The notes beneath the pieces were generated by a model. The model made no database searches and was not told where the DNA came from. It was given only the letters and a program-made list of their open reading frames with translations. Of a stretch of DNA of 64,000 bases, positions 1-64,000 are shown piece after piece (position 1 is the first letter of the stretch; each line of letters begins with the position of its first letter). Where the stretch lies: the NCBI RefSeq assembly GCF_019649055.1, contig NW_026570327.1, positions 399,349 to 463,348 on the forward strand, written 5' to 3'. The stretch is from Paramacrobiotus metropolitanus. Lineage: Eukaryota > Tardigrada > Eutardigrada > Parachela > Macrobiotidae. The position numbers were made by a program, and so were the translations under genes.

Positions 1-2364
1 CGTCTGAGATGGTTAAAACCTCTTGACTGGGTTAGTAGGAATCATGTTTTTTCCTTAATTAACAAACAAATACAGAGTGTGCGAAACAGATATATATTGC
101 GCTACCATTTTTGCCAATAAGTAATTTTAGTCTTTTACCAGGCTATAGTTTCCCGGAGAGTTGTACAAAGGCGCATGATGGTATGTGACTTTGCTCCAAG
201 GACCATAGAAATCGTACGTTAAAAGATAGAAGATGTCCACAACCCTGAAATGCGCATCAGGGTATATGATGTCAGGATATTCTAGTAACGTACTGTACGT
301 ATTTGAATGTATTAAATCTTACTGATTAAGAGCGTCGACATCATAATAATCGATGTTGGCAATATCTGCTGATAAAGTTATAGAAATTATCAAATCTTCC
401 GCACGTCCTGTAGCCTCCTTTTTGAATGCCGCTTTCATTTCCTGTGGGACATTTCGCCATGCTTTATGTACGAGTTACGACAGAGTGAGATGGAGAACCA
501 TGTGCAGAGATGGATAGCCATATACTCGTACAGATACAAATACGGTTATGATAAAAGAAGTTGATATCAATGGTAAGTCCCAACCTTGAGAAGCGTGGGA
601 AAGTTTTTGTAATCTTCCGGATCGCCACCGCGGTTGCCCACTCCCGGTACCAGCCAGTCGATCAGCAATCCATCGAAATCGTACAATTTGCAAAATGCTA
701 CGACGCTATCAATAAAAGTTTTACGGCTGGAAGGTTGCATTGCCTAAAACGAAATATGTTCGACAATAGAAACGGTGCAGTATTGGAATAATGCGGGTTC
801 ACCATTTGACTAAACATAAAGCCACCGGCATTCCATCCTCCAATTCTAAAACGAAGTATTTTTAAAACAGCTTATCAGTCATTCTGGATAGAAAGCTGCG
901 ACGTCAGTGAAATGCTTGCTATGCAGCTACGTATACACGTGTTAAAGCATAATTTTGTGTGGTAACGAAATGAAACGCCTGCAGTACACGCAAAGAAAGT
1001 ACTCCTGAAATGCAGCGTGGCTGCAGCACGGAAAGCCACTTTACGACATACCCAATGACGGCCTTCATTTTCGGGTTTTTTGCTTTCAGAGATACAAATT
1101 TGGCGATGTTCCCTGAATACGAAAAACAGATTTAAGATCTATACCATTTCGTTAATATAGTACAGACTTTACTGACGAAAAATTGCAATTGCAACATAAA
1201 GGAACTGCTGAAAATGATTATATTACTGAATATTGTCTGTTTAGTAAAAACAATAAAAGTGCTTCAAACAAGAGCTAAACAACGCGAAATATTAATTGAG
1301 AGCATGAGCTTAGAATCGTTATCCCCACCTCGCCGTCCGTTTCCTTGCAGATCATTGTAAGCATCGAATGCTACCATCGTGTTATTCTGCAAAAAATTGT
1401 GCGTTTAGTGCACGTCAAATTACTCCTGCTGTTACTTTAACTTCGTAAAATTACTTCTGCTGTTAATATTATGATTTTTAGTTACGGTATTTCTCCACAC
1501 ATCATGCATTTAACATTCATAATTTCGGAATTTATGGTTCCTTTCACCACTATTTAATTTAGTCTGCGTTAAATTTTCGACAACATTCCATTTTCATATA
1601 CTGTACAATTTGTACATCCATATTTCATGATATTTGTACTACTACAATATTATGCGCTTTCGTATACAGTACTACTTACCTAAATAGTGCAAATTCTGTA
1701 CATATTGGTTAATTTTAGCCACTCTGTAATTTAATTTTTTGTATACGTTTGTAAGCAAAAGTTTCGCATAAAGTTTTTTGGGGATCTGAGTAATACACTG
1801 TATATTGCGTGGATCGTATAAAACGTATAAAAATCGACTGTCAAAAATAATTAGCCCCAGCGCCAAGCATTAACACAAATTAGAGACACCCGCACATTAC
1901 ATACAACTTAATACAATTGCATAAACTACAAAGCGATGCATAAGTCAAAAGAATGTATCACAATATTATCACATGTATCTTACCGCCATGGCTGCGTATA
2001 AGTAAATCGCGTGCGTGCACAGTTGTGCCGGCAAATCGTTTCCCATAACGCGCCCTAATTGTAAAAAGCCAGTTATTCCAGCTTCCAGGGCACCGTCATT
2101 ATACAATTTAAGGACAACACTGATTGTAAGGTAAATCCCAAATAAAATTTTAACCGCCGTGAGCCCATAGATGGATCTATGCACGACGTCAGTTTATAGA
2201 ATTGGTCCATATTCAAAACAACATTCACCTTGAAGCTTCCTGTAGCTCGCCCATGATGCATAAACACACGTAAGCATCGGTGTCTGTTGTAAGTCAACAT
2301 TGTCACACAGAATCAGAATCGTCAAAAAACATACAAAATATCCTCGTGTTATGGCGAAATCCAT
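1..2364 (-). CDS. GH18 chitinase-like protein, catalytic motif lost; 3' end beyond window
   Basis: Secreted glycoside hydrolase family 18 (chitinase fold) protein. Exons: 2364-2229, 2054-1984, 1386-1329, 1112-1052, 845-803, 743-585, 441-323, 244-139, and a next exon entering at base 3; all phases join. The ATG at 2364 opens a hydrophobic signal peptide of about 25 residues. Then follow family landmarks in order: strand 1 with YASWASYR, LCTHAIYLYA, AFDAYNDL, GIGGWNAGG, the catalytic-strand region near residues 147-154, and the FYLLTYDFYGPW segment. The catalytic signature DGxDxDxE reads DGLLIDWL: the second Asp and the proton-donor Glu are both Leu. By family knowledge such proteins bind chitin or other glycans without cleaving them (chitinase-like lectins, imaginal-disc growth factors). 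Fold assignment is firm; the non-catalytic role is inferred from the missing residues. Confidence 0.9.
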
Positions 2365-2690
2365 CCTTTTTACGTGTGGTTCTGTGCTATCTCTTGCTGC
2401 AAAACTTTTCAAAATGCAGTGCGCTTGAATTGCCGGAAGTTTGCCATGTGCTAACGTGCAGTAGGTATAATGTCCTACTGACACAGTAGTGGATTGTTTA
2501 ATTCTGTGTAGTATCGTCTGCGGTAGTTTCGTTATTCCGAAACAAGTTCAGATTCACGGCCATCGCATAAACGATGTGTCATTTCGAAACGTAACCATTC
2601 TCAGTTCTTAACATGCCGGAATCATGGTGTAATACCGATATAAATTATTCTTGCATATTTAATCGATTGCCGCGGGTGACCATCTCGTTT

Positions 2691-5600
2691 CTATGAAGCT
2701 GATTTGTTGTTTTTGCGCAGTTTAAGCAGGGGCTCAAAGCGTGATCTGGCAATTTGATGCTTGAACGCAACCATTTTCGTTAAAGCTTCGCTGTACACCT
2801 GCAAGCATATAAATATTAATTACTGACTTACTTTATACGATGTATTCAAAGTTAACTATGTACTTCGTGAATTTACACTAAACTATCTGTACAACAGCAC
2901 ATACCTGGCATTTATATTTACATTGCATGATACACACTAACCCATACAATCACATATTTTAACCTGCACGAAAACAATTCGAAATAAAAAAAACGTAAAA
3001 TTTGATAATAAACAAACTGATTACCTACAAGTAAGTATAAATCTGTAAGTACAAATCTAGCTGTGCAGTCAAGTAGTTTCAGAATATCGAATCAGGTTCA
3101 GTAATGTATATAGATATGTATTGCAGATGCGTGCACGCGTGCTCGGTTCATATGTCCAGTCACCATGCAGTGCCTCCGCTTTTGTGATGTACTCGTAAAT
3201 TAGCTACGTACGGTAGTGAACGTGAGTAGTGAATCAAATTAATTTTATAAATTTATAATTTTTTTTAAAACAAAAATTTATAAATAACCTAAAAGCACAG
3301 GTAATCTTTGAAAAATACATAAGAAAAACGGTTACCATTAGCTGTACAGAGTATACCCGGCATACCGAAAAACCCAGGCATACCGCAATATGCAAGTCTA
3401 CATTTGCTACTGCGACGACCCACCTGTTGATTCGGCATCTGAACATGCACAACGGCTTCTTCGCGCGTCAGCAGAACACAGTTCCACGGCGTCCACAACT
3501 CTTTCATATTCCATCGAACAAACGTCAAGTCGTAGATATCGCGTCGACCCGACACCAAACTTGCCTTCCGCCAGATCGTGTCAAATAACGCTTTGAAATC
3601 ATGCTCTGTTAGTACGGTGAGAATTGGGTGTGTGTCCTTTGTTAGTGTCTTCTCGGTGGCCATTAAAGCTTTCAGCGCACGTCGGTGGAATCCCAGATCC
3701 TCCCGCTTTTGACCAATGTTTTTCATACGCTCGCAATCGCGACAGATCAAAGCGCCGTTCTCGGCCCGCGAACGCCGTTGGAATCCATCCGCCGGTTTAT
3801 GGGCGTGGCAGCTGGAACAGTGCTGCATGTTGGTCAACAGACGTGATTCACCGCTAGCGGAAGCTTGTGCCTACAAATAAGTAATTTCATAATGCAGCTT
3901 TGTGTAACAGCTTATTGCGAAATTTTCCCTTAAATTGGTATTGCTAATTTTATAATTAAGTGTCGAAAGTACGAATATCACCAAAGTATGAACGAGCTAT
4001 CTATTTCAATATTAACAGGAAATTAAAAACACTCGCTGTCATAGTATTTAGTGGCAAAATTAAAAAAGTATTAACCATAGTTTATTAATTTACCAGATTA
4101 TTCTGGTTTACCAAATTTATGAAGCATTTACCGGCAAGAAACGCGCTATCTGAGGGTTGAAAAGGGGATTTTTGATGAACTCCAAAAACAAACTGGAAAT
4201 CCGAGTTCGTATTCCGTCCAGAACATGATCCGTCGTTCGCACACCGGAGGTCAGCATTGTCACTTCGCGATCCACCAGCGTCGAAATTTCCGACGTGAGA
4301 TCGCATACAAATTCCTATATAAGTACAAATTTTAAATATAAATTCCTATTGAACATTCTGTTTTTAACCATTACACCTTTCGTGTAAGAAATGCCGATTC
4401 CTTTAATTTAATAAAAATTTAATAATTTCCTTCACTAGTATACCAGATAGTTCACATTCGAAAAATTTTCATATACAGAAATCTTGTTTCGAAAAATTTT
4501 TGACGTACGGATACGGTAATCGTCACCGACAAGAGCAAGTCTAATCGTTCGGCTTTGCTGACGGTGTTATCTGTCAGTGCACGATACAGCGCCACCAGTT
4601 CCTTTGCGCGTGTTATCCACGGCGTCTCCATCGTGGTCAGTTCTCCAGTAGATGCGGCTTTGAAGGCAATTGGCTTGGACACATTCTGCAACAGTCGGTC
4701 TTTCTTCAGAATTTCATTTTCCTTGCGGGCTCGGGAACGGTGACCTTCTACCGCTAACAATAGCGCTACTTCATCCTTCAGAACTTTACACAGCATAGCC
4801 TTCCTTTCCGGTCCATCCAGTGCAATGTTGATTTTATACAATTCCTGTTGACGCCAGTCTGAAAAAAATATCAAACATTACGACTGATCCAGGAAAAAGG
4901 CATCTGACGTAGAATTTTCAATTTTGCTCACTCTGTACTTTCGATGGTTTTGTACACCAGATCGAAATCGGCTTTGCTACGCGGTCGTGTGCGGCGACGG
5001 AATTCTTCGGATAGCAGACGCTCTTTTTCGCGGATAAGGGATTCCTGAAGTTCCTTCTCTCTGCGTTCACGGTCAGCTTTCTCTTGACGTAATCTTCCAA
5101 CACGACGTTGGGCCAGCCAGCGCCGCCAGTATGACTGGAGAGTAATGATCTGCCGAAAGGTCATCGCAGTGAATTATCGCTGTTGCAGATTTTACTCATA
5201 ATATGCTTTACATACTACAAAATAATAAGTAATACACAGTACCGTACTGTACTTTACAATCAAACTTGTCGATGGCAATGTAAAATAATTTCGTATAATT
5301 TGTAATATTTTGACACAAAACTGCGTCCAATTAATAAACACTGCTGGTTGCATAATAAATTACATTGCAATGTGATTAAATTTGCACATAAAGTATATCT
5401 ATCTTCTAGATTGAGTTTCCTGACCTTTGCGATCTTTGCGTCCAGCCACTGATCAACGGTGGGAACATCGCGCGCCCCAAGAGTCACATCAGTGCTGTCC
5501 GTGATATAGACGCCGATTTTTGTCATCTGAGTGCAGGCCTCGCGCAGGCATTGTGTACGACTGTTTTTTAACTGAAGAGTTTGGGTTTCCCGACACTGGT

Positions 5601-5870
5601 TCTCGGGGTTCGGGGGCCGAACTGTCGGCTGGAATAATGGAATTAACATTAACACTACTCGTACGTAATCTTAAAATCTTGACTTCTTAAAACCTGTAAC
5701 TGGTGAAATTTAATGGGTAATACTCCGAAATGTTTAAACTGCATTTTCAAAAAATCGCACTGTACCAAAGTCTGAGCAGTTGCATGATGGAACTCCACAT
5801 TGTTAATCCGATCACGGTATCCACCTAGGAAAGGTTTCGCAGCCCGCGGCTGAGGACCTTGCTCCGCCAT
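2691..5870 (-). CDS. IQUB: IQ motif and ubiquitin-like domain protein homologue (short form)
   Basis: Homologue of IQUB, a ciliary/flagellar protein associated with axonemal radial spokes in other animals. Seven exons: 5870-5766, 5628-5425, 5149-4939, 4858-4509, 4314-4132, 3870-3424, 2798-2691; about 535 residues. Visible landmarks: N-terminal KPFLGGYRDR..VEFHHA; an IQ motif (LQSYWRRWLAQRR) followed by a charged helix; ENWRQQEL..GPERKA; a FLEFIKNPLFNP block; a CxxC..CxxC region (CSSCHA, CRDC) that may bind zinc; and the conserved VRWN..WTPWNCVLLT end. The exon 4 donor is ambiguous between 4509 and 4515 (both in frame). The only in-frame ATG near the first conserved block is at 5870. No ubiquitin-like domain, which precedes this block in vertebrate IQUB, is visible between here and the next gene. 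Identity is confident; the true N-terminus less so. Confidence 0.88.
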
Positions 5871-6449
5871 CGTATTAAAATAATTGCACGAAGCTACATT
5901 GTTCACCGAGCAGGTTTTGCGCTGTGAATGGCAAATACTGAACAGAGTTGCAACGCAATGTTACAGGCGCTATCCCAAAAGTGTATATTTGAAGTATTTC
6001 TAACCTACGTATATTATCCTGGCTCTGTAAGTGCTTATCCGTAATTACTCAACAAGTCCTACATTTTAGAACTAGTCAGTACTTACCTTAAAAATATTCC
6101 AAGTACTGTGCACAGTGCAATTAACAAATGCAGCACTCGTTTATTTTTTAAAGTACAATACTGGAGTTGTTTCTATGGAGAACGTTTAGCCATGCAATGA
6201 TTACTTGCGTCGTACATCAGGGAAGCGAAAAATAAAGCAATGTTCCCTGAATCTTTATTATATAAAAACGGACATAATTCTCGACTATGCGTTAGTTTCA
6301 ATTTATCAGAACGCAGTCAAATATTACCGGTGAATCGGTGACTATCAAACATTCTGAAAGCAACTGCGAGGCGGTTGTAGAAAACGAAGTAGATATTGCA
6401 TAACTGAATAAAAACCAGAAGCGTTACAAAAATCCTCGGAAGTATCCTC

Positions 6450-9859
<3,410 letters not shown>

Positions 9860-10471
9860 TCTGCAAAGTTATTCCTTTCCACGTGAAGGATATAATCGAA
9901 GAACAGGTTTAAAAGTGCCCTTAAACTTTTCGGAACGCCGCGACCAACAAATCAGCCAGAATGGAAAATGGAAATCAGAATTGCATCAGACCGATCACCT
10001 ATGAATAGAATTTCTTGTTGACGTTTTCGTCATTATTCACTCGTTGCACTGCAGCACTGGTCAAAGTCAAACTACTTGCATTGTACGTACGAAAACTCAG
10101 CGTCCTGGGAGGAGGAGGCGTATTTTTAGCGTACGACGCTTGTGGCCGCCCGCCGGTGGCACTTGACCGTAGTTTTGGTCAAAACGCAATCACGCAGAAA
10201 CTTTTAAACAAAAGCCGAAAGCGACACTTAATACGCCCGATACGGTACAGTACCTAATCTAAGGCCTAACTTCCTAAGGGAAAGATTCGTTGTCTGGCTG
10301 CCTGAAAAGGAGCTCATCTTTGCACCGGGCACAATCGCACCTACCTACACAATTTGGGACTGCATTCTTTCTAATTTTATTTTTGCTACAAATACTGCTG
10401 CAGTTTGAGGGTTACGCCTATTAGATTTTGTCAGCGGAAAAATAAACTTACGTGACATAAAAGACCAAAAA
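9860..10471. promoter_or_regulatory. Shared upstream region of QARS1 (-) and the cysteine-rich gene (+)
   Basis: This 612-bp stretch separates two divergent start codons. I see no convincing exon. It holds several short GC-rich patches (for example around 10100-10160) and no obvious TATA box at a fitting distance from either ATG. A bidirectional promoter is inferred only from the head-to-head layout. Confidence 0.3.
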
Positions 10472-11791
10472 ATGTCGCTGAACCGAAACGACACTGGCAC
10501 GTTTTCTAGGAAACCTGGCGACAACGACGCGGCCATGCCGATCGCGTCAGGTTCAGGTCTTGGTGCCACATCGAAGAATGGCGTTGCTGAAAAGAAAGCT
10601 AAAGCAGCGTCGTCGTCAGCAGCGAAAACGGACAGCAATTCTGGAGCGACGAAGGAGCCTGGAACGCTGTCAGATGCTGAAGTCCTGAGCAAATTGACGA
10701 AGGCCGGCGTGGAGAATGTGGAGAAGGTAGGGCGATGTGTGAAAGCTGGGATAGCTCGGGGTTTCATCCAGCTCGAACGTACTGCAGACTTGGATACTGT
10801 TCTTGTTAGTGCTGTGTGTGATGAAGTTTTTGGATTTGAATGCAAGAACAAAATCGACGCCACACTGCGAATGGTTCTGCACCAGAAAGACGAAGGTGAG
10901 TCTGACTGCTTGTGAACGAAAAAATGGAAAATCTACGCGCTTCCCTGCTACCGGGGAAGGTTTTCGTAGTTTTTGACTGCGTATGTTAATAACGGTTCAG
11001 GTTGGTGTCTTGTTTACTGCGATACGACATCCATAATATCTACAGATATAAATCACATAATTATTACAAATTAATCTGATCATTTTACACAGTATTTTCT
11101 GCTCCGGTATTGTGACGTCACTTACAGGCAAAAAGCCAAAATCTTATGTGAACGTTTTGTTTAACTTCTGGGCGAGCGAAGCGAGCCCGCGTTTCTAATT
11201 CAAGACATGTTATTTTAATAATTATTAGGTATTGATGAATACTTGGGATTAGACGACTATGCCGTTCGTTGCGACGGATGCGAACAGGGATATTACGTTA
11301 CCGACTTGTGCACTGCCGATCCAATGTTCTCCGATCCGAAGTATATGCATCACTGCGCTGATTGTCCAGGCCTCGGCAAATGCATTGGTAAGACCTGTGT
11401 GCGTCCAATTTCCAATCTGGATGTGTCCAGAAGTAATATCATAACAATAATAGTGTATTTGCTCTTTCCTAGGAGATATACGCGTGCGTCATTGTAAAAA
11501 ATGTGATGACCACTACTTTGCTGGATCAAATGCGAATTTGAAATGTCCATGCAGATCTGAGGGTAAGTAGAAGACGTACTTGTCAAGCAATCTATAGTTA
11601 GCGTCACATCTTTAGATGGTTCCCTTTTACATAAAGACTACGAGTGTGTGTTTGAAAACCTGCTCAAAAGAAATGTGATGGGCGCAAAGCGTGTCATACT
11701 CGTAAGTTATAAAAGTAACAAATGTTTTCAACACTTTTCGAGCGATTTGGGTTTACATGTATCCAAAAGAAAGTACATCTGGACGTTATGA
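10472..11791 (+). CDS. Cysteine-rich family protein, copy 1 (unrecognised family)
   Basis: I do not recognise this family. Exons 10472-10895, 11229-11387, 11473-11562, 11616-11791 give about 282 residues. The first ~65 residues are low complexity (Ser/Ala/Lys). Then comes a ~75-residue domain A with GVEN..KV..CVKAGIARGFI..LE..DLD and ending LHQKDEG. After it lies a ten-cysteine domain B with spacing CxxC-x9-C-x14-CxxC-x5-C-x8-CxxC-x13-CxC, which suggests structural zinc. No signal peptide or membrane segment is seen, so it is probably intracellular. A second copy follows at 13668-14584 with the same domain order, the same cysteine spacing and two introns at the same codons in the same phase. 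The last exon could instead splice at the strong GTAAGT at 11702; the stop at 11789-11791 assumes it does not. Real coding is very likely; function unknown. Confidence 0.85.
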
Positions 11792-13667
11792 TATAAATTT
11801 TACATTAGCTATGACTTTAGGGTATGTTTTCTTTTTTTTTAATAATAAGTGTTTGTCATTGCTATGGCTCAGTACTTGACTATGTAACATGATCGCAAGC
11901 GCCGGTACACTAATTGAAAGTTAAACTTTAAACATTAAAATATGTTTTAGTTACGGTATCCTCTGTTACTTTAAATGTTTTAACCCGCTGACGACCATTG
12001 GTGTTAGGGCGCAACATGCTCTTCAGAATGTTTCTCTCAATTACCCATAGCAATTAATCGATATGTCATAGCGTGATCAGCATTACAGGACTTCACCGTA
12101 GCAATAAAAAAACAAGCCATACTTGTATCTTAAGTTACTCAAGAACCACGAGCTCGCGAAAGTCGCGAATTTCGAACTTTCTGACCTCCCGAAGGTCCTG
12201 CTAATTAACTAATTAGTACAGTACCTGAGACAATTATTCTGAAGTAATTCAGTAGAGTACAATCAGTGATGCTTTACTAAGAAATGTTAAGCATGGGTCC
12301 TGAAAGTTAAACAATAGATAGCCATAGTCCATCAAAAACTCGTGTTGCGCGCACACACCATTGGGCATGTATGGTCCTAAAGTACAGGCGGGCGCATATT
12401 CGACACATGGTTTTAACATGTTAATCGAATAAGGGCCTGTCGGTTCGAACTTATAACTTTCACCATGTGGTTCTGCTTACCGGAACTTTTCCAAAAAAGA
12501 TTTAGTTGAGCGGCACCCTGGGCGGTCGGCTATCGCCCTCAAACAAACGAATGGAATTCGTTTCCGGGCAACGAAACTTGTGCGTGGAAGTTAAGTTACT
12601 TGTGCGTGGAAGCCATTTTTCGTAATCTACTCTGTAGTATAGCTATGTCGTATCACAGCGCATCAGTGTAACAACCCTGCCGTTGGCCTTTACACCAACT
12701 GGAACAGCGCACGGTGGAGGGGTACAAAGAAAACAGCACATCGGCATCCTGCAGCCGTGAATATAATCGCTATTACAATAAGCGTATAGCCGGTGGTGAC
12801 CTTAGCGGAAGGTGTATAACTGACTTCCGCTAATGTTGCGTTCATGGTTTCGGACGCTGCATTCCAGAACTTTTAGTGCGAGCGTAGTCGCATCACTACT
12901 GCACCTGCAGCCATGCAAAGGCAGTGGCGACATTCATGAACTGTGCAAGCGTTGATCATGCAAACAGTGTAACGGCAACTCGGCAGAATACTTATAGGAA
13001 GGCTGTCGCGTAAAGTCTTGCGAAGCGTAAAGAATAATAATTTTAAAAAAGGTTGTTGAAATTCGCTATTTTTGTTGTGTCCGGTTATCTATCAATCACT
13101 GAATCATGCAAAAACCGTTTCTTTCACTTTCGGTTTTTGCTGACCAGTGGTCACTTTACTGACCATTGGAATACCCTGGTTTTGAAGTAATTTTTATGTA
13201 CTATACGATGAACGTTTTTATTTCTGTCAGTTCTTGCTTGCTGAATTATTATAGAATTATGCGTTTTATGATTAGGACCGTCTACGCCCAATGGTGTTGC
13301 TAAACACCCATGTCACCGCCGGTGACCTATGGTCAGCACAAGCACACAAAAAATTCCCTTTCTTAATTGAATTTTTTTATTGGGAAATCCTGGTTTTCAA
13401 GAAGAAACTCCCACCCCTTCGGGTAGTGGGCGTTGGGGGGTTAAACCTCTTCTTGGTGTGCTTTGTTTTTCGAATTCCGCTTTTTTCAGTTATTAGCGTG
13501 CGTTAGAAATCAACCGGTAGGCGCTTGCCGCTAGTTGTTGATTTGAAATTGTATGGATCTCGGTTTTGCCATCCTTCGCTGGGTTTGCAACTTTACAGTA
13601 GTGTAATTTTCAGCATGTAAATGTTAGAATTGAGTCTCATGATTCATTTCCGAGTTTCCATTTCTAG
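11792..13667. other. Intergenic or intronic stretch between the two cysteine-rich copies
   Basis: About 1.9 kb with no ORF that resembles a domain. It may hold the missing first exon of copy 2: that exon must leave one base, and ATGs at 13291 and 13553 each have a possible GT with that phase, but neither is convincing. No repeat is obvious. Confidence 0.4.
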
Positions 13668-14584
13668 GAAAATCGGTATCGAAGGCCTCGAACGATGAAT
13701 CTGATGACGAATGCGAAACTGATGAAGACAGTGAATCTGATTCTGAGGAAGATTCCGATATGGATGAGGAGGCTCCATCTCTTGCTGACTGCATCCTTGG
13801 TTTGATGAAGGATTTCGCATCGAAAAACCAGGCCACGATTCCTACCGGGCCGCAGGCTATGACCGGCGATCAGGTTCTGGAAAAACTGAGGCGTCTTGGT
13901 GTGGAGAATTTGGACAAAGTTAGTGGATGTGTAAAAGCCGGTATCGCCCGCGGTTTCATCAAGCTGGAGACTGCCAGTGATTTGGATAAAGTGATCGTTG
14001 CAAAGACGGGCAATAAAATTCTGCCAACGGATTGTACTCATAAAGTCGAGGCTACTGTAAAAATGGTACTGCATCAGAAGGATTGGGGTGAGTTTTTCCA
14101 CTGGCAGTTATGCAACAGGTTAACGCTGAGTGCTACTATTTATGACATCTGCACAAACGTAATTTTGCTGTCCTTTAGGTGGAGATGAGTATAATTGCAT
14201 AAAAAATGAACATCCCGTTTACTGTGGTAAATGCGGCGAAGGCTATTTCGTTTCGTGGATTTGCGGGGGAGAGCCGACACTCTGCTACTCGAAGCACATG
14301 AACCACTGCAAAAAATGCCCGGATTTAGGAGTGTGTTTGGGTGAGCTTTTTCACTAAAGCATTCAAATGGATTTCCAGTTATTTTCCACATATTTGTTTG
14401 AATTATACTTAGTCTGAATTTTACTGTAGGATGCTGCCGTGAAGATCACTGTGACCGATGTGGTAAACACTATTTTGCTGGATCCATGAGAGATATGCCA
14501 TGCGACTGCGATGAAGTGGAGGAGACTCGAAAAACTGTTCTACGCTGCTTATTGGAGAATGTCAATAAAACTGGCAAAAAATAG
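13668..14584 (+). CDS. Cysteine-rich family protein, copy 2; first exon not found
   Basis: Tandem paralogue of the gene at 10472. Exons 13668-14087, 14179-14340, 14430-14584. After a TTTCTAG acceptor the frame opens with an acidic Ser/Asp/Glu tract (about 30 residues), then domain A (GVENLDKVSGCVKAGIARGF..LHQKDWG), then the ten-cysteine domain B with spacing identical to copy 1. It ends LLENVNKTGKK. The two introns match copy 1 in position and phase (both phase 1, after LHQKDxG and after the CxG of domain B). An in-frame ATG at 13760 could start translation inside the acidic tract, but the open frame before it and the splice acceptor indicate an upstream exon I could not place. Joining it to copy 1 through the 11702 donor breaks frame. 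Function unknown. Confidence 0.8.
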
Positions 14585-14605
14585 TAGAGGATGTATTGTA
14601 CAATG

Positions 14606-14611
14606 ATTAAA
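14606..14611 (+). terminator. Polyadenylation signal (ATTAAA) of cysteine-rich copy 2
   Basis: ATTAAA lies 22 bases after the stop codon, a usual distance for 3'-end cleavage just downstream. Confidence 0.4.
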
Positions 14612-15100
14612 GACCGAAATCGTTATGCTGCATAACTTTGTGTACGATATGTGTAGTACACTTCTTCAAGATGACCAAAAATCATGAGATCTCGATTGGA
14701 AACTAAATGGAAAGTTTTTGCTCTTGCTTTACGCATTGCTGTCATCTATGATGTTTGCAATTTACATATCCGCGATCTATTTCACAACAGTACTGTAATC
14801 GTACAGGCGTACTCGTTCGCTGCTTAGCTGAGCTTTCGTATAAAGTAGTAATTTTGGTTGTAGACTTCCAAGTAAATAACTTGCTAACGACATCGATAAT
14901 CACCAGAACTGTTGTTTTATTTTTTCATTTTGTTGCCCAGATGCTATACCCTGTTAAGGGTTGTTTTTTCGGCAGCTGAAAATGCATTAAAGGTCATTCA
15001 ATAAGATCTCAAGCTTCGCAGACCATCATAGAGATGGACAACGTGTTTGGCGGTCACTGTTTGCCAATTCGAAAGCGCAATAAGGTGACAAGTTCAGAAT

Positions 15101-15816
15101 TTAAACGCGCTTGTAGTGGCGGACGGCCTTTCCACCGTTCCAGGTGTAGGTCTGCAAACACAAGGACATTCATTAATCACGTTTCCGTTTTAAAAAATTT
15201 TACAGTAGACTTACCAGGGTCAGACCATCATCACGGAATTCGTGATCAATGGTGGCGGTGAATCCGCTCTCCAAGGTCTGCTTCTGGACCAGACGGTCAC
15301 CGTTCAAGGTGTAGGTGGCCTTGATGTTCTTGCCACTGGGGGTCTTCTCGTTGACCTCCTCGTTCAGCTTGAACTTGACGTCCTTGTTGATGACCTCGCT
15401 GGTGATCTTCATGGTGTACTCATCACCAGACTTGCTGAATTCGAGGGTGGGACGGAGCTGTTTGCCGATTTCTAAACATCACATTGAGAACAAGCTTATT
15501 TTGAGTGAATTCAAATCTCAACAACATTTGGTCGCTGCACTGCTTAATCGTTATAATTTACTTTTTATAAATATCAAGAAAAAACAGCGCTAACCGTTGA
15601 CAGCGCCCATTATTTATGCAGAAGATAAAGTAGAAGGCATATTAAAATATTACGAAAAAATACTTATACTTAAAAAATTTTACTGGTACTCATGATCAGA
15701 GTAAACACACAATTACACATACCGATGTGCTCCTCGCTCAAACCGGTGGCACGGAGGTACTGTTCGAAGTTGCCATCGTCATTCTGGTATTCGTACTTTC
15801 CGGCGATTTTGGCCAT
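15101..15816 (-). CDS. Cytosolic fatty-acid-binding protein
   Basis: Intracellular lipid-binding protein (FABP/calycin fold) that carries fatty acids or retinoids in the cytosol. Exons 15816-15723, 15471-15215, 15151-15101; 133 residues, the usual size. Seen: N-terminal AGKYEYQNDDGNFEQYL (the family's G-x-W/Y start and helix-turn-helix lid), beta strands with YTMKITSE, FKLNEEV, ATYTLNGDRLVQKQ and FRDDGLTLV, and the closing TYTWNGGKAVRHYKRV, whose Arg and Tyr fit the carboxylate-binding site. Start chosen at the only ATG before the first strand. A TATA box lies about 90 bp upstream of the ATG. The member (FABP subtype) cannot be told from sequence alone. Confidence 0.95.
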
Positions 15817-15903
15817 TTTGTTGGGAGGAGTATTCGAAATAGCAGACAGTAAAATTCAAGAAAGTCAGGAGATGAAAGATACAGTCGCCCAGCCGAACAA
15901 GCG

Positions 15904-15911
15904 TATTTATA
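15904..15911 (-). promoter_or_regulatory. TATA box of the fatty-acid-binding protein gene
   Basis: TATAAATA on the minus strand, 88 bp before the ATG at 15816, in keeping with a short 5' UTR. Focused TATA promoters are common for abundant, tissue-specific genes such as FABPs. Confidence 0.55.
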
Positions 15912-16321
15912 CCCAGCTCTACCGGCAAATTTACACGTAACACAGATAAGACACACAAACAAGTCCAGTTATTTAAGTTGTCTGGCCTGGACGGCATTGT
16001 CCACAAGAAGATACACACACAACCACAGACGTTTCCAATAAGACCAATAGATTTTCATGCAAAACCGATAAAGGTCGCCTTCATTATCACAATTCACGCT
16101 ATTCCAACAAATGTCTTTGGTAAAATGGATTTGTCAAAACAACACTGGAAACTCGATAAGATGCATGCGTAGGCCAACTTCCAACCTTCTTTTCTTGATA
16201 ACGGTTGATACGATGCCCTATGCGTTATTTAAATAATTACGAAATTTAAGGAAACAGAGTGCGATAGGAAATTCGTCCGCGATACGGACTCACCTGCATA
16301 ACCGAATGACACGCGTCCACA

Positions 16322-18226
16322 TCAGCTTCTGGACCTTGACCTCCGCTTTTTATGCTTGTGGTCTTTCCTGTCAGATCTGCCGCTACGTCGGTCAGATTCG
16401 GACTCGCACCGCTTAGATTTCTTTTTATCTTTCTTTTTCTTCTTCCTTTTCTTGTCTTGCTTCGTTGACTCGTTATCGGAGCTTTCAGAATTCAGTAAGG
16501 CTTGTAACTGCTTAATGCGCTCTTCCTTCTGTTCTTTTTTTCGTTCCATCATAAACTCGTGCATGGGATCTTCATGACTCTGCGAAAACATAATAATATG
16601 CAACACTAATTTTTTCTCATATTAATTTTTTATCATTCCACGGTGTGCACAAAGATCATGGGAATCGATATAACATGCTAATTAGAATGCAATCTTTTAC
16701 TTATCGTTAGATTCGATCGTCTGTTTCACGCATTAAGAAGTATGAACACGCGAGCATACATAGCGAAATTTCTCAATGTTCCTGTTGCCGGAATAAAACA
16801 GTGGGCATTCCTTATCTCCGGATCGGTGGCCATAATTTTTGCATTTCCAACCTACGATCGAAATACTTAAAGCACTTGTGTGCGTTACGTAACTTACGTT
16901 ACTGTTACTGTAATAAGACCTTCTCTAGACCGCCCTAAAGAACACAAGACAGTCAGTCTGGGGGCACTTCTACATACTTTTGTAAAATCAGTAATTCCCG
17001 TACAGAAGCGCCTATACAAACAATTGCAGCCTATTTTCAATTATACAAACTTTTGCAGAATGCTATGAAAAAAATCGCACGTTTTCCACCAGATACGGCC
17101 TACATAAATTTACCTATTGTGGTACAGTACAGTACATCACAGTTCACAAACAGCATTCAGCAGTTACAAACTGTTAGCACAGTTACCCGCGAAAAAAATA
17201 ATTACTATGTGTTCGCATACTATAGTTCTACAGGTGGAAATTCAACTCGAAAACTAGTGTATACTGATAAGGGATCACTTCACTCACACTGCATAACCTT
17301 TACCTCCTTTCCCAAAGGCATCTGGAAACAAAACCCAATTAGTCCATTCACTTTGTGCTAAAATTCTAGACAAATAGTGACTGGAACAAGTAAAATATTT
17401 TTCTTCAATTCATTAATCAGACGTGCATTCACTAATATTAAAATGCCAACTATTCAAATAATCAATTAAATAATATAAATATAAAAAATTAAATATAAAA
17501 CATAACAGAAAAGCGGCGCAAAAAAAACTGCACAAGTTCTGCAATGCAACATAACATGATAACAAGCAAAACTTTAGAAATTTACTACATTAAACCCACA
17601 GCCCACAGGTACCACACAGCTAATCAGTACTCGAACTTAATTTTAAAATTAGTACTACAAGAACATGCAATAACGAACAAGGAAAAATTGTAAACATTGG
17701 TCATTGCACCATCAATTTGCAGGCAAACTTAAAACTGATCGGCTAATTCAGCTCATATAATACAGATATGGATACCTGTACATGTAGTCTGTAGACAACT
17801 AAAAACAAAGTAAGGCCTGAGCCAAATTTGAACACATTATTCTTAAATTTCAGGCGCTTATGCCTTCTCGTACCCACAACCCTTTACTTGGCGCACTTGC
17901 TAAAAACTCTCTGGCAGCTTGATTTTGTGGAAGATCGGGAATACAATCTTCCGGCCGCTCTTCATCTTCCCTGATAAAGCCAGGCGGAGGGGCCTCGTAG
18001 CTGAAATAAAAATGCAAATAAAATCGTACGTGATACTGAATATGCCATCACCGGAAATGTCCACAACTAAATTTATTACGTACAAGGTGTCAATATGCTT
18101 CAATGCTGCCACAAGACTCTGGTCAATGGAACTGGAGGAACTCTTCCCTGCTTTTCTAGAGGATTCTCCATCCCTGTCGTCCGCACTCCGCGACCGACTC
18201 TCATCCTCCCTCTTAGATCGATGCAT
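16322..18226 (-). CDS. RP9: RP9 / PIM1-associated protein homologue (splicing-linked)
   Basis: Nuclear protein linked to pre-mRNA splicing; the human orthologue is named for retinitis pigmentosa 9. Exons 18226-18084, 18000-17874, 17321-17288, 16851-16760, 16579-16322; 217 residues, close to the human protein. Seen: Ser/Arg-rich N-terminus; YEAPPPGFI then PEDCIPDLPQNQAAREFLA; GLW-MPLGKEVKVMQC; a CCHC zinc knuckle (CWKCKNYGHRSGDKECP) split by an intron inside its first Cys codon; SHEDPM; and a long Lys/Ser/Arg tail ending RSRSRS. The 34-base exon at 17288-17321 is easily missed but is required by phase and by the conserved sequence. Divergent from the gene at 18685. Confidence 0.93.
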
Positions 18227-18634
18227 TGGGAATTCAAAAGAACTATGGATAACAGAGCCGGCAAGACTGAAAGAGAAATAATAATATCACAGATCTGCAG
18301 TTTCGAGCAATAACCAAATCATTCAGTCTTGACTCTTGCCTAAAAAGTTAAAAACTGGTACTTACATTTTTAACGGTGAAACTTTTGTTGCACAAGTGTT
18401 AAAGAATGAAAAATTTGAAAAATTTTCGACTAGGGAGCGCTTGCGCTGCTGACAGCGCGAGCGCCCACGAGCGTTAGCTGCCTATAAAGCAAAGCACCGG
18501 AAGACGTCTACAGGAAAGTTGTGCCGAAAATCCTATTGAGTTGTTTTGGTTTATTCTAGCAAAATCTACAAGTATTTGTGGCAATAAGCAACGGTGGATT
18601 ATTACAAAAAGTGACGAACAACTATTGCTGCGAA
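18227..18634. promoter_or_regulatory. Shared upstream region of RP9 (-) and the homeodomain gene (+)
   Basis: About 410 bp between divergent genes. A GC-rich patch with repeated GAGCG/GCGCT words lies at 18435-18480. No exon seen. Promoter role is inferred from layout. Confidence 0.3.
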
Positions 18635-18684
18635 ATGAGTTACCGCGGTCGACGATCCAAATTGACGGATGACAATGTTGAGCG

Positions 18685-20255
18685 ATGAAAGAATTGTATC
18701 AGAATGGGGTAGCCCATCGCAACATTGCGAAGGAAAAGGGAATCTCCGAAACGAATATGCGGCGCATTATTAGTTCCCACGGTATTCCGAAACGTGAGCG
18801 GAAATTAGCGACTTTGTTGTCTCCTCAACAGGAAGATGAACTGGTCAAGTTTTTGGTGTCGCTGGGTCCTTTTGGGGGAAAATATGTAGCGCTCCGGAAT
18901 TTGATGGAAGAATTCGCCCGTGAAAATGGTAAAATTAATTTCATCATATAATTCCACCAAATGTGGAGTTTTTTGCTTTTTGTCGCTTGTGTGCTCAAGT
19001 TGTGAATGCAACTTTGTTGATGTACGGCAGTATAGGCGTAAAAATCATTAGGCGATTATTATGATACGACTGCGCTTTGCAGACATGCAGTGCACATTCA
19101 CATATTTCTGGCGCGATGGCTTCGTGCGACGGAATCGTCAGCGTCTGCCGGCTCACTTTATTAAGCTGCTCAGTCCCAGAGGAACATCTTTGACGAGCGG
19201 GTATGATGATGATTTGGACATCCTGAGGGCGATGAATTCCAGAAGGCGCCCCCGGAGGATATTAACCGAAGACGATGCGGGCGTAAAGGAGCCCAGCGTG
19301 TGGAAACAGAAGCCGAAGTTGAATGTCCACGAGCGCGCCGTCAAAGAGACACGGAAGGCGTTCATCCATGGCGGACTGACCAAGGAAGAGGCCAACGAAC
19401 TTCTCGTGCGACTGCGAGTCGAAGGTGGGTTTTTGTGAAATATATAGTTCACGTTGCGGAGAGTATGAAATTCGCGATGATAAAATTGACATAGGTACTT
19501 GAAGTAAACATTTTCAGAGTAGTTAGCAGTTAAGGTCATTCCTTATTAGGAATTCCGCAGCCAGTAACCCCCGTGCCACAAATGTCCAGTGATATTCTGT
19601 GGGTTACCGCGATTAATAATATTTTCGGCGAGACATCCGGTGAACCGCAACCGACCTGTTCCACCCAGGAAGCAGTACCGGAAGCGATATTCCCTAATTT
19701 TCTTCTCAAGGCAAAGATACCGCCGACTGTAAAATTTGATGTGAACAGGAGAAGTCCGATGAAGAAGACAGCTTTCCAGGTCCAGGTTCTAGGTATAAAT
19801 TATATTAGAACGATAGCAGATTATTTTGTTTTGTCTTAAAAACAGCTGATCTGGTTTAAAGAGAAAGCTTTTCAAAAAAGCACAACATGCGGTGATAAAC
19901 GAGCCAAACGACTGGGACAGCTGCTGAATCTTTCTCCGACTCAAGTTATCCATTGGTAATTGGAAGCATCGTTTTGTGGTGAAACTTGTGACTTTATGCT
20001 GTTTTTGTATGAGGACGGGTGTTTGCATGCAGGTTTCATAATACTGCGCGTCAGAAACGGAAGATGGCGCAAAAGGCGGGTCCGGAAGGAGTAGTCGTAC
20101 AAGATGCCATTTTGGAGGCGCAAGCTAGTCATGCCATGTTGGGTGGAGAGGAAGGAGCGCTGGATGGAGGCGAAACGATGCTAGAAAGCGGAGAACATTA
20201 TACCATGGAGAAGATTAATCAGGAAACACCACAAGGGTTGGTTCTGGAAGGGTGA
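18685..20255 (+). CDS. Transposase-type helix-turn-helix plus homeodomain protein (novel architecture)
   Basis: Probable DNA-binding protein. Exons 18685-18928, 19083-19424, 19550-19785, 19846-19955, 20033-20255; about 384 residues. N-terminal part: a helix-turn-helix (AHRNIAKEKGISETNMRRII), then a block resembling the second CENP-B/Tc5-type helix-turn-helix (LVKFLVSLGPFGG..LMEEFARENG..FWRDGFVRRNRQRLP). After a charged linker, exons 3-5 encode a divergent homeodomain: KKTAFQVQ-LIWFKEKAF, GQLLNLSPTQVIHW, and FHNTARQKRKM, where the WFxN core of helix 3 is retained across an intron. No DDE transposase domain is visible. A 17-codon ORF starting at 18635 stops in the overlap ATGA at 18685-18688. 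Its peptide would extend the helix-turn-helix if one base were added, so the true start may be 18635 with a frame break. Function inferred only. Confidence 0.7.
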
Positions 20256-20654
20256 TATTGCTGTGTTTGTGCGAGTTGCTGTGTAATACTGTACATAGAT
20301 TTTATACTTGGGTAGTGATAAGAGATTTCTGTTAATAATGCCACAGTCAAACTTCTGGTAAGCTTGCCCCAAAAATGACGTGAAATTTCCTCAGCGATCT
20401 CTCTGTTTGTGATATGTACGGTATTGGGGCACAATCATTTAATGCAGTTGCATTTATCTATTTATAAATGACATTACAAGCTTGCAGTTATATTTTTGTG
20501 TCCAAAATAGGAAGTGCAGTTTTTATAATATCTGAAACGTAACTTAACGAAGAAGGAAGTCACGCTGGGTCGAGCGACTTCAGCGTTTTCTTAAGGATTA
20601 CGTCACGCTTGGGTAGCAGAATAGCAGCTGGGCCGTAATGCATTAATCGTAAAT

Positions 20655-20660
20655 TTTATT
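20655..20660 (-). terminator. Polyadenylation signal (AATAAA) of AKAP17A
   Basis: AATAAA on the minus strand about 80 bases after the AKAP17A stop codon. Confidence 0.45.
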
Positions 20661-20736
20661 TTTTATCAGTATAAAAATTCGCTCTTGAGGCACAAGATCG
20701 CTCATCTCACAGAGTGTGGACTTCTACATTTAACAA

Positions 20737-23700
20737 TCAGCAGTATAAAACATTTACAGGCGCCTGAAATGCTGCCTCATCGTCTTCCATTGCAACATGA
20801 TTACGCTGACCAGCATGCACAGGCACAACAACAAGGAAACTGCTTAACCTAGAGTCTTCATTACTGCGACTCAGGCTAATCTTTTTGTGCTGCGAGTCTT
20901 CCGTGTTTCTGGAAAAATCCCTGCCATTAGATTTTCGTGCACCTTTGACTTTTTTCGCTGGCCTCGGTGCGCCATTTGTTGTACAATCGACCGGCTGGAT
21001 TTTCGAGCTACTGGCACGGTTTTCCGAAACCGCAGCGGATTGGACAGCAGGCGAAGGAAAATTCTTCCCCAACCATTCAGAAACTTGCTCCAGTTTTTTA
21101 TCCACATCTGGCGGACCCTTTGCAATTAATTTCATCCGTTTCCGTTCTCTGCGTTCCAGTTTCTTCAACTTTTTCTCTTCTTTTTGCTTTCTCTTTTTCT
21201 CTACTTTTCGTGTAGTTTTGAGCAACGCTTTCCGCAGTTCATCTTCTTTTTGAGACAGCATTTTTGAGAATTCGACTTCTTTCTGCAGCTCCTGCTGTCG
21301 CGCTTCCTCTTTTAGCCTTCTTTCCTCCTGTTCACGATGAATACGCTCTAATTCTGCTAATTCTTCCTCTCGTTTCTCCTGAAAACATGTTGACGCTTGC
21401 CAGCACAATCCACAAACCACGTTGTATGCAGCGACCACGTACCTTCAGCCGTTCCAGAAGTATGGATAACAGTCTAACGCTTTCCAGTTCGCGCTGAGCT
21501 ATCAACAACTTTCTCTCCTCGACAGCTACTTCGTGTTGCCGCTTTCGTTCTTCTTCTTGTCTCTTCCTTTCTGCGGCTTTTCTCTGCTCCATTAGTCGTC
21601 GTTGCCGGCGCCGTTCTTCTCGGCGGCGCTTCTTTTCTTCTTTTCGGCCAATTCCTCAGCCTCTCTCTCTCTGAGTGACAAAACAACGGAATGCTGAAAA
21701 ATCTGTGTGATAAATTGCTCTCTAAGTGTAAAGCTAAAAAAGTTATCAGTCTGTACGACTGTACTTAGCAGAATTTCTTAGATAGCATACCGGCAACCGT
21801 TTAAAAAAATAATATCATCAGTTTAGAGAGTAACATTAACAAACTAACAATCCCCATTCCCCACTATTATGCAAACGAAAACTCACGCCTCTAATATGCG
21901 TTTCTTCTCAGCTTCTTCCGCATCTTTTTTGGCTTTTTGCTCTTTGAGCTTTTCGAGTCGCAAATATTCCAGACGATCCTGCCGCCGCTTGCGAATATTT
22001 TTTTCGCTCATATGTTGAGTTTTGTCAAATTCCACCTAAGAAATCAGACTGCGTCAAAATACAAGCATATTACAAAACGGTAATCACTACGAACTACCGC
22101 CACAAATTTAGCCACATAACTTGCTGCGCATTATTGGTATCAAAACCAAGACTACTAGCTCTGAAAAAAATTCCAGATAAACTAAATTAATTTTCAAGGT
22201 AAGTCAGGCAACTCAAAAACTGCCTAATAAAAGCGTTAACGCCTGGACAAATTACCGAAAAACCATTGTCTACATTTTACATCCACGAGATTGCAGTAAC
22301 AGCAGAAAAATAAATGCACATGACAAAATACAATTATTTCCTGCCACCTTCTTCAACTAAAACTTATCTTTCTCCTGCTGATAAATCCACAAACCGCAAT
22401 GAGATCAAAAAGGATCCAACTGCACTGAGCTCGCTGTATCAAGTTATGCGGCGGTGGCCCATCAAAACAACACAAGCGTCAAATAACCTTGATATTGGCA
22501 GTAAATGCCTTCTCCTCGCTCTCTTTCCATAACAGCTTCATCCCGTATAACGCAGTGAGGCATTTAACAAAAGCATTGTATTCAGCATACTGGATAAAGG
22601 CATCAAAAACGAACTCATGTCCGAAACCTTTGAGCGTATTACTGGCAAGGAGAGACTGATTGCGCGATGGATCCAGCAGTGGCACATCGGCGGCGCGAAT
22701 CTTACCAAATAGTCCGAATACTTCTTTCAATCGGTCCATGGATGGCTTATTGTTAACGTCTACACCCTTTTTATCCACCGGAACAAAGCTGTTCTCAGCT
22801 GGATCGGTCACCTCCGCGGCAGCGTCTGTGCTCGGGGGCGCCTTAGGCACGGAAGGATTATCGGGCTTCGGTTTGCTGAACCATTTGCAGGGCACATTGC
22901 GCAGGACAACAGTATCGGGCCGCTGTCCCGGCTTCAGTTCGTTGAGATTCTGTGCATCACGAAAAAATGCAGTCCAGTCATGCCGCTGAGGAAAATTTAA
23001 CTTAGCTTCTGAGCAATGAATTCGTAATGTCTCCGAAAATCCGCTCAGTTTTATGGTCTGATCCTCCAACTGGTGCATCACTTTCAGAACCAGTTCTTTG
23101 TTGTCCAGTTCGCCTTCATATCGAATAACCTGCCAGAAACTTAACGATATGCAAAACGAAACTGCAAGCGCAAACTGAAGAGGCACGACAAACCATATAA
23201 ACTGATGAAACTAAAATTTAATAACATACTACAAGTGAACGAACTACGAAGTCAGTTACGTGTGATTGCGAGATACGTTACGAGATAAAAAGATACCCGC
23301 CTAAAATTTAAAAATGATCGAATGATACAATATTATTAAGAAAAAACTGCAACTGACAATCGTAAGTCGTACTGTCGTACTTAACTTTCAATTAAGTAAA
23401 ACAATTCACTTACAGTAAGTCTTATTAGCTTTTGAGTACTTGTAATAGCTTTGAGTAGTATTAGAAGTTTTTGGTTTGCGCAAAAATCTGTATTCAAAAC
23501 TGCAAAAGTAAACGCTTAAGTTCTTAACTGCGATTAAGTAAACGCTTAATTGTTTGCTTAACTGAGTGCGTTTGCCCAAACATTCAAATAGTTTCCTTTA
23601 GATTACAAAATACCAGCGTGTCACAGTGACCACTCTCAGAAACTGTGCAAACACAAACCTCAAGGTTACTCGTTGTCACTTTCATCATACTGAAAACCAT

Positions 23701-23989
23701 AGGCTTGGCAAGAGTTTTTATCTTCTCCATAACTTCCCAATTCGAGATGCTTTTTCCCACCGCTGAGGTTACTGAAGTTGCGGCCAAGGTTTTGGGAAGC
23801 TGAACGGCAATGCAAACCCGTGCTATAGGTTTCAGAAACAGCGACGGTTGAGCCAACTGCGTCACATCGGACAGGTCGGAGCATGGCTGAAGTGCCACAG
23901 CACCTGCCTGAAATAAACACAAGTTTGATACAAAACCAAATAAATGTATGTCGCAGAGTGCCATAAAACGAGCAACCGAAGCATACCAT
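20737..23989 (-). CDS. AKAP17A: A-kinase anchor protein 17A homologue; one frame break in exon 5
   Basis: Splicing-factor-associated A-kinase anchoring protein. Exons 23989-23987, 23907-23659, 23129-22488, 22035-21887, 21670-21443, 21378-20737. Seen: SLFLKPIARV, VGKSISNWEVMEKIK, RYEGELDNKE, IKLSGFSETL, FPQRHDWTAFFRDA, LRNVPCKWF, an RRM-like region with DVPLLDPSR and ALYGMKLLWK, FDKTQHMSE, then a long Glu/Lys/Arg coiled coil. KLLIAQRELESVRLLSILL is an amphipathic stretch at the place where mammalian AKAP17A binds the PKA regulatory subunit. The first coding exon appears to supply only the ATG. In exon 5 the reading frame slips by one base near 21629-21646: the acceptor side reads EREAEELAEK, the rest REERRRQRRLMEQRKAAE in another frame, with no GT..AG able to rescue it. 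Orthology is firm. Confidence 0.9.
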
Positions 23990-24548
23990 AGCAGCGCTGG
24001 AGCTTGCAGACTTAGCTATTAAAATCCCAGCCTTCGACTCTTCAGGAACTGCATTCGAACAAAGCCTATTTAAAATGCAAGAAGCTTAGAAGCCACACAG
24101 CGACTGATGTCCCCTCCTGTACCCAGTGACCACACTCAACAGAACCAGCATCATTAAACAGACAGCTCCTAATTTCTGGGCAGTTCTAATGCCAAGATGT
24201 ATCAATTCCGGAATTTAAACCCGTTTCACTTCCTTCGGAAATTTTAAAAAAAAACTGATAAAAAGTACAAAAAGACAACACCATAAATTCTTACCAGCAG
24301 TTTGCTTGATTTTTCCTTTTTTTCGGTTTTGTACTTTTGTTTTGATTTTTGATCAGACAACAAGCGTATATGGGCAAGGCTTGGCCTTTACTACTCTATT
24401 AACTGCGACTTACGAGTACGTATGTATTTAAACGGCGTTTATTTTTTTACGACTTCCTAATTTTTTTCGTCAGCGTGTTACACTGTTACGGTTTACTATC
24501 TACATATCCACGAAGTCTATCAAAGATTAAGGATCTCTTTATGGATGC
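23990..24548. promoter_or_regulatory. Shared upstream region of AKAP17A (-) and MMACHC (+)
   Basis: About 560 bp between divergent start codons. AT-rich in its right half (24240-24500), with no exon and no clear TATA box. A shared promoter is inferred from the layout. Confidence 0.3.
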
Positions 24549-26108
24549 ATGGTAAGAGATTCAAAACTGTATTTACTGGAATCGGGGGAAACCAGAGACA
24601 GAATGTTTCATTTGTGCGGCGCCGAAATGTTGAAGTTGAAATCAACGGGGCTACATGACACTGACGCACGATCAGCTGGTCTTGGCACCCTTCGATTAGA
24701 CCAGCCGGGCAGTCGATCCTCTCCCGTTATCAGCATCACTCCGATAGCCGAACCAGAATCTCCGTCCTCGTTATCAGTTCAGGAACTCCGCAGCATTCTC
24801 ATCCAGATCAGTCGTATTTTAGCGCCGCAAGGATTTGAAATCTATCCGTACCTAGTAGGTATGGATATGAGTCTAGGACAAATTATTTTTTTCATTTTTA
24901 TCCTAACCACATTGGCATGATTGATAATTATTTTGATTCTCGCATTCGTCGACGATTGTACCAGTTTCAAAGATTTTATCTTGTCTTCTTATTTTAGGAT
25001 GGTATAATAATGTTGTGGAGCCCCCGTTTTGTTTGCAATATGACAAAGATACGGTTGCGGTTCTGGTTATCAGCACGCCTTCCATGTTCGAGCGCACATT
25101 CATTCCCTTCATCTTAAACAACGATCTGAAAGATCTACGGGATCCCATTGATTTGTGTGTTATGAAATGCTTTAGCCGACTTCGGAAGGTGAACGATTAT
25201 GACCCATTTTGTAGTAATTGTCATATGATGTATTATCATGTTTTGCCATTGTATTTGCGCTATTGCCTTGCGGGAATCCGAATAATTTGTATGTTCGGCA
25301 GTGGTTTTTTTTTGCTGTGTCTGGGGGTACTCTGAAATTAGCTAAATGGAAATAATTGCAGTGCAGCCTCAGGCCTTAGTTTTATGCGACAATTTGATTT
25401 TGTTTTCAATTGAAAAAGGATTGAAATAAATTTTTGCAGGGACTTGATAATTTGGATATGGACATCATTCATGATTTTGAACTCCATCCAAATCGACGAC
25501 CAAAAATTCTTGCCCAGACTGCTGCACATGTGGCCGGTGCTGCATATTTGTACCAACCCAAACATTATCCCAGCGCATCGAAAAATCAAAAGGTAATAAC
25601 TGCAACAATGATTAAAAGACCAAAGTAGTGGCGATAATTTGTGGGCTTCTTGTTTACAATTTTTAAGTTGGTGATAGTTTGCTCTGGGCGGTTATTGTTT
25701 TGGCGCATGCGCCGCGCCCAATTTTTGACAGCAAGGCGTGTGCAGTTGCGAATGTTGAAAAGGTGATGTTTTTTTATTATTGCATTACAGAAGTTGATGG
25801 GGGTATGCATGCATCCAAAACTCGGAGGCTGGTTCGCAATTCGCGGCTGCATTATTTTGAAAACAACTTTATGCAGAGATTTGCCCCGTCGTCCACCTGT
25901 TAACGTGATACGATCAGATATAGACGCACAAACTGCCATTGAATTGTTTAATTTTCACTGGCGGGATAGTCGCTTCCGGGATGTGATTCCGGTGGTGGAA
26001 AAGTATTCCGAAGATCAGCAGTTGTACTTTAACACTTCCCCTGGCAAACGCAAAGAACTGCTACCACTTTTAAAAGAAAAGTACAAGCATTTGGAAACTG
26101 AAGAGTAA
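24549..26108 (+). CDS. MMACHC: Cobalamin trafficking enzyme MMACHC (cblC)
   Basis: Cytosolic protein that decyanates or dealkylates incoming cobalamin so it can serve methionine synthase and methylmalonyl-CoA mutase. Exons 24549-24858, 24998-25188, 25440-25592, 25791-26108; about 323 residues. Seen: [41 protein letters not shown], then the hallmark [19 protein letters not shown] (its His is the cobalamin-proximal residue in the human enzyme) and [19 protein letters not shown] and YSEDQQLYF. The C-terminus ends soon after, without the Pro-rich tail of mammals. The start is uncertain: ATG at 24549 is in frame but sits in CATGGTAAGAG, which also looks like a donor; ATG at 24603 is an alternative. 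Orthology is certain. Confidence 0.95.
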
Positions 26109-26250
26109 CTGCAATCTCAGCCGTCAGATAAAAAAATTTTGACATAGTTGATACGAGTCTATGACATGTCCAAGTCCAGGCATGTACGCAGTAGTATTGC
26201 GTTTGTTTATGCATTTATTGTGGAGTTATATTAACAGTAATATACAAAAT

Positions 26251-26256
26251 AATAAA
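26251..26256 (+). terminator. Polyadenylation signal (AATAAA) of MMACHC
   Basis: AATAAA about 145 bases after the MMACHC stop. Confidence 0.5.
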
Positions 26257-27816
26257 GATTTTGTGAATTAACTTTTTAACTAAAGAATTGGTCTTCACTC
26301 GGGGAACCTGGAATAAAAGAAAAATTCGAGGTGTACCACCTGATGGATGATGTACAGAGTCTGTATGCCATTGCACGTTTTTAATATTTGATAAACACTT
26401 GCTCAATCGAACGATCTTTATTTACGGTTGGTCATGTCCGGAAGCGCTTTCCGAATCTTTAAAAGCGGCACATAATCGCAAAACACTCGAAACAAACGTG
26501 ATGCATAAATACGAGCGTAAAGCGTAACAAACAAAGATTTATCAAGGGGATTTTGCGCAATTCAGACGAAACTAATTTTTTGTTGTTTCTCTCTCCATTC
26601 TATGCACCGCTTGGTAGAGTACAGACTACAGATATAGCCTACTCAGCAAGATAAACAAAAAATATTTTGACAAAATAATAGAAATGTATGTACGACAGTG
26701 CGAGTACAATGCGAGATTGTCGAACTGTCTGCAAAAATGTTTATTACATAAATTGACCACACAGTGGCACACACCTACTGCTATAAGAGTACGTACTTGT
26801 GCATTAACAGTTGTAAGTACAGTACATAAATACTTAAAATTTTGCATCAGTTTTTTCTTTTCGGGTATATGTACTGGTATACTTCTGCTCACCATCAGTA
26901 GTGAAGTGGCTGGTGCACAGTGTACATTGATATAATACCGGTTGAGTCGTTGACCAAGGTCCACCCAATGATTCAAACAGTGTTTACGGTTAGATTGCAA
27001 AAGGCAAAATTAAGTAAGCATTTATATTAGATTATTTTATTGTATCTATATAAATAGATGTCAAAACGTATTAATTTTTTCTATAAATGCAACTGGCAGA
27101 AAATAATTAAGCGCAGCATTTATAATAATATTAGCAGTTAGTAACCGCTTAATATCTGTATGCAAAACAGGCGCTGTTTATAAGAATTTTATTTACAACA
27201 TGATGAAATATACTCCTTGTAAGTAATATTCAAAGAATCGAAGAGTAGTAATACTTGTACTCTTCGATCTTCATACAAATTAGATCTTTGTGACCGTAGC
27301 CGGCTGATACGGTACTCGTACACTAAATTTGCGTAATCATGAATGTTATGATACTAGCCATGAGTTACGCCATAACGTTCGGAACTTCGGATGTAAGTAT
27401 TTAAACTTTAATACCGCGTACCCATGTCCCATATCCTGCACTACTGTAGCATGCTTCAGAATCTTCCAGACATGCGTGATTTTAATATGGCCTTTCCTAT
27501 TCACAATTACAAAAATTATGGCTTAATAACTCCGTAAGTGGAACCTTGATCCATAAAATAATGAGTAGGATGTTCTATTTTGCGAGATAACTGCAAAATT
27601 AGCTGGAATATGTAATAGGTTTAAATTTTATTATCAACGCTGGCGAGAATCGCTAGATTACCAACTAACAGAAGGTTTACATGCGACGCAACTTGGTTCC
27701 ACCCATTTCTCATCTAACGACAACGTGCAACACTGTTTGTACACACTGCGCTTTGTTGCACGCCACGAGTTTGGGATAATTCTGGGAGCGGAAGTTTTTG
27801 CAACCGTAGAGTTATT
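26257..27816. other. Gene-free stretch upstream of the KLF gene
   Basis: About 1.5 kb of AT-rich sequence. ORFs here are short and resemble nothing. Contains many TAC/GTA words (around 26770-26830) and a short perfect hairpin at 27237-27268. Upstream regulation of the KLF is possible but not shown. Confidence 0.4.
27237..27268. repeat. Short perfect inverted repeat (11-bp arms)
   Basis: ATCGAAGAGTA at 27237-27247 is the reverse complement of TACTCTTCGAT at 27258-27268, with a 10-base loop. Meaning unknown. Confidence 0.6.
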
Positions 27817-29551
<1,735 letters not shown>

Positions 29552-30649
29552 TGCGGGTGAAAAGGTTGTCGCATGGAGCTCACTAAGTCTAAAAGAGCCG
29601 CTACGCCTAAAGGATTTTTATTAATTTGGTAGTGATAGTTTTAATTTGTTTTTATTACTCGTCTAAGATTACCATATAATATTTGATTCTGTACGTCCAG
29701 ATGTGCCGTGGCTAGTGATGCGCTGATCCATCTGTCGTTTTACTGGGAACTGTTTTTACAATTTTAGTTGTACATAAGTCTTGTGGTGTTTCCCGAAGAT
29801 TTTAACAACCGGTTGTTATATTTTACCCGTGAGCTGCTACACAGTTCACAGTTACCGTCTCTTTGTTTAATATTCTTTTATTTGTTGACGATTTGGACGG
29901 TGAGTTTATGATTTCAGCTTATTTTACTAGAGTATAATTATGTGGCAGTTATGTGTTGGTTCATGGAATCGACAAACTTTCTTGTATAATATAAAGTTGC
30001 CATTATGTAATGCTTCAACTGTAATGCTTCAACTTTACGAAATGTGCCATGCGACTTTTCGGGAATATGGACTCGTTACACTAGTGTGCGATCGTACTGT
30101 ATGTATCTACAGATAGACTTCAGCAAACCTACTGTAGTCAGTTTTTGTTAGATAAGCCGGACACGAGTGCAGGCATTGTGGATAAGCATACTTTATGGCG
30201 ACCTTTATTGGCCATATCGGTACCATAGACAAGCTTGGCCTTCCAATAATACTCGGCCAGTCGTACTCTACATTATGCACGGGTAGGTATACACTATGCA
30301 CCGGAAGCCCGCTGTGACGTCAGAAAACGACACCGTTGCAGACTTGCAGTACACACCAGACCATAACACTATCTCAGAGAATTAATGGTTCACTTTCAAG
30401 TTGCAAAGATATACAGTACGAAGTTTCAAGTTTTATTAAAAAAAATGTCCTCTTTCAGTCTTTCTGTGGTTAAAAACTTTGGACAAATTGATAATTTTTT
30501 ATCCGAACTAAAGCTAAATAGCTAAGCTAAAGCTAAAGCTAAGCTAATTAGAGCTAAATGGCTAATGTATAATCAATTAATATTTAACGCACCCCCCTGT
30601 TTTAATAATCAGAAACCGACTTTCCCCTTATTAGAGATTACTGAACAGA
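29552..30649. other. Intergenic region between KLF and TYW5
   Basis: About 1.1 kb including the KLF 3' UTR. A perfect CRE palindrome (TGACGTCA) lies at 30315-30322, about 330 bp before the TYW5 ATG. A degenerate AGCTAA tandem lies at 30508-30566. No gene seen. Confidence 0.4.
30508..30566 (+). repeat. Degenerate AGCTAA tandem repeat
   Basis: About eight copies of GCTAA/AGCTAA with one- or two-base spacers, 80 bp before the TYW5 start codon. Confidence 0.7.
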
Positions 30650-31937
30650 ATGACTCTTAGTTTTAAGGAAGAGTTGCTTACAGCTTCATCCGTTCCTACT
30701 CTCATTCCCGTTTATGATGCTCCTACGAATACTGAATTCTTCGATATCCAGGCGCAGCGGCAACCAGCCGTTCTCCGTGGTATTCCCATTGGCGCATGCG
30801 CGGAGAAGTGGACTGCAGCGTATTTGGCGCAACAAGTTGGACGGGATAAACCTGTGAGTGTGCACGAATCATCGAGTAATCGTCTGCGATTCCTAGACAA
30901 AAATTTTGTTTATCGCGTGATGCCGTTTGGAGCCTTTATCGACGCTGCTCTCACATCCAGCGAGGGTGACGCACAAAATAAATTCTATTACTACCGCGCA
31001 CTGGCGGACGATGCCAGGAACGTGCCCAGTGATTTCCGTCGCGATTTTCCTAAATTAGCACTTGACTTTGTGCTCCCGGATTTTCTGGAGCCTGAAACCG
31101 TGTTTTCCTGTGTTTTGCGATGCGGTTCGGCCAATTTGGGATTGTGGTTGCATTATGATGTGCTCGACAACGTGCTCATACAGATCCGCGGACGAAAACG
31201 CGCAGTGCTTTTTGATCCCGAGGATTTTGATCATTTGTACATGCAAGGCGATAAATCACCCATCTTCGACGCGGAGAACGTGGATTTGGAGAGATTTCCC
31301 AAGTTTCGAAATGCGACCAAGTGGGTATGCACCCTGGAAGAAGGCGATATGCTTTTTATTCCTGCTTTCTGGATGCACTACATGGTCGCGGAGGAGTTCA
31401 GCATCGCCGTTAACGTCTTTTGGCACAATCTGCCAAAGGAATTGTACGATAGCAAAGACACGTAAGACAATTCCCAAATTCCCTTTTACAACTTTTCTGC
31501 TTTTAATGGCATGCATTATTTGCGTTGATTTCTCCATTGCCTCATATTTATGTGACATGACAATTATTATGTATTATCGAGAATTTATTATTTATGCTGG
31601 CATATTTTGATAATCTCTTGATATCTAAATTATTTTTAAAGGCAAATGCTGATTGACAAATTCACACTAAAATATATTAGTAATTTTAAGAAATATGCAC
31701 CTTTGTTTTTATGTATAGCATTCTGCAGTTGGTAATCTGCGTATTAACAGTGGTCGCATTTTTAGGTATGGGAACAAAGAATTACTGCCATACTTCCGTG
31801 CATCTCAGGGTCTGGATCGAGCGCTAAAACAGTTGGAAAATTTACCCCGTGAATATAGAAGATTCTATGCCAGAATGCTTAAAGCGAAGCTGGACAAATA
31901 CTTAACCGACTCCGCATCGGAGAGTCCTAAAAGTTGA
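30650..31937 (+). CDS. TYW5: tRNA wybutosine-synthesizing protein 5 (JmjC hydroxylase)
   Basis: Fe(II)/2-oxoglutarate JmjC oxygenase that hydroxylates the wybutosine side chain at position 37 of tRNA-Phe. Exons 30650-31461 and 31766-31937; 327 residues. Seen: iron triad H168-x-D170 (LWLHYDVLDN) and H243 (FIPAFWMHYM), the RGRKRAVLFDP strand, and IAVNVFWH. The second exon holds the C-terminal helical part typical of TYW5 (TYGNKELLPY..LENLPREYRRFYARM). This exon separates TYW5 from other small JmjC proteins such as JMJD7 or HIF1AN. No frame problems. Upstream sequence holds a CRE palindrome. Confidence 0.93.
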
Positions 31938-32061
31938 TAGTTGTGATATTGTGATCGTTCCTTTCGAAACCCGCGTTTACGCTGTGGTGTTGCAAGTGCG
32001 CTCTTTAATTTTTGGCAGCGCATTTTTTACACTAAGTCTCGAAGACTTGATGGATGCATGG

Positions 32062-32067
32062 AATAAA
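32062..32067 (+). terminator. Polyadenylation signal (AATAAA) of TYW5
   Basis: AATAAA about 125 bases after the TYW5 stop and 284 bases before the next ATG. Confidence 0.5.
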
Positions 32068-32350
32068 TCAATTCAGAAGATTTTTAATGTGGTTGCAAGC
32101 TGCTTCGGTTTAATTTTTTTGAAATCAGTGTGCGACTCAATCCAGTCGTGCACGGTTCACGCGCCGCAGGGCAGAAATGAGCCATTCCGCTGTTTTTACC
32201 GGTTTACACATATAAAATGGCCTTGAGCACCTGGTAGATTTTACGAATCGGAGCAAAATTTTGCACCAATTTAGTGCTGCGCTGCTCTGGTGAAGAACGG
32301 GTCAGTTTCGTGCATCGTTTCGATTATCGCCCTAATACCTCTTCTTTACG

Positions 32351-34097
32351 ATGTCCAACGAACTGAACGGTTCGCCCCGGTATCCAATTCCGGAAAAGCT
32401 CCCGAAGCCGTACGACATCTCGTACCACGACCCAAAATTTCTGTAAGTTGGCACCTTGTATTCAGTTACGTGTAATAAGAATTACGAAAAATAACGCCAG
32501 TGCCCTACTTTGCAGGAAAAATTACAAAGGATGCTTCGTGGAATATCCGAAATATTTGACCTTAGACGATGTGGAAACCTTTGAAGCGTCTCCGCTGGAC
32601 ACTCCAGTTTGCTCATTTCCTAAGACTGGTGCGGTGTTCCATAAAAAAATTAAAAGCCTGCTACGATCCATTTATAACTTTGATTCCTTACGTGACCCTG
32701 CAGTTTTTTAAAATTTCTTTTTTTGCGCTAATTAGATGAACATGTACAGATGCTCTAAAAATTTGGATCTGAATCGGCATCTGACCGTCACTTTTGCTTT
32801 GCCTAATCGGTGTTGGTGTTTCAAATATTACAGGGACCACTTGGATGAACGCTATCATCGTCGGCATCAATGCAAAAGGTGACCGGAATTGTTTTTACGA
32901 CGCGCCACTGGAAATGAAGAGTCCATTTCTGTGCCGCTGCGAACCAGAGCAGCCGGTAGGCACTCGAGCAATCGACATTCTGAAGAAGAAGCCTCCGGGC
33001 AGGACTTTCTTCACCCATTTGGCTTACCAAGCGCTACCTGAATCGATCATCCGAGCCGGTGCCAAGGTGATTCATCATGAACTATTTTTATGTTATACTG
33101 GTTTGATTAAAAATTTATTCGTTATGACACTATTGTCGTAGGGTCATAAGGAAGAAGCTTTAATCAAACCAGTATGGAAAGACATAAGTTATGTCTTTTT
33201 CATATTTTATTGGGAACTGTAATTTTTGCGTTCAGCGTATCGAACATACCCTATATACTTTCCATTTAGTACATTTCAAACTGTCTTGTCTTATTCGGAA
33301 ACTTAAGGATTTATCCGACGGGTGAGAATTAATTTTATCGTAATCCCGTTTAAAATTTGTAGCTTCAAGTTGCTTTTCATCGTGTTGTAGAAAGTGTACA
33401 TTTGGCGCAATCCGAAAGACACCATGGTTGCCCTGTACCATTTTCTCCAAATTCAGCGCCGCATCGGATTTCATGGTGATTTAAATGAAGTTGTTGATTC
33501 ATTCATTAGCGATCACGTCGAATTTGGCCCGTTCTTTGATCACATCGCCAGTTTCTGGAGCCGTCGCCACGAAGATCCGAACATCTTCTTCTGTTCTTTT
33601 GAGCAACTGAAAAAGGTCAGAACGCTGTATTGTTGCAGAATGCAAATAGTTGTCTTCCGTGTCTACATTTTGTGATTAGCAATGTTGTATCCGTAATGGT
33701 AAGAAACAATGTTTTTTCTGTGTTTTAGAACTTTGAACCGGTGGTGTCTCGCTTGGCGGAATACCTTGACAAGCCGCTTACTCATGAACAGATCCAGGTT
33801 ATCAAGGAGGAAACCGACTTCCCCAAATTTCAAGCTAACCTAATGCTCAACAAGTACAAAGCTCATGAGTTGGGATTTTTGGATTTCAACAAATTCCCTT
33901 TCATTCGTGATGGTATATTGCTGCATTTTGATGTGGGTAGTTAAGAATGGGATACACAGTTGAGTATCGTTGCAGGTGGCACTGGCCAGTGGAAGAAATG
34001 TTTCACACCGGAAATGAACAAGAAAGTCGACGCCTGGGTGGAGAAAAATCTTCAGCGACCAGAAATGAAAGATTTCCCCGGCTTTGAGTATGAATGA
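32351..34097 (+). CDS. Cytosolic sulfotransferase (SULT family)
   Basis: Transfers sulfate from PAPS to small hydroxyl or amine substrates. Exons 32351-32442, 32516-32628, 32834-33066, 33391-33615, 33729-33912, 33976-34097; about 322 residues. Seen: the 5'-phosphosulfate loop FPKTGTTW (residues 65-72, split by an intron inside the Gly codon), the catalytic His at about 130 in TFFTHLAYQALPESI, the 3'-phosphate region VYIWRNPKDTMVALYHF, FCSFEQLKK, and the C-terminal RDGGTGQWKKCFTPEMN (the family's RKGxxGDWKNxFT). In the 3'-phosphate region the Ser of the usual AVSYYHF appears as Ala. Substrate cannot be predicted. Intron 3 (33067-33390) contains a hairpin listed separately. Confidence 0.93.
33095..33175 (+). 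ncRNA. Pre-miRNA-like hairpin in sulfotransferase intron 3
   Basis: Bases 33095-33111 pair perfectly with 33159-33175 (17 bp). Pairing resumes inward with 3 bp, 3 bp and then 7 bp (33122-33128 with 33143-33149), broken only by a 2x2 mismatch, one A.A mismatch and a one-base bulge, and closes on a small loop. About 81 nt with 22-nt-scale arms is the geometry of an animal pre-miRNA, and an intron in sense is a common site. I recognise no known miRNA seed. A tiny palindromic transposon is the main alternative. Confidence 0.4.
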
Positions 34098-34540
34098 ATT
34101 ACCGAAGATCTTTTGCTTTTTTCTGTTGTCTTTTGGTGGACGCTTCTAGTTTTCGGTGAATTCTGCTATGTGCTTTTAGAAATAGTTGCGTAAAAATAGT
34201 AAATCGTCTACTTTTAGATGTGCTTCGTTTGTGGCGCAGTTTTTCGTTTAGATTAATAGGAATTAAAACTCATGAAATTTAAATCAGTCTTCTGATAATA
34301 TTTATTTGCTTCGACAGGGTAAAGGCTTTAAGTAACTCCCAGCAGCCGGCAAAAATTAAGTTAATTAGATGAATATTTATGGGACACAAATATAAATAGT
34401 AAATACTAAATACTGTATGCAAGCCCAGATAAGCACTTTTGTTGTAAAATTCGGATGCGGAACCAACTAAGCATAGGATAAAACAGGCGGTATTAGTTGT
34501 CGGTGACGTAGTACAAATCGTTGCGAGCCTGTGCAAGGGG

Positions 34541-34966
34541 GGCATGCACAGTTCTTTTAGGGGCATATGTATTATTAGTAGGTTGCCGCAGAAGTGCCTC
34601 GTTGTGTTACGCGTTCTCGTCCGCGCTTACCATGAGTTACCGTGTCAGTTGAAAAACGAAAACGTTTTGGAAAAAATTTACGAGCAATTTAAATTTATGT
34701 TTTTTATAAGTTTCTTCCTGCGCCCCTGTCCATTCACAGAACTGATTTTTTTCACTGCAGCGTTTTACAAAATGCATCAATTCTTTGGGCCGAGAGTGCT
34801 CAAATCTCACCACTGCTGATGACCAGCAATCAGTAAGGCAACCTGCGATTCGACTTTGGCTGAGTGTGATGCGTGCAGGAATGAATTCATGTCGGTTTGC
34901 CAGGAGTACGATTACAACGGCGCGTCGTGGAGCTTAACTGTCGCCCATTGTTACGAGAATTTTCAG
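34541..34966 (+). CDS. Possible exons of a short cysteine-rich protein (unrecognised)
   Basis: Between the sulfotransferase and the next gene, two neighbouring open stretches look coding by composition. One, at about 34763-34833, has KCINSLGRECSNL. The other, about 34834-34966, reads CDSTLAECDACRNEF then VCQEYDYNGASW and VAHCYENF, and ends at a good donor (CAG/GTAAAG). The two are one base out of frame with each other. The Cys pattern suggests a small secreted protein, but I found neither a start with signal peptide nor the following exon. Confidence 0.25.
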
Positions 34967-35325
34967 GTAAAGTAAGTAATAATGATGAGGATAAGTGCAC
35001 CAGTTTGCCCACATGCGGAATACTCTTTGGTTGTGTACTTGCGAAGAATTAATATTACTCATATCCAGGCACTATTAGAGACCCGTGGTTCTACTCTAAC
35101 AGTTTATCAGTCATGGTTTAAATTCGTTCATAGTGGTGAATGAAGAAGAGTAGTGGCCTGTTAATGAAATGTTTTCTGAATAATCATTATCTCTTCGCAT
35201 GCCATAATATTGTTGTTAGTGTGATCCCAGGCAGAGACCCAAGCAGACGCAGTGCGCGTTTAGTTTCTCAGTAATTCTTCGGAATTTTGTTAATCTGAAT
35301 GTTTACTGTCGTAGGTCTATGGGAA

Positions 35326-38300
35326 ATGAATTCTCCCAGGCGCTCGCAGAGGGTTCTAGCCTTGGGAAGAGGCTCCGTCCTTCCTCTGGCCGTCGCCGTT
35401 CCTAAGCGCAGAAAGTTCGCTGTCCATCGCAGTCCCAACGACAATCTTAATGGCAATGGCGTCGAAGAGGAAAGCGCCAGCAGCGCTCGTTCATCGAGAA
35501 AAAGACGCTACCGCTCTCCGAATAATGCTGAAATAACCAGCGAGACAAAGCAGTTGGAAAACTGCGAAAGCAAACAGACATCGCGGAAGAAAAGTAAGCA
35601 TTTGGAAAGAGCGGGAAATTTTCGTTTTAAAATTTAAAAAGATTTAATTTTTCTGGATTTTTCGTTTACTTGAAATTTCTTTAAAAAGTTTTAAAAAGAT
35701 TTTAGATAGGCCTTAATTATTTCTTAATTATGCGCACCCTTCATCAGCTACATACCTTTTTTTATTGAAAATCAATTTTTGTTGTCTTTTTTAATATTCG
35801 TTCTCAGGCGGTTCGCTTTTTGTAATCGTACATCCTTATTCAGTTTTGTTTTTTTTAGCAGCGGAGAATACAGCGTCAAGCACTTTCGTGGAATTGGCTC
35901 CTGATAAGACAGAGAATAACGAACCTCGTGGTACAAAAATTCGGAATAAATTTCCCACGCCAGTTCGACGAAGTACCCGAACTGCCCAGCCTACGCTAAA
36001 AGCCTTGGAAGGATTCGCAAGGCTTCCTCCGCGCTCTAAACGGGGTCAGCAACGTGCTTCTGATTCGATGCCTTCGTCCTCAACAGTTGTAGCTGTGATT
36101 GCGCCGTCGATACAGCTTCATAGTTGGGCGGCTTCGGTACCAAGTGTTCCTTCGTGTTTGCTGAAAAAACACAAACCCAGTGTGATCCAGCATAATTCCT
36201 CAGCGTCAGTAGTGGGTTCCAAAAGAAAGCGAAAGCGGAATGCCGCATCTAATAGGGAACACAGCGTCCCTGCTATATCCCATACTGCATTGGAAGCCTA
36301 TGATAGCGATCTGCCGAATTCGAGCGAAACTCAAAATATGACTGAATCCACGGTGAATGGTGTGCATGCAACTGTAGCAGTGGAAGATGCTGCGCAATCG
36401 AATATTCCGCTTACGGACGGTATCCTGTCAGTTCGTGCGAAGAAAACGATAAAACCCAAACCAATCAAAGGAAGTGCGGCAAAGAAAACATCAATCGCGA
36501 AGGCAAAAGCGGTTTCGGCTGTTAGTATCGAGGTTGGGAATGTCGATCTGCCGACTCTTCCACCGGAAATGGATAGCCATATTCAGATATCAGCAGAAAC
36601 TAATAAACCTCTAGCTGTTGCAACAAGCTCGGAAGGGCCGCCAAATCGACGCAAAACTCAACGAAGTTCTCGTCCGAGTAGATTACTAGTCGGTGGAAGT
36701 GCCTCGAATTCGATTTCTCATTATATTGCAACGAAAAGGAAAAGGCAATCTGCTTCGACTCGTGCCAGAAATCCACAGACAATTCTGATACAGCCAGCTG
36801 GAAGTAGTCAGGACGGGCTCAAAAGCGATGTTATTCCACCGAGTACAGCAGTGGAGGCAGAAATTACGCATTCTTCTGTGGAAATGGATGCAATGAACAT
36901 GAACACCCAAACAATACCCAAGCAGTTTCGAATCACAACTCCAAGACGCCGATCGAAGAAATCGGGAAACAGTGTGTTACCTGCCCAGCCAGGGGAAGTA
37001 ATTCCAGTGGAGAAGATAGATCGTCGAAAATCTAGTGAACTGGATATTTCTCTGAGTCAGAGTTTTATTCTGCCATCCCAGGTATTAAAATTTTTTTATT
37101 GCCTTTGCAATGTTTTGCTCTATAGACTAGAGTGTGAGTACACTTATTTCTTCGGCTGCGCTCCGTATAATAGGCAGTCTGCAATAGTGCCCTGCAACGG
37201 AGTCGAAAACTTCGTCCAGTCCGATCCGAACTAATAAATTTTTCTCCGAACCCAGTCCGACTCCGAATTTTCAAAATCATACTCCGACCACTCCGATCCG
37301 TAAATATTTTTTGCAAATCCGAATCCAGTCCGATCCGCTCCGAAAATTTTTGTCATATTTATTTTTTATCTCATTCCAGAAAAATCTATAATACCTATAC
37401 TATCCGCTGCAACAATTAAAGATAGCGCACGCCAAGTTGTCATCAAAATTCTCAGTTTTCAAAATCTTCAGAACGTTTGTTTAATTTTTATGTAATCTCG
37501 CTTTAAATTTTGCGTCGTTTTAGCCATAGATTGCTCATACCTGAGCGTTTTTCGAGTGCGAGTTCCGAAAATTTCGATATTTTTGCCATCGCAAAAACCA
37601 CAGTTTCTTGCTGTTGCTTTCACGTGTCAGTGACATCTCTTTTAGTTCTCAACATAAAAACTCATAAAAGTTGAAATTCGGATTTCTTTTTTTGATTGAA
37701 CAAGCTTCGCCTCTAACAAAGGGCACAGAGTAACAGAAGTTAACGTAACAGAAGTAGCTACGTTTAGTGTTTTACCAAGTCACACTGAAGCCTCGCGCGG
37801 AGCGCGAAGCTTACGATGCTTTTTGTCCTAAAAATTATGGTAATTCTATAAAAATTAGTTGAAAATATAATTTTATTTCGGATAATTCGGATTCATAATT
37901 AGATCCGAATCCGATCCATTCAGGCAAGCCTAAACTCCGAAACCACTCCGATCCGAATTTTTTTAAAACAAATCCGTCCAATCCGCTCCGAAAATCGGAG
38001 TGGATTCGGAGCGGTTCGGATTTACCAGTCCGTTGCAGGGCTCTAGTCTGCAATGCAATTAATGAAATTATGACCATACGAATTATTTTGTCCGTGATTT
38101 TCCTGCTTAGGTACCTACAAAGTACAGATTTCGACTTTCTCCTATTTTATACGTGATAATATTTTGGGAACTTTAATTTTTTAGCAACTGCGGGATGCAC
38201 GATCTCGTAGCAAACTGTCTTCGAAAAGCAGTGGTTCCCGTTTAGACAGTGTCCATGCCATTTTTATGGTGGATACACAACCGGTATCTGCTTACAAGAG

Positions 38301-39843
38301 ATCCAAACGGAAGAACAGCGGTGTTGATGAGGAAGTGGAGTGGTTCTCTTTGGACGAGACATCGCTGGACGGTACGATCGTATCGCCAGCTCGGATTTCC
38401 TACCGTCCAAAAGACCATGCTATACTGGATACTATAGATGAAATTGCCGAGCTGCCGGTATTGCCGGTAAAAATGTCGATTTTATTACTAGCTTTATAAT
38501 TCTGTATAAGTGACAGTGTATACCATTTGCAGCTTGTGATCGGCGATGCGGATGTGCAAGTGCAGCCTACTGTCGAAGTTTTAGCAGACGTGGGATCTCC
38601 ACCGGATTTATCGCGCCAAACAAGTACCGGCAGCGCCCTGGAGGAGGTTGCGTCCCCCACTGCTGATCGTTTTCTGTCACCGGTGACCAGTGACTTTTCT
38701 GGTGATTCCTGGCATTCCGCGATGGATGTTTTCGAAAACGAACATCCGGTACCTGGTAACTACAAAAACTCAGAGAAAGGAAGCGGATCCGTGTGCTGAC
38801 AGAGGATTAAAGTCTTCCTGTCTAACACCTTCCCGTATTTCCCCAACGCAGCAGGATCTCGACTAGATTTGCGGACGATTTTGGCGTTGATTGAGTTAAA
38901 TTTATCGTTTGTGGATCGTTTGTGGATTTTATAACATTCCGTACAAACTTGCTTTTGTAGTTGAATCTTTTGGATGGGGTAAATTCCTTTTCGTTTGTAA
39001 TTTGACAAGCTCCATACTTGACAGAATATGTTATGTGATTTATTTGGATACTTTTAGCTTTCTCCCAGCAATGTTTTGGAGAATTCTGTGTCGACTTCCA
39101 GCCAAGCTGTCACTTCAACGCCAGATTCACAGAACGAATCATCTTCAATTGTTACTCAGCAGTTCGAGTTTTTGTCCAGTCTACCTTCTGTGAGTCTTTG
39201 CCGTTTCGTGAAATGTTGAGACTGAAATGGTTTTTTGAAGGTAACCTTTGCACATTTACAGCTCAGCCAAATCAGCAGTCCTTTGGCCCATTCCACTCCT
39301 GTTCCCAGTGGGACCGGCAGTAGTGAGATTATACCAGATAATGCTGCACACGCTGCTTCAAGCAGTAGCCTTCCTTCGACAGATTTATCTCCCGAGGAGC
39401 GGAACAATCCCGATGTTCCCGAGCGGCCTGTTACTCCAGAAGGCAGTGGTATCTTGGAAGTCGATGCCGGCGCACAGACCGTCTGCTCACCGAAGCGACC
39501 ATATTGCCTGGAACCGGATCTCTGTGCACCTATCGAGGAATCTTGCAGTTTAATCCGGAGTACGGATTCCTTGCGTGTCAAACTGTAAGCGTTCTCGTAA
39601 GATGGACGTTTTCTAAGCTCGCTCTGCGTATACAGTAGATTTGCACGACCCATCTAGTGAAATGTAACTCATGCGTGTATATGAGCGTTTTTTTGTTTCT
39701 TTAGCACCAATGGAGATACCGCAGTTGTTTCCCGATCAAAACTGAAAGACAATGTGGTTTACCAGCAGATGCTGATTGATTACTACTCTAAGGCATACGC
39801 ATCCCGTGAAATGCCGGTGACCTCGTCGGACGCGAATGCGTAA
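35326..39843 (+). CDS. Large basic Ser/Arg/Pro-rich protein, probably nuclear (unrecognised)
   Basis: I do not recognise this protein. Exons 35326-35593, 35859-37081, 38185-38466, 38533-38748, 39058-39189, 39262-39584, 39705-39843; all phases close to give about 860 residues. It is mostly disordered, rich in Ser, Thr, Pro, Lys and Arg. Short basic motifs recur: SPRRSQR, PKRRKF, SSRKRRYRSP, PVRRSTRTA, GSKRKRKRN, SSRPSR, TKRKRQ and TPRRRSKK. Several look like nuclear localisation signals. The second half becomes acidic and Ser/Thr-rich (DEEVEWFSLDETSLDG, AVTSTPDSQNESSS), and the last exon has a short helical segment (LKDNVVYQQMLIDYYSKAYA). A chromatin or cell-division role is conceivable but not shown. 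Intron 2 (37082-38184) contains a transposable element. Confidence 0.75.
37177..38053. mobile_element. hAT-like non-autonomous element, copy A (861 bp plus 8-bp duplications)
   Basis: Element 37185-38045, flanked by perfect 8-bp target-site duplications GTCTGCAA at 37177-37184 and 38046-38053. Terminal inverted repeats: TAGTGCCCTGCAACGGA at the left; the right end reads TAGAGCCCTGCAACGGA on the other strand. Subterminal regions are packed with TCCGATCCG-type words. The longest ORF is 80 codons of low-complexity sequence and no transposase is encoded. Eight-base duplications point to the hAT superfamily, which would supply transposase in trans. It sits in intron 2 of the unknown nuclear protein. 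Confidence 0.88.
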
Positions 39844-40770
39844 TGCGATTGTGGGGGGTTAGTGAGGTGTTTTTTATTTGTGAGGCCAATGGTGGTGTGG
39901 GTAGCTTTTGTAGTTTGCATTTGTTTGATAACGGCGCAGATTCGAGTTGTGCTCGAGCTTGCACTTCGAGTTGTTCTGTTGTATTTTGTAGCGGTATCGG
40001 TATTCTCCTTGTTTGATTTTTTGCCTGATGATGTATTTTTTACTTGGCGATCTTCCTTGTTAAGTTATGATCTTCTGTTAATTGAGGATTTTCTTTGTTG
40101 TGCAATTGTGATTTACATAAAATGTACATACTTTTCCCGCTTTCTGCATTTCTGCAGTAGTAAGATCGCACTCATAAACAAGTTGAGTGTTTGGCAGCCT
40201 ATCGCTGATCTTTCGTTTGAGGTTGCATTTTTTGAAAACCTTATTGTTTATGATGCATGTTATCCGAAAATAGTACAGACAGAGTAGATAATAACGAAGC
40301 AACATAAGAAAAAACTAATGCTCTGAGAAGAAGTTTAAGACACTTCAAGTTACGTGCGTAGGAATTACTACTTATCGTTAGTACTTACGTACGTAATTTT
40401 CTTTAATTTTACGGTTAATGGTGTTGTGGTTTACCAGCATCTTCGTACGTGGTGTCTCCCAAAAGAGACAACTGTGCACGAGAGTTTTTAAAGCTTTAAC
40501 ATGTAGAGTAGCTCACGTTGTTGTTCTTGTGTAGTCAGTTTAACGTCTGTAACGACCAGATGAAACCTGCACTTACCTGGCTGCAAATAACATTCAGAAT
40601 CAGCTGCCACAGTGTATAAAGGACAACTACGCACAAAATTCTTCGAGGTATCGCAATTTTGGAGCAAGTTCCATCATTAAGTAACTTGTTCCCAAATTGG
40701 AAAACGCATGTCTTGACTTACTGTAAGTACCGGTACATCCCTTTAAATATGGAACTGACCTGTCATATTT

Positions 40771-40830
40771 TGTATAGTGTCTGAATGTACGTATATAGTG
40801 TCTGAATGTTTGTATAGTGTCTGAATCAGT
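40771..40830 (+). repeat. Three tandem copies of a ~20-bp TATAGTGTCTGAATG unit
   Basis: The word TATAGTGTCTGAAT occurs three times in 60 bp, just before the small ORF at 40842. Confidence 0.7.
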
Positions 40831-40841
40831 GAATCCGGTGG

Positions 40842-41072
40842 ATGTTTTCCAGGCTTAATTCTGCTTCTGTTTTCCCTGCATTGAGTGATTTGAGTCAGTT
40901 TACTGTATATACAGCGTTCCGTGGCCGGTTGTGTATTATTACTGACCAGAAAATGTGCGTAGTTATCACCGGCCAGCTGGTAGAAAATGAATCTTTATTG
41001 GTAGAAGTAGATATTGCTGTGGAGGGTAGTGGAAACATACGCTACTTAACTGACCCGACCCTTCGACAATAA
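40842..41072 (+). CDS. Small hypothetical protein or last exon (unrecognised)
   Basis: A 76-codon frame with balanced composition: LNSASVFPALSDL, FRGRLCIITDQKMCVVITG and VENESLLVEVDIAVEGSG resemble alternating beta strands, as in a small OB-like barrel. Either ATG 40842 starts it, or TTTTCCAG at 40848-40855 is an acceptor and the first exon is upstream. I found no convincing upstream exon. Lies between the unknown nuclear gene and PPAT. Confidence 0.3.
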   Translation: MFSRLNSASVFPALSDLSQFTVYTAFRGRLCIITDQKMCVVITGQLVENESLLVEVDIAVEGSGNIRYLTDPTLRQ

Positions 41073-41534
41073 TTATTACTGGCGACTTCTTTATGTAGCC
41101 GCAAGCTTTAAGTAAACGCCTTTGGGGTTGTTAAGTACTTGTTGGCGCAAAAGCAAAGAAAATCGTTTTGATTAAATTGTATTTCCCTTATATCCAATCT
41201 ACAGAGTATACAACGTACTGTACTTACTTGTTAGCGAACGAAAGCGGTGCACTCTGACTGACCAAAGGTCGGTCTGGTCGTCCTTTCCAGCCGTAGCAGC
41301 ATGCACAGCATCACTTTTTGCCCTAAAGTGGCACGACTGAACTTCGCTCGAACTGAGATGGCTTACTTATGTTATCTGCAAAGGTATCTCAGAATATCAG
41401 TATAATGTATATGATAATATAATGCTTTTTTCGCTCAAGTTAATATTTATTCTCGCAGTTTTTTTCCACTACAACAAGATCTGCAGTAAGCGTTTATTAA
41501 GCTCCCCCTTGAGTAGGAGCAGTCTAACTGGAAA

Positions 41535-44500
41535 ATGAGTGTTCGTGATCCTGACTACGAATCTGGACTGCGCGAAGAATGCGCTGTGTTTGGGTGCGTT
41601 GCAGCAGGACCGTGGCCTGCCACAGGAGAGCATGCCAAATTGAAGGTCCATGTAGCTGAAACAATCATCAATGGTCTAGTGGGACTGCAGCATCGGTAAG
41701 AAACTTACATTTGTTAGCAGCAAGTCCGTAAATTAAAAATCCATTTCATTTAGCAACCGATTTTCTTATTTCTGATGTTGCCCAGCACAAGGTTTAATTA
41801 ACTTGACACTAGTGACTAGGGTTTTCAGCACAAATGCTCATGATAATTTTCATCATTATGGATATTCGTAGTATTCTGTTTGCAACTAAGAAATAATGAT
41901 AGTAAGAAAACTTAATAATAACTTGAAGCACCCTTTATATATAATGATAAATCTAGGCTTCTAAAATCGTGATTTTGTATTTTTAATGCGATAATTAGGG
42001 AAATTTTTGAACGCATATCTACGTATATACCGTACAGTGCATTGATAGTGCCCTGCAACGGAGTCGAAAACTTCGTCCAGTCCGATCCGAACTAATAAAT
42101 TTTTCTCCAGACCGTCCGACGAATTTTCAAAATCATACTCCGACCACTCCGATCCGTAAATATAAATCCGAATCCAGTCCGATCCGCTCCGAAAATTTTT
42201 GTCATATTTATTTTTTATCTCATTCCAGAAAAATCTATAATACCTATACTATCCGCTGCAACAATTAAAGATAGCGCACAAGTTGTCATCAAAATTCTCA
42301 GTTTTCAAAATCTTCAGAACGTTTGTTTAATTTTTATAATCTCGCTTTGGTACCTTATAGTCGTTTTAGCCATAGATTGCTCATACCTGAGCGTTTTTCG
42401 AGTGCGAGTTCCGAAAATTTCGATATTTTGCCATCGCAAAACCACAGTTTCTTGCTGTTGCTTTCACGTGTCAGTGACATCTCTTTTAGTTCTCAACATA
42501 AAAACTCATAAAAGTTGAAATTCGGATTTCTTTTTGACGTTGAACAAGCTTCGCCTCTAACAAAGGGCACAGAGTAACAGAAGTTAACGGCAAAGTAGCT
42601 ACGTTTAGTGTTTTACCAAGTCACACTGAAGCCTCGCGCGGAGCGCGAAGCTTACGATGCTTTTTGTCCTAAAAATTATGGTAATTCTATAAAAATTAGT
42701 TGAAAATATAATTTTATTTCGGATAATTCGGATTCATAATTAGATCCGAATCCGATCCATTCAGGCAAGCCTAAACTCCGAAACCACTCCGATCCGAATT
42801 TTTTTAAAACAAATCCGTCCAATCCGCTCCGAAAATCGGAGTGGATTCGGAGCGGTTCGGATTTACCAGTCCGTTGCAGGGCTCTACAGTGCAACACTCC
42901 TGCGGCAGTACTTCGCATGAGTTTCTACTATCTGGAAGTGGGCTGCACTTAACAATTTTCTATCAAGTAAATTAAAAATTGGCAGGATGTTAGTTAGTTC
43001 AAAGTTTTAACAAATTAATGTTTATTAGTATAATAGGATACATAATGTATTAACGTTGAATGTATTAAAGTTTTATTTTTTTCATCTTTTTATGTTTTTG
43101 AAATACTGTTTTCCTTTAGCGGACAGGAAAGCTCGGGCGTCGTGGTGGCCACTGGCTCCGGCAACGATCCGCTGAAATGCCATCGCGGTATGGGCTTGGT
43201 GAGCGCGGTGTACCGCGACGAGGATGTACGCCATCTGGAAGGCAATCTGGGCATCGGCCACAACCGCTACTCCACCGCCGGTCGGTCCCATCTGGTCAAC
43301 TGTCAGCCGCTGACCCTGGAAGGCTCCCACGGACACATGGCCATTGCCCATAACGGCGAGATTGTTAATGCCGAAGCGCTGCGTCATGAAGTTTGTGCAA
43401 CTTTTTTTTTCCGAAGTGGACTGTGTGTACTTGATGTATTGGGATATGTAACGGCTTGTGTGATCTGCAGCTGTTTCTCCATGGCACGGCATTCTCCAGC
43501 GAGTCCGATACGGAACTTTTGCTGCGAGCTCTACTGCTGTTGCACAAGGATTCTTTGTTTGGTTCGCGCAATTCCCGGCGCGGATCAAACAATTCGGACG
43601 ACAGTCCGTCTGATTCTGGCCGAGCAATGATGGTATCGACTACTTCTACCAATGATCTCGCTTTTTCTTGGAGTAGTTGTTAACCTTTGGCTTTTGAACG
43701 TTATATGCTACTACGTACTGTACTTTGTAAAAACATGTCTTGAGTAGTCAAATTAATCTCAAATTTACCAATTTTAAGCGGGACATACTACTCTAGCAGG
43801 TGGTAACATCTTGCTTAATCACGCGTTTGGACTGGTTGTGAAGTTTGACCAGTGTCCTTACTTTGTAGTCACCTTCGGAGAAAATGTCACCACCAGACTG
43901 GCCACGACGTTTGGCCGAATTGATGCGCATGTTTCCGTTGGCGTACTCCTTCCTGTTTCTCAACGGGGACGCTATATATGCGGTACGAGACTGCTTCGGA
44001 AATCGTCCACTAGTTCTGGGAAAAATATCTTCCGAAAATAACCCAAGCAGTGGTAAGTACGAGTAGTTATGGAACTACGAATTTAGTTATGGAACTACAA
44101 ATTTTTTCGTAGTTGTTATACGAGGCAAGGCAATAACGCGCGCTTTAATTAATGATCCTAACTGCAGGACCATATCAAGCTGATGCATGGATTGTGGCAT
44201 CGGAGTCCTGCTGTTTTAAAAATGTGCCGCATTGCAAACTTGTTCGGGAAGTCTACCCGGGAGAAGTGGTCAAGATCACCAAAGACGGCTTTAGTACGGT
44301 GGCACGCGTTGAACCTCCGGAACGCACTCCCTTAAAAAACGGGGTGGAACTGCCGGAACCCGTGGTCCCAAATAAACCAAAGGCCACAGCGTTCTGCCTT
44401 TTTGAATATGTTTACTTTGCCCGCGGGGATTCGTATTTTGAAGGTATGTTGGAAAGGCAGTGAAATAAATAATAAAATTGAGATGCAGATTATAAAGTTA

Positions 44501-47500
44501 CTGAAAACAGTAAAACAGCCATATTTGGTGGCGAAAAACGAATTCTTAACATAACGGTTAATAAAGTAGAAGTTCACCAGTTTTAGTACGAGTAGAGAGA
44601 AGTAAGGTTTGGCGAAATGCATCTTCACCAAATTTCTAGTGAACACTGTACGGTACTTATTTAAAGCCTTCAAGAAGCTGAACTGAGTGAACTCCATATT
44701 TCTAGGTTAAAACAATCAGGTTCTAAGTATTAGGACATTTTACTACGGTTTGTAGTTACGTGTGTAAAATAGGCTTTCATCCCGACCCGCTCAGAAATTT
44801 TATTTACGTAACTGTACCCGTTCCTGCTTACGTGCACGCTCTCGATTACATATGCGCAGTTCAACCACATTTCGTACGTTAGACGTATCCAGGCCAGGGT
44901 AAGCGGAGGTCAGGCTACTTTACAACTTTCTCAATAAAATTGTTTCATTTTTAGAATATGGGGAAGCATTAATTGCGATTCAGCGTATGCTATAATTGAC
45001 GTTAATCCCAACAATAAGCTCGCTGTGGTAATTGTATTTCGTGGCAGAATGGATTTTTCTAGGCCAGTTAGGGAAGAGAAATGATTGTGTGCTCAGTATT
45101 AGATCGGGAAGTGGATAACTGGATATCATCATCCAGGCTAATTCTGAAGCAATAATCCCGGATGGAAGGTTAACGCGCATGACGTTAATTTCGATAATGG
45201 GTATTTTTAGTCTGCGGTTGTTATCTAGAGCAGCCGCCCCCAGAAAAACACAGCCATCCTCGGCAGCAAATAATTTCACTGGAGTTGTTGTCGTTTTTCT
45301 GGCTGTTTTTAATAACGCTAATGAGGCAGTAGGCAAATTGCTAGCCATTACACCTATTATCCAACTCAAAATGTCGGTCATTGCCTGTACCCCGCGTAAA
45401 GTGTTTTTTTTTTATCGGAAAATACTACTATTTGCAGAATCAGTAATCAACCTAAAACATTAGCTAATTTTTCGCTTTGTAGGAACTGTTTTGTTGTCAA
45501 AACAGTCTGAGATCGTTAGCTTATGTACGATACGACATTATGCTGCTGAAACAGTAGGTGCGAACAATGCGATTGTTCACCTTGAAACGTTAGCACTGTA
45601 ACAATAAGATTAAACTGTACATATTACATAACATTCTGTGTTAACAGAATAGTTATTGTGGCTTACGTGCAGTACTGATAGGCTGATAGTTACTAGTATG
45701 TTATTGAAATATTAACTACGATCTTCAGTATTGCGTTTCTACATTTCGTGTGGTCGGTGAATGAATGAAAATCGGTGAATGAATGAAAATACTCGTAATT
45801 AGAATAGAAAAAATTATAATGATAGTATACTTGTATACCTACTGTAATACTGCAGTGACTGTATGTGTAGTCTGCAAATTTTGCGTAAGCTGAACCAGCT
45901 GTTTATTTATCGTAAATAGTGGAAGAAATGTACCCTTGAAGTTAAATTTGCGCTTTGTTAGTCTCATTGTCTCAAATGTCAACAGGACAACAAGTTTACG
46001 GCGTGCGTGAACGATGTGGTCGACGCTTGGCCAAAGAATCCCATGTGGATGCTGACATTGTCAGTAATGTACCGGATTCTTCACGACCCGCTGCACTTGG
46101 ATTTTCAAAAGAGGTACGTAACCCACACCTTTTTTGCTGAGCCAATGAGGCGTTAAGTCATAACATATTTTTAACATGCAGAGTGGAATCGAGTACAGTG
46201 AGGTATTTCTGAGAAATCCTTACATTGGCCGCACGTTCATCCAGCCAACCAATACCGAACGCCAGTCGGCAGTATTCAAAAAATTTGGTGAATTATCAGC
46301 CAATTATGCCGGAAAGCGGATCGTGCTTATCGATGATTCCATCGTGCGGGGCAACACGCTCCAGGGGATTGTCAAATTATTAAAAGACACTGGCGCGAAA
46401 GAGGTGGGTGAATGTGGGAGTCATTCGCATCCCAGCATCCGTTATACGGAATTCTGGAATGCGCTTTCCTGTTGAGTTGAACGCACTGCGTTTGGCATTC
46501 GCGCCGATATATATCATACTGCGCCAATGCTACCGAAGGAAGTATCGTAGGTTTTTATTCAGTTGTGAGAAAGGGTGCGGTCTGTGGATGTATGCTGCAC
46601 GTAGTATTGTAGTATCCTTGAAAGAAATGTCGGGTCAAAACACGTACCCTTTACGGAAGCGCGTCCTTGATTGCGGAAGTGTGGTTGCACACTCGTTACT
46701 GACTCGTTTGGCCATGTCTAACTATGACCGAACATTATTGCAGTGCCAACGAAGAATGATCAGTGTATTTTAGTTTCTTTTGCGTCTAAGTTTTGTTGTG
46801 TGTGCTTGTTAATTCCTCATTTTGGTAGCGGGAAAACTGAGATACTCTTTGCAGACGTAATTGCAGCGACTGTGTGCGCAGTTAATCGACCTTTGTGAAA
46901 TATCAAGAAGCAGTATGATTTACTTCCAGCGCGCTTACAAGTGTTAGTGTCTACGCATATCTTTGGCAAGGAAGATTTGAAGACAATAACGAAAAGTCGA
47001 AGCACTAAATAAGTGGACTGCTAATCGAATAATGCTGTTTCACAGAATTGTTAGCTGTCTACGAGCAATCGCATAGACCGTAATAATTAAACAATAAAGG
47101 TTTTAAAATTACCTTGAAAAAGTTTCGTTTATGCATATATGAGCGTTAAAAATTAAAATACATTTGATAGCTAGTTGCACCCGTTTAAATTTTGTGAGTA
47201 TTGAATGGGTTACGTTGTAAATGCTTGATGGGTTTATTTATTTATCATCTATACGAGTAGGGAGTGGGCATTTAAGATAAGCATGTGAACAATTATACAC
47301 ATAAAAACCCACGCCAGAATACATACAATTAGCCGGATATAGGGCATAAAAAATTTACGCTATTTTCTAATTTAAGTGATTATTTCACTATGAGAGACAT
47401 CAGAAATGCAGTAATAAAAGACACCCAATAAAATACAACTAATTTGTTGTAGAGATATTTTTTGTTGTACAGACTACAGAATACAGATAGCATTGTTTAT

Positions 47501-47809
47501 CGGCTTTTTTCATAGGTGCATATCCGAATCGCCAGTCCTCCGGTGCGTTATCCGTGCTACATGGGTATCGCGATACCGACTCGGGAAGAATTAATCGCCA
47601 ACCAGATCTCCATGGAGGAGCTACCAAAGTACTTCGGTGCGGACAGTGTGGCGTATTTATCCATTGATGGCCTGATTGAGACTGTTCAAGAGGGTGCAAT
47701 TAGCGATTTCCGCTCTGACGCCGCTGAATGGAGGGACGTCAAGAGAGGTTACTGTTCAGCCTGTTTCACGAAGGATTATCCCATTATTCCAGTTGAACAC
47801 GACTGGTGA
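41535..47809 (+). CDS. PPAT: Amidophosphoribosyltransferase, first step of purine synthesis
   Basis: Converts PRPP and glutamine to 5-phosphoribosylamine. Exons 41535-41695, 43120-43390, 43471-43632, 43869-44052, 44168-44443, 45986-46113, 46182-46403, 47516-47809; 565 residues, about 50 more than human. Seen: propeptide then catalytic Cys16 in [65 protein letters not shown]; the PRPP-binding loop [14 protein letters not shown]; and C-terminal [12 protein letters not shown], whose paired Cys match iron-sulfur ligands of the family. Extra length comes largely from a Ser/Arg-rich insert (about residues 169-205) in the glutaminase domain. Introns are long: intron 1 (1.4 kb) holds a transposable element, intron 5 is 1.5 kb and intron 7 is 1.1 kb. 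Confidence 0.96.
42035..42894. mobile_element. hAT-like non-autonomous element, copy B (841 bp)
   Basis: Element 42046-42886 in PPAT intron 1, in the same orientation as copy A and nearly identical apart from small deletions. Same terminal inverted repeats. Flanks suggest an 8-bp duplication CAGTGCAT (42035-42042) / CAGTGCAA (42887-42894), one mismatch, with three extra bases at the left end. No transposase. Confidence 0.85.
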
Positions 47810-50800
47810 TCCACTTGATTTCATGGTCTATTACCGATGAACGTACGGTTTGCACGGGGGTTTCCACTTGGTTCTGGGCTGTGGTTGGCTGGGGGCCGGG
47901 CTTTGTGTTTTCTCAAGTTCGCGCTAATTTGTGGTTAATGCACGGCAGTGCGGTTTTTAATTTCAAGTGCTTCGTGGTAAAGATTGTTATGGTCTTTACA
48001 GTTGGACATGTACATACTCGTAACATACAAATTCCGGGATTTTACCCACGGGTTTGCGACTTTGCGTTAAGCATTGGCGTTGGGTGCGGGATGGTTATAC
48101 ACCGTTCAAGCCCTATAGCACGCCTTAAGAGTGCGTGGAGTGTAATGCAGTTTCTTACAGTTATTTGTTTGTATTGTAGTATTTTTATAAGAAACTGGAG
48201 GCGCATATGCATATGCCCATCATATTACAAAGCTATTTGACAACGGTGCGGCTATTTTATCAGTTCTTATGTACTCGTATGACATTGTATCGGTGTAGTG
48301 CGTCTGGATAACGTCGCACTGTTAAATATGTGCGGTTGATTGGTCATTTGTATTACCATAAATGTAGAGCAGAGCAGAAACTAATATCCAGTTTGTAAAG
48401 CGTTAGGTGAACGAAGAACTGAACACTGTTGTGAAGGGTTCGTGTAAGAAATTTTTGGCGGGGAAATGTCAGCCCGTGCTGTGAACAGATATTCATTAAA
48501 GTTACATTACTGAATTTAATTTCCTAAATAACCAATTTCTAATCATTATCATGTGCACAACTGTAAAGTATACCAACCTGTAATTGTACACGGCCAAATT
48601 TCATAAAAATGTTTCCTTCAGCAAAATATATCTTACCTGTACAATTATGACAGTCGAACGTAGATCAATTAATTCAATTAACCTTTTTGACTATCAAATG
48701 CCAAATCCAAAAATGCGAGTATAATTTTACTATGTCGTGCCGGCGACAGATTCATATGCATCTAGGCACACCGCAAAATGCACAATGCGGTATAATTTAC
48801 TCCACTTCAATTTCATCACATTATCGCGCACATATGGTATTAATAGTAATGCGTACTTAATTACCGCATGTACATCTCTGTTTGATCTAACAAAGATTTT
48901 GGAACGCAATTTCTTTTCTTAATAAAATTTGTATTGCAGTATGCAAGTTTCTCTGATATAATGATTAATTTTAACGAGAAAATAAGCCCACGTCTTTAGA
49001 TTTTGTTGAGCACCGTTGCCACCGATTTCCGGTGTTTAATTCTGTATACGTATCAGCAGTTTCGAGCAGGTCACCGAAAACTGATCGGATGTATAAAAAT
49101 CATCCGAGGTATAGTGCTCGCGAAAGCGAATTCGCTGAAACAGAATTAGCTGGATTTTATATTAAAATCCGGGATTAAGCTGCTTCTATGAAAAACTAAT
49201 CTTTACGAGAATTATACGCTGGAATTAGGAACATGCCAGGAAGAGGGCTGCAGCTTTCAAATTTTTTGGCTGCCTCTCTTAGTTGTCGATATCGCATGAC
49301 ATACAAAATAAATACTTCCATTATACACAGTTTCATTGGCTATATTTTATAGCACCATACAAGTACTGCGGTAGAGCAACATATAAGGGTATTCATTTGC
49401 ATAAAAAGACGCTCCACATGTTTCCTTCCTTAAGATGAAGGTAATTAGCTGCATCAGTCATCAGCAGAGTGGAATTCGCCAAAAGGTCGCGAGGGACGGC
49501 AGTTTCATGTAACATTAAACTTCTATCACCCGGGCTGGCGTTGCCAAAACTATGCAATATTTCCCAGCAAAATATTCAACATTTCGGCGTGCTGGGCGTA
49601 AACAGGCGACGAGTTTCGTCACGGTTAATTACATTTGATTTACATTTAACCTCGACGGCATAATTGAAACCGATAGCAGCAAGCGTCTTAGAAAGTGCTC
49701 CGACTAGACGATATTCATTTCAAAGGGGTATTTCGTACTGATTTTGACGTGCCAAGAAAATAATTGGTCAGGAATGATGTTGACCCTCGAGACTTTCCAG
49801 GCTACAAAGGAACGCGGACTGTAGTGAAGGTTGCTGGAAAAACCGTGTAGTCATGTTGTACAAAAAGGGTTTTCAAGGTTAACGTTTCCTGCACCTGGAG
49901 CGTTTCTTTCCGGTTCTGTATGCATCACGATGACGACTTTTGTTGGGTTGACAAACCGGGATGCCGGTTTTCAATTCCGATTATTGTATGACCCGATAAA
50001 TGCTTCGCTCGACTTGATAATTATAACCTTTAAGCGCATATAATATGCCGGCTTGCGTGTTCTTCAGCACCATAGTATCGGCATTTGCAGTATAAAAATG
50101 TAAGCATAGTGATTATTGTTTGTATACAAGGAAAATCACCAGAAATTAATTTTATGTCAAAATGTGCCAGTATTCACCTATATATTTTAAATATATAATG
50201 GGCAGAGTTATGAAATTTGTACACTAGAAGTATCAATTTAAGTTTTTTCTGCAAACAGACCATTCTAAATCATTTGTCCGTTTTCACAACGATTCCTGGC
50301 GTTGCATCAAAACCTAATTTGCGCGCACGCTGTTTTCAAAAATAACATAATTGGCGTTTTCCAAGTGAGTTTCAAGACTTATTCGATCTACGCAGCAAAA
50401 TAATATTGCAGTGGTATATGCGGAAGATGCATAGACATTTTGGTTGCGGAAAATTTTGGCACTGGCAACACCAGTCTTTTTACTCGCATAGATGGATGCG
50501 CACGTTGCGGTTGCAAGAGTTATATTTCATTCTGCCTGACAGATTCCAAACCAACATTTCTTTAGCGACAAACAAATCTCTAAGAATAGCGAACACTACA
50601 TGTACTATGCTGTGGTATCATCTATGTGTAACTCTTGTGCATCTTTGGTGTTAAGAAGGATTTCAGCCGCTGTACACTGTACGCGCATGCAAAAGCCGCT
50701 GATTTCGCATAGGTTGTATTGTATTCGTACAATATGAAAATACGTTATAAAACATAACAGTTTGGTTCCAAACGTTCCCGGTGGTATACATTTCGCTAAC

Positions 50801-51953
50801 GCGAGAAATATTGAGTTGCAGTTGTTTGCTTTTTGACGTATGTATTTCAGTACAGTTATCAAATTAGCACGGAGCTACAAAATGATTGGTCGACGAAGCA
50901 ACCAACATTCAAAAACCTTCTAATTGTAAGATTCGCATGCTTTTGTATTATTATTTGTGTGCATGAAATACTTACTTAAAATAACAATAAATACAACTGT
51001 AGGCCGTAAGGTTACATTTCTCCTCAGTTTAATCTTAATGGATTATCTGTTTTATTAAGGCTTCGAAATGACATTATGAATAGCATTTTTCAAGCAAAGC
51101 ATTAGGCGGCTTCTGTGTCACGAGATGCAGCGGCGTATTTCACATTTGATTATGACTATTTTTGCTTATTTATCAGCCGCCCTGGAAATGCTCTTGTCAT
51201 CTTAGTCCGGCGCGATCTTGCGGTAATCATATTAATGTCCACCGGAATTGCAGCTCGTCAAGTATTTACCGCTCATCATTGCGGCCTTCATCATCATTAT
51301 CGCCGTTGAGTAGATATATACACTGTGCAGTAAAGTGCTGTGATTATTTTTTAAGATTGCCCAGCTTAACGTCCGTTTAATGTGATTCTGCGAAAATTTA
51401 CAATATCATCTCAACTGGTCATTATCCAGAAAAAACACTTAGTCCACACTCAGTGCTGCTGGGTATCCGGTACAGCGGGAATGCGTCGTACGCGGCGTAA
51501 TCGTCACAATCATATACCGTATACACTGCCCGTGTTACATCGTAAAATCGATCCGTTTGGCTTCATTTAGCCCCGTCCGCTGGAGTACTGCGTAATAATT
51601 ATAATCCCATTCCATAAGTCAATTCCCGTACAGCTTCTTGCCGGTCCCGTCTACGCTGTACCGCGCCCGCATATATAAATGTGACGGGATTTGTGCATTG
51701 GCTATATATGCGCCCCAAGAAATCACTTGATTAAATCAGCTTACCGGACCGGTGTGGCACCGGGCGCCCCTGTTGCTCTATATGCCGCCTTATAAGAATC
51801 CGTCAGTCTTCATCACATGCTCCTTTCCGAATAACCCTGATCCTACCTACCGGATGTGGTACTTTGTGGGGTTTCACCGTTGGACGCAGGGACGTTAGAA
51901 AATTCCGTTTGACACACACGCTCGCGCCGGTTATCAGTTGTCGTGTCGCAGTC
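47810..51953. other. Gene-poor 4.1-kb stretch
   Basis: No ORF with domain-like sequence, no tRNA and no tandem repeat that I can see. The first ~700 bp probably carry the PPAT 3' UTR. A TATATAAA word lies at 51672-51679, about 280 bp before the receptor ATG, and could serve its promoter. Sequence composition is unremarkable. Confidence 0.4.
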
Positions 51954-54900
51954 ATGCCGGCGCCAACTACAATGGAACAAATTGTCCATGTCCTAATTAG
52001 GGACGATGTGCCGAAGGTTAATTACAACTACACCCATGAAGAGCCCGGTGATCCCAATATGCGATTCGGTGTGAAGAATGTCATGGTCATCGTCACCTAT
52101 GCCAATTTAATATGGATATCGCTGCTGGGGAATGGTGTGGTATTCTGGAAGTTATATGGAAGAAAGAATCGCAGCCGTGTACATTTTATGTTGCTGCATT
52201 TATGTGTTGCCGATATCCTCGTGACGGTCATTGAAATGCCACTACAGGTACTTAACCAAAAGCATTAATCCTATACAGTAATAAGAATTTTGAAACGTCT
52301 GTTGACTGCATGCCGGAAAAAATAATATGCCTGTACTTTTTTACCCATTTTTTGCATGTTTTTTTATGGAGTTACAATTTTTTTGCTTGACGCATAAAAT
52401 GACGTAAATGTAAAACGACAGAAGTGCAAACAACAATATTATGTTACAGGATTTTTCTCAGTTATGATACAAAGTATAGTGTAGTTTTCTTTGCTTTTCT
52501 GATTATCGGCGGTAAGAGCTTCCTGTAATGGGACGTTAACAACTTAACATTGATTGAACGGCCTAATAATATTTTGCCGCCCATAACTCTCTGTGCGTGA
52601 TAAGTCAATGTAAACAAATGTCGGCGATATTCTATACGGCTCCTGTTACAAACGGGATAGCTTATATAAAGGAATGCGACGGGTATATAATTAGAAACGT
52701 TTCAGTCTCATCAATAGGCGGCAGTATATGTGTTTTTTGGGGGATGAACACTGGAGCAGATGCTCGTCGATCTTTCACCGTATCCTGATAGTCGCTTCCG
52801 GTGTGACCATGCGGTGCCCCTAATTGCACGTTTAGCGCTTACGTTGATACCATTCGTGATCTCGCTAATAAAAAAGATCCGGCATCGTAATAGTTATTTA
52901 CATTGAGGTCAAAATGCAATTAAGACACCTCACAATGTTGTTTACATCTGGAAAAATTAAGAAGTAGTTTAATCAATAAGAGGCCATCAGAAAATTAAAG
53001 GTAAAATAACAACAAATAAAAGAACGAATGATTAGTAAGGGTTGCATTACGTCACAAGCCCGGTAATTGCAACCTTACACCGGCAGGTCCGTGATCAGAT
53101 TACTGGTTTCGCTACCTTTGTACATGAGATTCTCAATCTGGAGCAGATTTTGATTACATGTTGTGCAGTTTTAATCATCTGGAAACCTATCCTTAAAATT
53201 TTAAAACGCACCGTTTAAAAAACTTTATATTTATTGTATTCGAGTCTGGTAATTATTAATTTATGCCAGTTTCTTCATTCAGGATCTTGATTATCAGCAT
53301 GCGGCATGCCGGCATTTCAACAAGGCATGGAACAACGAGCATTTTTACAATTTGCGTTCAGGTTGCGCCTAAAAGCCAGCCTGAAATTACAGCAACCTGT
53401 CATATTTTCACATTAGATGGGTTGTCATGAATGACCATACGAAGTTCATGTGTGGAGCTGTAGTCCCGAAATCAGGCCATTCAAAGGTTACCTGTAGACA
53501 GGTTTTGTAATTCAACATCGCCTGACAGCCGAAACGTGCACAGCTTGATACTTCCGATCGTATTACGTTGCCGCTGATCCTTAGGTTTCGAGTGGCTGTT
53601 AAAGTACTTGTTCCGTTCGATAATTAATTTCTTTAAGGAAACTACGTGTGCGAATTAACGCTCTTTGCGCGTTACAAGAAATCCCATAGATCATGAGACG
53701 CGCGTTATACAAAGATTTAGCGATATCTTTATATTGTGCTTAATTATTTCCTAGCTATGTGTGATTGTTGTGCGCGCCCTGCATAATTAAACTGCATCTC
53801 TTACTGCGCTTTATGTTTAATTAAAATTTCATCATCTAGACCATTTTCAGTATATGCTTATGTACAACAATATTTTATTAATAATTATATTTTCTACTTC
53901 AGCGAACATTTAATGATTTTGTGCCCTTTCACAGATTGCGTGGAAAACTACCGTGCAGTGGCGTGCCGGTGACACAGCGTGCCGGTTCCTTGCTGGACTC
54001 CGCGTAGTGGGATTGTATCTCAACGGTATGGTAATTCTAGTCCAACGTCTCATCTCGCCGTTTGTGAGCGCCGTAAAAATTCACATTACCGCTGGTCTCA
54101 CGTATAGCTTTTCTCCTGATCGCCATCAGCGTGGATCGTTTTATGTCCGTATGGGATCCACTGTCGACGGCCCGCAAGGCCACCATACGGGCCAAAGCCA
54201 TGGTCTTTCTCTCCTGGATACTGAGTGTGGTGTGCGCCAGTCCGCAAGTAAGTGCCCATCAGCCATATCATTATACCATCGAGGGAAAAATAACCTCATT
54301 TTCAACTTGGAAAGCAATTTTCTTTTATGACTCCAGATGAGCATTAAGATATTTTTTCTCATTTCCACCATTATTTTACAGTTGTCCGTATGGAGCCTGA
54401 AAACCCATCCCATACACTCCTGGTACCAACAGTGCGTGACCTTTGATGCCTTCCAAACCCGCACGGCGGAGCTGGCCTACGGATTACTGATCACCATTCT
54501 CATGTATGGCTTGCCCCTGGTGACCATTATCGTGTGCTATTTGGGAATATGGCTACGCATCTCCCAGTATTCGCGCCAGTCACGACAGCAAACGGACAAT
54601 CCCGCTCCAACGCACAACTGCAATGGTTAGTGCATATTCTTACGTGCTAACTAATTTGTGCATGGCTGCTGCATAGATACGGGTATATTGCACATTTTAC
54701 CATATTGTACATACCTACGTATAGAAGTATACGACACTGCAATAGAGACACACCTTGTTTTCTAAATTCATCCTTCTATTTATTAAATTGATGAAACATT
54801 GAATATTACGTTGCATGTAATTGCATGCTCGTTTTAAAAGTAATCAGTTTACTGACATTTATAAATATAAATTAAAAACATAAATTTTACCAAAATCAGT

Positions 54901-57685
54901 ATCACGTGCAAATATGTAAAAATTATCAAAAATGTTAGACGTCTGCTGTATTTAGAGTGAACTTTGAACGGTCATCTATAAATGCTGCGTAGCTGAGTTT
55001 GACGGCACCCTTTTAAACAGGACGTGAATTCCTTCCAACAATGTCAAATGTCAAAGTTACGCAGACGAATCGATCCCCATCCCTCTTTAAAAATATATTC
55101 GTCAACAGAACTGTAATTTGGTGCGATGCTGTACTGCCTATCAATACGGATTAATGCTATTAGCGCACGCTCACGTATAGCGTGCACAGTTCTTATTAAT
55201 GCTGGAACAAACACGTACGGAGTCAACCATAAACTGTATAAGAAGTTAAATGTCGGATTGCGCTTGACATGACGCGTTATCGTTAGAAAACTCATCAGGA
55301 GCGACGTTTCCTAAATCTCTGTAATAATGATTGCGAGCGATCGAATTGCAAATTGTCGTCCGTCGGACACTAGGAGCAACTAGGTTAGCTACTGCACTTT
55401 TTTCTCCGCCAGATTAGTAAGTGTCATTAGTGCCATACAGTCATTTGCAACTGGGATGTTTTCCCATTCCGTTCGATTACAACCATTTTTCATCAGTCCC
55501 GGTTTTCTCCGGGACGCCGGATATAAGTGGTGGCATGCAAAATCCAAGCAAAACATACTGCAGAAAAAAAATTACCGGCAAAAATTGTAGACCAAATACG
55601 GATGTAATTGTATCAAAACAGTACTAGCCGGCAGCAGGTTGCGCCTGTCTACAATTGCACGGAAAGGATGCAATTTTTTTCAAGTATCTTTTAAGGGTCA
55701 TACGCCGCTCTCCACATTATTTGCTTATTTTATGCAGTGATTGACTGTTAAGGTATCACATGGCGCGGACTACCAACTGCCGCGTGAAAATATTTGTGGT
55801 ATCCAGTGTAACTATGAACGTCAGCGGCAAATCGGATTCCCGTCGTAATATACTGCACCCACGTACGCCGCACACGGGAATCAATATTGACGCTGGCGTA
55901 ACAGAAAATATCTGCCTGACTACAGATATTGTATACATAATATCATTATATTGTACATTTCTGCAAAATAGTAAACTACTCATACCATGTCTAGTATTTC
56001 AAATTATTCAGAAATAGATAGTAGTCGTTCGTGTCTCCTGAACAGTTTGTTCCTTTTGTGAGTTTATAAATGTAAGAAAAATAGTGTATATCAATTTTCA
56101 CTTTGTGACAAGCAAAAAAGATGTACTTTGTCATTGCAGCTAGCTAAAATAGGTCGCCATCCTATTTTGAACTTTTCGCCCGGCTTACGTCATTTTGCAT
56201 AGTTAGACTATACTCTTGATGTGCACAGTTCATGTTCGTCCGAACAATTTTACGCATGGATCCGAAAACAGTAGTGTATCTGTAAACGGATATGTACTAT
56301 CTGCCGATCGCTCCGCAGTTTGTCCTTGGAAATGCACATTAAGGAACCACCATTTTCATCCAGAATAGTCTCCACAATGAATCTTTCATGCCGATGTTTA
56401 TCAGATGACACATGCTCGCTGCGTGAATTTTCGAATGATCAATTTGCATACGGAAAACTCCTATAAGCGAATATGGGAGGGTCAGGATCAGAATCCTAAA
56501 TTAAAGTCACCGGAGTTTTTGTTTCCGGATCTCATTTAAAATGCCAGCAAAACAACCCCGTTTTTAATTAGCTATAACAATAACACTGCATTGTAAATGT
56601 GCCGAAGTAGATACAAGTGCAAACTGCAAAGTACGGAGCACGTAGACGCTAAATGCAAAACAAACAAATCAGAGTACTGTGTTATTACCAAGAGTATTTA
56701 CCGTAGATGCCGGACATTTATTGTTAGTACTCGATTGTATACAAATGTTCACAAGAAAGGTAGGATTGTTTATCCCGTTTTTCTGTTGCTTCAGTATTTT
56801 GCTGCATTTTCCAGCTCAGCAATTTCTAGCACCGTCCTTAAACGCCGATTTAAGGAATTAATAGTGCTTCATAGTCCGATGTTGTTGTTATGAAAGAGAA
56901 TAAGAAACCACTATTACTAACAGCGTCTATAAATTAATTTCTTCTTACAGCTGGATCAAGCGAACGGCTTTCTTGCACAACACCGGTGTCACAAGATTTA
57001 ACCCGGGATCGCAATTCGGCGGATTTCAAGCAAATTTTGATTAATCCTCATGGAGATTTTTTATCCAAAGCTAAATCACGCACTCTACGGATGACCGGTA
57101 AACATAACGCAGTGAATGCGACTGCAAATAAATAAGTGCATGCGGCTAAAATTCGATTACTGCAAGTGTAACGCGAGTGCAAATATTGTAGTTGCCACCA
57201 TGCATTAACATTTTAGTCGGTATGTAAAAAAGTTTACTTTATTAATACGGAAATCAATAAGGACTTACTTTACAGCACTGGTCGTCCTGATATTCATTGC
57301 CTGCTGGTCGCCCTACCAAATCATCCACATATGGTTTTTTGTGGCGTGACTCGGCCGCTGAAATCAATCCTTTGCTGCAAGAGATTCTGTTTATTTTGGA
57401 GTGTTTAGCTGCGTCGTTGATCCGTATGTGTATGGATTGTATTCTATGGGAATTTGGAAAGAGATCAAAACTTGGCAGAAGCTGCGCTGTGCCGGGCAAG
57501 ATGCTCGCTGGAATCGCAAATCGGCCAAGCGGGCCAGTTTCTGTGCTCATCAGCCAAAAGATCTGTTTCTGCGCGAATCTTCCTTAGGACCCTTCCAGTT
57601 GAAAGCCGGCAACACTATTTTCCATTTCCAAAAAGCTTATAGACACTATAATTCACCAATGAGCCGATGTGCCGCAACCTGTTGA
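51954..57685 (+). CDS. Rhodopsin-class receptor of the GnRH/AKH/corazonin superfamily
   Basis: Seven-transmembrane neuropeptide receptor. Exons 51954-52247, 53935-54025, 54108-54247, 54382-54625, 56951-57097, 57276-57685; about 441 residues. Seen: N-glycosylation site NYT; TM1 with GNGVVFW; TM2 LLHLCVADILVTVIEMPLQ; WKTTVQWRAGDTACR leading into TM3; DRF in place of DRY; TM4; extracellular loop 2 QQCVTFDAF; TM5; a ~70-residue third loop; TM6 ACWSPYQIIHIW; and TM7 with VVDPYVYGLYS (DPxxY). The TM1-TM3 wording is that of GnRH/AKH-type receptors. Between TM6 and TM7 the frame leaves and returns through two one-base shifts (57335-57340 and 57394-57397). The intervening frame (LWRDSAAEINPLLQEILFI) fits loop 3/TM7 exactly. 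Introns 1 (1.7 kb) and 4 (2.3 kb) are the window's longest. The ligand is not predictable. Confidence 0.88.
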
Positions 57686-57947
57686 ATTTTGATCTTTAGC
57701 ATAAAGTATTTGCCAGAATTTTATGTGAACATATACATGACATGTATTGCAGTTATTTTTACTAAACCAATTAAAACGATAATTCTCCGAAAGTAGATAT
57801 ACTGTACTCATAGAACACTTATTGTCTGATGATGATATCAGCACAATTAATTCGTTGTTCGCATTGTATGTAAATGTAACCTTTCGGTGTTTATTTTGTT
57901 TTTACGACCTTTAATTACCTATGTACTGTAGCTTGACCTTGGGCACA

Positions 57948-57953
57948 AATAAA
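57948..57953 (+). terminator. Polyadenylation signal (AATAAA) of the receptor gene
   Basis: AATAAA about 260 bases after the receptor stop. Confidence 0.45.
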
Positions 57954-59267
57954 AGTAAAAACTGGATATGCATTGCCGTTACAGTACTAAACTGTGCTGC
58001 TTTATTATAAGAATGTTTGACGCTTCGCACACTACTGCATGCAGCTTTGGTTTTTCGCTATTCTTGTGGTTTTGCTTAAGTAAATCAAGGCGGCCAAGAA
58101 CACTTCACATACGTAATTTCTTGATATATATAATATTATTGTTTTTCTCGATCCAGCATGTATTGTATAGTCTTCGCTCAGCTGCACACGTCGTTGCCAA
58201 GACAAGCATCACAACGATTTCTTTGGTGCGAATCTGTAACTGATTAGGTGCAATGCCGTTCCATGTACACTCGGTGAATAATAGCAAAAATGTCTTTCGG
58301 TTACTGTAGTCCAATGCAAATTTAAAGGTTACCTCTAGCCGGCAGAAAAGAGAGTCCGGTACTTTGCTGGTACAGTAAACCGAAGTTAATTAAGTCCGAC
58401 CACAATATCGGCATCGCTAGTAGCCGCAGTAGACTGGTTTAAAAAGAAATAAACTGGCTCTTTCGTTATCAACATGGTAGTCATTAGTCAAGTATATATT
58501 ATCGGAATGTTGAATTTAAGAAACAGAATACTAGCTTTATGTCGGGTCACACGACGGCCGGGTTCTACCGGAACGACCTCATGTTCAACGTTGCCGTAGG
58601 AAGCTACATACACTATTTACATCTATATGGACGTTTTGCTAAGTGCTGGCAGTTCCTCAGGTGAAATTTGTTTGCAATACGGTTACAGTTTTCAAACAAT
58701 AAAGCGGGAAATATCTGACGCTGTATATTAGTGGAATGGGCGCATAAAATATTGCGGTCGAAAGTGGCGACACAGTAGTATTCTGATTTTTTACTGTGAG
58801 CAATATTGTCGGTCATATCACAATTACAATGCCTGACAGCTGCCACACCAGAGGAGACCTCTTACAAAGGCTCCCTACCGACCGGTCAAGCTTCACATTT
58901 AACCAGCTGTAAAACGAACGTTTGGCCATGTGCTTGCTGCAAAGATAAGATTCTACAAATGCAAATTTTCCCATTTTTGGTTGCTGTAGAGTGTGATGTA
59001 TGAAATATTCTCCAGCCAATTTCATAAATGACCGGTAAATAGCATATCAAGGAATAAGATCTATATTATAACTACAAAAAAAACTGAGGCATCGAGATCG
59101 GAAAAACCAGAACCTAATCAAAAAAACTGAAAACGCCATTAGATTCAGCATGTTCAGAAACTGTCTCACATGCATTTTATTTCTAAAAAATTATTTAAAC
59201 CTCCTACATGCCGGTTTCGGCAAAGCTGGCTTCGGTAAAGCTTCAAGGTGACCTTGTGAATAATAGC
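57954..59267. other. Gene-free stretch before the minisatellite
   Basis: About 1.3 kb with only short, unremarkable ORFs on both strands and no recognised feature. Confidence 0.4.
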
Positions 59268-59765
59268 AGCTCGGTCACTCAGTCACCTAGCGATTTTGTT
59301 CACTGGACAGTGGTGGTAGCTCAATCACTTACTCATCTAGCAATTTTGTTCACTGGACAGTGGTGGTAGCTCGGTCACTCAGTCACCTAGCGATTTTGTT
59401 CACTGGACAGTGGTGGTAGCTCGGCCACTCATTCATCTAGCAATTTTGTTCGCTGGACAGTGGTGGTAGCTCGGTCATTCATTCATCTAACAATTTTGTT
59501 CACTGGACAGTGGTGGTAGCTCAATCACTTACTCATCTAGCAATCTTGTTAACTGGACAGTGGTGGTTGCTCGGTCACTCAGTCACCTAGCGATTTTGTT
59601 CACCTGGCGATCCATTGCTCGGTCATGGCTCACCTATCATCCATTGATCCATTGCTCGGTCATGGCTCACCTATCTATTTCGTTTTGTTCACTGGACAGT
59701 GGTGGTAGACTGGTAGCTGGGTTACTCACTGCCCTAACAGTTTTGTTCACTGGGTTTTGTTTCGT
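59268..59765 (+). repeat. 50-bp minisatellite, left array
   Basis: The core TTTTGTTCACTGGACAG followed by TGGTGGTAGCTC recurs exactly every 50 bp at 59294, 59344, 59394, 59444, 59494, 59544 and 59594, then decays into rearranged pieces up to about 59765. Units differ at diagnostic positions, so each can be told apart. Confidence 0.95.
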
Positions 59766-59943
59766 CGAAACCTGGGCTAATTCAAACTTTAGAAATCGAA
59801 ATTTTTTAAGGATTTTAACACTGAACATTTGAACAGCAATCAGGCGATTAGAATTCAGCATGTTTGCAAATAAAATGACACAAATTAATTATAGTACATA
59901 CTAAATACTTTATTAAATGTTCTAAGCAACTGGCAGTCTGGCA

Positions 59944-60445
59944 CTACCACCACTGTCCAGTTAACAAGATTGCTAGATGAGTAAGTGATTGAGCTACCAC
60001 CACTGTCCAGTGAACAAAATCGCTAGGTGACTGAGTGACCGAGCAACCACCACTGTCCAGTTAACAAGATTGCTAGATGAGTAAGTGATTGAGCTACCAC
60101 CACTGTCCAGTGAACAAAATTGCTAGATGAATGAGTGACCGAGCTACCACCACTGTCCAGTGAACAAAATTGTTAGATGAATGAATGACCGAGCTACCAC
60201 CACTGTCCAGCGAACAAAATTGCTAGATGAACGAGTGGCCGAGCTACCACCACTGTCCAGTGAACAAAATCGCTAGGTGACTGAGTGACCGAGCTACCAC
60301 CACTGTCCAGTGAACAAAATTGCTAGATGAATGAGTGACCGAGCTACCACCGCTGTCCAGTGAACAAAATATCTAGGTGAGTAATGACCGAGCAATAAAT
60401 CGCCAAAGTGAACAAAATTGTTAGATGAGTGAGTGACCGAGCTAG
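59944..60445 (-). repeat. 50-bp minisatellite, right array, inverted relative to the left
   Basis: CTACCACCACTGTCCAG begins at 59944 and recurs every 50 bp to 60344, followed by two shortened units to about 60445. It is the reverse complement of the left array. Several consecutive unit variants appear in the same mirrored order, so the two arrays are an inverted duplication around a ~180-bp unique centre. Confidence 0.95.
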
Positions 60446-62252
60446 ACTCCTTGCCCAAGATGTTCTACAATAACGGCTAAGGCATTTAGTGAATTAACTA
60501 ACGAATTACTGTAAGTAGAATGATTTCAAAGCGGCCGGGGATCACAAGAAACGCGGAGGCGAAGCCGCAGCGGTTTCTTGTATACAATATCTGCTGTAGC
60601 TAACTAGGCAGTCCAATTTTTCGCTAAATTGATTACCTTCGGTCTTCTTGTCATAATAAATAATGTTAGTATTGTTAGTCAGAGCAAAACATCATGCGGA
60701 TTGTCGAAGCTGGAAATAGGGTGTCTACTAACGCTCTATGGTGACAACATAATCGCCTCCTCGTAATACGCTCCTTGTCTCAGATGCAGTGTGTGGTCAC
60801 GATCCGGCGGCATGCTCTGATTCATTGTGGTTAAAAGGATGTCTATAAACGGAACCCGTACTTTTAGTGCAACCCGTACAAAGTGACGTATAGGTAAAGT
60901 TACGCATATAAGCTGTACATAACTTAAACCGACAAAACAAGGCGTCTTGCCTTTGTGCGCGATCACTGCGAAACAGAAACTTGCGACGAAAAATAATAAT
61001 TATTTCGTCAAAAGGACAGATTACGGAACTAATAGATTGCGGAGATGACCAAACTGTATGACATGAAAACCAGATTAATGTTGCATGGGAACCCAACTCA
61101 CCACCGCATCACTGGTCACTGTAGAGGTCTGTCTGGATTACTTCCATAGGAAGATGGGCTATCGCGTCGCTGAAACGTGCCGCTGACCGGAAGGCTGTGA
61201 CCAGCAATATCGCCAACTGTTTTAGCGTTCAAATTGCATATTTCAGTGTGGAATCCCCAACTGTACTCCACAGCAAACATTTAATTTTATAGCACCGGGT
61301 AACTTGTTAGTGTTTATGGACTTCTTTTTTCGTAACAATAGTGAACGTTTTCCACGTTTTGTACTCGTTTAAAGATTTTTCATTTTTTAAATTGATGAAT
61401 TTGATGGTTTCTGAGTAGAAGGGCTTGCATTAAGCATTGAAAGTTGAAAATTCGATACGCTAAATTAAAATTAAAAATTCAGAAAAATAATTTAACATTA
61501 GTAAGTACTACGGTACAGTACGTTAAACGTACACTTGTATAAACGCGGAGGTTACCTACATGCTAATTTATTTGTTATCGGATAACAAAAGTTTGTTGTC
61601 TGACAATTCTTTCATTATCTTAGTATTCCTGAATACTATCAAGTATCAAAGCAGTTCATTTACGCTGTTAAGTTTCTCGTAAGCTGTTATTATTTAATTT
61701 GACCTTGAAAATAGTTGTTGATAATTAATGTACTTATACTTTGGTAAGTACTGTACTAAAATCTCATAACTGAATGACCATAGCTGGCCAGGCCAATAAG
61801 TTTAACTCGCCAGAAATGCATAATCATGACAACAACGGCCACTTAAGGACAAACAGGCACCAGTTCAATACAGTCTTCGACAAAATCTTTGGTACAAGTT
61901 CACTGGAATGTATAAACAGCTTATACCAAGGGAGCAGACGAAGTGTATAAAGAGCATTCGCATTTGTTAAATAACTTTTTTTAAACAAGCCAGGCTAGGT
62001 TTTCCTTTTTCAAACTAAAACCGGGTCATCATAAAAGCACAGTTGAGAAATATTCTTCATAATTTAGCGTTCCTAAAATGGAAGCAAGAACACCGGTCAA
62101 CCGGTGGGGTATTTCCCGTAGGCCGCACAAATGTCCGCCACACTGCGGAGCATCAGGAATGGTCACAAAAAAGATCCGGAAATATTGCTTTGGTTTCCAT
62201 AGAGAGGTATGTAACGCTTTGGGCAAACGCAGGAACAGCGTGAGGACTAATT
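60446..62252. other. Gene-free stretch between minisatellite and coiled-coil gene
   Basis: About 1.8 kb, AT-rich from 61300. Minus-strand ORFs at 60736-61096 show no family resemblance. Probably includes the 3' UTR of the gene at 62253. Confidence 0.4.
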
Positions 62253-64000
62253 TCACTTTCTTTGGGGTGGTTGCGATTGGGAAGGCTTTGCTTTGGGAGG
62301 AGGAGGAGGCTACGGATTACAAAACAGTATTAGCAATTATTACTGCACACAATTCTTATTGTTTATATATTCTTCGATATATACTGGCCAAACAGAAAGG
62401 TCGTACCATTTGTGATAGTCTCCTTTCCAGGTTTTCCTTTTCGGTGCGCAGTTGGCGCAGTTCGTCGGCAGTTCGCACATTTTTCGGTCCAGTTTCTTTC
62501 AGTGCAATATGCGCCATTTTTTCACTTATAGCCGCCAAAAGACAGTCTTGCCTACAAAGAAACACCGATCTTATACAGCTGCATATATGGCACCCGTCTA
62601 ATTATTTACGTGAGTCTTTGCAGTTCATTTTCCATTTCTATTCTATCTTCCATAAGACGAGCAATCTGGTCTTCCTTGCCGGCAGATTGCGTTTGAAGAC
62701 GAGTCAGCTCCGCAGCAATCTCGTTGTACGCTTTCTCAATCTCCTTAAACTGTTGCTCGTATTGTTGGACCTAAAAAATTGATAAAACATTTTTACTGGC
62801 CGAAGATTGACAGCCATCTCAGTGAACAAAATTAATCTTAATATAACTAACGAAGCCGGTGTCCGACGTCAAATCAGGCTTGCTGTACAGATAACAGAGT
62901 AGATGCCAATAGCGTTTGTATTCAATATTTTTTTATATATAATTAACCATAGAAGTATACTTTTTATAAAAGTTAAAAGCTGATTAATAATTACAATCTC
63001 GCACCTTTTCCTCAGCAACTTGGAGCCTTTCCAGTTGTTGAGCTACAATCATCTCGCGTTCCATGGTAAGGGAGCTACTCTGCTCGAGCGCCCTTTCCAG
63101 TTGAGCAACCTGGGCATCCTTCTCGCGCATCCGGGTGGCAATTTCCTCCGTGCCCTGCATCTGTGCGGCGGACTGCTGCTGTGCTTGCCGTTTCAATTGT
63201 TCCGTCAGCTCTTGGCTGCGACGTTTATCCGCATCGTGTTCACGCCGCAGTTGTTCGGCTTGACTTTGCAGCTGCTGCAGTTCCTGGCGCAGTGCGCTGA
63301 TTTGTTGGTCTTTGGTCATCTTCTCCTCCTCGGCCTCTTTGAGCAATGTAAACAATCGGTTGGCCTCCGATCCGGACTGGTCCTGCTCTTGGCGGGTTCG
63401 GTTGAGCTGCTCGTCCTGCTGCGAACAGATCTTCCGTAAGGATTCGGCTTCACGGGCCGCTTGATCGCGCTCTTTGGTGGTGGATGCTAACTGCTGTTCC
63501 AGTTGCAGCATTCGCTTGTTTAGCTGAAATAGTGATTGGTCAGTGACCTTTCGTACAAGCTACGAAGTTGTGAATAAGACAACCAAAAACACAGAGTCAT
63601 GTTTTGTGTCCAGTACTATAATCTGCTATCCAAAATTTTCTAAGTTTTTATACCTATAAGGATTATGTACATTCCTGGTTTCGTAAAGTTTTGATGAAAA
63701 AAGATTTTCTGGGATTGATTGTGAACCGTTACCGATACTGATCACATACAGAGTAAGTTACTAACTGCATAGTGCAAACTGAGTAGTGTTATTGGCCGCA
63801 CTTACGCTTCTCGTACAGAAATTTCACTTTTTCACGGTCTATAGTGGAATGTGGCAATTATTACGATATAATATTCTGATAACCTTTGTACATCACTATT
63901 CTGGGAATTCCACTCACCCGCTCGGTTTCCGCCTGGGCGGAGCCGCGGTCATTATGGTTCTGTTGGGCTTGTTTCTCCAGACTGGCACACTTCTGCCTGA
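62253..64000 (-). CDS. Coiled-coil protein, ELKS/ERC-like; 5' part beyond window
   Basis: Exons 64000-63918 (partial), 63523-63005, 62770-62610, 62551-62407, 62309-62253; phases close. Almost all of the visible part is long coiled coil, rich in Gln, Glu, Leu and Arg (for example QLEQQLASTTKERDQAARE and ELQQLQSQAEQLRREHD). The part SEKMAHIAL..TADELRQLRTEKENLERRL resembles the conserved EKDAxIALLE..LKREKDRLVxQL end of ELKS/CAST proteins (Bruchpilot in flies), which scaffold active zones and bind Rab6. The last exon, joined through a TAG acceptor at 62310-62311, adds PPPPPKAKPSQSQPPQRK and a stop. Coding is certain. The ELKS assignment rests on one motif, and other coiled-coil families are possible. 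Confidence 0.6.

Follow-up and report, generated by a model that had tools for sequence, protein, structure and literature searches.

The two neighbouring plus-strand genes that lie within positions 10472-14584 of the Paramacrobiotus metropolitanus DNA analysed here (a stretch of 64,000 nucleotides, hereafter the window) are both genuine, and they belong to a family with at least six members that matches no domain in the libraries searched. Each encodes a domain A followed by a cysteine-rich domain B, as the original prediction had proposed, and the exons of both could be mapped, with GT/AG borders at their introns:

10472-10895, plus strand: copy 1 exon 1, coding for a Ser/Ala-rich tail that includes a KKAK cluster, followed by domain A at 10658-10894; ends in phase 1
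11229-11387, plus strand: copy 1 exon 2, coding for the N-terminal half of domain B (C..C, C, HC..C, C)
11473-11570, plus strand: copy 1 exon 3, coding for the C-terminal half of domain B (HC..C..H, C.C), with a stop if read straight through
11616-11701, plus strand: possible alternative exon 4 of copy 1, a prediction with its acceptor in phase and an uncertain end at gtaagt
13310-13331, plus strand: candidate first exon of copy 2, a prediction consisting of MSPPVTY plus one base, with a weak donor
13668-14087, plus strand: copy 2 exon, an acidic tail, then domain A at 13850-14086; phase-1 acceptor and donor
14179-14340, plus strand: copy 2 exon, coding for the N-terminal half of domain B
14430-14584, plus strand: copy 2 last exon, coding for the C-terminal half of domain B and the tail after it, with the stop

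The expectation that two phase-1 introns fall at the same codons in both copies is borne out by the spliced exons: one intron lies directly after domain A and the other just past the sixth Cys of domain B, and each splits a Gly codon after its first base. Domain A ends in LHQKD in both copies, with a one-residue difference between them in the stretch that leads from domain A to the first Cys of domain B. The first exon of copy 1 is supported by an own-genome match at C107:409820-410311. For its third exon there are two options, splicing at GAGG|gtaagt or reading two further codons to the stop at 11568-11570 (read from the window sequence), and because the exon is spliceable at this point, copy 1 may have a fourth exon from 11616. 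At the other gene, 48 combinations of an ATG with a donor were ranked by an ad hoc score, and 13310-13331 came out top. This candidate begins with MS, like the four family members with a readable start. It is a weak prediction because a scan restricted to the commoner donors listed no first exon for copy 2.

These uncertain ends raise the question of whether copies 1 and 2 might be the halves of one gene in which the two-domain unit is repeated. In favour of this, the mapped part of copy 2 opens at a phase-1 acceptor, its acidic tract is preceded by no in-frame start, and no strong start exon was found between the copies. However, the gtaagt after the possible exon 4 of copy 1 is in phase 0 and misfits the phase-1 acceptor of copy 2, and each of the other four family loci shows one unit within the 4.0-4.5 kb examined. 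A fusion of both copies is unlikely, and we regard the single-gene arrangement as highly improbable.

On the minus strand, the pair is flanked by a class I glutamyl/glutaminyl-tRNA synthetase gene with catalytic and anticodon-binding domains, upstream of copy 1 (6562-8717), and by a fatty-acid-binding-protein-like exon adjoining copy 2 (15203-15478; best PDB match 5gge_A, E 1.5e-11), in which no Pfam family was found at E up to 0.001. Elsewhere in the window, the plus strand carries a C2H2 zinc-finger exon (28615-29190, E 3.3e-7) and a Cupin_8/JmjC-type exon (30635-31462, E 1.9e-44). CAHS proteins, a desiccation-linked family, are known from eutardigrades, and a search of the genome with a Hypsibius CAHS protein gave 20 CAHS-like matches at E up to 0.001 with identity up to 71% (each exon counts separately, which makes the number of genes smaller), on C4, C9, C18, C30, C58, C60, C73, C75, C114 and other contigs.

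The extent of the family emerged from searches of the same genome with four different members as query, each of which recovered the same six loci: C107:410k (F1, copy 1), C107:413k (F2, copy 2), C107:297.6k (F3), C5:3476k (F4), C11:672k (F5) and C234:26k (F6). The size is given as at least six since the search scores its best candidates only; a C41 match at E 0.64 in one of these searches was set aside as chance. Domain A, domain B and both phase-1 introns at the same codons are present at all six loci, the second intron splitting an Arg codon in F5. The similarity is beyond chance: scored against a profile derived from three of the four members outside the window, copy 2 reached E 4e-36 and copy 1 4.9e-32, against 0.027 for the best of 1000 shuffled copies.

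The window genes had been taken for a tandem pair, the product of an old duplication under strong constraint, and here the age and the constraint stand while the mutual relationship does not. In a tree made from a 157-column core, F1, F4 and F6 are split from F2, F3 and F5 with support of 98/97 for the between-group division, so that copy 1 groups with the C5 and C234 genes and copy 2 with the C107:297.6k and C11 genes; the copies are not sisters. Identity is 62% between copy 1 and F4 and 64% between copy 2 and F3, versus 47% between the two copies. With each copy closer to a gene elsewhere, and with the two on opposite sides of the tree, the neighbours stand for two old branches rather than recent duplicates of one another. 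Their age is reflected in a pS of 0.74, close to saturation, at a pN of 0.34, and the full set of 15 pairs gives pS 0.66-0.84 (near saturation) and pN 0.17-0.37, all from a Nei-Gojobori-style count made for this analysis. The low pN against near-saturated pS points to purifying selection on the core. Three of the six members, drawn from both tree branches, lie on contig C107 in the same orientation, hinting at an old local cluster.

Both window copies match C..C.{9}C.{14}C..C.{5}C.{8}C..C.{13}C.C, so the claim of an identical ten-Cys spacing at every gap is correct for the pair and for one further member, but it does not extend to the family, in which three of six have the exact spacing: F4 and F6 have x2 in place of x5 (three residues fewer), and F5 has CxxC at the end instead of CxC. 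What does extend to all six is a set of ten invariant Cys and three invariant His in domain B, in the order C..C, C, HC..C, C, HC..C..H and a final Cys pair, with the second HC..C followed by ..HY. To judge from their number, these residues could make up two or three zinc sites of four ligands each. Two further Cys are invariant in domain A across the six members.

That no known family could be named for the domain B spacing has held up against Pfam, NCBIfam and the PDB sequences searched. Member by member, the best Pfam values were E 0.034 for domain B (Zn_ribbon_NOB1), with no model at cut-off, and 0.046 for domain A (DUF421). Zinc-finger, furin-like, LIM and FYVE families, the kinds of match named beforehand as counting against the idea of an undescribed domain, were sought in Pfam without a significant hit; nine families were listed for domain B of the six members at E up to 10, with LIM, FYVE and furin-like models not among them. 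Among the models that did appear, all below cut-off, were the zinc models Zn_ribbon_NOB1 in two of the six members, DZR_2 (0.1) and MYND (0.42), the latter two in one member each. Of the two full-length window proteins, one gave no Pfam match and the other gave weak ones within its acidic tail; the Tom22, Treacle and MSCRAMM matches all lie in this tail of copy 2. In NCBIfam nothing came near cut-off, and the other weak matches there, of which the lipid-droplet model LipDrop_Rv1109c (0.0076) was the best and MJ0042_CXXC (0.097) another, were taken as chance. Against PDB sequences the domain B profile gave no match at E up to 10, and other queries did no better than 0.3; the whole-family profile, for example, reached a C2H2 finger of ZNF224 at 0.47. 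Viral contigs contained 46 pattern matches for domain B and 133 for domain A, none of them confirmed. Among prokaryote genomes, searched with the domain B pattern only, one of 46 stretches was confirmed, an 11-residue match in Lentilactobacillus at E 1e-5 among candidates, which we take as chance because its frame continues without more resemblance. The six-gene family was not described in the titles and abstract openings of the literature searched.

The faint zinc-type matches bear on a different view of domain B, namely that it belongs to a known zinc-finger superfamily (ZZ, zinc ribbon, MYND or another treble clef) but has diverged too far for sequence profiles to detect. The zinc-finger cores of such superfamilies diverge fast, and the ZNF224, DZR_2 and Zn_ribbon_NOB1 values are joined by a phmmer alignment at E 0.72 between copy 2 and the ZZ domain in BIG, all of them at or near chance level. 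The likeness to the zinc ribbon (PF08772) lies in its CxxC knuckles, but just two members match it at E up to 10 and none is near significance. In the case of ZZ (PF00569), the likeness is between HC..C-PDLGV-C in copy 2 and the ZZ segment in BIG. The ZZ pattern is CxxC-x(n)-CxxC-x5-CxxC with a His pair, and the family does not show it: 24 residues separate the first two CxxC pairs, and five of the six members lack the second CxxC after x5 (a third CxxC occurs only in copy 2). The Pfam ZZ model finds no match at E up to 10 in any of the six, and its 21 matches in the genome at E up to 0.001 include none at the family loci. Membership in ZZ was rejected after an hhalign comparison of the family with seven of this genome's own ZZ domains, taken from seven out of eight loci, which gave 2.9% probability and, as a single comparison, E 0.016 over 12 columns. 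With that result and with no Pfam model at cut-off, divergence from a known superfamily appears possible but rather unlikely. C4-type zinc-finger proteins have been surveyed in four tardigrades including P. metropolitanus, with domains found by Pfam at E up to 0.01, and that 2026 survey reports purifying selection and tandem duplication (PMC12941274). The six-gene family resembles the surveyed proteins in its putative Cys-based fingers, but in our Pfam scans neither the two window proteins nor the domains of the six members reach the survey's E 0.01 level.

Cysteine-rich domains of quite another kind also have to be weighed. Domain B might be an extracellular module held together by disulfides, like those of the TNFR, EGF or furin-like type, in proteins that are secreted; its CxxCxxGYYV is reminiscent of the repeats in such proteins, and the Pfam scan gave chance-level values for TNFR_c6 (0.63, one member), EGF_laminin (0.68, two members) and Ephrin_rec_like (1.4). 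Neither the TNFR and EGF models nor MYND reached cut-off in any of the six members, and the three invariant His beside the Cys argue against the extracellular assignment, as do the N-terminal tails. The four readable N-termini (F1, F3, F4 and F6) all start with MS and contain no strongly hydrophobic, signal-like stretch, the best 11-residue Kyte-Doolittle mean being 1.05 in what is a crude test; F5 and F2, whose upstream exon is not firmly placed, are outside this count. Moreover, K[KR].[KR] clusters precede domain A in five of the six members. We consider a secreted module improbable.

We favour instead, at what we judge to be an even chance of its being right, the interpretation that the six genes encode small nuclear proteins in which a zinc module is coupled to a helical domain and which act as chromatin- or transcription-associated adaptors. 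A variable charged tail, with basic clusters in five members and acidic in copy 2, would precede a domain A of about 75 residues that is probably helical and might serve partner binding or dimerisation; domain B would be a compact zinc-binding module, with two or three zinc ions bound by its ten Cys and three His, that provides a rigid binding face, and a basic tail might direct nuclear entry or touch nucleic acid. We infer the zinc, the nucleus, the helical nature of domain A and the binding role alike. Consistent with such adaptors are the invariant Cys and His, the basic clusters, the lack of a hydrophobic N-terminus in the readable members, the excess of pS over pN and the shared introns, though the clusters are only a hint as a pointer to the nucleus. 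Against them may be set the tail of copy 2, where 20 of 64 residues are Asp/Glu and the readable part lacks a K[KR].[KR] cluster, and the fact that, at chance level, some Cys-rich extracellular Pfam models appear as near as most of the zinc models. Nor do the predicted structures lend support to a zinc fold: AF2 gave four helices for domain A from the two window copies at a pLDDT of 55.6, and a pLDDT of 42.0 for the first half of domain B only, and both models are too poor for a fold search.

It is tempting to speculate further that domain B is a new zinc fold confined to tardigrades and that charged tails have diversified it into nuclear proteins binding chromatin or nucleic acid, possibly with a part in desiccation or radiation tolerance, but we think this decidedly improbable. 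To our knowledge, the stress tolerance of tardigrades is partly attributed to proteins that occur nowhere else. If the fold is indeed new and limited to tardigrades, the six genes would add a nuclear protein family to a stress-tolerant phylum; otherwise they would represent one more uncatalogued Cys-rich family of the sort that is common in animal genomes.
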